From Siphonodentalium dalli (taxonomy: Eukaryota; Mollusca; Scaphopoda; Gadilida; Siphonodentaliidae), in the NCBI GenBank assembly GCA_032622095.1, contig CP136068.1, positions 152,359,151 to 152,423,150 on the forward strand: DNA of 64,000 nt, written 5' to 3'. The notes below the pieces were generated by a model. The model was given only the letters and a program-made list of their open reading frames with translations, ran no database searches and was not told where the DNA came from. Made by a program: the position numbers and the translations under genes. Positions 1 to 64,000 of this stretch are shown here, in pieces (position 1 is the stretch's first letter; the number at the start of each line of letters is the position of its first letter).

Positions 1-111
1 CTTGCCGAGAGCTTTCCGATGAATGGCAACAAGCCATATTTCCGACTAAATCCTGAAAGGTTACCCATAATTCTGCTGTGGTTAAGATGTCGATTAATTA
101 GACCATTACTG
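1..111. mobile_element. Family A foldback, right half (window edge)
   Basis: This is the right arm of the TA-flanked family A palindrome, cut by the window edge or already a half copy. It runs through the family core (CAACAAGCCATATTTCCGAC) to the terminal CATTACTG followed by TA. Full copies lie at 8390 and 52657. Confidence 0.8.
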
Positions 112-904
112 TATGGCATAATAATACCAGCCATTTTCCAGTGATTGCCTCAATCTGTCTCAGTATATGCCTTTATCGTCCATATGACACCAAAATGTTC
201 CAAATCGAAAATGATAATCTATCTATAGTGGTAGCAAATTGAAGCTGACAAAAGCGCGTGCTAATCACATGTCTTGGAAAGCAACCAGAGGTGTCTGTTA
301 ATTGAAACCGGAAGAATAGGTTTTATAGAATATATCGGTTGAGGTTTTCTTTTGAAATAAAACTGAAAGAAAACCGAGAAACTGTGAAACGCACATTACT
401 ATTTAAACCCAATTTACTTTGAGGTTTTAACAAAATACTCCAGGGTTTCCACTGAAAATTGCAGGTCAATATCAGATCCTCCCTTGAAAAATTATCAAAT
501 ATTATACTCAAAAGATGGGGGTATACTGGGTTACATGCGTCCGTCCGTCCATCTAGACGTGCGTGTGTCCATCCGTCCGCTCGTCCATCCGTCCGCTCAT
601 ATATCTCAAACATGGGTGATCACATATCAATGAAATTTGGAATGCTGGTTTGTCATCATCAGGAGGGCTTTCATAGGAGGGTTCATTGACGTTGTTCACA
701 TTTTCCGTTCAAGAGTTATCCCTCTTTGTTTATCTGAAAATGTTGAATTTCTGTCAGTCCGCTCATATATCTCAACTATGGGTTATCGGTTGGATTTCCA
801 TCCACCTTTCATTAGAATTGTCAAGTAATTTATCGTTCATCACATTTTTTTTCACATTTAGGTTTCTGACCTGTCCATATTTCAATGTTCACCATGCCAT
901 GGAC
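112..904. other. Unassigned stretch with GTCC-rich tract
   Basis: No gene is seen. From about 510 to 600 a run of G and TATACTGGGTTAC is followed by many GTCC units, like the poly-C/GAAGTT/TATACTGGAGTCA repeats at 15537 and 54465. CTCATATATCTCAA occurs twice (about 595 and 762), which suggests a small internal duplication. Confidence 0.4.
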
Positions 905-1726
905 CAGGGACCAGCCTAGACCTGATTTTCAGGGCGAAGTGACTTCTCCCTGTCACAAAAATAAGGCAAAGTGAGAGTTCTCCAGGGTGAAATTGGTTGG
1001 CAAAATTGAAATTGGCCCACACTGTAGTCGCCTATATAATGAAAATATAATATTTAAATTAAAATGATGAAACAATGGTTCAAATGTGGAAATTGTGTTC
1101 AAATCATCACTCTAATAACTATGAATAATGTCCAAACATAATTGTGAGAGAATGGTAGCATTTTATATAATAATTTTGGAAGAACGGCATTTTTACAACC
1201 GCTTATGAATGCGAAAAAAATAAAAATAACACAATGCTTATGAATAAACGAAACGAAACGAAATCTTGAACATTCTCAATCATTAAAGGTGCCTAACCTG
1301 GGTACAGATATTAATATGTTGCAAAAATTAATTTGTTTTCAATATGCATAATTTAACAAAGGGGTGATGATCTGACGTAAGGTGTAGAGTTGTAATCGTC
1401 AGGTGTGATGATCTCAAAATCACAAGTCACTGTGGACACCTGACGATGTATTCACAGCTGTCTGCAATCAACTCTCAGGTGTGAATATGCTCCCAAATCA
1501 CATTAATACAGATGTTAATAGTAACTATGGTGTTATCTATGACAGTGTCAATGGATAACTGGGTTCAATCAATGTTGGCAGTAAATTAGGATGAATATTT
1601 GGCTGATTTTCGTCGGTCAACTTCGGAAATTTCAGGGTGACTTAAACTTCGCCCAGCTGCAAAAAAAGGCTAAGTGCAAGAATAGGGAGACTTCTTCGCC
1701 CACGTTGCCCTCTCGGCTGGTCCCTG
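905..1726. mobile_element. Family F hAT-like non-autonomous element
   Basis: The element begins CAGGGACCAGCC and ends with the inverse GGCTGGTCCCTG, with GGCGAAGTGACTTCTCCC next to the left end and a partly matching motif at the right. No long open frame is present. The 8-bp flanks do not match cleanly here (CCATGGAC against CACCATGG), so the superfamily assignment rests on the copy at 6607. Confidence 0.7.
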
Positions 1727-1867
1727 CACCATGGGGGTATCCCAGCACCTGTGGTGCAATCTCCTGTTTTCCTTTTCATGCAGTAGATCATTTATTTTCT
1801 TATGTAAGTTGCTCAATTTATCATCATGAATTAGAAGTCAAAATATTAATAGGTTGAGCTTTTCAAA

Positions 1868-1945
1868 TAAACCCCCCCCCCCCCCCTTCAAAAAGTTGAG
1901 GATGTATACTGAAATCAGCGTGTCCGTCTTGGTACACCCATCTAT
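1868..1945 (+). repeat. Poly-C tract with TATACTG motif
   Basis: A run of about 18 C is followed by AAAAAGTTGAGG, a TATACTGAAATCAGC segment and GTCC-type sequence. It is a degenerate copy of the homopolymer motif seen complete at 54465. Confidence 0.5.
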
Positions 1946-2247
1946 CTATGCCTTCACTTCAATTTCCTGAACTGACCATAACTATAAGTATATAGAGGTG
2001 TAATTTGTGCATGGTTATTGAAAAACTTGAAATTCCAAGTTCAAACTCAAAATATGATCTCATTTGCTATAAATACTTTGTCCATGTTGGGATTGGTATC
2101 GTTTACAACTTTGTCATGGCATATCAATCTATTGTCATTTTTAATTTTCCCAATACCTTAGTTTATTTTATGATCTGTTTTTTCTAGTCATGGACAGAAG
2201 ACTGGCGACTGATTTCTACCTGATTACCAAGTCAATTGATCTGTTAA

Positions 2248-2345
2248 CCCATTATATTCTGAATGGATTCTCCTAATCAGTTATAAAAGCATACATTGGA
2301 AGGTTCTATTATTCATCTGGAGGGATGTTATATTCTCCTGAAAAT
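2248..2345 (+). mobile_element. Family E fragment (TTAA type)
   Basis: The TTAA at 2244 is followed by CCCATTATATTCTGAATGG and then the CATCTGGAGGGATGTT segment shared with copies at 34702, 45164 and 50550. The right half is absent. Confidence 0.55.
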
Positions 2346-2559
2346 TAGTTTTTAAGGGAATATTAAAATAGCCGGTGTCCATCCATCTGTCCCTCTGCAG
2401 AAAGTTTCGGGATGAGAACTTTATTTTGGGCTATTGTATCGAAACCAAATTTGGTATCATAGAAAACTATCTATGTGCTTAATTGAATTTGCTTCTCTTC
2501 ATGCATAATTTTCTATATATATGAAATACTGTTTTCTTTTTTTCCTTGGTTATCTTTTA

Positions 2560-4410
2560 TATTTGGACATTCATCACATACAATAGCCGGCATATTATAT
2601 TAGTTTCTATCCCAACACTCAGAAATATTTCTGAATATGTAAATTGACACCTTCTCCAGGGAAATAAACTGTCATAGATGCATCTAACTCTGTGACAAAT
2701 GTGAACAATAGAGACGATATGTGGAGGGTCAGACACCGTGATAGAGAAGCAATATTTGATATCTGATTGCTGAAACATTATGGTCAGTGGCTTGGAGTTT
2801 GCTGAATATTTTGGTGCCCATATTATAACTTAATATTTCTTTGATATTTGTTGGTTTTAATGAAATAAAACTAGATTTTTTGACAATTTACAGTTCAGGT
2901 TTGAAATGAAGTTTAATCTAATTATTTTTACCAACATAATAATTTTCCTTTTCCTAAAAATAAGCCATCAATAAACACCCTGTTCTTGGCATCATTTCAT
3001 TGCCATATTTTCTTGGAAAATGTGCAAAAATCAGCTTCTTTTCATGCATAAGTTTCTATTTTGGATGAATTATTATTATTTTTTTTATCTTTGATATTTG
3101 GGGACATTCATATCACATACAATAGCCCGCATATTGCTTTCTAACTCTGCACTCAGAAATCTTCCGAATATGTAAATTGACACCTTACCTTCTCCAGGGA
3201 AATAAACTGTCATAGACGCATCTAACTCTGTGACAAATGTGAACAATAACGACGACATGTGGAGGGTCAGACACCGTAATAGAGAAGCAATCATGCACAA
3301 TTCCTGCCTGTTTCCTCCTATTTACGGATGGTGACATGAGTTTTTGTTAACTGATCGATATCAAATTTCATAAGTGGATTTACTTACATGAAAATACAAA
3401 TCAACTTCAAAATTTGTTCTTGTGATTTTTGATGGCGTTACAGGCCTTTCCGACTTTTAATTTATTGATTAACTATCCGATTGTTAAATCATTACGGTGT
3501 GTGGATTACCTCGGTGTGTGGATTACCTCATTTTGGCTTGGAATTAGCTGATTATTTTGGTTCCCATTTGATAACTTATTATTTCTTTGATATTTGTTTG
3601 TTTTAATAAAATAAAAATAGATCTATTGACAATTTACTTATTTGAAGTAATAGAGAAGCAATCATGCACAATTCCTGCCTGTTTCCTCCTATTTACAGAT
3701 GGTGACATGAGTTTTTGTTAACTGATCGATATCAAATTTCATAAGTGGATTTACTTACATGAAAATACAAATCAACTTCAAAATTTTTTCTTGTCATTTT
3801 TTATGGCGTTAAGAACCTTTTTGACTTTTAACTTAGTGATTAACTATCCGATTGCTAAATCATTACGGTGTGTGGATTACCTCATTTTGGCTTGGAATTA
3901 GCTGATTATTTTGGTTCCCGTATGATAACTTACTATTTCTTTGATATTTGTTTGTTTTAATAAAATAAAAATAGATCTATTGACAATTTACTTATTTGAA
4001 GTTTAATCTAATGATTTTTACCAACATATAATTTTCCTTTTCCTAAAAATTAGCCAGCACAGTAATCACCCCTTTTCATGGCACCTGTGTCAAAGCATAG
4101 TTTTATTATCTCCTCATTTTCGAGGAAAATGTGCCAAAATATGCTTCTTTTCATGCATAAGTTTCTATATTTGGATGAACTTTTTCTTTTTTTCTATGAT
4201 TATCTTTGATATTTGGGGACATTCATATCACATACAATAGCCGGCATATTGCTTTCTAACTCTGCACTCAGAAATCTTCCGAATATGTAAATTGACACCT
4301 TCTCCAGGGAAATAAACTGTCATAGACGCATCTAACTCTGTGACAAATGTGAACAATAGTACGATATGTGGAGGGTCAGACACCGTAATAGAGAAGCAAT
4401 CATGCACATT
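2560..4410. repeat. Diverged local tandem repeat, three main copies
   Basis: A block containing TCCAGGGAAATAAACTGTCA and GTGGAGGGTCAGACACCGT recurs with anchors near 2645, 3177 and 4292. A second block (TTTCCTCCTATTTAC followed by GATGGTGACATGAG) recurs at about 3310 and 3680. Copies differ by substitutions and small indels. No coding signal is consistent across copies, and the short open frames here are not preserved. Confidence 0.75.
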
Positions 4411-4514
4411 TCCTGCCTGTTTCCTCCTATTTACACTAATTCAATCAAACCGTCGAACAGTGTTCTTCAGATCAATACCTATTATTTACGGACAGCTACA
4501 CCATTACCTCCCGA

Positions 4515-4690
4515 AGAGAATGTTAGATTGTCCGTGATGCTAAGCGAAAAATGTCCCGCCGTCCCGTCACGACTCAGCTTCGTATTTCTGCTAGATGCTG
4601 AGATTTCAATGTCTAGGGTCTATTATTTTTCATCAGATGTAAAGTATGGACATTTTTTTTTCCGGATGTGGAACTTCCTGAAATGAGCTT
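4515..4690 (+). repeat. Dispersed repeat, paralog at 7334-7520
   Basis: The segment with GAATGTTAGATTGTCCGTGA and TTTCTGCTAGATGCTGAGAT recurs at 7334-7520 with substitutions and indels. An open frame runs through the first copy but is not kept in the second, so it is probably non-coding. Confidence 0.6.
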
Positions 4691-4800
4691 CAATAACAAC
4701 AAAGCCATTCTCATTAATCGACCTAAGTATTAAATCTATGTACTAATAACTTCCTACCGTCATTGCTAGGAATTGCCTGTTAATGTATAGAATAGCTTAA

Positions 4801-5491
4801 AGTGATGTGAAACACTCCGGTAGGGTGATCAAATAGAAATGGAGAATAATCTTGTTCAAAGTAGTTATTTTTACAAATATTATATATTAATTGACAACAC
4901 ACACCATCATTCTTATCGCCGATAGAAGCGTCCCGATTCGAGTAGTAAATATTTACAATTTAGCATAGTTCAGACAATGTTTTCTATGGAGTGGTATGGT
5001 CGATTTGCTTGAGATTTTCGATGATGTTAGTAGAATGCTACATTCCCCCAGTTGGCATAGCACCTGAATACTAATTTATCGGTTTCACGCACCCGAACAA
5101 GTACATAATATGTCTTTAAAGCCATATTATGGACTTGTTCGGGTGCGTGAAATTGATAAGTTAGTACTCATGTGCTATGCCAACCTGGGCAATGTATTAG
5201 CATTCTACTAACATCGCCTCAAATTTCAAAGAAATCGACCATACCACTCCATAGAAAACATCGTCTGAACTACCCTCAATTGTATATATTTACATCTCGA
5301 TTCGGGACGCAACTATCTGCGATAAACTAACACAATTGATTTCGCCCATCGAGAGTCATTGCATTTTATTATTATATAATAATGCTGGTGTGTGTTGTCA
5401 ATTTGGATTAATATTGGTAAAAAATAACTACTTTGAGCAAGATTATTCTCAATTTCTATTTGATCACCCGACCAGAGTGTTTCACATCATG
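4801..5491. mobile_element. Family I long foldback, TTAA-flanked
   Basis: A nearly whole-length inverted repeat of about 690 bp with its centre near 5120. The left end is AGTGATGTGAAACACTC and the right end its inverse with two changes at the tip. TTAA lies directly outside both ends (4797-4800 and 5492-5495). Arms pair across GGGTGATCAAATAGAAAT, TTTTCTATGGAGTGGTATGG and CTTGTTCGGGTGCGTGAAA. There is no transposase frame. A half copy lies at 24611-24966. Confidence 0.85.
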
Positions 5492-5741
5492 TTAAAACCA
5501 TTGTTCACAACTTCAATTTCTGAAGATGCATTCACTGATGCATTCATGATAAGAGCATTCAAAATTAGTCACAAAAATAAAGCTGATTCTTGTCAGAAGA
5601 AATGTAAGTTGAGATTGATTATTCATGATTCGGAGCATTAAATTTATAAACCTTGAGATATTTCGACAAAGCCACATTGTCGTCATCAGTCTACTATTGA
5701 CTATTGCATGGCATTGGCAGTCACTTTATCGTTGGTGTTGT

Positions 5742-5829
5742 CAGGGACCAGCCTAGGGGTGACTTGTCCCTAATAATCAAATAGGGAGAAGTGACTTCTC
5801 CCAATTTTAAACCTCTAGGCTGGTATCTG
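5742..5829. mobile_element. Family F short copy
   Basis: CAGGGACCAGCCTAGG with GAAGTGACTTCTCCC inside, ending in the degraded inverse GGCTGGTATCTG. It is an internally deleted F element of about 88 bp. Confidence 0.65.
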
Positions 5830-5837
5830 ATTGGCAG

Positions 5838-5928
5838 TCATGTGACCATTGGTGTTGGTCATGTGACCATTTGTGTTGGTCATGTGACCGTTTGTGTTGG
5901 TCATGTGACCATTGGTGTTGGTCACATG
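5838..5928 (+). repeat. 21-bp minisatellite
   Basis: Four units of TCATGTGACCATTGGTGTTGG, with single-base variants, followed by part of a fifth. A related inverted stretch (GTGACCAACACCAACGG) occurs at 7105, and together with CAGTCTACTATTGACTATTG near 5690 it pairs with 7105-7155. Confidence 0.8.
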
Positions 5929-5941
5929 AGGAAGTAGAGTC

Positions 5942-6386
5942 CAAGCCTGCAAAAAGTGTGTCTGTCATTTGCAGAATGAGGTCCCAAGAGGGTGAATTTA
6001 GTGATGCTATCCCGCTCAGCAGCCTAGCATCACCAAATTCACCCTCTGGGGACCTAATTATGCTTGGGCCTCATCTTATGGGAAGTATCTATTGTCTCAA
6101 ATTAACATTGTTTTCGGTTAATTTTTCCCTTCTCTTCAGTTTCTAGATCCACTAATTTGCAGAAGATAAAAAGCATAATCGAGGTGAATTATGGGTAAAC
6201 ATCACCAACTTCAACTGGGGAACTTTAATATGATTGTAGGTCTCTCATAGCAGTTGAGGCCTAAGCAGAATGAGGTTCCCAGAGAGTGAATTTGGTGATG
6301 CTAGCCCACCGTGCGGGATAGCGTCACTAAATTCACCCTTTGGGGACATCATTCTGCAGGTGATAGACACACAATTTTCAGCCTTG
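5942..6386. mobile_element. Family B element, long form
   Basis: The left end is CAAGCCTGC and the right end is CAGCCTTG. Each end carries the family palindrome around GAATGAGGTCCC and GGTGAATTTAGTGATGC. The interior (TTCAGTTTCTAGATCC, GCATAATCGAGGTGA, CAACTTCAACTGGGGAACTT) is shared with long copies at 38681 and 52871. No open frame is conserved. Confidence 0.8.
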
Positions 6387-6396
6387 GAGAGGTAAG

Positions 6397-6547
6397 CAAG
6401 CCTTGGAATAGTGTGTCTGTCATTTGCATAATGAGGTTCCCAGAGGGTGAATTTGGTGATGCTAGCCCACTATGCGGGGTAGCATCACTAAATTCACCCT
6501 CTGGGAACCTCATTCTGCAAATGACAGACACACTATTTCAAGGCTTG
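6397..6547. mobile_element. Family B short palindromic copy, 8-bp TSD
   Basis: A 151-bp near-perfect palindrome from CAAGCCTTGGAATAG to CTATTTCAAGGCTTG. The flanks are GAGGTAAG on the left and GAGATAAG on the right, matching 7 of 8, as expected for an 8-bp target duplication. It sits directly beside the B element ending at 6386. Confidence 0.88.
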
Positions 6548-6606
6548 GAGATAAGTATCCCCGTAGCTGCTCCAGTCCATCATCCCTGTTCACGGTTTGT
6601 TTACCA

Positions 6607-6984
6607 CAGGGACCAGCCTAGGGTCAAAATATAGGGAGCAATGACTTCTCCCTCTTGGAAAAATAAGGAGAAGTGGGGGCTTACCAGGGAGAAGTGGAGC
6701 GTTAGTACGACTATTTGTCGCTAGTAACTATTGATTAGAACTTATTGTTTTAGCTGTTATTATTGTCCACAATAGATTTTCTACATGGGTGAGGATAAAC
6801 TGGAAGTGTTATGCTGAGCAGTAGATCATCCAGTCACCAATTCTTCAGGGAGAATAAAAATTTAACTAAAAAAACTAACTTTTTTTTTAGGGAGACATCC
6901 ACTTCTCCCTGACATCATTTCAGGGCGACTTGCGGCCACACAGGGCGACTATTTCGCCCACGTCGCCCGCTAGGCTGGTCCCTG
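6607..6984. mobile_element. Family F hAT-like element with 8-bp TSD
   Basis: A 378-bp element from CAGGGACCAGCCTAG to TAGGCTGGTCCCTG. The flanks are GTTTACCA (6599-6606) and GTTTACTA (6985-6992), 7 of 8 matching. An 8-bp duplication with CAGGG ends is typical of hAT elements. There is no transposase, so it is non-autonomous. Confidence 0.87.
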
Positions 6985-7333
6985 GTTTACTAATCTAAAC
7001 CTGATGGCCTAGCCTTCCTCTCGTAGAAGTTGCTTTCACAGGTTGTAGATAAAACCTTGGCTTCATTGAGATTTATTGTGTGTTGATTGACCTCTCCTTT
7101 TGTGATGTGACCAACACCAACGGTCATATGACTGCCAATAGTCAACAGTAGACTGAGTCATGTATAAACTCCAATCTGAATAAAATCCAGAGGAAGGAAC
7201 CAACTGATTTTGTTGTAAAGTTGAGATTCATTAAATTCATAAAAGTATTCATTGTAATGATCTATTATTCCTTTTGAGGAGTAATTTATAAGATAAGTGC
7301 AGGAAATATAAGATTCCCATTCATTCATTTGTA

Positions 7334-7530
7334 GAGAATGTTAGATTGTCCGTGATGCTAAGCAAAATATGATCTGCCGCCCCATGACGAATCAGGTTCA
7401 TCTTTCTGCTAGATGCTGAGATTTTGATGCATATATATGGTCTACAGGATGATTACTTTTATCAACTATAAAGTGTTTGGGGAATTATTTTCTGGATGTG
7501 GAACTACTTGAAATGAGTTTCATCCTTATT
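7334..7530 (+). repeat. Second copy of dispersed repeat
   Basis: Paralog of 4515-4690, sharing GAATGTTAGATTGTCCGTGA and GGATGTGGAACTACTTGAAA-type sequence. It is followed by a TTGTTGTTGTC segment that recurs at about 9063. Confidence 0.6.
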
Positions 7531-7579
7531 CAGCTGTTGATATCAAGAGGGTTGTTGTTGTCATGGTCCCCGCTTGATG

Positions 7580-7602
7580 TGACCCCCCCCCCCCCCCCCC
7601 CC
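7580..7602 (+). repeat. Poly-C tract
   Basis: A run of about 22 C following GTGA. The related sequence GTGACCCCCCTAATCTCATC at 9090 has a shorter run, showing length variation between paralogous copies. Confidence 0.8.
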
Positions 7603-7778
7603 ATATCTCATGATTTTCCTGTCTGGAATAGCAGTATATTAAGGAAACCAACAGATGTTTGATGTCATTTCATTCTTCATAAAATAGCCAAAAATACCTC
7701 ACATATCTGCGCATATCACCTAAAATGGCATTGTTATATTGTCGTAAGAGAAAAAATATACCAATTCTAGTACATGTA

Positions 7779-7954
7779 CATTAATGCCCTAAATAATCGA
7801 CTCATTAACCACAGCAGAATTATGGGTAATTTTTCAGGATTTAGTCGGAAATATGTCTTGCTGCCATTCATTGGAAAGCTCTCACTGAGACAAGCCATAT
7901 TTCCAACTAAATCCTGAAAAATTACCCATAATTCTATTATATAGGACATTACTG
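7779..7954. mobile_element. Family A foldback, partly eroded
   Basis: Both arms of the A palindrome are present around GGATTTAGTCGGAAATATG. The ends are CATTAATGCCC and GGACATTACTG, and the right TA is mutated to TT. The right arm lacks part of the outer region. Confidence 0.8.
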
Positions 7955-8058
7955 TTGCTTAAATTAGGTTGCATGGTCTTGGAAAGTGCTTTAAAATGTT
8001 GTATTCTTACCATTCTGTCTTTTCTGGAAGTTCTGCCCCTTAATCAGCTAAAACGTCA

Positions 8059-8281
8059 TTAATGACAGGAGCTGTGCCAGTGCATTCTCTTACATATGCA
8101 AGTCTCCCATACAGAGCCTCACATATATAAGAGAATGCACTGAAAGGACATGGTAAATTTTGTTAGGCCAGTGTATTCTCTCTTATATATGCAAAGTTCC
8201 CTATGGGAGACTCACATATATAAGAGAATGTATTGGCACAGGGTTTTCAAAAAATTTCTGTAAGCTCCAGTCATGGAAGGG
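8059..8281 (+). mobile_element. Family D copy, left end shortened
   Basis: Two long hairpins built on TGCATTCTCTTACATATGC and its inverse, with apex TCTCCCATA. The right end, AGCTCCAGTCATGGAAGGG, is followed by TTAA (8282). The left end has lost part of the terminus. Confidence 0.8.
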
Positions 8282-8389
8282 TTAAAATGCAGTATACTGG
8301 TAGAGTTACCTCTTTGTTTCCGATACCCTGCCTGGCTGAGATTGTCTTGCCTTCCTCATTTTTTTCTTCCAATTTTATCCAGAAAGCTA

Positions 8390-8602
8390 CAGTAATGCTC
8401 CAATTAATCGACTTCTTAACCACAGGAGAATTATGGGTAACTTTTCAGGATTTAGTCGGAAATATGGCTTGTTGCCATTCATCGGAAAGCTCTCGGCGAG
8501 AGCTTTCCGATGAATGGCAACAAGCCATATTTCCGACTAAATCCTGAAAAGTTACCCATAATTATGCTGTGGTTAAGAAGTCGATTAATTAGAGCATTAC
8601 TG
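8390..8602. mobile_element. Family A foldback, complete
   Basis: A near-perfect palindrome of 213 bp with its centre at CTCTCGGCGAGAG. The ends are CAGTAATGCTC and GAGCATTACTG, with TA on both sides (8388 and 8603). The terminus and TA duplication are Tc1/mariner-like; no transposase is present. Confidence 0.93.
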
Positions 8603-9344
8603 TACTAGTAGTCTATTTGTGAATATTTATAATTTTTCCCAATCCCAAAAGCAAAAATAAGTCTGTTATTAAGCTCAACGTTGGTAAGATCTTACTGCAG
8701 AGTGAATTAATTCAAGGGACAGCATTCTTTTATCCAATGCTTGGCTCATTTTCAATACACATTGATCTACCATTCTCCATGGGACTGTGACTACACTATT
8801 ATATCACTTACAGATGAAATGTCTTAAAAAAACAAATCCCTGCCTGTCTGGAAAATTATCCCAATGTTATCAAAAACAGAGAAGTTTTTTGTTTGGGATA
8901 ATAACACTGACCGAAAAAATGTCATTTTATGGAAGTTGTGTCCCTTTGGCCATGGTTGGCTTTGGCGTCCTTGAATATTTTGGCGTATCATTTTGGTAAT
9001 TGGGTCCACAACTATGCTGTCACTGGACAGAAATTCTAATTCAAATTCCGAATATCAAGAGGGTTGTTGTTGTCTCGGTCCTGCTTGACGTGACCCCCCT
9101 AATCTCATCATTTTCCTATTGGGAATAGTAGCTTATCATGGAAAGCAATCAGACGTTTGATTCGATTGTCTACTGACTTACATGCTATCAGGTCAAATTA
9201 AAGCTAAGTATGTACAGCGAGACTGCTCATCTTCTAAATCGATGGCCAAGATAATTGCTACCTAAATAGTTCTCCGTAATGACCACATTTAGTATTTTAG
9301 AGCTGATGGTTCAATAGTAGGACTAAATGTGTAGTGTTGTAGCC
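8603..9344. other. Unassigned stretch
   Basis: AT-rich DNA with no supported gene. GAGGGTTGTTGTTGTC near 9060 repeats sequence from about 7550, so this area shares ancestry with 7500-7650. Short open frames at 8790-9000 occur on both strands and show no splice context. Confidence 0.3.
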
Positions 9345-9673
9345 AAACCTGAGTTTAGAGTGCCTGTCATTTACAGAATGAGGTCCCAAGAGGGTGAATT
9401 TAGTGACGCTATCCCGCATAGCGGGGTAGCATCACTAAATTAACCCTCTGGGGACCTCATTCTGCTTAGGCTTCATCTTCTCTGGAAAGTTTCTATATTA
9501 TCAAATTTCTATAGAACCTTCTTCACATAGATTCTACTTCTTTTTTAGTTTAGTTTCTCTGTATCCCCAAATTGGCAGATGACACATTGCATAATCGAGG
9601 TTTCCAATGGGTGCACATCTCAATATTCACCATTTGGGAACTTCAATCTGAGTATATCTACCATAGCAGATGA
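9345..9673. mobile_element. Family B element, right end missing
   Basis: A degraded left end (CAAACCTGAG) is followed by the B palindrome around CCCGCATAGCGGGG and the long-form interior (GCATAATCGAGGTTTCC, GGGAACTTCAATCTGA). The second palindrome is absent. Confidence 0.75.
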
Positions 9674-9763
9674 GGCCATGTTATTACGGTGGTTACAGAT
9701 GGTGTATCTCAACAAATTTTGATTTATTTGGAAAGTTTTTGGGTTGCAACGTGATACATCATA

Positions 9764-9876
9764 CAGTAATGCCCTAAATAATCGACCTCTTAACCACAGC
9801 AGAATTATGGGTAACTTTTCAGGATTTAGTCGGAAATATGGATTGTTGCCATTCATCGGAAAGCTCTCCCCGAGAC
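9764..9876. mobile_element. Family A, left half
   Basis: Starts CAGTAATGCCC after TA and stops in the palindrome centre (CTCTCCCCGAGA). Only one arm is present. Confidence 0.85.
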
Positions 9877-10160
9877 ATGACAAACAGCTGCAACCATAAA
9901 ATCTGTTATCAGCCCTGCCCTGCCCTGCCCACAGTTTCCAGGAAGAGTTACAACCCTTTGTAAAACTACTCAATTAATTTGCTTGTTATTGCTTTAACTT
10001 GAAAACATATTACTGATTTAGTTATTTGGTTTGTGAGACTTGCTCAACACTGTCTTGATTGGGTTTGAGAAAACAACTAAGTCAGACTATTATTGGCGGA
10101 GTTAAGATCCTTATATTAAGAATTTTTAGTTAGTATAATGATAATGCGAACAAATATAGC

Positions 10161-10311
10161 CAAGCGTTGAAATAGGGTGTCTGTCATTTGCAGAATGAGG
10201 TCCCCAGAGGGTGAATTTAGTGATGCTACCCTGCATAGCGGGGTAGCATCACTAAATTCACCCTCTGGGGACCTCGTTCTGCAAATGACAGACGCCCTAT
10301 TTCAAGGCTTG
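10161..10311. mobile_element. Family B short copy with perfect 8-bp TSD
   Basis: A 151-bp palindrome from CAAGCGTTGAAATAGGG to CCCTATTTCAAGGCTTG. Flanks are identical 8-mers, AATATAGC at 10153-10160 and 10312-10319. This is the clearest evidence that family B makes 8-bp target duplications. Confidence 0.95.
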
Positions 10312-10349
10312 AATATAGCCTTTTTCTTTGGTAAAGTTACATTCTTTAA

Positions 10350-10730
10350 CCCTTTACCCAACAGAACGGCCCTGTGCCAATGCATTCTCTTATATATACG
10401 AGTCGACCATAGGTCGCCTCGTATATAAAAGAGAATGCATTGGCTTAACACATTAAAAATTATAAAATTGTTAAAGAATGTAAGAAAAAATGGTAAAAAG
10501 TGTTAATTTTTTTTTTTTTTTGGCCAATGCATTCTCTTATATATGCGAGGCGACCTATGGTCGACTCGCATATATAAGAGAATGCATTGGCACAGGGCAT
10601 AACTGTAACTATCACAATGTGGTCAAGGAGCCGGTTCCAATGATATCCATATTTGTATGGTTCTAGTGAGACAGACCGAAGATATTTTAGGCTGTTGAAG
10701 CTTTATTTGGCCGGTTTGTTGGGTAAAGGG
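10350..10730 (+). mobile_element. Family C twin-hairpin element
   Basis: Ends are CCCTTTACCCAACA and TGTTGGGTAAAGGG, flanked by TTAA (10346 and 10731). Inside are two roughly 69-bp hairpins in opposite orientation built on GCCAATGCATTCTCTTATAT, then an asymmetric tail (CAAGGAGCCGGTTCCAATGA). TTAA plus a CCCTTT end is piggyBac-like; no transposase is present. Confidence 0.92.
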
Positions 10731-10734
10731 TTAA

Positions 10735-11476
10735 AGGCCCACTTAATTTTCGAATCACCAGATCATATTATATACCATTTGAAAGAGGAAGCTCCAAAAC
10801 ATTGTATTATCAACTGATTCGGTCAAATGAATTGGGAACATTTTGTCAAGGTACCGGGGTGTGTTCTGTGCTTAATTTTGATCCGGACTGTACTATACAG
10901 TCTATTATTCTCAATGGAAGGGGAATAACTCTATCTCTTAGTTTGAATTCTGATGCATTCTGGGTTGAAAATGGGGGATGTCTTGGAATTTATCTGAGGA
11001 TCTCTATCACTTGGTGGACACTCTTGGCCACATCTGTTCCATATTCGGTACAATATATATATTTTTGGTTCCTCTTCCAAATGGTATATAAGATGGAATA
11101 TGTTTTATCACATAATTTGGCCATAAAAGCAGTTTCATAATTATCGGTAATAGACACGTTTAATATCAGCGCGTGCGATGACGTCACAGCGTTCTTCAAA
11201 TAACTTGCGATCGCTGTAGTTTATGATTGTTGTTTTTGATGAATATTTCGCGTTGCTTCGGGTTTATTTGATCATGTGATAAAAGGTATCTCACACTCGT
11301 CCTATTTTATACGTAATTTATCAACCTCGTCCTCTAAATTCTATTTGAGCCTCGGTAAACCTCGGCTCAAATCGAATTTAGTGAACTCGGTTGATAAATT
11401 CCGTATAAAATAGAAACTCATGTGAGATCCTCTATGTATATAATATTATCGGGGCATTTGAAAATTAAGTGGGCCT
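10735..11476. mobile_element. Family G, TTAA-flanked element
   Basis: A 742-bp element with inverted ends AGGCCCACTTAATTTTC and GAAAATTAAGTGGGCCT. The left TTAA (10731-10734) is shared with the C element ending at 10730; the right TTAA is 11477-11480. There are two internal hairpins (10745-10805 with 11047-11105, and 11285-11437). A 112-codon open frame at 10802-11140 lies across a hairpin arm and is not credible as a gene. Confidence 0.87.
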
Positions 11477-11480
11477 TTAA

Positions 11481-12978
11481 TAAGTAAATATTTGTGAATT
11501 TTAAACTAGTTGGCATAATAACTTGGACAAATGTCTACAGGTTGTGTGCATAATTTAGTATATGAGACTTTCCTAATTTGTTCGTCTACTGACTTAAAGG
11601 TATATGCTATAAAATCAAATTATTAAAAGCTGATCATTTACAATGTGCAGGCATTTATTTAATCACAAATGCCCAAAATATGAAAATGTGCCTAAAATAA
11701 TTATTGGAATTAAACTTTTGTTCCTTCATACTAATGCTTAAACGGACATGACTCATTCGTACCTCCAAATTTTGTCTACGTAATTTGGAGGGACGGATAA
11801 GATAGGTCCATAAATACATGAAATATTAATATGCCGGCTTCATATGCTTTGAAAAAAACACTTGCCAAAGTCATAGCCATTTTCCAGCCGTTTTCAATTT
11901 TTCGCCCGAAGTCAGACAAACGCTCTTTATTATTACCATATCAGGAATAGAATAAAACGGAATGCTCTTTTCTGTTCGATGTCGTGCAAATAACTGTTTG
12001 GGACCCAAACACCTTGTTTATAGTTGAATTTTTCATTACTTCAATGCGTCTTTTTTGAACGTTCACGGGAAATGTATGCACAGGTTGTACAACACAGGTT
12101 ATGCGCAATTTGGCTAGTTTGGGAGACAGGGATCGTAATAATAATAATTTAGGTTAACTAAAGAGTATTCCAAATTGTTATATTTGACCTCCTTGGGCCA
12201 CATTATGGTATACAACATAACACAACACAAGTTGGAAAACATAAAACCATTGTTCCGACTTCCCAAACTTCAAAAGAAATGTCAAAATGTTGCCGACATT
12301 GCAAATTTCTTGTGGCGTCTCTTAACTTTGTATGTTAACTTAAGAGATTACAATAGAAAAAGAAACTGCATGTTCAGCACAGTTTATTCACGGCATACAC
12401 CACCCATTCAAACAACTGCATAGGAGTACCGCATGCTCAGTCTGAGCATTTGTCACAAAGAATAGCATGATAATTTGATATACGTTGTCAGCTCACAAAT
12501 GTGCATGTCACTATGTCGTGACTCGTGAGCTCATTTCGTGAGGTCATGGCTGCATGAGCCACGAGACCAAACCTTAAGTCCTAATAACCCTTAGATAATA
12601 GCGTGGTCAATTCTACTCACACATTATCTAGAATTTGCAGATATATAACATATATATTGCACTGTGCGCCGTTGTGGACAAATTAAAGGAAATTATGTGC
12701 CGTTGGTGTTCACTCAACTTCACTGACATATGATATACCAAGTGTTAACAATGCACCACGTTCCCGGTTGCTACAAATCATATTCCCAGGAAACGTGTAT
12801 GAGCATGGGACCCGGGAACTTGGAAATTCCCGTTCCCGGGATTAAACTCTATCCAAAAGCTACTAATTAACCTTGTCAAATAAACTTTTAAATTTGCATT
12901 TCCCATAATTCCAGTTCTCAGTAATAAATGTAAATTTCTTGACTACTGTGCACCAATTCATCACTTACAAATGTCCAG
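11481..12978. other. Largely unassigned stretch
   Basis: No repeat seen elsewhere in the window is recognised here. An open frame at about 12139-12423 (+) reads 80-90 codons with no convincing splice site upstream (AATAATAATTTAG), so it is not called. TTCCCGGG motifs cluster near 12760-12840. Confidence 0.3.
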
Positions 12979-13027
12979 TTTATCTTTTTATATTCTGGAG
13001 ATTTTCGTATTGAAATCAATCGCCGTG
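12979..13027 (+). CDS. Very weak candidate exon
   Basis: AATGTCCAG precedes the segment and GTGGTAAGT, a good donor, follows. The 49 nt between are open and read FIFLYSGDFRIEINRR. It lies just upstream of the duplicated block beginning near 13050. Such short segments with splice-like ends occur by chance, and no family is recognised. Confidence 0.12.
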
Positions 13028-13160
13028 GTAAGTTGGAAAATGTTTTTACCAGATGTTTTGGGGTAAAATGGGCTACTTTTATTATTGGGGAAATAGCTTG
13101 TATAATGTCCTAAGTGCTTCTGAGGATCATACCTTGGATTGAACATATACTAATAGATGG

Positions 13161-13560
13161 GAATAATTTTGATGTCACAGGGATAGTGGGACATCTAGAT
13201 ATTATGTAATATTCCCTCTCCAACTTGAACTACAGTGTCATTGACACTTTCATTGTTATACCCCCATGACCGAAGGAATAATCCCTGGTGTTGAACAGAG
13301 ATCAAACTATTGGCTGTTCACCTACTTCATACTGCTCTGATGGATTGGAATAATTTTGATGTCACAGGGATGGTGGGACATTTAGATGTTATGTAATATC
13401 CCCTCTCCAACTTGAGCTATATTGTCATTGACACTTTCATTGTTATACCCCCATGACCGAAGGAATAATCCCTGGTTTTGAACATAGATCAAACTATTGG
13501 CTGTTCACCTACTTCATACTGCTCTGATGGATTGGAATAATTTAGATGTCACAGGCTCCG
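13161..13560 (+). repeat. 187-bp tandem repeat, about two and a part copies
   Basis: GAATAATTTTGATGTCACAG starts at 13161 and 13348, and again with one change at 13535, giving the same 187-bp spacing twice. The units include TATACCCCCATGACCGAAGG. Confidence 0.9.
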
Positions 13561-13689
13561 ATACCTGCTGAGCGTGTGATGGATGAGAGGACAGTGGGAC
13601 ATCTAGATTCTTTGTCGACATAATTTAATTAATTATTGGTCGGAAAAAATTTAAATATCAGAAGAATCTGAACTTATTCTCCAGTCTTT

Positions 13690-13745
13690 ACTCTTTAACA
13701 CTCGGTGACAATTGTCAAAACATGTCACCGAGTGTTAAAGAGTTT
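13690..13745. repeat. Short hairpin
   Basis: CTCTTTAACACTCGGTGACA is followed after a short loop by its inverse, TGTCACCGAGTGTTAAAGAG. It is perfect over 20 bp and unrelated to the other families. Confidence 0.7.
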
Positions 13746-15536
13746 TAATTAATTAAACTTCCAATTTTTATTGTTTTAGACATGAAATTTCGGTGTCTGT
13801 GGTCAATGTACACACAAATCTATTTGAACGAACAGTGTTCAGAGATTTAAAAGGGGTCTAGGCTTTTGCCATTGTGAAAATTAAACCCAACAGGGGTCCA
13901 AATGGAATTTATTCATGTGGCTTACAAAAAATGTGGCAAAAAAAATTAAATTCAAGTAACATTACTACAAGTTGTCCAGCTGTCAAAAACATTAGAAAAA
14001 TCAATGTCTTACATACTATGTCCAATCAACTAATGTTTTTTCCAAATTTCAAAATTTGATCTTGGGGTCTTATTCAAATTGTTTTATTTTAACATTGGAA
14101 TTTTTTTTAGACCGGAAATTGTGGAAAATGGGCTACTTTTTACATTGAGAAAGGACCCTGTATTGGGATTCCGGTTCTCCCGAGGATAATTCCCCATGTA
14201 GAACATAGATCAAGCCCATAAACATCAGACTATTCTAATGGATGGAAATAATTTCGATGTCGCAGTCTCCGATACCTGCAGAGTATGTGATGGATGAGAG
14301 GACAGTGGGGCATCTAGATTCTCGGTCAACATAATTTAATTATTTGTCGGTAAATTAAACTTATTCTACAGTCTGAAACTTCCAATTTTTGTTGTTTACG
14401 ACATGAAATTTCTGTCCAGTCATTGTTTGAACGAACAAATCTATTTGAACCAAGAGTGTTCAGGGATTACCCACCCGGCTTGGAAAGGGGTCTGGGCCTT
14501 TGCCATTGTGAAAATTTAACACAACAGGGGTCCAAATATAATTTTTTTCTCATGGCTCAATTACCTGCTGCTGCAAAAAATTAACATTGCTGCAAGTTAC
14601 AACTCCATCTCTCAATGACATTTGAAAATCAATTCTTTTTGTACTTTGCCCAAATCCATCAACTAATCTTTTTCCAAATGACAAAATTTGATGGTACCTT
14701 ATTCAAAAGAATTGTTTTTTTTTTGACATTTGAAAAATTTTAGATGGGAAATTGTGGAAAATGGGCTACTTTTTACATTGAGAAAGGACCCTGTATTGGG
14801 ATTCCGGTTCTCCCGAGGATAATTCCCCATGTAGGACATAGATCAAGCCCATAAACATCAGACTATTCTAATGGATGGGAATAATTTCGATGTCGCAGTC
14901 TCCGATACCTGCAGAGTATTAAGTGATGGATGAGGGGACGGTGGGAAGTCTAGATTTTCGGTCAAAAGAAATAAAATCTGAGAATTGATGATGCTAGTCA
15001 TATGGTGTGAGCAGATTGATGATCCTAGTCATATGGTCCCAGTGGATTATCATTTCATTGTGAATCAGAGCTCCCTTATTCCTATGATTTATCGCTCCAT
15101 GCTATTGGTCAATTCACTTTCGAATAGACCTTAATTCGGTTGTCACAAAATACAGATCTGTATCAAATTGCTATTGGAAGTCGAAGAAGCCAGCCAATTT
15201 GCTTATCGATGTGTAAAATAATGCCATTGTGTTCCGTGAATTGGTCGCAGACTTAGCCCGACTTTAGCTTCAATTGGCTTGACAGGATTGAAGGAAATTG
15301 TATTTGTAGGAATTCCTTGGACAAATGGAAAGAACGTTGGGTATTGTAGGGTGTATTTATAGCAGGACTATTGATTGACGGTGTGTTACAATGGACCTGT
15401 CCCGGCAGCATACTAGTATAGACCGGGGGGTACTTGGATTAGGCTGTCCTTCGATCTTTGAAGGTTACTACGCCCTTGAGAGGTCAAGCAAATTACCAGT
15501 TATACCTTTAATGTTCGTATTTTAATTGCCAGTACT

Positions 15537-15670
15537 ATTTTTACCCCCCCTCCCATAGCGAAGTTATGGTGTTGGGTTGGGGGGGGGGGGTATATTGGAA
15601 TCAGATTGTCCATCCATCCATCACTTTGTCCAAGCTTTTATTTCTTCATTTTTTTTGGTGGTTATGAAGT
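15537..15670 (+). repeat. Poly-C / GAAGTT / poly-G / TATATTGGAATCAG repeat
   Basis: A C tract, AGCGAAGTTATGG, a G tract, then TATATTGGAATCAGATTGTCC and CCATC units. It has the same architecture as 54465. Confidence 0.6.
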
Positions 15671-15739
15671 CCATCCGACTTTTTTAACTGGAATTATTTG
15701 CCTTTTTCTACTTAGAAATGTTTATCAAGGTACTTATTT

Positions 15740-16126
15740 TTGTCATTATGCAGAATGAGGTCCCCAGAGGTTGAATTTAGTGACGCTATCACACAGTCAT
15801 TAAATTCACCCTCTGGGGACCTTATTCTGCTTAGTCCTCATCTTCTAATTAGCATTGTTTTTAGTTACTCTTTATGTTTCTGTACCCCTAATTTACAGAA
15901 GATAAATTACATAATCGAGGTGACTAATGGGTGAACATCACCAACATAAACTGGGGAACTTCAATCTGATCCTAGGTGTCCCATAGAAGTTGAAGCCTAT
16001 AAGTAGAATGAGGTCCCCAGATGGTGAATTTGGTGATATTTAGTCCGCTGTGCAGGGTAGTGTCACTAAATTTACCCTCTGGGGGACCTCATTCTGCAAA
16101 TGTCAGACACACTTTATCCATGCTTG
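15740..16126. mobile_element. Family B long form, left end truncated
   Basis: Begins within the left end (GTCATTATGCAGAATGAGG) and carries the interior GCATAATCGAGGTGACTAATG-type sequence. It ends after the second palindrome with GTCAGACACACTTTATCC and TGCTTG. Confidence 0.8.
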
Positions 16127-16311
16127 CACCTCAGCGGTCAACCTCAATGTTGCAACCAGGGGTTGATTTAATTTTTTTAATTTGGATAGCATTTTGCAGT
16201 ACTGGGCAGGTTATGTATAGCATTCTCTACCAATGGTAGGGAATGCTATACGTAACCTAATTGCGATGCGAATCCAGTTAAATCGAGACCTGGATGCAAC
16301 ATCAGCAAATA

Positions 16312-16492
16312 CAGTAATGCCCTAAGTAATCGACTCCTTAAACACAGTAGAATTATGGGTAACTTTTCTGGATTTAGTCGGAAATATGGCTTGTTGCCTT
16401 TCATCGGAAAGCTCTCATATTTCCGACTAAATCCTGAAAAGTTACCCATAATTCTGCTGTGTTTAAGGAGTCAATTACATATGGCATTACTG
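16312..16492. mobile_element. Family A foldback, complete
   Basis: Ends CAGTAATGCCC and GGCATTACTG with TA on both sides. The arms pair around GGATTTAGTCGGAAATATG; the centre is shortened compared with 8390. It lies beside a small palindrome, GCATTCTCTACC/GGTAGGGAATGC (16220-16245). Confidence 0.9.
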
Positions 16493-16684
16493 TATACTCT
16501 GTAGAAACATGTCGATTCAGCACAGGTTTCCTAATTATGTGAAGAAACCAGTTGTCTTGGTGAAGGCCACTATCAAATGTTTGATATCGATATCTATGCT
16601 TACGAATCTCACAATTTCATTGATTTTGATTCGTCTTTATTTTTGTATAGGACGAGCGATGATTGATGACACTTCTTGTTCCAG

Positions 16685-16738
16685 CGCTATCTGAAGATCC
16701 AAAATGCCAATATCAACGTGAAAGCTCCCTATGTTATT
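16685..16738 (+). CDS. Candidate internal exon, 18 codons
   Basis: A strong acceptor (ACTTCTTGTTCCAG) is followed by 54 open nt and a near-ideal donor (ATTGTAAGTACC), phase 0 at both ends. The translation is RYLKIQNANINVKAPYVI. The donor end and following intron are duplicated at about 17795-18250 (GCCTATGTTATTGTAAGTAA), but the 5' half of the exon is not, so only this copy could be functional. The product is not recognised. No compatible neighbouring exon was identified: the next + strand candidate (23431) starts in phase 1. Confidence 0.35.
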
Positions 16739-17288
16739 GTAAGTACCGTTGGCTGCCTACCTATGCTCTTGTGCCTAATGCGGATATACGATGAGTTGTC
16801 CTTAGGTATGTGGAGAGATCGTGTTCAATGGATAGGTATTATATGCAAGTTTTTAACAATAGGAAAAATGGACAGTTAGCTTGGTTTTGTCAATATCTAG
16901 TATTTTTCTAAGCTTTTAAAATAGAAATTATTGCATTCTGAATGTGAGAATTAAAGTAATGTGGAACATTTTTCTGTGGCATATTGATTGTATGGAGAAT
17001 ATACGTTCAATGTATGGTGTTTCATGCAAGTCTTTCACAATAGGAAAAATATACAGTGAGCTAGGTTTGGTCAATATTTTGTATTTTTGTAAGCTTTTTA
17101 CAATAGGAATTATTGCATTCTGATTGTAAGAATTAAAGTAATGTGGATCATTTCACTATGGCATATTGGATGCACAGTGACAATTGTCTCTGTTTAAGTC
17201 TCTTGTGATCATTAACTATTTTCTCATGCTTTTGTATTGATCTCAAGTCTAGAAAGTATATAAGAAATGGACTGGACGCGGATATTAA

Positions 17289-17674
17289 CCCTTTACCCAA
17301 CAGAACGGTCCTGTGCCAATGCATTCTCTTATATATGCGAGTCGACCATAGGTCGCCTCGCATATATAAGAGAATACATTGGCTTAACACATTAAAAATT
17401 ATAAAAATGGTAAAAAGTGTTAAAAAAAATTGTAAAAAATAATAACAAATGATGAAAAATTGTTAGGCCAATGCATTCTTTTATATATGCGAGGCGACCT
17501 ATGGTCGACTCGCATATATAAGAGAATGCTTTGGCACAGGGCATAACTGTAACTATCACAATGTGGTCAAGGAGCCGGTTCCAATGATATCCATATGTGT
17601 ATGGTTCTATTGAGACAGACCGAAGATATTTTAGGCTGTTGAAGCTTTATTTGGCCGGTTTGTTGGGTAAAGGG
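17289..17674 (+). mobile_element. Family C twin-hairpin element
   Basis: TTAA flanks at 17285 and 17675 with standard C ends. The spacer between the hairpins is a variant (AACAAATGATGAAAAATTGT) that reappears in inverse in the J element at 56311. Confidence 0.92.
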
Positions 17675-17835
17675 TTAAATAGCCCAGATGGAATGATCAT
17701 TAGAAGAACAATTTGTTTCTCCGTGGGTTCCCAGGATATTTTATCGATGAGACAACACAAATTTTTTAATCTTTTCTGTACTCCCTTGGGAGCTGCCTAT
17801 GTTATTGTAAGTAACACTGCCTGCCTACCTACTCA

Positions 17836-17942
17836 CTGAGAGCTTTCCGATAAATGGCAACAAGCCATATTTCCGACTAAATCCTGAAAAGTTACCCATA
17901 ATTCTGCTGTGGTTAAGAGGTCGATTACTTAGGCCATTACTG
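17836..17942. mobile_element. Family A, right half
   Basis: Starts at the palindrome centre (TGAGAGCTTTCCG) and ends GGCCATTACTG then TA. It interrupts the second unit of the duplication at 16690-18250. Confidence 0.85.
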
Positions 17943-18266
17943 TAGGCTCTCACACCTAATGTGGGTATATGTTGAGATGTCCTTAGGTATATGGAGAGCT
18001 CATGTTCAATGGATAGGTATTTTATGCAAGATTTTAATAATAGGAAAAATGGACAGTTTATAGCTTGGTTTGGTAAATATTTGGAATTTTAAAATAGAAA
18101 TTATTGCATTCTGAATATGAGAATTAAAGTAATGTGGAACATTTTGCGGTGGCATATTGATTGTATGGAGAATATATACGTTCAACAATAGGAATTAATG
18201 CATTCTAATGGTGAGCGTTAAAAGTGATTTGGAACATTCCACTGTGGCATATATATATTCGTTTAA

Positions 18267-18746
18267 AGGTACTCAACCCGATAAAACTCCTCTCAATTAC
18301 TATTTCAATGGCTTCGGGGGTCAAAAATATTTGATTCGAGTCGAGGAAGTCACCCATCAAAGCTCAGATTTGTTAGATATCGATTTTAGAAATCTATTAT
18401 TTTTCATTATCGGGAATTCTTTCTGGCCCAGAAGATAGTAAAAAATTCGTTATTATTACCCACTTGATTATAGAGTTATCCATCCTTGTCTGTTTGAATA
18501 GAATTTTGGCGTAAAATCTCGAGCATGTTACCAAATTGACGGCAGTTATAAGTACTCATCTCGAGAACATAAGAATTTTCAAAAATCAATATCTAATGAC
18601 TCTGAGCTTTGTTTGATGGGTTCCTCGACTCGAATCAAATATTTTTTACCCCCAAAGCCAAAGAAATAGTAATATAGGACCCTCTGATCGGATTGTTGTT
18701 GTTGGAATCTGTTGAGATGGGGACCCTCTTTACGGGTTGAGTACCT
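18267..18746. mobile_element. Family K, TTAA-flanked foldback
   Basis: A 480-bp element with inverted ends AGGTACTCAACCCG and CGGGTTGAGTACCT, flanked by TTAA (18263 and 18747). Subterminal arms also pair imperfectly (ATTTGATTCGAGTCGAGGAA with its inverse near 18628). An open frame in the left arm arises from the repeat and is not called as a gene. Confidence 0.87.
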
Positions 18747-18848
18747 TTAAGTCTCTTGGTGATCATTAACTATTTTCTCATATCTTTGGGATCTCGAGTC
18801 CAGAAAGTATATTAAAAATATTAGAAATATACTGGACCCCGATATTAA

Positions 18849-19040
18849 CTCTTTCATGACGGGAGCTGCACTGGTGCAGCATTAAAGATCCAGTGCCAGT
18901 GCATTCTCATATATTCGAGTCTCCAATAGGGAGCCTCGCATATATAAGAAAATGCACTGGCTTACAAGGTCAAGGTAAATATTGTATTCTCTTATATATG
19001 CGAGGCTCCCTATAAGAGAATGTATTGGCACAGGGTTTTT
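18849..19040 (+). mobile_element. Family D copy, right end lost
   Basis: TTAA at 18845, then CTCTTTCATGACGGGAGCTG and a small GCTGCACTGGTGCAGC hairpin, then the two TGCATTCTC hairpins (the second shortened). It fades after GCACAGGGTTTTTGG. Confidence 0.8.
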
Positions 19041-19306
19041 GGGCACAATTCCATATTTTGGGCCCACCCTACTCCGGCTTATACTTTGGGGAATACAAAG
19101 GCCTGACTACCGCATATAATTGATGAGTTTTTGCAAAAAACTTGTTTATTTTCAACCATGAAGAACTAATCATCCATCTTTCCCCATTCTCTTCCTCCAG
19201 AAAAAATAATAGCTGAAAAGATGTGTGGGGAAAGGGTCCCAGAGCCTCCTATGCCAATGATGGACCACTCTTTGTTAATAACATCTGTCTGTTCCTCTGG
19301 TGGATA

Positions 19307-19683
19307 CAAAACTTGAAATAGTGTGTCTGTCATTTTCAGAATGAGGTCCCCAGAGGATTAATTTAATGACGCTATCCCGCACGGCAGGATAGTATCACAA
19401 AATTCATCCTCTCGGAACTTCATTCTGCTTAGGCCTAAACTGCTATGGGATTCATAAGGTCAATTTAAAGTATTGAAACTGAAAAAGAAAGGAAAAAGTA
19501 ACTGAAAACAATGTTAATTTGAGGTTATAGATTCTTCCCAGAAGATGAGACCTAAGCAGAATGAGGTCCCCGTAGTGTGAATTTGGTGACGCGAGCCCAC
19601 TGTGCGGGATAGGGATAGTTCCTCTAAATTCACTCTCTGGGGACATCAATCTGCAAATGACAGACAAACTATTTCAAGACTTG
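19307..19683. mobile_element. Family B element, long form
   Basis: Left end CAAAACTTGAAATAG, right end CTATTTCAAGACTTG. Both palindromes are degraded; the interior is in inverse orientation (AATGTTAATTTGAGG). The flanking 8-mers do not match. Confidence 0.78.
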
Positions 19684-20275
19684 TGAGTAATTATCCCTAA
19701 TATTGATACAGTTAATCCATGCTATTGAGGCATTATCAATTATTCCCTGGTATGGTGGGAGATAATCCATCTCTATTCTATTTACACGCTTGATGCATAC
19801 AGTCCTTCGGCAGCTGAACCTTTATTTTTTTATTAGCTTGGGGGCCAGCTAATCAATACAGTGGAGGATATAGTACATCTTTATAGAATATCATTCTATG
19901 TTATATTAATTATAATCATTTTTATAAATAGATAGCTAATAACATAATCTTTAGATATTATGGATGTCATTATTAAGATTATTTATAATTGGTTTCTATG
20001 TTAACACTGCGACATCAAATTGGTGACATTTATAACAAAACTTTTATAGAGCAACCTTCCAGAACTAATCATCTATCTTCTCCCCACACCCCCTCCCTCC
20101 CCACACCCCCTCCCTCCCCACACCCCCTCCAGAAAAATATAATTAAGGTTCATAGAGGTGTGGGGTCATCCCATTAACCTCTCATGGTCATCATGGACAT
20201 CAAGAGACAAAAAATGTTTCTTTTGTTAAGTTGCTTTTCTCCTGAAGAACGGGTGGAGTTTCCTGAAGATGGGGG
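19684..20275. other. Unassigned stretch with short C-rich repeat
   Basis: Mostly AT-rich. At 20080-20130 a 17-bp unit, TCCCCACACCCCCTCCC, is present three times, an expansion inside the 19140-23250 cluster motif. No gene is seen. Confidence 0.4.
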
Positions 20276-20284
20276 GGGGGGGGC

Positions 20285-20762
20285 AGAAATTCATTAAGAT
20301 GGAGTGGAGATTCCTGAAAATGGGGGTGGAGATTCCTGACGATGGGGGTGGAGATTCCTGAAGATGGGGTGGAGATTCCTGAAGATGGGGTGGAGATTCC
20401 TGAAGATGGGGTGGATATTCCTGAAGATGGGGTGGAGATTCCTGAAGATGGGGGGTGGATATTCCTGAGGATGGGGTGGAGATTCCTGAGGATGGGGTGG
20501 TGATTCCTGAGGATGGGGTGGAGATTCCTGAGGATGGGGGTGGAGATTCCTGAGGATGGGGGTGGAGATTCCTGAAGATGGGGGTGGAGATTCCTGAAGA
20601 TGGGGTGGAGATTTCTGAAGATGGGGTGGAGATTCCTGAAGATGGGGGTGGAGATTCCTGAAGATGGGGGTGGAGATTCCTGAAGATGGGGTGGAGATTC
20701 CTGAAGATGGGGGTGGAGATTCCTGAGGATGGGGGTGGAGATTCCTGAGGATGGGGTGGAGT
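20285..20762 (-). repeat. 21/22-bp minisatellite, about 22 units
   Basis: Unit GAGATTCCTGAAGATGGGGTG, with the G run varying from four to six, giving 21-, 22- and 23-bp units and A/G variants at one site. The minus strand stays open through the array because the unit lacks stops, giving a proline/histidine-rich frame. Mixed unit lengths shift the frame repeatedly, which argues against protein selection. Confidence 0.93.
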
Positions 20763-21264
20763 TATTGGTTCTACGGTTTCTCATTTCTTGTTGATTCTGT
20801 TTTACTTTTTCTCTTTCTCTACTATCTTCTTCGTCTGCTTTCCCGTATTCATCAAAAACTCGATTAGTTTCTGTGAGACTTTTTTTAATTACTGCGAATT
20901 TCATCCCCTCTTCGGCAGGAGCAGGTGGTGGTAGTGCCTGGTGCTCTTTCCCTTCATGGCTGATGTACAGTAATGCCCTAAGTAATCGACTCCTTAACCA
21001 CAGCAGAAATATGGGTAATTTTTCAGGATTTAGTCGGAAATATGGCTTGTTGCCATTCATCGGAAATCTTTCATAATTCTGCTGTGGTTAAGGAGTCAAT
21101 TATTTAGGGCATTACTGTAGGAATCCTGGGTTCCCAGAGGGTGGTGATGCTGTAGATGCTGAATCCAGCTTGATATCAAACCTGGCAGGGAGAGCTACAG
21201 TAACTTCAGCATGCCCTTGCTCTGTCATGAGGTGACACTGGAAGTATAAGGGTGATCTTAATCC
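20763..21264 (-). pseudogene. Protein-like GC-richer segment split by family A
   Basis: On the minus strand, 21118-21264 reads open and protein-like (LYFQCHLMTEQGHAEVTVAL), and 20763-20965 reads open with a charged, coiled-coil-like end (GMKFAVIKKSLTETNRVF). A family A copy (20968-21117) sits between them, and removing it with one TA leaves the two frames one base out of register. Base composition is visibly richer in G and C than the surroundings. A decayed exon or retrocopy is possible. Against this, 21125-21150 resembles a family B fragment, no clear splice sites bound it, and no family is recognised. Confidence 0.22.
20968..21117. mobile_element. Family A foldback, centre deleted
   Basis: TA-flanked, ends CAGTAATGCCC and GGCATTACTG. 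The left arm is complete; the right arm retains only its outer part (ATAATTCTGCTGTGGTTAAG). Confidence 0.9.
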
Positions 21265-21535
21265 CTGGTCGAGTGAGTATGTACGGCTAGCACTGCATCA
21301 GCTGTCTTCATCCTCTTCCACTCAGCCCTCCACACAACATCCCTGCGACTCTGGAAAGTGTCTTCTCCTTTCGTCTTATAGAGGTGTGTGGAAGCACTAA
21401 ATAAGTACCTATGCTAATTATAGACCACTCTGAGATGGGTTAATCTGTCCCATTGGTGGAATATTAATCCCTGATATCCATTATTCCCTGGTACTTGGGT
21501 GGTTGATCCTACTCAAGTTTGTTTATTCATGTTAA

Positions 21536-21724
21536 CCCATTCTATAGTAATCACTCAATCGAGTAGTCCCCTTAGGAAATGTTCAGATAATAAGTTCAAC
21601 AAACGACCATTTCATCTGTCTGTCATCTGCTTATATTTCCTGAACAACCCTCCAGTTAAATGATATACTATTCCAATGTATCCTTTTATAACTGGTTGGG
21701 AAAATCCATTTAGTATAGAAAGGG
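21536..21724. mobile_element. Family E element (TTAA type)
   Basis: TTAA at 21532 and 21725. The left end is CCCATTCTATAG, the right end AGTATAGAAAGGG. The interior has AAATGTTCAGATAATAAG and ATTTCCTGAACAACCCTCC, common to all E copies. Confidence 0.83.
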
Positions 21725-21935
21725 TTAATATGTCCCATTGGTGGAGTATTAATCCCCTTATATTGATGCAGCTAATTAATTCATACCAGTAGAGACCTAT
21801 GAATTATTCCCTAGTAGTGAGGAGGTTAATCCTACTGTATTGGATTTGCACATTTGATGTATACAGTTGTTCAGCATCAGGAACTATTAGTTGATATACA
21901 ACACAATAGGCAGGTTGTTTATCAGTTGAGTTTAA

Positions 21936-22327
21936 CCCTTTACCCAACAGAAGGGCCCTGTGCCAATGCATTCTCTTATATATGCGAGTCGACCATAGGT
22001 CGCCTCGCATATATAAGAGAATGCATTGGCTTAACACATTAAAAATTATAAAATTGTTAAAGAATGTAAGAAAAAATGGTGAAAAGTGTTAAAAAAAGAT
22101 TTTTTTTAGGCCAATGCATTCTCTTATATATGCGAGGCGACATATGGTCGACTCGCATATATAAGAGAATGCATTGGCACAGGGCATAACTGTAACTATC
22201 ACAATGTGGTCAAGGAGCCGGTTCCAATGATATCCATATTTGTATGGTTCTATTGAGACAGACCGAAGATATTTTAGGCTGTTGAAGCTTTATTTGGCCG
22301 GTTTTGGCCGGTTTGTTGGGTAAAGGG
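21936..22327 (+). mobile_element. Family C twin-hairpin element
   Basis: Complete: TTAA at 21932 and 22328, both hairpins, and the tail with a doubled GGCCGGTTTTGGCCGGTTTG before the terminus. Confidence 0.93.
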
Positions 22328-22653
22328 TTAAACACGGAACTAATATTTTTGGATAAAAAAAACTTACATATATCAGCATAACAATCTTTGAGAACCGTTG
22401 TCTATTGCCCACACCCCTCCTCCAGAAAAAAATTTGGCTAAATAGAGGCAACCCTTGAATTGACATTTTTCGTTTACGGCTTTGCTTTAGAATTGCATGA
22501 AATTCTATATTGGCTTCTGCGGCTTTTACAACGGAATCACCTTTTGCCGTAGCTAATTTGGAGAGCTGAAGAGGTGTGTGCAAGTGCTCATTAACCTGTT
22601 TTAATGATGGACCCCCTGAGATGGGTTAATCTGTCCCACTGGTGGAGTATTAA

Positions 22654-22906
22654 CCCTTACATAACAGGAGCTTCCTGAAATTTTTTGAAAACAAAGACAA
22701 ACTGTGCGAATGCATTCTCTTAAAAATGTGAGTCTCCCATGGGGAGCCTCTCATATATAAGAGAATACATTGGCCTAACAATATTTACCTTGACCGTGTA
22801 AACCAGTGCATTCTCTTATATATACGAGGCTCTGACACATATATAATAGAATGCAATGGCACAGGATATTTGATGCTGCACCAGCGTAGCTCCGGTCATG
22901 AAAGGG
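22654..22906 (-). mobile_element. Family D element
   Basis: TTAA at 22650 and 22907. It begins CCCTTACATAACAGGAGC and ends TCCGGTCATGAAAGGG, with the GATGCTGCACCAGC motif near the right end, so it is in inverse orientation. Both hairpins are diverged. Confidence 0.85.
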
Positions 22907-23430
22907 TTAATCATTTATTAATCATCTAATTGCTCCCCAGACCTGCCCCTTCAGAAAAAATGATTTACCACTATTTATTATGAATCACACTCTTTGACAT
23001 GGGTTAATCTGTACAACTGGTGGGAGTATTAATCTCTGATATTGATGCAGCTAATCCATACCAGTGGAGACCTATTAATTATACCCTGGTACTGGGGTGG
23101 TTAATGTTACTCTATTGGAGGGGTACAATGGAGTCCTGACTTTATTGCTTCAGCAACACAATAGGCAGGTTTATCAATTGAGCTTAAACAGATGCCTACT
23201 CTGGTGCATTAGAATCTCGGCTCGTCCCACCTATGTGGAGTAATGAACTATTCCGGGAGTGGAGAATCCAATAGTGTGTGTACAGTGCACATCTCATCAA
23301 ACTCATTCAAAGTTTATAGGGAGCATCTTCCCTATTCTTGGAATCTTGGAATACACTTATAATACACATGCTTATAACATGGTATAGGATTTCAAAAGAG
23401 TACTTTTTTTTGTGTCTGGCTTACTTATAG

Positions 23431-23537
23431 AAGCTGTGAACGGATATTCACTTTTATATACTAACATCGGACTTGTGTCGTTATATTATCGGGATATTTT
23501 GGAGATTCCTTCGCTATCTTTATATTCTCTTTCTCAG
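23431..23537 (+). CDS. Candidate internal exon, 107 nt
   Basis: The acceptor TTTTTGTGTCTGGCTTACTTATAG is followed by an open frame to CAG and an ideal donor, GTGAGT. The exon would start in phase 1 (two bases complete a codon) and end in phase 0. The translation includes NGYSLLYTNIGLVSLYYRD and ends LYSLSQ. The frame stays open past the donor. Hydrophobic and tyrosine-rich; not recognised. No repeat family overlaps it. Confidence 0.35.
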
Positions 23538-24068
23538 GTGAGTTTCTATTTTGGAATAGTTCCTGGAGGTCAGCTTCTAATACCCTGGGAAGTTTACGCT
23601 GTCTGTGGGTAATATCCTTTCCGTTGTTTGGTTTTCTCTAATTTTCTCCCCTGACACCACGGATGAGATATTTAGATTATCGAGCATGCTGTGAGCTTTG
23701 CTTTGAGTCATATTTTGCTTTCGGAGAATGAAGAGTTCTTATTCTTTTTGAGTGTTTTTTTTTTCTCTCAGACTTTTGAATGGTCTGTTCAGAGAGGAGA
23801 TGTATGCCACCAGATGTACACATGATTTTTATGGCATTTGTTGCTTAGTTATCAAGATTGGCAGAGAGTAATCTTGGACATCAGGTAATAAAGAAGCCTC
23901 AATTATTCTTGTTTAGAATATTTCACTGCTTTCTCTGAGGTACTGAGCTGTTTTAGAATTTTACTGCTTTCTCTGTGCTGTAATTAAGCTGTTTTAGAAT
24001 TAGGAATTTGTTACATCATGTTTATCTTGAGATCAGTTCTGGGTCATGGAAATGGTTTTAGAGTTTGA

Positions 24069-24470
24069 CCCTTTCATGATTGGAGCTGTGCTGGTGCAGC
24101 ATTAATGATCCTGTGCCAGTGCATTCTCTTATATATGGTCAAGGTAAATATTGTTAAGCCAATGTATTCTCTTATATATGTGATGCTCCCTATGGGAGAC
24201 TCTCATATATAAGATAAATATAAATAAGATTGTGACACCTTTTTGACTTTGTCTTTCTCAAGTGTAAGTTTGCTTACATAAAACGTCAATGAATGGTTAG
24301 AAGCTGGTGAATAAAATTTCACAACAAGTCTGCAAAGGTGTTACAATCTTATTTAAGTTATCAATTCTGGAGACTTAATTGTATGGCGTATCATATACTT
24401 GTACATATATAAGAGAATACATTGGCCCAAGGTTTTCGCAATATTACAGGAAGCTCCAGTCATGGAAGGG
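24069..24470 (+). mobile_element. Family D element with a 189-bp insertion
   Basis: The left end, CCCTTTCATGATTGGAGC, follows a TTGA (mutated TTAA); the right end, CAGTCATGGAAGGG, is followed by TTAA (24471). The first hairpin is internally deleted, and the second is split by the insertion at 24215-24403. Confidence 0.85.
24215..24403. mobile_element. Unknown 189-bp insert in family D
   Basis: Flanked by an 11-bp direct repeat, CATATATAAGA (24204-24214 and 24404-24414), which is a single sequence in other D copies. Inside, ATAAGATTGTGACACC and GGTGTTACAATCTTAT form an imperfect inverted pair about 128 bp apart. No family is recognised. Confidence 0.7.
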
Positions 24471-24544
24471 TTAATGTAATAACAATTTGGCTTCAGATGC
24501 CCTGAAAAATAATCATTTGTAATGAATTTTTTTGTCAATGCATC

Positions 24545-24592
24545 TTTTCCTAAGGGAACTACTCATGATTAAGTTTTTAGTACAGAAAGGGT
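24545..24592 (+). mobile_element. Family E right-end fragment
   Basis: CCTAAGGGAACTACTCAT and AGTACAGAAAGGGTTA match the right terminus of E elements. Confidence 0.5.
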
Positions 24593-24610
24593 TATTTTCA
24601 AAAGGAGAGC

Positions 24611-24966
24611 CTTAAAGACAAATATAATGGGCTTGTTCGGGTGCATGAAACTGATAAGTTACACTGGCACTATGTCAATAAGAGGAATGCAGCATTCTAC
24701 TAACATTGTCGAAAATTTCAAATTAACCCACTGTAATACTCCATAGAAAACATCATCTTAACTGCACTCAATTGTAAATGTTTACTTCTTGACAGTCACT
24801 GCATTTAATTAATATATAAGAATTACGAAGTGTGTTGTCAATTTGGATATAATATTTGTAAAATTACTACTTTGAGTTGTTATATTATCAGATGTAAAAA
24901 TACTACTTGGAGCAAGATTATTCTCCATGCATATATTATATCCCTGCCCGTGTGTTTTTCATCACT
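24611..24966. mobile_element. Family I half copy
   Basis: Starts at the I centre (TTAAAGACAAATATAATGGG) and follows the right arm through CTTGTTCGGGTGCATGAAA and ACTCCATAGAAAACATC to TTTTTCATCACT and TTAA (24967). Only one arm is present, with a small internal duplication near 24870. Confidence 0.8.
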
Positions 24967-25127
24967 TTAAAAACCTTTTTAAAAACATTTACAGGAAATT
25001 TTCTAGAATAGCCTTGAAAATCATTGGTTCTCACCTGTTGAAACCATGAAACCAATTCATCCTGTTTTGTCAGTTAAATTAACGCTGCTTTTTCAATTAA
25101 ATTGTTATATTGGATTTACAGCCGTAA

Positions 25128-25280
25128 TCAATCGGATGTGTTGAACATTATCAATTGAGAATTCTATGTAAAGACGGATACTTTGGATTCATTCAGAGAT
25201 CTGGCGAGAATTTAGAGCCTGAGGCGACTGAAAATGTCAAAGTTTGTTTGACTGGTATACGAATTAGCCCCATGAAATAA
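25128..25280 (+). CDS. Protein-like open segment, uncertain
   Basis: A 50-codon frame bounded by TAA codons. It reads VEHYQLRILCKDGYFGFI and continues acidic and polar, ending GIRISPMK. A usable donor (ACTGGTATAC, phase 1) lies inside at about 25254; no good acceptor precedes it. The RILCKDGYF part recalls the first strands of FGF cores or the second half of some SH2 domains; neither match is strong. It could be a decayed exon or chance. If spliced at 25254 it would join in phase with the candidate at 55684. Confidence 0.2.
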   Translation, partial: SIGCVEHYQLRILCKDGYFGFIQRSGENLEPEATENVKVCLTGIRISPMK

Positions 25281-25586
25281 GCTGTCTCCTCCGATGATAA
25301 GTAATGTATTGGAGTGTAATTTGAATGCCGCGACCATATACCATGAGCGTAGACTGATTGTTAACCCTTTTGCAGCCCTGTTAAATAGCTATTTTTTAGC
25401 CGAGGCAAATTTCAGAGACTACCAATGTTTTGTGTGTTTTTGTGTAAAATTGAAACAAATTATGGGAGACATTGTCTCAATGTCATTCTGTGGAAGTTTA
25501 TTGACAGCGAAAAATTAATTGTTGAATGGCAAGGACTACTGAGATAACTGCACAAAGATTATCTTATAATCATCAATTTTAAACTA

Positions 25587-26282
25587 CAGTAATGCCCAAA
25601 GTAATTGACCACTTAACCACAGCAGAATTATGGGTAATTTTTCAGGATTTAGTCGGAAATATGGCTTGTTGCCATCAGGGTCCGCGCTGGACCGAAATTG
25701 ACTTTTGCCAAATAATTTGCCAAATGAAAATATTTTTTGCCAAATTCTATTAGAATTTGCCAAATGTTATCCCTGGTAGTATTTTTCTGCAACGTTGATT
25801 GAGTTTTATGTTTCGACACTCGCGGTTTGAATGACGTTTGATATCGATAGGAAAGCAGTTAGTTAATAATTATACTCGCATCTCTATTGTGGTTTATCAT
25901 ACAGCAATAAACAAATCGCGGAACAATAAAATGGTAGAAGAGTTGCTTCATTAGAAGGGAACATCACAAGAGGATTAGCTATGTAAACACCACCACCACC
26001 ACCACACTAAATACTGGTAATCCATCCACCCATCAATAATAATGTTACCCGAAGTGACTTGCCAAAACTTTTGCCAAATGAAAATATTATTTGCCTAATG
26101 TGAATTATTTTTGCCATTGGCAAATTTGGCAAGTGGCAGCATGAACCCTGGTTGCCATTCATCGGAAAGCTCTCGCCGAGAGCTTTCCGATGAATGGTAA
26201 CAAGCCATATTTCCGACTAAATCCTGAAAAATTACCCATAATTCTGCTGTGGTTAAGTGGTCAATTACTTTGGGCATTACTG
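25587..26282. mobile_element. Family A foldback interrupted by a hAT-like element
   Basis: Left end CAGTAATGCCC after TA (25585), right end GGCATTACTG then TA (26283). The left arm stops at GTTGCCAT, where a 475-bp element is inserted; the palindrome resumes at 26151. Confidence 0.93.
25676..26150. mobile_element. Element N: hAT-like, perfect 8-bp TSD
   Basis: Begins CAGGGTCCGCGCTGG and ends CAGCATGAACCCTG. The flanks GTTGCCAT (25668-25675 and 26151-26158) are identical, and the uninterrupted family A sequence has this 8-mer once. The subterminal regions repeat TTGCCAAAT on both sides, as expected for transposase binding sites. There is a (CAC) run near 25990. No transposase. Confidence 0.93.
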
Positions 26283-26335
26283 TAGACCCTCACCAAAGGT
26301 TTATAAGCCTTGAAATGTTCTACCTGTTTCTTCAG

Positions 26336-26412
26336 GAAAATAAAATCTCCAAGTAACGCCCACACCCCATGCATGCTTTCTCCAGAGTATAATATATCTG
26401 TACACAGACTAG
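26336..26412 (+). CDS. Candidate internal exon, 77 nt
   Basis: The acceptor CTACCTGTTTCTTCAG is strong and the donor ACTAGGTAAGG good. The frame is open, starting in phase 2 and ending in phase 1, and reads RKIKSPSNAHTPCMLSPEY then NISVHRL. Caution: CGCCCACACCCC with TTTCTCCAGAG resembles the cluster motif at 22410, so part may be repeat-derived. Product not recognised. Confidence 0.25.
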
Positions 26413-27072
26413 GTAAGGCCATCCAAAATAAATTATTGCTTCTCTGGCACTGCCCTATTGAAATAAATGGCCCACATTGGACGTTTAATTTTGATTTTTG
26501 ATATTATGACCAAAAAAGTGAGAAAAAACAATTTTTGTTTTCAATTGTTCCATATGCATTGAGCATTAAATGCAAAATACATGAACTCTTAACATATCTC
26601 TGTAATATATTAGGAGTACCTATCATGTATATGCATAGTGACATAGAATATGAAGCTGATGACTATATTGAATAAAATGATTAGCTGATCCTTATAATTG
26701 TGTGTACTAATTGTAACTCCAGAACAAATGAACGGCTCTGGAGGAAATTTAGGATCATGTGTTATAATGGAGTGGTGTCAATTTATAGACAACAATAACA
26801 ACTAAATAGGTAAACATAAAAGGTAATCCCTGTGTCTTGTACTGGTAGTACCATGTAATTTTTATATCAGATTAACTGAGTTTATATGCATAACAAATTT
26901 CCCTCTACATTTTCTGACTATTACTAGACAATGGAAGGTAACATACTCCATGCTTAATATGTGCAAACAAAAAACAAATCTAAAAATAAAAGCCTCCCTC
27001 CCTCACTGATTTTCAAAAAAATAATTCAGGAGAAACAATTAATAGCAACCACCAAGGGTTAAGGCAGGTGAA

Positions 27073-27080
27073 TGACGTCA
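27073..27080. promoter_or_regulatory. CRE-type site, TGACGTCA
   Basis: A perfect palindromic TGACGTCA lies about 53 bp upstream of the candidate start codon at 27133, in a stretch free of recognised repeats. ATF/CREB proteins bind this motif. Position upstream of a possible first exon makes it worth noting; one 8-mer alone is weak evidence. Confidence 0.3.
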
Positions 27081-27132
27081 TATAATTTGTTCTATATCCA
27101 TCAGTGATTTTTCAAGATCGCGTGTATAGATT

Positions 27133-27258
27133 ATGGAGAAATTGTCACGTGACTTCCGGTTAGCAAGTGTGGAGATTGCAAAAAACTCGGAATTGGAAAT
27201 GAAGCATCGCGATAAAAATGAAAGTAACTATACTTCACAACTTACGAAGAGTTCACAG
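27133..27258 (+). CDS. Candidate first coding exon, 42 codons
   Basis: ATG in a favourable context (A at -3, G at +4), two codons after an in-frame TAG. The frame is open to CAG followed by donor GTGATT, ending in phase 0. It begins MEKLSRDFRLASVEIAK and ends HRDKNESNYTSQLTKSSQ, hydrophilic and without a signal peptide. The stretch is richer in CpG than its surroundings and includes GTCACGTGAC and ACTTCCGG inside the coding part. No repeat overlaps it. The protein family is not recognised, and a following exon in phase 0 was not firmly identified. The start could instead be an internal exon after GTGTATAG. Confidence 0.35.
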
Positions 27259-27451
27259 GTGATTTAAGTCTATTCATTTCATGTAGACCAATTTCGTTGG
27301 TCAGCTTAATGAAAACGAAAAATGAAGAAGTCATGACGATAATCCAGACAAGATTTTACAATCCATGACACGTCTTGTCAATTTGGCATGTCGTCTCCGT
27401 CATGACCACTGCATGATGTTACATAAATTATCCTTAGCGTTATGTTGCCGA

Positions 27452-27643
27452 AAACCCTGTGCCAATGTATTCTCTTATATATGCAAGTCTCCCATATATT
27501 TGAGAATACATTGGCATAACAATATTTACCTTGACCTTGTAAGCTAGTGCATTCTCTTATATATACAGGGCTCGCATATATTAGAGAATGCCCTGGCACT
27601 GGATTCTTAATGCTGCACCAGCACTGCTCCAGTCATTGAAGGG
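27452..27643 (-). mobile_element. Family D element, inverse, left end eroded
   Basis: The two hairpins are shortened and diverged. The right end, GATTCTTAATGCTGCACCAG then AGTCATTGAAGGG, is followed by TTAA (27644). Confidence 0.8.
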
Positions 27644-27869
27644 TTAATTAATTTTGGATGGCCTAATGTTCGAGTTATTTATTCGATGCCCAGTTGCTGA
27701 CATAGATTAGCAGAGTTAGTCCCTGTAGCATCATTCTTAATTGCTTCATGATCTATTTCCGTAGGTAAACACCTCACCTAGTTACCTGTAGGGCGGGTTT
27801 GATTATAAAGTAGTCCCACTTTCATTGTCTGAGAAGGCATAAACTAAAGTATTCACATGCGTCTGATCA

Positions 27870-28075
27870 GGGTTGGGGTATTTGTAATTATAATTGAATG
27901 TAATTAATTACATTTTCCCAAGTAATTGGATGTAATTTGTAATGGAAGGTTTTTTCAATTACATGTAATTGAATGTAATTAATTACATTGAGAAAAGGGG
28001 TGTAATTTCAATTACATTTTCAATTACATTTTCAATTACATTTTCAATTACATTTTCAATTACATTCCAAAAATA
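27870..28075. repeat. AATTACAT-rich simple repeat
   Basis: Irregular GTAATTGAATGTAATTAATT units lead into five perfect 12-bp units, TTTTCAATTACA (about 28008-28070). It is nearly free of G outside the first part. Confidence 0.9.
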
Positions 28076-28189
28076 CAGACCAATATAACAACCAACTTTA
28101 ACACAGACGGTCTCATATGGTCCCTCAGTTGTTCTGAATGCTCATTTAGATTGCATTGTATGCTATGCCAAGTTACTAGAGGGGGCGGC

Positions 28190-28500
28190 GGATTCAACCG
28201 AGGACAAGGGGCACAACTTCCAGAAAATGGCACTATTTTAAGTCAGAGGTATTGGCATAACGGTGAAAAGGCCAATTTAGGTTATTATACCACATTTTAA
28301 AGCACTTTCCAGCTCCAAGCTTATATTAAGCTGCTAGAATGGGTATATATTTGTCACTTAGGACAATACCACAATGCTGGTTTAGCTGCTATTTGAGATA
28401 TTTCTTGTCATTATTTGAAATTTGGAGCAGGGCAGGGGGGGGGGGCATGGGCCTTCTCCCCCCCCCCCCCCCCCCTGCACCAACACCCCTGGCTACTAGA
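28190..28500. repeat. Inserted block with poly-G and poly-C arms
   Basis: ATACCACATTTTAAAGCACT and AGCTCCAAGCTTATATTAAG recur at 28740-28800 in a second inserted block. A G run (28435-28448) and a C run (28458-28475) form a potential hairpin around GCATGGGCC. The second block has the same arrangement shortened at 29130-29180. Confidence 0.65.
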
Positions 28501-28838
28501 CTAGCCTAAGGTCCTCAAACACTACATTTCTGAGGGTGCATCACTGTGATCAAAGCAAAGGCCCATTGTATATTATACAGATCAGGAATTTCTGAGCTCA
28601 TTCTGTATACAAATGTTAGTATTTGCATTCCGCAGGTTTCTGAGGCATTTCAAGGCCAATTAGATTTCTTTTTTCTATGGTTTTTCTTTTTTTAGTCTGA
28701 TGTATTACCATAAATGCTAAAACGGCAAATGTTAGTAATCATACCACATTTTAAAGCACTTACCAGCTCCAAGCTCATATTAAGCTGATATATAATGGGT
28801 ATATTTGTCACTTAGAACAATACAACAATGCTGTGTAA

Positions 28839-29091
28839 AGGGATACTGTACTCAAATGTTGTTGTTGGTTTCTATAGTCTCTGAGTCAAAGAATGAGGTA
28901 ACCAGATTTCCGTTATTTGAAAGTCTTAAATTAAATTTATATCAATTAATAACTTTGATTTTAAGATAACCTATTAACCTGAACGTTTACAGAATACATC
29001 TAGGACTCAAATTACTTAGTTTTCTATATATTATCAATATTAGGTCGTTCTTATCACCGGGAATTTATTGAAAATGGCATAAAGTACCCCT
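28839..29091. mobile_element. Family L, probable TTAA-type element
   Basis: The left end AGGGATACTGTA follows GTAA (a mutated TTAA); the right end AAAGTACCCCT is followed by TTAA (29092). The ends resemble family H (AGGGGGTACTGTAC). It lies within the second inserted block of the tandem array. Confidence 0.55.
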
Positions 29092-30671
29092 TTAAGATGA
29101 TATCTGGCCATTCTATGAAGTTTGAAAGTGCCCCCCCCCCCATGTCCCACTTGGTATAAGGGCATGGGGGCATATGCCCCCATCTGCATCCCTGCTCCAG
29201 CACCCTGGCTACTAGACTAGTATAAGGTAATTCAAACACTACATTTCTGAGGGTGCATCAGTCTGATCTAAGCAAAGGCCAATTGTATCCTATACAGATT
29301 TAGGAATTTCATTCCGTACACAAATGTTTAGCTAAGTATTTGCATGCTGCAGGTTTCTGAGGCATTTGAAGGACAATTAGATTTCCTTTTTCTATGGTTT
29401 CTCTAACACAGGGATTACGGATTCCATTGGAGAATTTTCAGATAATAATTATCAGAATAAGATTCTATAGTGAGTCCCACTTTCATTGTCTGAGGAGGTT
29501 GTAGGTATATTCACCTTCATCTGATGTGGTTCCATGTTATTTTGAGCAGTCAGTTAGTAATGTGCATTGTAGGGTATGTCAACTTACTGGTATAAGGTTC
29601 TCAATGTTACATTTCTGAGGGTGCATCAGCCTCATCAAGACAAAGGCCCATTGTATAGTAAACAGATTTAGGTATTTCTGAGTTGATTCCATACACAAAT
29701 GTTAAGCCAAGGGTTCTGCAGGTTTCTGAAGCATTTCATGGCCAATATACTGTAGATTTCTTTTTTCTATGGTTTCTCTAACACGGGGATTACGGATTCA
29801 CTTGGAGAATTTCAGATATTAATTATCAGAATAAGATTGTAAAGTAGTTCCACTTTCATTGTCTGAGGAGGTTGTAGGTATTCACCTTCATCTGATGTGG
29901 TCCCCTTGTTATTCTAAGCGCTCACTTAGTAATGTGCATTGTACGGTATGTCAAGTTACTAGTATAAAGTTCTCAATGCTACATTTCTGAGGGAGCATCA
30001 CTATGATCAAAGAACAGGCCCATTGTATATTATACACTATACAGGTTAAGAATTTCTGAGTTATTCTGTACACAAATATTTAGCCAAGCAATAGTGTGCT
30101 GCAGGTTTCTGATGCATTTCAAGCCAATTAGATTTCTTTTTTCTAAGGTTTCTCAAGCTCAGGGATTACAGATTTATTTGGAGAATTTTCAGATATTAAT
30201 TATCAGAATAAGATTCTTAATTAGTCCTACGCTCATTGTATTCTATTCACCTTCGTCTGATGTAGTCCCATGTTATTTTGAGCAGTCAGTTAGTAACGTG
30301 CATTGTACGGTATGTCAAGTTACTGGTATAAGGTTCTCAATGCCACATTTCTGAGGGTGCATCACTGTGATCAAAGAACAGGCCCATTGTATATTATACA
30401 GGTTAGGAATTTCTGTGTTCATTCTGTACACAAATGTTTAGCCAAGCAATAGAGTGCTGCAGGTTTTGAGGCATTTCAAGGCCAATTTTTTCTCTTGGAG
30501 AATTTTCATTTAATAATTATCAGCATAGGATTGTATAGTAGTCCTGCGCTCATTGTCTGAGGAAGCTGGAAGTATTCTTTTTTTGGGTCTGCTGTGGTCA
30601 CTGGGATGTTAGGAGCGCCAAGTTATAGTCCTTCAATTTTGAGACACAAAGTTGTGCTTGTGCGCCTTCGT

Positions 30672-30933
30672 CAAGCCAGGATTGTCTGACATTTGAAGAA
30701 TGTGTGAATTTAGTGGCGCTATCCTGCACAGTGGGCTAGCATCACCAAATTTGCAGAAGATAAATTGCATAATCAATGTGAACATAACCAACTTCAACTG
30801 GGGAACTTCAATCTGATCTGAAGTCTCCTATAGCAGTTGAGGCCTAAGCAGAATGAGGTCCCCAGACAGTGATTTTGGCGACCCTAGCCTGCTGTGCATT
30901 CTGCAAATGTCAGACACGCTATACCCAGGCCTG
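30672..30933. mobile_element. Family B element, eroded
   Basis: CAAGCCAGG at the left and CCAGGCCTG at the right, with degraded palindromes and the interior GCATAATCAATGTGAACAT and CAACTTCAACTGGGGAACTT. Confidence 0.7.
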
Positions 30934-30969
30934 TTTACTCAATATCTTTAGACATGCATCATTTCAACC

Positions 30970-31345
30970 AGGGGCGCCGGAAGCATCCAAGGGCAGGGGG
31001 GCAGAGCCTACAAAAGGGGCACTTTTCCGCAAAAAAGGGCATTTTCTCCGCAAACTCGGGAAAATAACCATAAATTCATTGTGGCAAAAATCCCTATTTT
31101 AATGGTATTTGTCGGTTTTTATGGCCGTTTTGTAATAAAATTGACAAAAAATTAATATTCCTTGTGAAATTGGTGGTATTTGGACCAAAAAAGTCACATT
31201 TTGCTATAAAAACACGAGATTAAACACACAAAAAGCATTTTCTGTCTCCAGAAAAAGGGCAAGTCCTGCCCCCGGTCGCCCCCTTGGTCAAGGGCAGGGG
31301 GGTCAGCTGCCCCCTCGGCCCCCCTCTTCCGGCGCCCCTTATTTC
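30970..31345. repeat. Inverted pair around GGGGCGCCGGAAG
   Basis: AGGGGCGCCGGAAG at 30970 pairs with CTTCCGGCGCCCCT at 31326. The interior has GGGCAGGGGG on both sides (30991 and 31291) and AAAAGGGCA three times. It behaves like another terminal-inverted-repeat element of about 375 bp. The flanks are ATTTCAACC and TATTTCAAC, suggesting an 8-9 bp duplication (ATTTCAAC). Confidence 0.65.
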
Positions 31346-31349
31346 AACA

Positions 31350-32378
31350 ATTCAATTGATGACTGCATGGGTTTGGATTTCATGTAAAATGGTGATAGAA
31401 AGCAACAGCAGCTTCATAATTCCTCAACAGTCGATGACCTTGTACCAGGGAGAATTGTCTGCAAATTGAGATGATTTCCTCATGCTCAAATTGTCAAACA
31501 ATATTATCCATCGCGTTATAAATAAATCATCGTGAAAGACAAGCTTCACTCATGCTTATTATTTGATTATCCTAATTTGGCTTCCCAGACTGGGAGACGG
31601 AGGATTGCGTAACAATTCGCGCCACAACTTCTTTTGATCTGATGATGAATTTTATGTAAGATGAGATTGTCCTTAGAGAGCGAACACTAAAGTAGACCTG
31701 ATATCTGTAGAAACACAATCGTAACATTCTGTTATTGGGTAACATCTGTCATGATTAGCATAGCATCCATCCCAATGAAGTTTTATTTTAAATTTGTTCA
31801 TATGACAATTGTTTTGAAAAGCAAGTTTGTTTGTTGAAATTTGTTGTCACTTCAAACATTCCGATCATATCACAATGTCAGTTGATTTTCCTGATGTACC
31901 TTACTGTTGACAAATGTGTCATTAGTCCATATCATAACGCCAATTGGCTGCTTGGCTTATGACAACCTAATGCCCTTATTGGCTTAGATATTGGGAGAGT
32001 GGTGGGGGAGAGAGGTGGGGGTGACGTAGCATTATTTCTACTTCTGTGGGCTGTCTTGATACATGTATAAGTACATGATTAATAAGATTGAAAGTGATTA
32101 ACTTTTAATGACGAGAATCGGTCATTACTTTCGACAATGAAAACTCAAATTCCAGTCTATCAGAAATCCTGGTTTTATGTAACTGCACCTCGTACTGGAT
32201 GTACAGAGGACACACAGTCAAACACAATCTGTGCCATATCACACTGGAAGCAGCTAATGGTAACTTCATTTGATAATCCTCATTTCAATGGAGAGGGAGG
32301 ATTGCGTAACAATTTGTGATACAACTTATTTACGATTTATATAAGATGAGATTGTCCTTGAGAGTTAACACTATATAA
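31350..32378. repeat. Mostly unassigned, with a diverged duplication
   Basis: GGAGGATTGCGTAACAATT with TAAGATGAGATTGTCCTT occurs at 31600-31690 and again at 32293-32365. Otherwise AT-rich with no supported gene. The open frame at 32137-32319 overlaps the second copy. Confidence 0.5.
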
Positions 32379-32621
32379 CCCTTTCTTTACTTGAAACTCA
32401 AAGATGAATAGTTCCCTTAGAATTAGTCAGATAATAAGTTCAAAAAACTATGGCCGTTTGTTGAACTATTATCTGAACATTTCCCACCAATGAATCCTGC
32501 TGCACTGTTTGTCTCTCTGTTGTCTGCTTACATTTCCTGAACATCCCTCCAGATGAATAATAGACCATTCCATTGTATACTTTTATAACAGAGTGGGCTA
32601 ATCCATTCAGTAAAGAAAGGG
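32379..32621. mobile_element. Family E element
   Basis: Starts CCCTTTCTTTACTTG after ATAA (a mutated TTAA) and ends CAGTAAAGAAAGGG. It carries the shared interior with AGTCAGATAATAAGTTCAA, and ACATTTCCTGAACATCCCTC near the right. Confidence 0.8.
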
Positions 32622-32642
32622 CTGACAACATTAGACCTAATT

Positions 32643-32986
32643 CAGCGACCAGCCTAGAAGTTTCAAATTTGGAGAAGTCACTTCTCCCTGTTAGATTATT
32701 AGGGAGAAGTTGACTGTTATCAGGGAGAAGTCATTAAGTCTGATGTTCAATTTACTCTCTAATGTCACCTTTCTGCACACACAGTGACCCAATAAGTATT
32801 ATGCAATTCCAGAACCCATTTATGTTGCCATTATAATGAGTAAGTACACCATTATTATTAGTAAATACATTTCAAATATGCTATTTTGAAATATGCATAC
32901 ACTGGCATATGAGAGAGAAGTAACTTCTCCCTGGGACAAAAATAGGGAGAAGTTGTCTCTAAAGTCGCACTTTAGGCTGGTCCCTG
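32643..32986. mobile_element. Family F hAT-like element
   Basis: A 344-bp element from CAGCGACCAGCC to GGCTGGTCCCTG. The flanks ACCTAATT and ACGTGATT match at 6 of 8 positions. GAGAAGTNACTTCTCCC-type sequence is at both ends. Confidence 0.83.
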
Positions 32987-33230
32987 ACGTGATTATTTGT
33001 GGGAAGACGCTCCTAACAATGTCAGTTATTGGGGAGTGTTTGTCACGATTAAGTCTAGTGTCCGCCTTCGTCCTACCGACTATGAAGTTCTTGTTATGTA
33101 ATAGTTACATTCCCCAGTCTCATGTTAATAGCCTATTAAGGCGCTGTCATTGAATTTGCTCTTGACACATGAGCTATCGTTCAACCGGTTTATCTTGTCG
33201 GGTTTAAAATATTCATCCCGTCTTCTTCAG

Positions 33231-33275
33231 CTGGGTCCATCCCAACGAAGTTATGTTTTCATATACCAAATTTCT
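33231..33275 (+). CDS. Very weak candidate exon
   Basis: A pyrimidine-rich acceptor (CATCCCGTCTTCTTCAG) precedes an open 45 nt reading LGPSQRSYVFIYQIS, with GTACCT as a poor donor. CATCCCAACGAAGTT also recurs as CATCCCAATGAAGTT at 31768, so this may be repeat. Very low confidence. Confidence 0.12.
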
Positions 33276-33429
33276 GTACCTGTGTGGGTGTCCTGATTCA
33301 ATAACTAATATAAAGCAGCATATGGTACATTGTATCATATTCAAAATCTGGTATGAGGGGTGGCAGAAGCACTGGGGGAAAAGGGGGCAGAACTTTTAGA
33401 AGGGAACTTTGCACAATGTCAAGTATGCT

Positions 33430-33535
33430 TTCCTACAGGGGGTGCCTTGAGGGCAACTTGGGATACATCTTCTCCCTAAAATATTGCACTTCTCCCAATT
33501 TTTGTCCCAGGAAGAAGTGACGTTTCTCTCAAATT
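33430..33535. mobile_element. Family F fragment
   Basis: CATCTTCTCCCTAAAATAT and TGTCCCAGGAAGAAGTGACG recall internal F sequence. The termini are absent. It abuts the A copy at 33540. Confidence 0.4.
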
Positions 33536-33539
33536 CATA

Positions 33540-33719
33540 CAGTAATGTCGTAAATAATCGACTCCTTAACCACAGCAGAATTATGGGTAATTTTTCAGGA
33601 TTTAGTCGGAAATATGGCTTGTTGCCATTCATGGCAACAAACCATATTTCCGATTAAATCCTGAAAAGTTACCCATAATTCTGCTGTGTTTAAGGAGTCG
33701 ATTAATTAGGGCATTACTG
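33540..33719. mobile_element. Family A foldback, centre shortened
   Basis: TA-flanked, ends CAGTAATGTCG and GGCATTACTG. The inner tip, from the GAAAGCTCTC region, is deleted, leaving GCCATTCATGGCAACA. Confidence 0.9.
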
Positions 33720-33827
33720 TATGTCCCAACAGCATCTTTAAAGTATATTTAATATAAATGGGCTCTTGTGTGGCATAATACAAATTGGATAATAGAAGGG
33801 TGATGTTGGGGCTTAAATTGAACTTCA

Positions 33828-33925
33828 GCCGTTGTTACTTCTCCCTGATAACAGTCCACTTCTCCCTAATCACCAAACAGGGCGAAGTGAATTCTCCCAA
33901 TCTGAAACCTCGAGGCTGGTCCCTG
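33828..33925. mobile_element. Family F right end
   Basis: GTTACTTCTCCCTGATAACA, CAGGGCGAAGTGAATTCTCC and the terminus GAGGCTGGTCCCTG. The left terminus is lost (AACTTCAGCCG may be its remnant). Confidence 0.6.
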
Positions 33926-34183
33926 GGTGGGGATCATGGGGTATTGGTGATCCTTTTAGGGGGGCAAGCTATGCCCTATTTTCTACCATATAGCTTCTGA
34001 CACATGGACATAATATGATATGATTTATTTGAAACTAACAATACAATGGTGTCTGTCATAAACATAGAATATGAGAATAACAAATTAAAGTAAATGTTTA
34101 GTAAGGGTAAGCTGACATATTATCATGATCGTAAGGTTGTTGTGACATATTATCATGATCTTACGTAAGGTTGTGGTGACATA

Positions 34184-34555
34184 TCATGGAGGATCAATTT
34201 GGTAGTGATTATAAAAATCCCTCACATATAAGTTTAGTCTTATGCATTTGTCTGGATTAAGCATCCTTTTCATTATTTTTTCAGATTCTGTAGAATATTT
34301 GTAGAAGTGATTAATATCTTAATATCTACCAAGTAACTTAGCTTTGCCATCAAATTATTTCTCTGATTTTCATTTCTTTTACAAAAGAGTAAAAAGTTTT
34401 CTTCATCTTCAAGTTGCCCACACAAGGAACATACGCGTTTGTAAATATCAGGTTTCCGACGTTTTTACTTATTGCTGTCAATGGCAAGTACATGTGACAA
34501 GATGAATTGATAGTGGAAGTGGATCAGGTGATAATCTTTTATTTTTATGGCTTTC
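34184..34555 (-). pseudogene. LINE ORF2 C-terminal remnant
   Basis: On the minus strand the conceptual protein contains RVCSLCGQLEDEENFLLFC followed by an R-rich stretch. This is the Cys-x2-Cys, EDE-x-F-L-x-x-C arrangement found at the C terminus of many invertebrate CR1/L2-like non-LTR retrotransposon polyproteins. A frameshift near 34300 must be crossed to continue through YKYSTESEKIMKRML to a stop at 34184. An in-frame stop lies upstream near 34470. The 5' part is missing, as usual for truncated copies. The clade cannot be fixed by eye. Confidence 0.65.
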
Positions 34556-34701
34556 GTTATGTCTTACCTTCAATTGTTTGGTTGGGTGGATATTAATTTC
34601 CATTATTTTTCTTGTATGAATACAATGCTTTGACATAAGAAATCAGCCCACGCTGGGTCAGTGAAATGTGTTCTTATTTTCAACTTTAGGGTAGTTGTTT
34701 A

Positions 34702-35021
34702 GCCCATTTTATATTAAATGGATTCTTCCACACAGTTAAAACAGTGTACATTGGAATAGTATAGTATTCATCTGGAGGGGATTTCAAAGGAAAAAAGCAG
34801 ACAACAGATCATAAAAGTACAGAAGGAGTCCTATTTATTGCAGGCAATTGTTCAGATAATAAGTTCAACAAATGACCAGGGAAATTATCAGATAATAAGT
34901 TCAACAGGTTGTTTGTTAATATCTGAACATTTCCTATGGGATAACTACTCATCAATGATGTTTCAGTTTTGAAAGGATTAATGAGGTAACTAATCATCAA
35001 TGATGTTTTAGTATAGAAAGG
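34702..35021. mobile_element. Family E element with duplicated right end
   Basis: Starts CCCATTTTATATTAAATGG after TTAG (a mutated TTAA). The interior has CATCTGGAGGGG and ATTGTTCAGATAATAAG. The right terminus occurs twice: ATCAATGATGTTTCAGTTTT at 34951 and ATCAATGATGTTTTAGTATAG at 34996. Confidence 0.78.
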
Positions 35022-35353
35022 TTTAAAATAGTGTCCATAGCAAAAACCTAATGACTAATAACTGTTCTGTGTCCTTACATAACCTGATGTAACTGCCTTT
35101 TCTTTGTGTGGATTGTCCACTTACTTTCCTGGCCACTGTAGTGTCTTGGGTGATTCAACATTCAGATGTATGAAAGAGAATGTGTGATAAAATACTGAGA
35201 GTTTTCCTCCCTCTGGCCTGATCATTGTACCTTGTATATTTTGGAGTGCTCTTATGCAATGCTAACATACTGTTGAAGGCTACAAATGAGCAAACACTAT
35301 GATTCGTGTTAAAATGTTGTTGATCTGAAGGATCTCCTCTCAATCGTGTTTAG

Positions 35354-35418
35354 CTTTAGATGGCTCCAACAATTTATTGTGCAATTGGAGAAGCTTGATG
35401 GAGATTTTAATTTCCCAG
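35354..35418 (+). CDS. Candidate internal exon, 65 nt
   Basis: The acceptor CTCAATCGTGTTTAG is moderate; the donor CCAGGTACAT is acceptable. The frame is open, starting in phase 2 and ending in phase 1, and reads FRWLQQFIVQLEKLDGDF. A C element begins 22 bp after the donor. Its phase would allow joining to the candidate at 55684. Product not recognised. Confidence 0.28.
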
Positions 35419-35440
35419 GTACATCATCCAACCACCTTAA

Positions 35441-35809
35441 CCCTTTACCCAACAAACCGGCCAAAACCGGCCAAATAAAGCTTCAACAGCCTAAAATATC
35501 TTCGGTCTGTCTCAATAGAACCATACAAATATGGATATCATTGGAACCGGCTCCTTGACCACATTGTGATAGTTACAGTTATGCCCTGTGCCAATGCATT
35601 CTCTTATATATGCGAGTCGACCATAGGTCGCCTCGCATATATAAGAGAATGCATTGGCCTTTTTACCATTTTTTCTTACATTCTTTAACAATTTTATAAT
35701 TTTTAATGTGTTAAGCCAATGCATTCTCTTATATATGCGAGGCGACCTATGGTCGACTCGCATATATAAGAGAATGCATTGGCACAGGGCCGTTCTGTTG
35801 GGTAAAGGG
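35441..35809 (-). mobile_element. Family C twin-hairpin element, inverse
   Basis: TTAA at 35437 and 35810. The asymmetric GGCCAAAACCGGCC end comes first, so it is inverted relative to the copy at 10350. Both hairpins are intact. Confidence 0.93.
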
Positions 35810-35813
35810 TTAA

Positions 35814-36821
35814 TCAAGTAGTGTTTACTACCTTTGGAGACATGGCATACAAACTACTTTATCAGGTTACAGTACACCAATTATTCTCCATAGGCGACAG
35901 TGTTAATGTCCGGGGCTATGCTCGGTTCCTTGTGAATACAGGAACTTTCTAACCTAGTCAATTTTGAAGAATGACTCTTCGGACCCAATATGACCCAAAA
36001 AAATGAATAGGTCCGTGTGTTTTTTCCGTCTTTAAATGTACCGCTTTTGATACTTCCCTAATTCCGCACAAAAAATTATCACCAAATTTTTAAACATACC
36101 CCCATTAAATGCCAGGTTAATTATTTCACCCACTCTGGATCAATATTCATCTAGGTATAATATTTCCATGGTGGCTTTGATTTTTTTCTTGTTTTTGCAT
36201 TAATTTTATCCCAATCATAATCAACCATTCAGCTGCCAGATGTGATATTATGCTGACTTTGTTGAGTGTGGGTGACAGCACACCAAGGGGGATAATTTTT
36301 TATATTTGGTGTACTATAACCATCAGTGGGGAGTATAAAATAGCGTAAAATCTGTTTTTAATCTCCTCAAAATAATCATCGTCATTCAGGTTCAGTCTTC
36401 AGGTTTATTTATCTTTAAAAAATTTACTCTCTTTTGTCTCTTTAAGGCAGGCATTGTGTGCAACATATGCTTTATAACATACATGTATCTTCAAGAGAAG
36501 TCGGCAATGCATTGTGGTAAATTGAGTTGTATTTTGTTGGTGTTTTAAACCAGGAATGCATTGTTAGTCATTATACCCCCACTCTCAAAGACTGTCCATC
36601 CGTTTGTCCATCGGTCCGGCTTCATAACTTGAACAAATATAGACCGATTTCAACAATTTTGTTGGTTTGCAAGTTGCTTGCCACAATATCTCAAATTAGT
36701 TAGCAAAGCAGGTCTGTCCCGATTTTTTGGTATGAGTTATGTGCCTTAGTTTGTTAATGTTTGTTAATGTTAATAACTCAGACATATGGGAGAATCTACA
36801 TGTATGTAAACCAAAGGTTAA
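35814..36821. other. Unassigned stretch with a GTCC-type repeat
   Basis: No supported gene. From 36570, TATACCCCCACTC with GTCCATCCGTTTGTCCATCGG and CTTGCCACAATATCTCAAA matches the motif family at 54465 and the block at 60960-61300. Confidence 0.4.
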
Positions 36822-37058
36822 CCCTTTGATGATGGGATCTGCACTGGTGCAGCATTAAAATCATGTGCCAGTGCATTCTCTTATATATGCTAGTCTGCCA
36901 TAGGGAGCCTTGCATTTACAGGTATAAGAGAATGCACTGGCTTACAAGGTCAAGGCAAATATTGTTAAGCCAATGTATTCTCTTACATATGTGAGACTCG
37001 CATATATAAGAGAACGCATTGGTACAGGGTTTTCGCAAAATTTCAGGAAGTGGAAAGG
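36822..37058 (+). mobile_element. Family D element
   Basis: TTAA at 36818 and 37059. It begins CCCTTTGATGATGGGATCTG and has both hairpins, the first with a short extra CATTTACAGG in the arm. Confidence 0.87.
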
Positions 37059-38423
37059 TTAAACAGAAATGATCATAGGATCCTGTTTTTAATTAGAACA
37101 TTTTTATCTTCCTGCTGTTGATTCTATAAACACATTCATAAAAATGTCACATACAGCCAAAATATCTGCAGTCAGATCTGTATGTGTGAAATTTAAGGAA
37201 TTAAAGCATTAAAGAAGGATTTAACCTCCTAACAGTGGCTCCTTGTGTTATGGCATGTGCCAAGTATGATTAGATACTAACAGACCACTCAAGGCAGAAT
37301 AAAAACAAGTTATATAACAGCACAATATCACAAGCTGTTACAAACTACCCCATTGTGAGATGGGGAGTCATAAAATTACACCAGGCCTGCAGGATAGCCC
37401 ATGACACCTGCTCCACATGACCCAGGGGACATTTATTGGACTATAATGAAACACCTTCAAGGTAGGCAATTATGACTTTTTTGTTGAGGGGTATGCCTAT
37501 GTTTTTATGTAGGTATAGGGTGTCCCTATATCACCAGCATGGGAGGTCTAGTGTATTATGTCAACATCCTTGAAGCAGTGTTGCTCTCAATTAAATAGTC
37601 ATTCGAGCCCTTCACTAGATCATGTTTTTTTATGTAAGATATTCATTTCCAATTAATTTGTATACTTACTGAGAACTGTCCTCCTAAAATTTCCCTTAAA
37701 AAAATATGATCAAATTCAATTTTTTTGACATTTTTATTGTTATATAATATGCGTACATTAATAGTAACATTATGTGGTCTTCAGTTTGCATAGACTTCTT
37801 CGGGTGATGTAATAGCTTAGCGATTAAGTAGTTTTCTATGTAGGTTCATCGAAAGTTGCCACATCCAGAGATTGGCTATACATGGAAACACCTTAATATA
37901 TATAACAGTTTATATTGCCAAGTCGATGTTGCTGATGGGTCACATGCCATGAAGGTTGGGCAATGGCGGAAATAGACAGTCTTTTCATTTGGATTTTGCA
38001 TATTGTTTTTTGCTTTCGGCATTTTGATTTCTGGTATAGTTACATAGACCTCATAATACAGGAAACGAAAACACCCCTGCTTTCTAATCACACAGCTATG
38101 CCAATAAGCTGATACATGTAATTGTCCTATCAACTCATATGGATGACCGATCACCTAAAAATGCAACATAAGGATAGACGGACAATCTCTTGTCATAAAG
38201 ATACACATGTGTATAATTTACAAGCTTTGTACATCTCACCCCTGGAGTACGCCCGCTGTGCTAAGAACTGGAGCAGTTTTAACTTTATTGACTTGGAACT
38301 GGAGCATTTGCTCTCTTCTTAATCAAAGGAACAATAAGCTAAATAATTGTTCTCAGTGGGGATATTCTGGGGAGAACTGGAGCATGACCAGCTTTGTTGA
38401 CTTCACAACAGGACCAAGTTTAT
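37059..38423. other. Unassigned stretch
   Basis: No recognised repeat and no supported gene. An AG/GT-bounded 36-nt segment at 37426-37461 is open but too short to call. Open frames near 37876-38430 overlap on both strands without splice signals. Confidence 0.3.
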
Positions 38424-38613
38424 CCCTTTAATGACGGGAGCTGCAGCATTAAATATCCTGTGCCAGTGCATTGGCTTACAATTTCAAGGTAAATATTGGT
38501 AGGCCAATTTATTCTCTTATATACGCGAGGCTCCCTATGGGAGACTCCCATATATAAGAGAATGCATTGGCACAGGGCCGGCTTTCCCAAAATTTCTGAA
38601 AGCTCCAGTCATC
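38424..38613 (+). mobile_element. Family D element, eroded
   Basis: CCCTTTAATGACGGGAGCTG at the left; the first hairpin is collapsed and the second intact (apex GGCTCCCTATGGGAGAC). The right end stops at AGCTCCAGTCATC. Confidence 0.8.
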
Positions 38614-38680
38614 TTCGTTAGCTCGGAAATCCAGAGTAAAACTAGATTTGATGGTTAAAATTAGATTTGATGGTTACTAT

Positions 38681-39045
38681 GGAAATAGTGTGTCTGTCAA
38701 ATTCACCCTCTGGGGACCTCATTCAACTTAGGCCTCATCTTCTGGGAAGTAACTATAGTCTCAAATTAACAATGTTTTTAGTTACTTTTTCCCTTCTGTT
38801 CAGTTTCTATATACTCTAATTTGCAGAAAATAAAATGCATAATCGAGGCGACTAGTGGGTGAACATCGCCAACTTCAACTGGGGAACTTCAATATGATAC
38901 TAGGTCTCATAGCAGTTGAGCCTAAGTAGAATGAGGTTCCCAGAGGGTGAATTTAGTGATGCTAGCCCACCATGCGGGATAGAATCACTAAATTCAACCT
39001 CTGGGGACCTCATTCTGCAAATGTCAGACACTATTGCCAGATTTG
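38681..39045. mobile_element. Family B long form
   Basis: The left palindrome is partly deleted (GTCTGTCAAATTCACCCTC). The full interior and right palindrome are present, ending GACACTATTGCCAGATTTG. Confidence 0.8.
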
Positions 39046-39924
39046 AGAGCATCCTCAATGGGTTGCTGATAAATTGAACATCATCCTCCTTTTGTGGCTA
39101 TCCTTGTAGAAATTTTAACAGGATTTAAGTCCCTATAGCTGCATGTTAATCCTGTTTGTTCCCCATCAGGTTGGAGGGCTATTCAATAGGATTCCCATTG
39201 ATGCAATTACTCCACATGGGTGGAGATTCCAAAAGGCCGATCAGATGGCGGAGTGTTGACGCGGGTCATTCTAATTGGTTGAATTGATGGTTTCAAAAAA
39301 ATCTGTCAGGAAGTTTTAACTAGACCAGGTTTTCTTCGTCCATGCCATGGTCCACCCCCTCCCCTCCTATAATCCATATTCATGCCCAACTTTGGAGAAT
39401 GGCTGTGCTTGATGGTGTGATTGCTGATGTGCATGTAGGATAAAGATGAAAATTTAAATGGCTTTGATCTAGTTGTGCTTAGAGTCAGGGACCTAGAATT
39501 ATCATGTTTGTCTATGAACAGGTCACTGAAATTATTATCCCTGATGTTGTTGAAAAGAGTGGCTGAACTAGAGGGTGATGGGCCTCTGGTTGGTTAGTCA
39601 GTATGCACATATATATATAGTGCATTAGGTCATCATATGGTGGAGCTGGTTCAATTCCCAAAAGGCACACAATGCTGATCCATACAAAGGGAGGATACCC
39701 TGATATGTGTAAGCTTGTAAGCTTGTAAGCTTAGTTGCTTAAAGTTGTTTCTACATGCAGTGATTTCTCAGTAAAATTAAACCTTTGGCAGGAAGTTATG
39801 TGGTGTGTGTACGATCAGTTCACAGAAATTATTCATGATGTTTATAACGTAAAGGATACCGGTAGTTATCTTGTTCTGAAGTTCACAAATACATTGATGG
39901 TCATGCAGCACACATTGCTTGCTA
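39046..39924. other. Unassigned stretch
   Basis: No supported gene and no family recognised. A short tandem of GTAAGCTT units lies at about 39709-39733. Confidence 0.3.
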
Positions 39925-40455
39925 GAGTAATGTCCTAAATAGTCGACTCCTTAAAGGGGGTACTGTACACTAAATCCGGTCATTTGTGGGACCATCTCCT
40001 TTTATACTCAACAGAATATATGCAACAAATGAATGAATTTTAGCCATGTATTAGTGTAAAATACTCATGTGCTGTATGAACAATGCAAATAACATGGTAA
40101 TTATAACGAAAATTAATTTATGACTCCAGCCATTTATTCATATTCGTTATAATTACCATGTTGTTTGCACTAATCCATGGCTCAAATTCATTCATTTCTT
40201 GCATACATTCTGTTGAGTATAAAAGGAGATGGTCCCATAAATGGCCGGATTTAGTGTACAGTACCTCTTTAACCAAAGCAGAATTATGGGTAATTTTTCA
40301 GGATTTAGTCGGAAATATGGCTTGTTGTCATTCATCGGAAAGCTCTCACTGAGAGCTTTCCGATGAATGGAAACAAGCCATATATCCAACTAAATCCTGA
40401 AAAATTACCCATAATTCTGCTGTAGTTAAGGAGTCGATTATTTAGGGCATTACAG
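39925..40455. mobile_element. Family A foldback interrupted by family H
   Basis: The left end GAGTAATGTCC follows TA (39923) and the right end GGCATTACAG precedes TA (40456). The H element sits in the TTAA of the outer left arm (TCCTTAACC). The rest of the palindrome, from 40273, is normal. Confidence 0.92.
39955..40268. mobile_element. Family H, TTAA-flanked foldback
   Basis: A 314-bp near-perfect inverted repeat with ends AGGGGGTACTGTACAC and GTGTACAGTACCTCT. Arms include ACCATCTCCTTTTATACTCA and its inverse. TTAA lies on both sides (39951 and 40269), where the family A consensus has one TTAA. Confidence 0.93.
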
Positions 40456-41791
40456 TACATAGCGCAGCCCTTGAAATTAACATTTTTCTTCTATGGCATT
40501 GCTTTAGAATTGCATGAAATTCTATATTGGCTTATATGGCTTTGTCTATGGCATTGCATTTTGCGGTAACTAATTTTTACGGCTGCATAGCCTATGGGTT
40601 AAAGCAATGATATCACAATGCTATATGACCCATATGATAATGGTATATTAGAGCATGTTAGTGGATTAAGTACTATACAGAAATTAATTATTATGATTAA
40701 AGTATTTTAACTTGTACCTAATCAAGGGCTGAACCTTATTCAATATTTGCACTACAATCAGGACAAATGATCATTCTGTGATATGGAGATGAACTGATCT
40801 GATATGTGTCATTAATTCATTCCATAAAGCTATCTAACACACATCATTGATCCCCTTAATGATTTCCATCTGTCAATAGCCCACCTCATTCACTGATAAG
40901 ACTATCATATACAGATTAGCTCATATTACAATCCTGGGTGTATGGTTCTGAGAAACAATAGATTTCTGAGCAAATCTGGCAGGCAATTGTTTGTGCTTTA
41001 TCAGCTGGCTTCAAATGAGCATTCCTTGTAATGAAAGGGAAACATGATATTGATATGCTGGTTGATATCAGCTATATATATATGTGGTGATTCAGGTGGG
41101 TTTGGATCAGACTGGTCTTATTTTTCCTCGAAATTTACTTATGCACAGTATTTATTCCCCGTTAATGAAAGTAGGCATTGTGAAATTCCAAAATAAATGT
41201 CCATAAAAAGGTTCAATGAAATTCTACAAAATCAATTGTCATGTGGCCCGAATGTATTCCAGAATGTATTCCAATACTTAATTGGCCTCATCTGGGAAAT
41301 TTCGCGCATCAAAATATCACTCTTATGTTAATTCACAGAATGAAAAATTGTATCACTACAGTAGGACCAGAATAAGAGGTTCAAATATTTAATTTAACTA
41401 GTAAAAATTATAAATGTACCAAACTTTTCTAATGATTTTTCAACAACAATTTAAACTGCATGTCACTTTAAATAGTTTGGTTTATAGCTTCATTGTACTC
41501 TTTATCATTGCATACCACCAAGCATGAATACAGCCAAGCATGACTTGCATACCACCCAACATGATCTATTATTATTTCATACCACCAAGCATGACATATT
41601 GCTATTGCACTGACACACGAGATTATCGACATCATTGGTTTTATAATTCCTCCTGTCGACCAAGAAATGATGCAATTATTGTTTTTTTTTAATGAATTTC
41701 AATCGACTAAAAGGACTGTTGAATGATTGAATCAAGAATCAGAGAAGAAAAAAAAAAACAAATTACCGGTACATGCAGGCTTCTGCAATAA
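40456..41791. other. Mostly unassigned, one dispersed segment
   Basis: CTTTAGAATTGCATGAAATT at about 40500 matches 22485 over roughly 100 bp with changes. GCATACCACCAAGCATGA-type phrases repeat at 41510-41600. No gene is supported. Confidence 0.4.
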
Positions 41792-42044
41792 GCTTGAAAT
41801 AGTGTGCCTGTCATTTGCAGAATGAGGTCCCCAGAGGGTGAATTTAGTGATGCTACCCCGCATAGTGGGCTAGCATCACCAAATTCACCCTCTGGGAACC
41901 TCATTCTGCTGAGGTGTAAGCAGAATGAGGTCCCCAGAGGGTGAATTTGGTGATGCTAGCCCGATGCTATGGGGGGTAGCATCACTAAATTCACCCTCTG
42001 GGGACCTCATTCTGCAAATGACAGGCACCTTATATCAAGGCTTG
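41792..42044. mobile_element. Family B double-palindrome copy
   Basis: Two B palindromes joined by CTGCTGAGGTGTAAGCAGAA, as in the copy at 59263. The flanks carry a 17-bp direct repeat, GGCTTCTGCAATAAGCT (41778-41794 and 42045-42061), longer than the usual 8 bp; part may overlap the element tip (AAGCTTG). Confidence 0.85.
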
Positions 42045-42197
42045 GGCTTCTGCAATAAGCTCATTTGCATTTTTAGCAACAGAAAACAATGAGCTTGTTC
42101 TGAATATTCTTGTTTGATTATTTGTGATATTGGAGATCTGTAATAACAAATAAAGAGATGATGTCAGAACTAATGAAGCAAACTTTGTCAATGGTTA

Positions 42198-42328
42198 CAG
42201 TAATGCTCTAAATAATCGACTACTTAACCACAGCAGAATTATGGGTAATTTTTCAGGATTTAGTCGGAAATATGGCTTGTTGCCATTCATCGGAAAGCTC
42301 TCAGTCGATTATTTAGAGCATTATACTG
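42198..42328. mobile_element. Family A, right arm mostly deleted
   Basis: TA-flanked, left arm complete to GAAAGCTCTC, then directly to AGTCGATTATTTAGAGCATT at the right end. TA was also gained inside the right tip (CATTATACTG). Confidence 0.87.
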
Positions 42329-42481
42329 TATACGTTTTAAATAGTCAGAAATCTTAATTTGTCGTTATTGAGAATTAAGATTACTTAATGTCACTTACTT
42401 CTGCTCAAACTGATTTAGAAATCACTCATTCATTACAGAACAGGGAGTTCAGGTAGCAATGTATGATCATTTTCAGCTTAA

Positions 42482-42734
42482 CTCTTTCATGACTGGAGCT
42501 GCGCTAATGCAGCTTAAAAAACCCTGTGCCAGTGCATTCCCTTATATGCGAGTCTCCCATAGGGAGTCTCGCATATATTAGAGAATGCACTGGCTTACAA
42601 GGTCAAGGTAAATATTGTTAGGCCAATCTATTCTCTTCTATATGTGATGCTCCCTATGGGAGACTCGCATATACAAAAGAAGGCATTGGTGCAGGGTTTT
42701 CACAAAATTTCAAGAAGCTCAAGTCATGGATGGG
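42482..42734 (+). mobile_element. Family D element
   Basis: TTAA at 42478, left end CTCTTTCATGACTGGAGCTG, both hairpins with shortened arms. The right end is degraded (CATGGATGGGTAGG). Confidence 0.83.
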
Positions 42735-43900
42735 TAGGTAAATTAGGTGACATATTTTTGAGTAAAAAAAATATTTCTAAAATTCACAATTGAAGGGTTG
42801 TATAATGATTTTTTTTTGGTAGAAAAAAAAATGATTCGAGCTCGAAAACAAGCAAGAAGCAAGTATTTTTTTTTAATACTGTGCACAGAATTGCTCCAAC
42901 AACTATCTTTTCCCAGACAATAAACCAATATTTGCACTGATTGATTGCTGTTTCATTCAATAATTTTTATCTGTTATTAGTTCTTAGATAAGACCCCATT
43001 TCTTAGTCTATGAAAACATTTATTATGAGTCACTTTTGTAATGAGGGATGTCAGTGCCACTTTAATCAAATAAGTCCTGATTATCTCCATCTGTTTATCT
43101 TGTTTATAGAGGGATGAGTTGTCTGAGTTACTCTCATTGACAAGCATCAGTTATCTCTCATCTGTTCATTAAAGGATCACATCCCACATTGAGGATCTGA
43201 TTTCCACGATGAGGATCTGATTTCTATGGCCATATTTAAGTCCAATCCAAGTTCATCCCATAAATGCCAATTTTACCAGATGAAATAATTTCTCTGTGGA
43301 TAATTTTGTCTTTAATGCCCTTAAGTTAGGCAACATATTTTGGAGCAGTGAAAATAATATTTACCAAAACAGAATCAAATTAGCTTTTGATGGAAATCTT
43401 ATAAGAATCACACTGATAGGTTTAAAATAAATTCTTTTTTGTACGAAAAAAATAATAAGTCTTGAAAACTGTGTTTTGAAAAAAGTATATCTTATCGACA
43501 GTGTCTTCACCTAGAAAATAAACCAATATATACTCTATCTTCTAACGCATCCACCAGCTCAAACATATTCACATTTCCCGAAGATTTAGTCTTTGAAAAA
43601 GATTGCTTGATCAGTGTTGGAAGAAGTTGTCTGAGTGCTACTTCAATCAAATAAATTCTCATCTGTCCATCTGCTTATCTTGTTTAAAGATGGATTGATT
43701 CTATGAGTTAATCTCGTTGGGATGGATTCCATGAGTTAATCTCATTGACAAGCATGAGTTATCTCTACATCTGTTCATTAAAGGATCACATCTCGCGATA
43801 AGGATCTGATTTCTGTGGACATATTTAAATCAAATCCCATAAATGGCGATTTTACCAGATGAAATAATTCTCCCTGGGTAATTTTGTCCTTAATGTCCGA
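42735..43900 (+). repeat. Diverged tandem duplication, period about 609 bp
   Basis: AAAGGATCACAT lies at 43171 and 43780. Shared blocks include TTATCTTGTTTA, TTGACAAGCATNAGTTATCT, GAGGATCTGATTT or AAGGATCTGATTT, and TTTTACCAGATGAAATAATT. The upstream A-rich parts (42760 and 43430) also correspond. Confidence 0.78.
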
Positions 43901-45159
43901 ATGATGTGCGGGTGACAGACTTGATTGTCCTGACTGTCCTCATGCATCTGTGGACCCAGGCAGTTTAACGACCCGTCTAATTGGTGACAGGCGTAGATAC
44001 GACTGTCAAACTCCCCATCCAATGGTAATTGCCGATTGTTTTATAATGGGTGGTTTGAATTGTTTTATTAACCCTTTCTGACCTGTGCACTGAATCAATA
44101 ACGATAACAAATAGTTTATTCCTGATTGTTGACGGGGAACGGAAACAACCAACTGTAAGGCTAAAATAAAACAAATGCTAGATTATCATCCACTCCCGAC
44201 CCTATTTTTGGTTCTCTCCTCTAATTGTTTTTGTTTGGATTATATTGGATAATATTCATGTAAAGTGTTTTTCTCATGCCTTAAATCTTCCAAGTACAGC
44301 TATGATCTATGCTCTGTTAATGACAGCAGTTACATCATAGCACCATTCAACCATGGTCAAGTGGTTGACATATGCCATCTGCAGATAAACTTACAGTGGT
44401 ACTAGTAATAATTGGCGCTGTACTCCGCATTAATTTTTTACATTGCCGCCTTACATGCAGTCCAGTTTTTCGTGAGCGCAATATTTCAATTAATAACTTT
44501 TTACGGTTTAATCAACATTCCTAGTTGGTACTGACCGACATTCACAATCGCATCATCAATGCAGCATCATTCCATGACAGAAATATACATTCTCTGTGGT
44601 GGTTATAATGCTGACTTTAAAAATCAACATAAAATTCATATAAACATTGTGAATGTGAGGTGGTACCAAGGTTGGCCACCATAGGATTGATCACTGTTAA
44701 TGACATCAACTTGGTCCAGCAATGCAGTAATATCAGTGGTCAAAGTCGTTAAGGGGGTGTCGATTAATTAGAGCATAGCTGTACTTTGCAATGACCATTA
44801 ACCAGTCTACTTTTATCAAATTGGGAAGTTAAATCACCTGATAGTATATACATTATGCAGGATACTGCTTCAATTTCTAGAACTGACTATGGCCATTTAT
44901 GCTAGCAAGAATAAAATATAAAAAAATATAATTTGGCTGCCCGCAGATGTTCTGTGTTAAATTCCATCCAATTGAAATATTTACATTTTTAATTAATTTT
45001 AATGTCCTGTAATTGCCCATTGTTTTATAATGGGTGGTTTGAATTGATTAATTAACCATCTCTGACCCATGCAGAAATCAATAACCATGACATTTATAAT
45101 TTATTCCTGATGGAAATTATATAACGTGTCATGCCACTGGAAATTAGATGTTGACACAA
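43901..45159. other. Unassigned, with a short duplication
   Basis: TTGTTTTATAATGGGTGGTT with following AATCAATAAC sequence occurs at 44036 and 45020. A possible family A tip pair lies at 44725-44781. No gene. Confidence 0.4.
44725..44781. mobile_element. Possible terminal remnant of family A
   Basis: CAGTAATATC at the left and GTCGATTAATTAGAGCATAG at the right, followed by CTGTA. The interior is gone. Weak at the left end. Confidence 0.35.
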
Positions 45160-45163
45160 TTAA

Positions 45164-45410
45164 CCCATTCTTTATTAAATGGATTCTCCCATCAGTTATA
45201 AAGGTAATCATTGGAATGCTCTATATTTCATGTGGAGGGGTGTTCAGGAAAAATGAGCAGACAACAGTCAGATGAAAAAATAATACAAGTGCAGATGCAT
45301 TCCTATTCATTGGAGGGAAATGTTCATATAATAAGTTCAACAAAAGAGTGTTTATATCTGAACATTTCCCAAGGGAACTACTCATCAATGAGTATTTAAT
45401 ATAGAAAAGG
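45164..45410. mobile_element. Family E element
   Basis: TTAA at 45160, then CCCATTCTTTATTAAATGG, CATGTGGAGGGGTGTTCAGG and GGAAATGTTCATATAATAAG. The right end is AATATAGAAAAGG with the TTAA lost. Confidence 0.82.
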
Positions 45411-45487
45411 TTTATACGGTATCTGTATCTGTACGTCCCAGTGACCAGTTTGGCTTTTATGGGATGGTGGAGAGAGCGCATTTATTT

Positions 45488-45823
45488 TTAGCTCCTAGTG
45501 AGTGCCGCTTTGAATATTTCGATATCTGCGGCGTTGACCGTGTCGTTGTCAAGTTTATTCCAGTCCAGGATGGTGCGCGGGAATAAGGAATACTTGAACT
45601 GGTCCGAGTTTGCCTGTATTGGTTGGAATGATTGTTTGTTGTTGGTCTCAGACTGTTCCACAATGTTGGTATAGACACAGTCTTCGTATTTCTTTGCCTT
45701 GATTTTCCTTTTCGATGGGTTTGTTTTTTTCAGGTAGTTATCGGGTGGTATGTACAGTATCTTCACAGAAGTATTATAACTGAACATTACATTCTTGTAG
45801 TCATTGTACTGTAGTTGCATCAC
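45488..45823 (-). pseudogene. LINE ORF2 C-terminal remnant
   Basis: The minus-strand frame of about 111 codons contains FKYSLFPRTILDWNKL followed by DIEIFKAAL and a stop. The YSxFPRTIxxWNxLP...FKxxL block is the typical end of reverse-transcriptase polyproteins of CR1/L2-type LINEs in marine invertebrates. The frame is intact, but the reverse transcriptase core is absent, so it is a 5'-truncated copy. Upstream residues (KILYIPPDNYLKK) also resemble the block preceding this motif. It lies just before the tandem array at 45843. Confidence 0.78.
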
Positions 45824-45878
45824 TGCAATTAGTGCATAGTATCCCTTTAACTGGATTGAATCCTTGTGAGGTGTCTTA

Positions 45879-46171
45879 CAGTAATGCCTTAAGTAATCGA
45901 CTCCTTAACCACAGCAGAATTATGGATAACTTTTCAGGATTTAGTCGGAAATATGGCTTGTTGCCATTCATCGGAAAGTTCTCCCCGAGAGCTTTCCGAT
46001 GAATGGCAACAAGCCATATTTCCGACTAAATCCTGAAAAGTTACCCATAATTCTGCTGTGGTTTGGGAGAGCTTTCCAATGAATGGCAACAAGCCATATT
46101 TCCGACTAAATCCTGAAAAGTTACCCATAATTCTGCTGTGGTTAAGGAGTCGATTACTTAAGGCATTACTG
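45879..46171. mobile_element. Family A foldback with a duplicated right arm
   Basis: TA at 45877 and 46172. The right arm occurs twice in tandem (about 45990-46062 and 46068-46145). The paralogous unit at 49738 reads GTCTTATTTGATAAC without an insertion, showing one TA at the target. Confidence 0.95.
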
Positions 46172-47144
46172 TACTTGATAATATTAGAGTCCCAACTCCC
46201 AGTTTTCCAAGCATCCTTGTTAGAAGCCATTCATTATTTAGTATTTAATTATCCTCTGCCTGCTTCAGTGCATCCTTTCTACTCATCCATGTCTCTATTT
46301 TAACTTTCCTTTTCAATTGTGTTTTCACTCCCATTGGGGTATGCCCTGAAATTGCTAGTTACAGAAATTAATTAGAGTTTCCACCTGTCACTGGATGGGT
46401 CCTTTTCATTTTGATTGATACGTGAAGTTAGCTGCTCTTCTAAACTAATAGGAATTACACAATACGCTGCAAAAAACATTGAATTCTTGTTCAGGTTCCA
46501 AAAATTAGACTGTGGGAAATGACTGAGAACTTGTTCCAACTTTGATTTAAATATAAACCCTTTGGGCAACCTGTAGGAGGTATCAAACAAGAATAATTAA
46601 TATTATTTAAAAATTTGGAAAAATAATTATAGGGCATCTGAGCTTCTAGAATTTGGGCGTGCAAACTATATAAGAGGAATATGATGGGTAGAAACTTGGA
46701 TCTTAAATTAGTTTTTAAGGTGTCAAGTTTTCTCCCATTGTACAACCAATGTGAATTAATTATTCAGAAGCATTTAATTTGAAATTTGACACTTCAAGTA
46801 CATGTATATTACTTGCGTACTTAACTTTGAATGCCCCAAATGAGTTTATATCATATTCCTTTAGCTTGTCTTATTTGATAACATTGGATCACAATTCTCA
46901 ACTTCAGAAGTACATCATTGTCAGAAGCCATTCATTATTTAGTGTTTAATTACCCTCTGCTTTCTTCAGTGCATCTTTTCTACTCGTCCGTGTCTCTAAA
47001 TTCACTTTTTTCTTCTTTTTTTATTTCGTTCCCATCTCTTTGTGCCCCGAAATTGCTAGTTACAGAAATTAATTAGAGTTTCGACTTGTCACTTGAACCT
47101 GCCTTTTCATTTTGATTGATAACTGCAGTTAACTACTCATTTAA

Positions 47145-47526
47145 CCCTTTACCCAACAAACCGGTCAAAAACGCCCAAATAAAGCTTCAACAGCCTAAAT
47201 TATCTTGGGTCTGTCTCAATAAAACCATACAAATATGGATATCATTGGAACCGGCTCATTGACCACATTGTGATGGTTACAGTTATGCCCTGTGCCAATG
47301 CATTCTCTTATATATGCGAGTCGACCATAGGTCGCCTCGCATATATAAAAGAATGCATTGGCCTAAAAAAAATCTTTTTTTACCATTTTTTCTTACATTC
47401 TTTAACAATTTTATAATTTTTAATGTGTTAAGCCAATGCATTCTCTTATATATGCGAGGCGACCTATGGTCGACTCGCATATATAAGAGAATGCATTGGC
47501 ACAGGGCCGTTCTGTTGGGTGAAGGG
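47145..47526 (-). mobile_element. Family C element, inverse
   Basis: TTAA at 47141 and 47527. Other units of the array run CTCTTCTAAACTAATAGG or CATCAAAACTAATAAG with no insertion, so a single TTAA was duplicated. Both hairpins are intact. Confidence 0.95.
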
Positions 47527-47922
47527 TTAAACTAATAGGAATTACACAATACGGTGCAAGAAACATTGAATTCTTGTTCCAAGTCCCAAAATTAAACTGT
47601 GGTAAATGATTGTGAGAACAACTTAACTTTCATTCACATTTTAACCTATTTGACTACCAGATGATGGATAGTTACTCAGGTAGCTTCTGTCTAAGTTACA
47701 AATTTATTATTATGAAAAAATATGGAAAATAATTATAGGGCATCTGAGCTTATAGAATTTGTAAGAGGTACATTGTATCATGATGGGCAGAAACTTGGAA
47801 CATAAATTAGTTGTTTAGGTGTAATGTTTTCTATCATTATACAAGGAATGTGATTGAATTATTCGGAAGCATTTAATTTGAAATTTGACATTTTAAGTAC
47901 ATGTATATTACCTGTACATATA

Positions 47923-48524
47923 TCTACTATATATTTTGAGACATACGTATATATGTATATATATGTGTGTGTATGTCCTTTATAGACTCAAAAACGGCTA
48001 GACTGTTTGAGCCCAAACTTCCTATCTTAGGTAAAAAGCCACGGGAAGTGTCATCGCACCACTTCTGAGAAGGTCTGAGCACTCCTTCACCCTTCAACTG
48101 CCATCGTAATGGGGATTGATGGGTTAATCGCGTGATAATTAATGAGCGTTTGTATATGAGGCGTCGCTATTAAAAAGAGCGTTTATCTACTTTAGTGAAA
48201 ATACGGCATTTGACCGTCTCGCTCGGAAACTGGGGATATTGAGACGAAATTTCGTACTTAAGGGTTCCAAGGGACGGGGGAGATTTTCGTCGGGTCAGTT
48301 TGTGAAATTTTTTATGTATGGTCAACTCGGGACGGGAAATATTTTTGTCGGGTTATTTTGTCCACCCAACATGACCTTGACACGGGTACCCGCACATGAC
48401 CTTGGGTGATATTTCGGGCATCAGCGGTGGCAGCGACGTACGGGGTTGCCTTGAAAAAAATAATAATAATGGATCGACCAAAGCCATGGGACGAATCCTC
48501 CCAGTGGCGGGCTAATCTGCTAGT
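47923..48524 (+). mobile_element. Helitron-like element
   Basis: Begins TCTACTATATATTTTGAG, contains TATAGACTCAAAAACGGCTA (a phrase common near the 5' end of animal Helitron-like sequences), and ends GCTAATCTGCTAGT. No inverted ends and no target duplication; no Rep or helicase frame. It interrupts the second unit of the tandem array. The exact 5' base is uncertain. Confidence 0.6.
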
Positions 48525-48699
48525 ATTATATATTTTGGAACTTTCGTGTGTGTTATTGACTCGAAAACTGCTCGACCGATCCGACTCAAACTTTGATCCC
48601 GGGAGCAATATGGGCGGGTCCAATTTCACATGCGACCGTGTCCTTGACCTCGCTCATATATGCTCAAATAGCCGGACAAAGTTGGGTACATCAGCTAGT
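48525..48699 (+). mobile_element. Second Helitron-like sequence, abutting the first
   Basis: Starts ATTATATATTTTGGAAC, similar to the start at 47923, with GACTCGAAAACTGCTCGACC corresponding to the ACTCAAAAACGG phrase. It ends ACATCAGCTAGT. It follows the first element with no spacer. Confidence 0.55.
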
Positions 48700-48755
48700 A
48701 CTTTATAACTTTCTTTCAATTTGAATGCCCCAATGGGTGTATAATATTCCTTTAA

Positions 48756-49096
48756 CCCTTTACCCAACAAACCGGCCAAAACCGGCCAAATAAAGCTTCA
48801 ACAGCCTAAAATACAAATATGGATATCATTGGAACCGGTTCATTGACCACATTGTGATGGTTATAGTTATGCCCTGTGCCAATGCATTCTCTTATATATG
48901 CGAGTCGACCATATATAAGAGAATGCATTGGCCTAAAAAAAATCTTTTTTTACCATTTTTTCTTACATTCTTTAACAATTTTATAATTTTTAATGTGTTA
49001 AGCCAATGCATTCTCTTATATATGCGAGGCGACCTATGGTCGACTCGCATATATAAGAGAATGCATTGGCACAGGGCCGTTCTGTTGGGTAAAGGG
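48756..49096 (-). mobile_element. Family C element, inverse, one hairpin shortened
   Basis: TTAA at 48752 and 49097. The paralogous unit reads TTTTCCTTTAACTTGACTG (49708-49726) with a single TTAA. The first hairpin has lost its second apex arm (GCGAGTCGACCATATATAAG). Confidence 0.95.
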
Positions 49097-50549
49097 TTAA
49101 CTTGATTGATTTCTTGTGAGTTGTCTTATTTGATAACATTGAATCACAATTCTTGGTTTCAGAAGTACAGCATTGTTGGAAGCTATTCATTATTTATTGT
49201 TTAATTACCCTCTGCCTGCTTCAGTGCATCCTTTCTACTCATCCATGTCTCTATTTTAACTTTCCTTTTCAATTGTGTTTTCACTCCCATTGGGGTATGC
49301 CCTGAAATTGCAAGTTACAGAAATTAATTAGAGTTTTGACTTGTCACTTGAACCTGCCTTTTCATTTTGATTGATACGTGCAGTTAGCTTCTCTTCTAAA
49401 TTAATATGAATTACACAATACGCTGCAAAAAACATTGAATTCTTGTTCAAATTCCCAAAATTAGACTGTTGTAAATGACTGAGAACTTGTTCCAACTTTG
49501 ATTTAAATAAAACCCTTTGATGACCCTTTGGACGTGCAATCCTGTTAGATGGGCAGAATCTCGGAACTTAGTTGTTTAGCTGTAATGTTTTCTATCATTG
49601 TACAACAAATGTGATTTAATTATTCGGAAGCATTTAATTTGAAATTTGACATTTCAAGTACATGTATGTATATTACTTGCATACATAACTTTGAATCCCC
49701 TAATGATTTTCCTTTAACTTGACTGAATCCTTGTGAGTTGTCTTATTTGATAACATTGGATCACAATTCTCGATTTCAGAAGTACATCATTGTTAGACGC
49801 CATCCATTATTTAGTATTTAATTTTCCTCTGCTTGCTTCAGTGCATCCTTTCTACTCGTCCGCTTCTCTAAATTTACTTTCTTTTCCAATCGTATTTTCG
49901 TTCCCATCTCTGTGTGCCCTGAAATTGCTAGTTACACTGTTACAGAAATTAATTAGAATTTTGACCTGTCATGGAATAGGATGCTTCTTTTTCATTTTGA
50001 TTGATGGATGCAGTTAAATACTCATCAAAACTAATAAGAATTACAGAATAGGCTGAAAAAAAACCAAATAATTCTTGTTCAAGTTCCCAAAATTAGACTG
50101 TGGCAAACGATTGTGAGAACTTGTTACAACTTCGATTCACGTTTTAACCCCTTGATGACCAGATTGCTGGTTATTCAGGTAACTTCTGTTTAAATTACTA
50201 ATTTATCATTATCTAAAAGTTTGGAAAGCTATTTTAGGGGCATTTAGTCTTCTAGAATTTGGGTGTGCTAACTTGTAACAGGTATCTCAATCACTATAAA
50301 GGTTCAAAGGGGCTGCAGAAGGTGAATTTCCCGGGTTCCCCAATGTAATTTACTCATAATATGTACAGACATGATTAGTCGAATGAAATGGGGTTGGAGC
50401 CCCTGCTTGTCTCTGCATGGTTTTCACAGGGCCTAGATAACACGGATTAAGTCTTGGAAATTTACAAATAACCAACCAAGGCTTGGAAAATGCTCGAATT
50501 GCCCATTGGGGGGAGGCTTGGAATAACTTTGAATTTCTGTGATGCTTAA

Positions 50550-50791
50550 ACCCTTTCTATACTGAATGGATTATCCCATTCAGCTATGAAAGAATACAAT
50601 GGAATGGTCTATTATTCTTTTGGAGGGATGTTCATGTAATAAAAGCATAATAAAACAAAGAGATAATAGAAATGCAGAAGGATTCATATTCATTGGTGGG
50701 AAATGTTCAGATAATAAGTTCAACGAACCATATATTTTCTGAACATTTGATAAGGAAACTACTTGCCAATGAGAATTTAGTAAAAAATAGT
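50550..50791. mobile_element. Family E element
   Basis: TTAA at 50546, left end ACCCTTTCTATACTGAATGG, with the interior CTTTTGGAGGGATGTTCA and GAAATGTTCAGATAATAAG. The right end is eroded (TTTAGTAAAAAATAG). Confidence 0.82.
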
Positions 50792-51183
50792 TGAACAACT
50801 GATAAAGTTGCCCAAATACACAAATTAGGCTGTCCTCACTTTGAATGGATCTTACCCACCCTTTGCAGGTATCACAGAATGTCACTCATCAGGAATTAAC
50901 CAGGCTTCACCATAGCTGCACCTCTTTAATATGATAGTAAGAAGTTATTTGTTTTAAAACTTCAGAAAATTTGTTGTAAATGTAAATATTTACAACCACT
51001 ACTGTTATTAATGCATCATTTGTAACACTGCAAGGAAACCATGATAAACAATAAAACACGATTTTGCGGAAGGTGCTATTGTTACTTTAATTGTTTTAAT
51101 ATTGTATGTTGATAAATTAAAAATAAAATAAAAATTTATTTGTTTTCAAACTATTTATTTTCATGGAATCTGTTTGGTTTCAG
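50792..51183. other. Unassigned AT-rich stretch
   Basis: No repeat family or gene is recognised. The 3' part (TTTCATGGAATCTGTTTGG) supplies the acceptor for the candidate at 51184. Confidence 0.3.
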
Positions 51184-51386
51184 ACCACAATAACACTGTA
51201 TACCGCCGCTATACATATTACAACAGCCTTGGATTCTTCCCTGATATGTCCTCTATATACACACACACAGCCTTGCTGATATGTCCACTATATATAATAA
51301 AGAAGAGCAGCATAGGACGCCCCGCTGTGCACAGCTCGGGATTTCTATTATTGAACAGCAGAGCACTCACTAACCATGAGAAATGA
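51184..51386 (+). CDS. Candidate terminal exon, 67 codons
   Basis: The acceptor AATCTGTTTGGTTTCAG is followed by an open frame (phase 1 entry) to TGA. It reads NNTVYRRYTYYNSLGFF then DMSSIYTHTALLICPLYII and ends RALTNHEK. Inside, GATATGTCCTCTATATA and GATATGTCCACTATATA show a short internal duplication, which tempers the coding case. No polyadenylation signal is evident nearby. Not recognised. Confidence 0.25.
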
Positions 51387-51633
51387 ATGTAATCCTTCAT
51401 TCAGCAAACACTACCGTTCTATGTAAACTCAATAGACGCGGATGAAAGACGGGTCAAACATATTTATTGAACTGTTCCAATGAAAGCGTTTGCGCATGCA
51501 AGGGTATGTTTGCATGAATTCGCTGGTGTGCAGGTCATCATTAGAGACCGACGGAGCAATCCCATTCTGTGCAATCGTAACGCTGATGATCGGTTGAGAG
51601 GAAATTATGCTGAGTCGTGGGGTTTAGCACTCC

Positions 51634-52500
51634 AGACGCTGGTATAATGGAATGATAACGACTGGCTCATCAATAATTTGTGTAGCTGGGAAATGTAGAA
51701 AGGACAATGTCCAGGAAACGGGGCACTAACTTGCCGCTAAGAGATTCCTTATGGGAAGTGCCCAGGAAACGATGAGCTGACAGTTTTGGCATAAAAAACT
51801 ATTTTGCTGCGAAGAGTCTTACATTAATCTTATTCTGTATGATCGCCACGTGTCATCAAATTTGCGCACAATTCTCATACATTAGCCGTATATTCTGGCC
51901 CAATCCCCACACGTCGTGGAATGTAGAGACATTTCTCAAACATTAGCCATATTTTGGTATAATTGGCTTAAATTGTGGATTTGGGTTATATCACTTGTCT
52001 CTCCCTTACTGTTAGCATCTTCATCTCACCATGGACGTAAATATATACATCGCTGATCTCACCATGATATTTATTAATCGGCCTATAATAAATGTATTAG
52101 TAGATATCAAGGAAGTTTGAGTTGGGCAACATGAAACAAGATTGTATATTGCAATTTGTCTTTATGAGCATGTTGTTTTTGCGAAATTTTGCTAATAAAC
52201 CTTGTGTTGTTTGTTGAACAGACGCTGGTATAATGGAATACATGTAATAGCGACTGGCTCATCAATAATTCATGTAGCTGGGAGATATAGGAGGACAATG
52301 TCCAGGAAACGGAGTGCTAACTTGCCGCTAAAAGATTCCTTATAAGAAGTGCCCAGGAAATGAGGGGTTGACAGTTTTGGCATAAGAAACTATTTTGCCA
52401 CGAAGAGTCATACTATAGTATTATTCTGGTATGATCGCTACATGACATCGAATTTGCGCCACATTCTCATACATTAGGTGTATTTCTGGCCAAATCCCCA
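51634..52500 (+). repeat. Diverged duplication, period 586 bp
   Basis: AGACGCTGGTATAATGGAAT starts at 51634 and 52220. Both copies continue through GACTGGCTCATCAATAATT, GACAATGTCCAGGAAACGG, CTAACTTGCCGCTAA, AGATTCCTTAT and TGACAGTTTTGGCATAA. No consistent reading frame. Confidence 0.88.
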
Positions 52501-52656
52501 AATGTACATTTGTTGTATTCTGGCACAATATCCGCATATCTTGACTTTCGCTGATATTACAACAGCAACGTATTTTGGATATCGAATAACATTTATATTC
52601 AGGGTTGCCAAAAGCACTGTGAAGGACAAGGGAGTGGTAATTGAAGCCTTGAAATA

Positions 52657-52869
52657 CAGTAATGCTCTAAATAATGGACTACTTAACCAAAGCAGAATTA
52701 TGGGTAACTTTTCAGGATTTAGTTGGAAATATGGCTTGTTGCCATTCATCGTAAAGCTCTCACTGAGAGCTTTCCGGTGAATGGCAACAAGCCATATTTC
52801 CAACTAAATCCTGAAAAGTTACCCATAATTCTGCTGTGGTTAAGGAATCAATTATTTAGAGCATTACTG
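52657..52869. mobile_element. Family A foldback, complete
   Basis: TA-flanked, ends CAGTAATGCTC and GAGCATTACTG, centre AAGCTCTCACTGAGAGCTTT. Close to the consensus, like 8390. Confidence 0.93.
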
Positions 52870-52870
52870 T

Positions 52871-53251
52871 AGTGTCTGTCCTTTGCAGAATGTCCCCATA
52901 GGGTTAGCATCACCAAATTCACCCTCTGGGGGACCTCATTCTGATTAGGCTTCAACTGCTTTGGGAGACCTAGAATGAGATTGAAGTTCCCCAGTTGATG
53001 TTCACCCATTAGTCACCTTGATTATGCATTTTATCTTAAATTATCTGCAAATTAGGGAATATAGTAGTTGAACAGAAGTATATAAAAACAATTTTATTTT
53101 GAGACTATAAATACTTCCCAGAAGATGAGGCCTTAGCAAAATGAGGTCCCCAGAGGGTGAATTAGGTGATCCTAGCCTGCTGTGTAGGATGGCATCACTA
53201 AATTCACCCTCTGGATACCTGCAAGTGACAGACACACTATTTCAAGGCTTG
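52871..53251. mobile_element. Family B long form abutting family A
   Basis: The left end is truncated exactly at the A boundary (TAGTGTCTGTCCTTTGCAG). The interior is in inverse orientation (GATTATGCATTTTATCTTAA). The right end is CTATTTCAAGGCTTG. Confidence 0.82.
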
Positions 53252-53315
53252 GATGGGGGTCGTAACCTTCAGGGCACTTTTCCCAATGTGAATTATACAT
53301 TTGTACAGGTATCAG

Positions 53316-54219
53316 TCGAGGTAGATCATGCCATGAATCTCTACTCTCGCTAACGCCCGTAGAGATCATATTCCACCAGTACAAAACCTTGGAACTTTTT
53401 TAAGTTTTGACAGGGAACCTTATAAAATCGAAACAACAATGCGGGGAATATATTTCTTAGTTATTATCTGTTCCTTAATAGTGTACTTCACTGTATGTGA
53501 AAGTCCCAACTCGAAACTGTATGCTTTTCTGTGACTTTTAACCCTTTACCCAACAAACCGGCCAAAACCGGCCAAATAAAGCTGCAACAGCCTAAATTAT
53601 CTTGGGTCTGTCTCAATAAAACCATACAAATATGGATATCATTGGAACCGGCTCCTTGACCACATTGTGATAGTTACAGTTATGCCCTGTGCCAATGCAT
53701 TCTCTTATATATGCGAGTCGACCATAGGTCGCCTCGCATATATAAGAGAATGCATTGGCCTAAAAAAAATCTTTTTTTACCATTTTTTCTTACATTCTTT
53801 AACAATTTTATAATTTTTAATGTGTTAAGCCAATGCATTCTCTTATATATGCGAGGCGACCTATGTTCGACTCGCATATATAAGAGAATGCATTGGCACA
53901 GGGCCCTTTTGTTGGGTAAAGGGTTAAAAGCCGATATCGCAATAAACATTCAATTAATTACCCCAAAAAAAATCCATAATTGTAAGAAACGCAAAGAAAA
54001 ATCGGTCATAACGTCACTTAAATCGTGAAATTTCTAGTTGGGATCTTCGCCCACAGTGAAGTACATTATTAAGAAACAGATAATAACAAAGAAATATATT
54101 GCCCGCGTTGTTTTGATTTTATAAGGTTCCCTGTCAAAACTTCAAAAAGTTCCAAGGTGGAATATGATCTCTACGGGCGTTAGCCAGAGTAGAGATTCAT
54201 GGCATGATTTACAGTCGAG
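53316..54219. mobile_element. Family M large foldback with C in its loop
   Basis: The left arm (53316-53512) and right arm (about 54030-54219) are inverse copies: CATGCCATGAATCTCTACTC, AACGCCCGTAGAGATCATAT, CAACAATGCGGG or CAACGCGGG, TATTATCTGTT and GTACTTCACTGT all recur in inverse. The loop holds a complete C element and about 100 bp of single-copy sequence that reappears at 63580-63700. No clear target duplication was found. Confidence 0.8.
53542..53923 (-). mobile_element. Family C element, inverse
   Basis: TTAA at 53538 and 53924; two intact hairpins. It is nearly identical in layout to 47145, including the AAAAAAAATCTTTTTTTACC spacer. Confidence 0.93.
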
Positions 54220-54464
54220 GCTGAAGCCCCTTCTTGCGTCGCTGCTCCTGTTTGTATTTACAAATCAAAGTCGGCCAGCATCAAACCAGGTGCTTCTCTA
54301 CCAATGAATAATGTATACTTTTAGAATTCAAATGTCAGAAACTGAGAATCCATATACTTTTCATGATATTCTTTGAACCCAGAAGGCCATGCCTCCCCCT
54401 TTCATCAACAGGACTATATATACTCCTGTCTGCTCTAGTTCTTGTGATGGTAAAACTTATTATA

Positions 54465-55195
54465 CCCCCCCCCCCCGCAACGAAGTTAGGGGGGGTATAC
54501 TGGAGTCAGCTTGTCTGTCGTCCGTCCGTCTGTGGACACAAATTTGTCCGGAGTTTTTCTCAGTCGTTTTTTGATCAATTTCCGTGAAACTTGGCACAGA
54601 CATCAACCACCATGGGAACCTGTGCACCTGTGATTATGACGTCTGTAGAAATTTTTCGCAACATGTATAATTTTGTCCGAGCTTTTATTCCTACATTTTT
54701 CGGTCAATTTTTTTAAAACGTGGCACAGATATTTAGTACCATGGGAACTTGTGCACCTGCGATTATGACGTCTGTCCGACATTTTTTGGTGGAGTTATCC
54801 CCCTTTTTCGACTTAGAAACTTTTTTGCAACATGCATAATTTTGTCCGAGCTTTTATTCCTACATTTTTCTGTCAATGTTTTTTAATCTTGGCACTGATA
54901 TTTAGTACCATGGGAACCTGTGCACCTGCGATTATGACGTCTGTCCGACATTTTTTGTGTGTTGAGTTATTCCCCTTTTTCGATTTAAATTTTTTTTTGC
55001 AACATACATAATTTTGTCCAAGCTTTTATTCCTACATTTTTCGGTCAATAGGTTTAAGATTAGGGTTATGGTTGTACACCTGCAATGGGAACTGTTATTT
55101 TATTATTTTAACTAAATGTTTACTGACATGTGAAACATCTTAGTATTTTAAAAACAGAGGGGTATCCGTAGTCCCATTGGGACAGTCACACCTCT
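54465..55195 (+). repeat. Poly-C / GCAACGAAGTTAGGG / TATACTGGAGTCAG repeat with internal tandem units
   Basis: A C run, GCAACGAAGTTAG, a G run, TATACTGGAGTCAGCTTGTC and GTCCGTCCGTC begin the block. Inside, TTTTGTCCGAGCTTTTATTC (or a close variant) starts near 54671, 54840 and 55012, a period of about 170 bp, each with CATGGGAACCTGTGCACCTG-type sequence. I recall similar motifs from mollusc and other marine invertebrate DNA but cannot name a family. Confidence 0.65.
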
Positions 55196-55683
55196 AGTTG
55201 AATGAGGAATCACAAACTGTAACATGCTCAATCACATGCCCAATAATCAAACCATGTAATGACAGTCATAGTGAGGTGACCTTATTGTTCACTCAAATTT
55301 TGATTTTCCAGAAAACAATTATGCACTTGATAAAATCCGATTTTTTTCCCTCTATAGTTGCGCAACCACTTTTCTGAATTATTGTCTCCATGAATGGATC
55401 TCATATATCATTAATATGCGAATTGAAATAGAGCATGGTGTGAAATATAACAGATGATTTATATACCTATCAACCTAAAAACAAATTTCCGATGATGTTG
55501 CACATATCAGCACTCTAGAGTATATGTTTGATCGCTCCGGGAGGAATTAATCTTTGCTGACTTATACGACCTGTCGAGGTAGTAAATGATCCTTAGAGAA
55601 CTTTCCGATTGATCCTGTCAGGATTTTAAATTCATCATTGCAGCGTTGACGGGAAGCAACTAAATTGTTTTATGTTTTCACAG

Positions 55684-55752
55684 TTAGTGTGTATGGTGGT
55701 GATCATTTATATCTCAAGCGCTCTGAAACCACCACGAGGTCGAAGATGGAAG
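55684..55752 (+). CDS. Candidate internal exon, 69 nt
   Basis: A strong acceptor (TTTTATGTTTTCACAG) and donor (GAAGGTAATG) bound an open 69-nt segment, phase 1 at both ends. It reads SVYGGDHLYLKRSETTTR then SKME. The V-x-V-x-G-x4-YL pattern recalls the middle FGF strands (VSIKGV...YLAM), though FGF middle exons are usually longer and end in a different phase. Its start phase fits the possible donor at 25254 and the exon at 35354; its end phase does not fit 57617. Confidence 0.28.
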
Positions 55753-55877
55753 GTAATGTTTGTTTACTTATCTCGGGGAATGCTCATTTGGGAAGGTACA
55801 CAACCTCGCAACACCAGAATCCCATTTGTCATGTTCGGATGAGAAAAAAATCAAGGGTGGTGAAGCACTGAGTGGCA

Positions 55878-56078
55878 CAAGCCTGCAAAGCGGGCTAGCG
55901 ACCCCAAATTACCCTCTGGGAACCTCATTCTGCTTAGGCATCAACTGCTATCGCAGACCTAGGATAAGGTTGAAGTTCCCCAGTTGAAGTTGGTGATGAC
56001 CTATTGGGTACCTCGATTACGCATTTGATCTTCTGCAAATTAGGGGATATAGAAACTTCCCAGAAGGCAAGCTTAGTA
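55878..56078. mobile_element. Family B remnant
   Basis: CAAGCCTGCAAAGCGGGCTA at the left, with half a palindrome (TTACCCTCTGGGAACCTCAT), then inverse interior (TTGAAGTTCCCCAGTTGAAG, CGATTACGCATTTGATCTTC). The right end is missing. Confidence 0.7.
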
Positions 56079-56310
56079 CAATCCAAGTTGTGTGATATTT
56101 TCTCAAATTAATAAATAGATAGCTCTGAATCCAATTAGATGGTTTATGAAGGATTCAACTTTTTTTTATGTTATTGATCTTTGCATCTGGCTGTCCATCT
56201 GTGCGTTGATCTGTCCATCCATTCGAATTTGGTTTTCAGATGATAACTTTATATAGTCTCAACTGAATGGAATGATAGTATAGATTCCTTCATGTGGTGT
56301 ACCAGATTAA

Positions 56311-56642
56311 CCCTTTGAGTGCCAGGTCCGATTTTGTATCAACCCATATACCCTGTGCCAATGCATTCTCTTATATATGCGAGTCGACCATAGGTCGCCT
56401 CGCATATATAAGAGAATGCATTGGCCTAACAATTTTTCATCATTTATTATTATTTTTTTCAATTTTTTACAATTTTAATAATTTTTTCTTATATTCTTTA
56501 ACAGACTTATTTTGTAGGTTTAGTGCCAGGGAATCTTACGTTTTTCATGGCCATCAAAATTATTACTATTTAAATTTTTTTAGGGCTGATTTTACAGAGC
56601 GTAAATTAGGGCCGATGAGATCGGGCCCTGGCACCGAAAGGG
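56311..56642. mobile_element. Element J: TTAA ends of its own, family C hairpin inside
   Basis: TTAA at 56307 and 56643. The ends CCCTTTGAGTGCCAGG and CCTGGCACCGAAAGGG differ from those of C. Inside lie one complete C-type hairpin, starting CCCTGTGCCAATGCATTC, and the inverse of the C spacer variant seen at 17289 (ACAATTTTTCATCATTTATT). The second half carries sequence not seen elsewhere (ATTTTACAGAGCGTAAATT). Confidence 0.88.
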
Positions 56643-56722
56643 TTAAGAATTAAGTAGTTTTCTGTGTAGGTCCATCTAAACTTTCCACCTCCTGACATAG
56701 CTCAGGCTTGAAAGCCCCTTAA

Positions 56723-57115
56723 CCCTTTACCCAACAGAACGGCCCTGTGCCAATGCATTCTCTTATATATGCGAGTCGACCATAGGTCGCCTCGCATATA
56801 TAAGAGAATGCATTGGCTTAACACATTAAAAATTATAAAATTGTTAAAGAATGTAAGAAAAAATGGTAAAAAGTGTTAAAAAAAGACTTTTTTTTAGGCC
56901 AATGCATTCTCTTATATATGCGATGCGACCTATGGTCGACTCGCATATATAAGAGAATGCATTGGCACAGGGCATAAATGTAACCATCACAATGTGGTCA
57001 AGGAGCCGGTTCCAATGATATCCATATTTGTATGGTTCTATTGAGACAGACCGAAGATATTTTAGGCTGTTGAAGCTTTATTTGGCCGGTTTTGGCCGGT
57101 TTGTTGGGTAAAGGG
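56723..57115 (+). mobile_element. Family C twin-hairpin element
   Basis: TTAA at 56719 and 57116; complete. It lies only about 80 bp after the J element. Confidence 0.94.
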
Positions 57116-57616
57116 TTAACTGGTACATTGAATTCATACCTCTCTGTTAACTGGTATTCAGGATTCATGGGGGGGGGGGAGTAGGGGGTGACATCCTCTT
57201 ATAAATGCATACTTGAGGCATCCCTGCTGTAAACTTGACTATGAATATTATTAAAGTCACATCTGTATGCTCCGTAGATCCTATCATAGTATATTAGTTC
57301 TCAGTCCTCAGTTCTCACAGGTATCAAAATCTGTCACTGTCCAAATTATACTAACCTGATACATCAATAAACCCCGACACAAATGACAAACATAATCTGA
57401 TATGTTATGCTTCGCTGGCCGGTAATAAAAAAGAAAACATTACTACTCCAATTGACTATACACAAAGACCACATCAGATAAGGTGGCAAAAATCACTATG
57501 CAGAAAAGATATATGCAAATCTGCACTGGCGGACTTAATATATTGTTTATGCACAATAAGGATTTGGTTGGATGCCCATAAAGATTTATATCTTCGTTAT
57601 TTTTTTCTCTTTTCAG

Positions 57617-57796
57617 AGACCACCTTTATGTAGATATTTAAAAATTGAATCGGAAAATGTCCTAAATAGGTTCTTTTGTCTTTTCCATCGACGTTCAATG
57701 GGAGCTGGATATATGTCAATGGGCAAGAAGGGAAATACTTTCAGAAAATGGACCACTTTCGAACCATTTGTCATTGATAAATATGCTATACTATAA
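57617..57796 (+). CDS. Candidate terminal exon, weakly FGF-like
   Basis: The acceptor TTATTTTTTTCTCTTTTCAG is excellent and the frame runs 59 codons to TAA (57794-57796). A second AG two bases on (57617-57618) would give phase 2 entry, which is the phase I recall for the last FGF intron. Residues CRYLKIESENVLNRFFC and, 35 positions after the Cys, GYMSMGKKG align in spacing with FGF10-type C termini (C...EN...Y...WYVALxxxG), but few residues are identical and the usual HFLP ending is absent. No polyadenylation signal is obvious. It may be a divergent FGF, another trefoil protein or chance. Confidence 0.33.
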   Translation, partial: RPPLCRYLKIESENVLNRFFCLFHRRSMGAGYMSMGKKGNTFRKWTTFEPFVIDKYAIL

Positions 57797-57909
57797 ATCA
57801 AAGAAGAAAACAAGTTACTTCTCTTATAGTATGTTTGAGATATTAAGCTCTTATTAATTCAGATTGGTTTTACTTGGAACCTAAATTTTTGAGGGCATTT
57901 ACTGTTCTA

Positions 57910-57952
57910 CAGAAATGCCCTAAATAGGAGTCGATTATTTAGGGCATTACTG
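57910..57952. mobile_element. Family A minimal remnant, 43 bp
   Basis: Only the two tips remain: CAGAAATGCCCTAAATAGG joined to AGTCGATTATTTAGGGCATT and ACTG. TA is present on the left, TT on the right. Confidence 0.8.
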
Positions 57953-57990
57953 TTGATTGTTCTTTTTCTTTTTTACTATTCGAAGCCTGG

Positions 57991-58134
57991 AAATAACAAT
58001 ATTTACCTCGACAGTGTAAACAAGTGCATTCTCTTATATATGTGAGGCTCCCTATGGGAGACTCGCATATATAAGAGAATACACTGGCACAGGATATTTA
58101 ATGCTGCACCAGCGAGGCTCCCATCATGAAAGGG
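57991..58134 (-). mobile_element. Family D half element, inverse
   Basis: Starts in the spacer (ACAATATTTACCTCGACAGT) and has one hairpin with apex GGCTCCCTATGGGAGAC. It ends TGCTGCACCAGCGAGG and ATCATGAAAGGG, followed by CTAA (a mutated TTAA). Confidence 0.8.
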
Positions 58135-59262
58135 CTAATAATTTTGTGTCTGTCAAATAAATTTTTATGAAGTATTTGCTATGAGTTACGGACAATTCAG
58201 CTATCTAATAAAATTATATAATTTAATATGACTTTTAATTAAAATGAGCCCTTGTAATCATTGTATAGTCATTGACCGGACGCTAATTTCCACGGTTGTA
58301 CTGTTTCAAGATTACTACATCCCCCTCTCCCAAGTAAAATCATAGCGCTCTTATGGGAAGATTTTTTTTCATTGGAAGAGGCTAAAGATGATCTTTCTGA
58401 CATCAGTCAGAATTACCAAATCATTCCAAGTCTTTCTCGGAATTACAATGTTAGTAAAAAAAAACACAATCAATACATTCAATCCATTGTCAATTTGTGA
58501 GTTGCCCAGATCTCGTGGAAAATATAGATCACACACAACAAAGCCTTGCAAAAAAAAAAAGACTTGATGTTTTTCACATAATTGAATTCAACATTCTTTA
58601 TAAAAGAGTCATGGTTTTGTATTGAGAGCGGTTGTCATCTCGGTGTTTTGTTATCTGTAGACGTCCATGGCCACACGACCACGCTTATTGAAGAAGCATG
58701 ACAACGCTCATTGAACGAAGGAGAAGGGCCCCATCTTTGTGTTTTTGTTATCCCAACGTTGGCTTCCATAGTAAGTGAATCTATTCACAAAAAATTCTAT
58801 TGACTCATACATTCTGTCCTGAATTATGACAGATTGAATGACGAGGTGGTGATTGGCTGCGCGTGCACTGAATACTTTCATTTCTGTGCGTCCTACATGG
58901 GTGTTGATATCGTATACACTCCTCAGCCATGCTTGAGTGAATGTGTTTCAGTCTGTATCCATCTACCCGTAGTACAGCTGGTGGGGTAGTCTTGAGTGTA
59001 TTTTCTCATTAGTTAATGTAGTATGCACACCTGGATTTATATCTTACCTGGGATTTTTCATTTATTCAGGACTTATTTTCTTCTCCGTGAAGGTAATGTC
59101 CTTATTTGTTTCTTATTACACTTTTTGACTGTCGTAGAAGATAAAACTTCCATTTTTGAAGTCAAGTTTCTTTATAATTGGAAGGAATTCTGATAGTCAA
59201 ATGCACTAATGGTGCCATGATGCCATCTGGCTTGACATCCATCAGATAGTTGTGATCTCAGT
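58135..59262. other. Mostly unassigned; start of a local duplication
   Basis: CCATCTACCCGTAGTACAGC through ACACCTGGATTTATATCTTA and GGGATTTTTCATTTATTCAG (58960-59070) recurs at 59530-59650. The B element at 59263 lies between the copies. An AG/GT-bounded 23-nt segment at 59070-59092 is too short to call as an exon. Confidence 0.5.
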
Positions 59263-59515
59263 CAAGCCTGCAAATAGTGTCTGTCATTTGCAGAATGAGG
59301 TCCCCAGAGGGTGAATTTAGTGATGCTACCCCGCATAGCGGGCTAGCATCACCAAATTCACCCTCTGGGGACCTCATTCTGCTTACACCTCAGCAGAATG
59401 AGGTCCCCAGAGGGTGAATTTGGTGATGCTAGCCCGCTATGCGGGGGTAGCGTCACTAAATTCACCCTCTGAGGACCTCATTCTGCAAATGACAGACACG
59501 CTATTTGCAGGCCTG
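59263..59515. mobile_element. Family B double-palindrome copy with perfect 8-bp TSD
   Basis: Ends CAAGCCTGCAAATAG and CTATTTGCAGGCCTG. The flanks ATCTCAGT at 59255-59262 and 59516-59523 are identical. Two palindromes are joined by CTGCTTACACCTCAGCAGAA. Confidence 0.95.
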
Positions 59516-59689
59516 ATCTCAGTGTTAATCAATCTGTAACCATCTACCCGTAATATAGCTGGTGGGGTATACTGAGTGTACTATCTCATTAGTCAATATA
59601 GTGTACACACCTGGATTTATATCTTACCTGGGATTTTTCATGTATTCAGAATTTGCACATTACTAACTCTAGATCTGAGATCACCCCTC

Positions 59690-60065
59690 CCCCAAGCATG
59701 CTAGAACAGAGTGTGATGGACCAAGCATTTACTGGCACCTGACTATCTATAGCTTTGAGACCCTCCCCCCCCCCCCCCCCCCATTGTTACATCATGCCAC
59801 GACAGTGGGTGATGGACCAAGTATTTACTAGCACCCGGCTATCTCCACCCTCACATTATGCCAGGACAGCACTTGATAAATGAAGCATTTACTGGCACTG
59901 GGCTATTTATAGCTCTTATACTCCCACCCTCACATCATGCCAGGACGGCACTTGATAGATGAAGCATTTACTGGCACCAGGCTATTTCTGTTCTCCACCC
60001 CCCACCCTCACATCATGCCAGAACAGCTCTTGATAGATGAAGCATTTACTGGCACCCGGCTATCT
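59690..60065 (+). repeat. Minisatellite, about 75-95 bp unit, five copies
   Basis: AAGCATTTACTGGCACC (with variants) recurs near 59724, 59820, 59883, 59963 and 60041, each followed by a GGCTAT stretch and a C-rich CCCACCCTCACATCATGCC part. One copy carries a 20-base C run (59763-59782). Confidence 0.88.
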
Positions 60066-60239
60066 ATATCTCTGAAATTCTCATTGACTTTCTTTTTACG
60101 TTTTACTCCGCTCTGACTTGGTATCCGCTGCCAGGATTTCACCTCATCACAAGTTTTTGTGCTTTTCTTATGTGTTTCACCATGTTTCAAAGATTGTTCC
60201 AATTACCTATCTATCATCAGCATGGATGTTTTTGAGATG

Positions 60240-60920
60240 TTTTAGAATGTGACTCAGTTCAAGTGACACACTTAACTCAATTGCCTGCTTTCAGGTCAGG
60301 GTTTTACTGCTGTACAAGACAAATTTACCTGAGATGTGATGTACAGGTGTTATGACTTGTGTCAGACCGGGAGTCTAATTATCTAACAGAGGATATATGC
60401 CTATTTGTAAAACGAAAGGAAAGTAGATCAGAAGTTTGGACATGGTGATAGAGAGAAAGCTTGTCGAAAATATGTTTGATAGTAAATTACAAAATATGTT
60501 TCCATGAAGATATTGACAATATTGGTTAGAAAACTTCAAGTGACTTAACTTAATTCCCTGCTTTCAGGTCAGTGTGTTACTGCTCAACAAGACAGATTTA
60601 CCTGAGATAAAGTAATGCCCTAAATAATTGACTCCTTAACCACAGCAGAATTAGGGGTAATTTTTTCAGGATTTAGTCGGAAATTAGGCTCAGTGAGAGC
60701 TTTCCGATGAATGGCAACAAGCCATATTTCCGACTAAATCCTGAAAAATTACTCATAATTCTGCTGTGGTTAAGGAGTCGATTGTTAAGGGCATTGCTGT
60801 ATATTTACGGTGTTTGTATTTTAGATTTATATACTAATGGTTACACTAATTGTCTGTTTATAAAAAGAAAGATAGGGGTTTAAAAATTTGGACCTGGTGA
60901 TGGAAAGAAAGCATCCAAAA
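60240..60920 (+). repeat. Diverged local duplication
   Basis: CCTGCTTTCAGGTCAG with TTTACTGCT or GTTACTGCT and ACAAGACA-ATTTACCTGAGAT occurs at 60285 and 60560. GGACATGGTGATAGAGAGAA at 60437 corresponds to GGACCTGGTGATGGAAAGAA at 60890. A family A copy interrupts it. Confidence 0.75.
60610..60799. mobile_element. Family A foldback
   Basis: The left TA (60608) is followed by AAGTAATGCCC, the first base of the tip changed; the right end GGGCATTGCTG is followed by TA. The central tip is reduced. Confidence 0.88.
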
Positions 60921-60954
60921 GTAGGATCAATTAAAAATCATAAAATACACATTT

Positions 60955-61310
60955 TTTGGCCTGAGTTATGGATCTTAGTTTGTCATTTTTATTTTTATGA
61001 TTTTCATCCGTCTGGCTTGATAACTCCAACATATATAAACCAATTTTAATAATTTTTAACATGCAAGTTGCTTTCCACAAAATCTCAAATCATTGAGCAA
61101 ACCAGGTTTATCCCAATTTTTTTTGCCTGAGTTACGCCACTTCATTCGTCAATTTTCTCCAATTTTTTCCCGTCCGGCTTGATAACTCCCAACAAATAGG
61201 AATTGATTTCAATAATTTTGGTATACAAGTTGCTTGCCACAATGTCTCAAAAGTTCTGCGAAAATCAGGTTTATCTTGATTTTTTGGCCATGTCAACTGA
61301 TGGTGCCACC
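60955..61310 (+). repeat. GTCC-motif associated repeat, internal units
   Basis: GTCTGGCTTGATAACTCCAA (61010) and GTCCGGCTTGATAACTCCCA (61183) start two units with CAAGTTGCTT-CCACAA-TCTCAAA sequence. It resembles 36600-36700. Confidence 0.6.
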
Positions 61311-61599
61311 TCTTGTAAACATTTATATTAATTTATGAAGCTTGACAATATTGAGCCATTGACATACAATAAACAAAGCTGATGGAAGTAAAGTAGCGAA
61401 ACTATCTGGAGTGTTTTTGGGATGTTTCTCTCATCATCTGACATTATTAAAGAAAGAAATTTCTATAAAAAATTCTTACTGCTGTGAGAATCCTAACCTG
61501 GAGCCAAACACAAACGTTTTAGTTTGTTAATGTTATATGTCCTATAATCCATTAGGATCCCCATAAATCTTTCGATAGATGATAGAAATATAGTGTTAT

Positions 61600-61727
61600 A
61601 AAAGTTGACTTCCCACACTATATAAGTTTGGGAACCAGGGACCAGCCTAGAGGGTGACTTGGGAGACCTCTTCTCCCTAAAATGCTGACAACAAAAGTTG
61701 ACTTCCCACACTATATAAGTTTGCGAA
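61600..61727 (+). repeat. 31-bp duplication enclosing a family F fragment
   Basis: AAAAGTTGACTTCCCACACT continuing to ATATAAGTTTG occurs at about 61600 and 61691. Between the copies is the left 57 bp of an F element. Confidence 0.85.
61636..61692. mobile_element. Family F left-end fragment
   Basis: CAGGGACCAGCCTAGAGGG followed by CTTCTCCCTAAAATG. The remaining part and right terminus are missing. Confidence 0.7.
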
Positions 61728-61959
61728 GTTATGAGAACATGGCTTTAATATAATGCAGAAATATAATTTTAATACCCAGAAATTTGTGACTTTATGATGA
61801 GCAGTATATATGCTACAAAAGCCTAGTTCAAAGTGTCAGTTCCCTCGACAATTCATGTTTCTGTAGCGAAATCCAAATATGCATCTGATTTGCAGTCTGT
61901 TTATATGGAAAAACTTAGTTTCTGACAAGTGACTATGTACGTCTAGGAAAAAGGGTTAA

Positions 61960-62219
61960 ACCTTTCATTACGGGAGCCATGCTGGTGCAGCATTAAAGAT
62001 CATGTGCCAGGTATTCTCTTATATATGCGACTCTCCCATAGGGGACCTCGCATATATAAGGGAATGCACTGGTTTACAAGATCAAGGAAAATATTGTTAG
62101 GCCTATGTATTCTCCTTTATATACGAGGCTCCCTATGGGAGACTAACATATATAAGAGAAATTCAGAATGCATTGGCAGATTTTTCATAAAATTTCAGAA
62201 AGCTCCAGTCATGGAAGGG
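61960..62219 (+). mobile_element. Family D element abutting family C
   Basis: TTAA at 61956; left end ACCTTTCATTACGGGAGCC; two hairpins, somewhat eroded; right end AGCTCCAGTCATGGAAGGG. The right TTAA (62220-62223) is also the left TTAA of the next element. Confidence 0.88.
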
Positions 62220-62223
62220 TTAA

Positions 62224-62615
62224 CCCTTTACCCAACAGAAAGGCCCTGTGCCAATGCATTCTCTTATATATGCGAGTCGACCATAGGTCGCCTCGCATAT
62301 ATAAGAGAATGCATTGGCTTAACACATTAAAAATTATAAAATTGTTAAAGAATGTAAGAAAAAATGGTAAAAAGTGTTAAAAAAAGATTTTTTTTAAGCC
62401 AATGCATTCTCTTATATATGCGAGGCGACCTATGGTCGACTCGCATATATAAGAGAATGCATTGGCACAGGGCATAACTGTAACTATCACAATGTGGTCA
62501 AGGAGCCGATTCCAATGATATCCATATTTGTATGGTTCTATTGAGACAGACCGAAGATATTTTAGGCTGTTGAAGCTTTATTTGGCCGGTTTTGGCCGGT
62601 TTGTTGGGTAAAGGG
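62224..62615 (+). mobile_element. Family C twin-hairpin element
   Basis: Complete, TTAA at 62220 (shared with the D element) and 62616. The asymmetric tail has the GGCCGGTTTTGGCCGGTTTG doubling. Confidence 0.94.
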
Positions 62616-63164
62616 TTAATGATCACCTGGCCATCTGTTGTAAATTTTAGCTGCCAATTTGTATAGTTTGTAAGTGAGTGTTTTTTTTATTCTTGAGATA
62701 AAGGATTCTGATGTGAGAATGTAGTTAATTATGAGATAATAATCACAGAGGGAGACCAGTCTATGTAGTCCTAACCAGACCAGCTAACTGACAGGGAGCC
62801 ATCCAAACATAGAACACCCTAAACTCTGATCAGTCACAACTGTGCATATGGCCATAATAAAAATATGGTTTGTTTGCTATGTCCCAATAGATTAGCCTCA
62901 AAACCTACCAACTCAAATTATTACAATCTGCTGAATCACATGTCTGTTATGTAATGAGCTGCATGTGTCAGCTACTACTTAAATTATCACATACTAAAAC
63001 TCCAAAATTAATAGCCTTTATGGGTAAATCTCCTAGATGACCAATTTCTTGCCTCTAAGTGCCTTAATATGACCTATAGCTAATAATGCTAGACTCTCAC
63101 CGGACTGTGACCTACCCATGGTGCCCCCCTTCTTCCCATCCCCTGGACATGTTTTTCATCCCTC
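62616..63164. other. Unassigned stretch
   Basis: AT-rich, no recognised repeat and no supported gene. A short C-rich segment lies at 63120-63160. Confidence 0.3.
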
Positions 63165-63925
63165 CTGCTCAATGTTTTTATTTTGATGTTTGATACAGGG
63201 AAGTTTATAACATTGAAAAAACAGTGCAGCTAACATATTTCTTAGTTAATACCAATCAATCAATCAATCAATTTATTATACTTTTACACCAAATATGGTC
63301 AAGTGTACACATACATAATTTATAACAATGTAGTGATAGGACATGTATTCATAAGTTCATTTGTGGTCTTGACACAATATGTCGCACATAATATTGTAGT
63401 GACATATTTGTATGGAGTTTGGTTTTATTCATCTTATTGGGAATTTGCATTCGTCTGGTCGCGTATTCTGACTAGTAGTTGGTCACTAGGTTGCCGTTTT
63501 CCCTTTTTGGCAAGTCCGTGGTAGACAAAATGGGCAATTGCTTTTAGTACGTTCATAACAATTTATTTCACAATAGGTAAGGACCCAGCATGATTTAAGA
63601 CTTTTACGTAACTTTAGTGAGCAATTTCGCTTTGCATCGCTTACAATCATACATGAGTTTCTCTTGGGGTAAACAATTAAAAAATTTATTGCGATATTGG
63701 CTCACAAAAATCATGCAATCTCAAGCTAGGACCACCCCATACTGTGAAATGGATTAAGGAACAAGTATTAACATAAATACAATCCATGTACCTACCTGCA
63801 TTGTTTGTTTAAATTTATAAAGTATCAGATCAGGGTGCAACATCAAAAAGTTTCCAGGTTTTGTACTGGTAGAATATGATCTCTGAAGGCGTAGCCAGAG
63901 TAGAGATTCATAGCATGATTTATCT
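63165..63925. mobile_element. Family M copy interrupted by a LINE end
   Basis: GATACAGGGAAGTTTATAAC with CATATTTCTTAGTTAATACC corresponds to the left arm at 53405-53460, and GGTTTTGTACTGGTAGAATA with AGAGTAGAGATTCATAGCAT to the right arm at 54150-54205. The part at 63580-63700 is the inverse of the loop segment at 53931-54030. The LINE tail starts at 63255. Confidence 0.65.
63255..63600 (-). pseudogene. LINE 3' end with (ATTG)n tail
   Basis: On the minus strand the element ends AATAAATTGATTGATTGATTG, the simple-repeat tail common to CR1/L2-type LINEs, inserted in the M copy. Upstream the conceptual protein reads VLKAIAHFVYHGLAKKGK, resembling the last residues of such polyproteins, followed by stops. 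The reverse transcriptase core is absent. The 5' boundary is uncertain because M sequence resumes near 63580. Confidence 0.55.
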
Positions 63926-64000
63926 CTTGTCATTCTAAAGTGGTGCACAAGGGAGCACTTTCTGCTTCCTGTGTGCACAATGGTGGAGGCAAGATGGGAA

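Follow-up and report, generated by a model that had tools for sequence, protein, structure and literature searches.

The window, by which we mean the whole stretch of 64,000 nucleotides analyzed, contains at positions 10350-10730 one complete 381-bp non-autonomous transposon lying between TTAA sites, referred to here as element C (Table 1). Its left end, CCCTTTACCCAACAGAACGG, begins directly after the TTAA at 10346-10349 and its right end, ...TGTTGGGTAAAGGG, stops directly before the TTAA at 10731-10734; the ends are inverted and start with CCC (CCCTTTACCC.../...GGGTAAAGGG). No open reading frame of at least 110 aa overlaps 10350-10730. All nine family C copies in the window are flanked by TTAA on both sides, and among the 52 C copies that we collected this holds for 43, the remaining nine differing or being cut off on at least one side. 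A search of the window with the seed TGCATTCTCTTATATA, allowing up to three mismatches, gave 72 matches where 1.77 were expected.

Table 1. Coordinates of element C, its parts, and the further C, D, and J copies in the window.
Feature	Position	Strand	Remark
Left TTAA target-site duplication	10346..10349		flanks element C
Left terminal inverted repeat, CCCTTTACCCAACAG...	10350..10371	+	22 bp, 91% match to right end
Twin-hairpin core, probably captured, ends CCCTGTG ... CACAGGG	10370..10597	+	same borders in C, J, K, and stand-alone copies
Hairpin 1, 67 bp	10377..10443	+	outer-arm T 10403 opposite inner-arm C 10417, fixed mismatch
Hairpin 2, 67 bp	10524..10590	-	reverse complement of hairpin 1 except for a few changes
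C-specific right segment	10598..10708	+	absent beside the core in the D, J, and K copies read
Right terminal inverted repeat, ...TGTTGGGTAAAGGG	10709..10730	-	pairs with left end
Right TTAA target-site duplication	10731..10734		flanks element C
Family C copy	17289..17674	+	further window copy
Family C copy	21936..22327	+	further window copy
Family C copy	35441..35809	-	further window copy
Family C copy	47145..47526	-	further window copy
Family C copy	48756..49096	-	14-base deletion in one hairpin
Family C copy	53542..53923	-	further window copy
Family C copy	56723..57115	+	further window copy
Family C copy	62224..62615	+	adjoins D copy at common TTAA
Family D copy (CTCTTTCATGAC ... GTCATGGATGGG)	42482..42734	+	right TTAA altered
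Family D copy	61960..62219	+	further window copy
Partial family J copy (TTAA CCCTTTGAGTGCC end)	56311..56520	+	one hairpin; right border not defined

The preliminary description of this DNA had reported two long hairpins in opposite orientation in both C and D, and two such hairpins, each 67 bp long, are indeed present, in C at the positions given in Table 1. They sit in 105-nt arms that are 86% complementary, and since the two hairpins are mutual reverse complements, the unit is a palindrome of palindromes. Folded as single-stranded DNA, the 381 bases reach -116.3 kcal/mol, compared with -35.8 +/- 4.0 for 100 shuffles, and the best fold is not a pair of hairpins but a single long stem in which hairpin 1 and hairpin 2 pair with each other.

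Other repeats surround the element. Another inverted-repeat element (GGCCCACTTAATTTTC ... GAAAATTAAGTGGGCC) at 10735-11480 abuts element C directly, and a separate palindromic family (GAGGTCCCCAGAGGGTGAATTTAGTGATGCTACCC) has many copies in the window (10170-10311, 9357-9465, 5940-6550, and 59263-59515); at one locus elsewhere (L039), the core adjoins sequence of this family. A minisatellite with 21-22 bp units (ATTCCTGAAGATGGGGTGGAG) occupies 20289-20761. At 62220-62223, a single TTAA is common to a D copy and a C copy, C apparently having inserted into the target duplication that closes D.

The stem sequences had been said to differ between C and D at the base and near the apex, and consensus sequences from 52 C copies and 44 D copies confirmed both differences. 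In C, both hairpins have CCAATG/CATTGG at the base and CGACC/GGTCG at the apex. In D, hairpin 1 has CCAGTG/CACTGG at the base and CTCCC/GGGAG at the apex, and hairpin 2 combines that same apex with the base CCAATG/CATTGG. The stems of C and D are not fully paired, however, since in C, D, J, and K (the last a fourth family, described below) a fixed T:C mismatch stands beside the apex, always with T in the outer arm and C in the inner arm. The element at 10350 carries one extra paired change in hairpin 1, at stem pair 22 (G-C to A-T); none of the other C copies, 52 in all with this one, has a complementary double. At one locus (L005), a D-like right end occurs together with a C-type apex, and the stem base has an A:C mismatch, so that this hairpin is intermediate between those of C and D.

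To count the hairpin in the genome, we used a degenerate apex pattern of 17 fixed letters in which two pairs and the mismatch were left free. Across the 2.23-Gb genome it has 134,684 occurrences, compared with 0 for the reversed control, and the exact C-type apex is found in 94 of the first 100 places listed. We read 60 loci around apexes in the first 6 Mb of contig 1 and 19 from elsewhere on contig 1. Some core-bearing copies on contig 1 repeat at distances of roughly 11.2 kb, 14.6 kb, and 7.9 kb, a pattern that resembles tandem arrays (C1:837465-915862, C1:742236-771522, and C1:94237250-94292477). Five pairs of loci carry the same elements in opposite orientation (L020/L045, L036/L048, L042/L044, L038/L047, and L039/L046). 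The paired loci come from C1 1.79-2.08 Mb and 3.35-3.59 Mb, an arrangement resembling a large inverted duplication.

The loci read show the hairpins to be part of a separable core. Its ends are constant (CCCTGTG...CACAGGG), and homology among C, J, K, and stand-alone copies begins and stops there. The module had been described as homologous in C, D, and J; this was upheld. Family J is TTAA-flanked and carries the C-type hairpin once only. Family D has ends unlike those of C and TTAA on both sides in 24 of 44 copies. Family K is a fourth host, which also bears the C-type hairpin; its ends, GTGACCCGCCATATCAAATCC, are unrelated to those of the other hosts, and 4-bp AT-rich repeats (e.g. ATAT, ATTT) flank five of the six independent copies with both ends. 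The core was also found without any host. In a set of 112 hairpins, the consensus was identical in the C-left, C-right, J, K, and remaining classes.

The sequence flanking the core differs between hosts. The loci read contain 74 two-hairpin cores: 19 in K, 3 stand-alone, and 52 classed as C, one of which is really a stand-alone copy (L049). TA stands on both sides of 17 of the 19 K cores, a count that includes three loci duplicating others (L044, L045, and L048), and the other two K cores lack the left TA. It also stands on both sides of all three stand-alone cores (L067, L151, and L180), and on both sides of none of the 52 cores classed as C. L049 has TA on its right side and a changed left end, J has TA to the left of the core, and the D core borders read AT and TT. 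The C and D cores lack flanking TA, and the putative route of capture into C and D is no longer visible.

In a search with the joined flanks of K, 40 of 775 candidates were scored, and a single one of these matched almost the full length of the query: L169, a K-like palindrome that has an AT-rich loop but lacks the core. The corresponding search with the joined C flanks gave no core-less C among 40 scored of 64 candidates, a number that does not by itself show absence; 39 of the 40 scored matches start at the join, and the remaining one (L189) reaches 8 bases beyond it and carries the core. We also considered the K interior as a relic of a D hairpin and dropped the idea, which is weakly supported, as 8 and 7 of 500 shuffles scored as high. 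The loci read thus show a single hairpin consensus across contexts, common borders, TA in K and at three stand-alone copies, and one core-less K-like copy, and the plain reading is that the core is a TA-target MITE captured by several other MITE families.

It is rather unlikely that C, D, and J are instead one family with diverged ends, not hosts that captured a common module. All three are TTAA-flanked with ends starting CCCTTT, and the missing TA at the C and D cores would fit such a descent, but K has the same core with other ends and other flanking repeats, and stand-alone cores exist. A transposase search gave 128 matches to PF13843, and many piggyBac-type transposases are present in the genome; none of the eight loci read among these matches has a C, D, or J end, and a TTAACCC end is visible at five of the eight. 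The transposase genes at L021-L028 have open frames of 521-671 aa and possibly belong to active families; five of these loci show ends such as TTAACCCCCGATTCCCG.

The preliminary description held that the two arms of each stem change together. This is correct for the comparison between families C and D; within families, the arms mutate independently, and covariation across aligned copies did not hold up, single-arm changes dominating and complementary doubles within D standing near the shuffled number. The 44 D copies contain 280 single-arm changes and 10 complementary doubles, compared with about 6 by shuffling, which is not significant. In D hairpin 1, there are 131 single-arm changes, 7 complementary doubles, and 3 other doubles (shuffled mean 4.06, with 7 or more in 176 of 2000 shuffles), and in D hairpin 2, there are 149, 3, and 10, respectively (shuffled mean 1.98, with 3 or more in 633 of 2000). 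We likewise discarded covariation of one D hairpin with the other along the long inverted repeat, where 6 complementary doubles were seen and shuffling gave 6.03. The C copies have 46 single-arm changes and one complementary double, that of the window element itself.

The 112 outer-flanked hairpins show 105 single-arm changes, 6 complementary doubles (shuffled mean 0.67), and 1 other double. Five of the six complementary doubles lie in two D-type window copies and are the C/D difference itself; the sixth is again the window element. From this set, 30 hairpins with identical upstream bases had been dropped, which also removes independent identical C-right, J, and K copies. The single-arm count of this set should not be taken as an unbiased rate, since the loci were picked either because the apex was intact (L001-L068, leaving out L021-L028, which are the transposase loci) or because it had a single change (L170-L188). 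At an apex G-C pair, the complementary A was present in 1 of the first 100 of 1459 copies in which the 3' partner had changed from C to T, and about 1.7% would be expected, as where the partner is unchanged. The first 100 listed apex-pattern places contain 6 single-arm variants and no doubles. In a second listing, the first 100 places, judged by eye against the nearer of the C- and D-type apexes, contain no complementary double and one non-complementary double. The arms are therefore independent in genomic copies, and the T:C mismatch kept in all four families shows that they are not routinely homogenized. The paired changes separating D from the other families amount to about two events.

Correction between arms had been offered as one source of the paired changes, and the fixed mismatch allowed us to measure it: copying of either arm onto its partner would turn the mismatch T into G or the mismatch C into A. 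The mismatch T is changed in 535 copies, of which the first 100 listed read G in 42, C in 36, and A in 22. A control paired T in the same GTCG context is changed in 359 copies, the first 100 of which read C in 64, A in 26, and G in 10. The T to G change is thus in excess at the mismatch (42/100 compared with 10/100; odds ratio 6.5, p = 3e-7), and no difference between mismatch and control was observed for T to A relative to T to C (p = 0.28). Here and for the mismatch C, each spectrum covers the 100 places listed first, which lie on the first contigs only, and not the whole count. Twenty T to G copies were fetched: flanks and orientation are normal in 15, 2 are unclassified on one side, and 3 are rearranged. 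The excess persists when the rearranged share is removed (p = 3.5e-6). Two of them (L142 and L143) resemble one subfamily; a single founder for all T to G copies is ruled out because they recur in C-left, C-right, J, and K contexts.

The mismatch C is changed in 1610 copies (first 100: T 52, A 36, G 12), and a control C, in an ACC rather than a GCC context, in 1376 (first 100: T 70, A 25, G 5). Eight of the 25 control A changes come from one tandem array, which when counted once leaves 18 of 93; the excess of C to A over C to T at the mismatch has p = 0.04, or p = 0.005 with the array counted once. The 20 C to A copies fetched comprise 5 collapsed cores of two outer arms, 2 flipped copies, 1 unclassified copy, and 12 others, one of which (L156) is followed immediately by a partial second hairpin; among the C to A copies, L162 and L163 form a recently duplicated pair. 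Without the rearranged copies, there are about 22 C to A (our own scaling by 12/20) to 52 T, and in the control 18 to 70 T, a difference that is not significant (p = 0.20).

With intact apexes taken as 94% of 134,684, the T to G excess corresponds to about 1.5 per 1000 hairpins, and the total change at the control T, 2.8 per 1000 hairpins, is above it. No D copy (0 of 44) has the mismatch restored in either hairpin. Correction of the T:C mismatch towards the other arm, demonstrated for T to G, thus affects about 1-2 of 1000 hairpins; the process proposed earlier takes place, as the T to G excess and inverted loops indicate, but is rare.

Larger rearrangements of the hairpins were also seen. 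Three of 40 fetched restored copies (L134, L154, and L161) have the loop reversed relative to the flanks, with matched arms, and none of 68 classified consensus hairpins does. Flanks are rearranged in 3 of 18 classified T to G copies, 7 of 19 classified C to A copies, and 0 of the 68 classified consensus hairpins, which include duplicated loci and are accompanied by 8 more that are unclassified. A three-hairpin core (L148) and a one-hairpin core (L167) indicate that hairpins are duplicated and lost. Hairpin collapse, duplication, and loop inversion therefore occur, as single copies demonstrate. Loop inversion with matched arms, as in L134, L154, and L161, is a possible result of template switching between inverted-repeat arms (PMC8604942, on spacer inversion), and in PMC8794818 compensatory changes in RNA hairpins are proposed to arise by template switching.

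Could arm-templated correction alone, by template switching or by repair of an extruded hairpin, explain the C/D covariation? The correction demonstrated at the fixed mismatch and the reversed loops with matched arms speak for it. Its rate, however, is below that of point change at the control T, complementary doubles within a type are lacking in the first 100 places of two apex listings, and the preserved mismatch is a single pair away from the apex pairs that changed, which would require a very short correction tract. Correction is too rare on its own for the C/D difference and, given also the adjacent mismatch, does not by itself explain why the C/D differences are mostly paired; we regard this explanation as doubtful.

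Selection on active elements would account for the mostly paired differences. Here, a hairpin needed for mobilization, as DNA or as transcript, would keep the stems of source elements paired, and the C/D changes would be compensatory. The consensus differences are mostly paired: in D hairpin 1, each of the three altered stem pairs has changed on both arms, and D hairpin 2 has 2 paired and 2 single-arm changes, one of the latter still polymorphic. This stands against the 10 complementary doubles and 280 single-arm changes within D copies. The consensus hairpin is identical across hosts with unrelated ends, though a recent capture would likewise give identical hairpins. In the nine window copies, the hairpin is also less diverged than the C right arm (10/1192 vs 18/891, p = 0.03); the same comparison in contig-1 copies is biased, the loci having been chosen by apex state. 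Against selection, there are about two independent events only, selection for pairing should have removed the T:C mismatch, the apex change takes two transversions per arm with no wobble intermediate, and no Rfam match reaches the gathering score. Selection on the hairpin structure is neither shown nor excluded, and as the explanation of the paired changes we hold it to be unlikely, if the strongest of the alternatives. That the hairpins are miRNA or siRNA precursors is very improbable. The stem is long and nearly perfect and the sub-threshold Rfam matches are mostly to miRNA families, but the best match has 82.4 bits against a gathering score of 200, and any long hairpin may score so. Between 10000 and 11600, Rfam gave 48 matches up to E 5, none at the gathering score, and an RNA family identity was dropped.

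We hypothesize instead, as the moderately probable explanation, that a hairpin-ended MITE was captured and burst-amplified in its hosts, that its arms mutate independently and are rarely corrected, and that the paired C/D changes were fixed in source elements. The module would make up the body of a small DNA transposon, non-autonomous and ending in CCCTGTGCCAATGC.../...GCATTGGCACAGGG; each of the two ends is itself a 67-bp imperfect palindrome. This transposon would insert at TA in T-run/A-run contexts, presumably on its own and by means of a transposase. It appears to have been captured inside at least four MITE families, C, D, and J with TTAA flanks and K with 4-bp AT-rich flanking repeats, by a putative route in the case of C and D, whose cores are without flanking TA, and bursts of the host MITEs would have multiplied the captured core. 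Polymerase template switching is the probable agent of correction. Hairpin turnover could bring a new apex to each of the four arms in a source element before amplification, and in this way the few paired C/D changes may have spread to both hairpins and become fixed in source elements; selection for pairing in these elements may have helped. Less likely than any of the readings of the C/D changes above, though not as remote as the small-RNA one, is a core that travels as a passenger transposon with its hairpin ends as the mobile signal, the oriented mismatch of C, D, J, and K being under selection because it marks the inner and outer arm for the transposase and the rest of the stem staying paired, and that enters TTAA and other transposon families as a parasite.

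Arm-onto-arm copying in palindromes has so far been studied mainly at single loci and in microbes. A mismatched palindrome with more than 100,000 genomic copies is a natural reporter for the rate of such copying. These results also caution against inferring a selected structure from covariation between repeat families, for which it is weak evidence, and they indicate how a single module can spread within host transposons whose ends are unrelated. No description of the twin-hairpin element was found in titles or abstract openings of open-licence papers.

Among known systems, piggyBac-type MITEs have a TTAA target and ends starting CCC, and TTAA is the target of Kolobok elements also. The families here resemble piggyBac-type MITEs in TTAA on both sides (C 43/52, D 24/44; J read with TTAA), in their CCCTTT ends, and in the lack of an open reading frame of at least 110 aa over 10350-10730; they differ in that none of the eight transposase loci read has a C, D, or J end. 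Tc1/mariner-like MITEs have a TA target, and the core is similarly TA-flanked in K and stand-alone copies, though not in C or D; unlike theirs, each core end is a 67-bp palindrome with a fixed mismatch. MER6, described in PMC6887750 as a composite MITE carrying a V-SINE domain, is alike in that a module of one mobile element was multiplied by the burst of another, whereas the passenger here is palindromic and in several host families at once. The closest parallel to the arm changes is quasipalindrome template-switch mutation as presented in PMC8604942 and PMC8794818, in which arms are made identical and the spacer is inverted; both signs were found here, as an excess of the T to G change that restores arm identity and as spacer inversion in L134, L154, and L161. 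Those systems are yeast or RNA genes, whereas here a single mismatched palindrome is present in more than 10^5 genomic copies.
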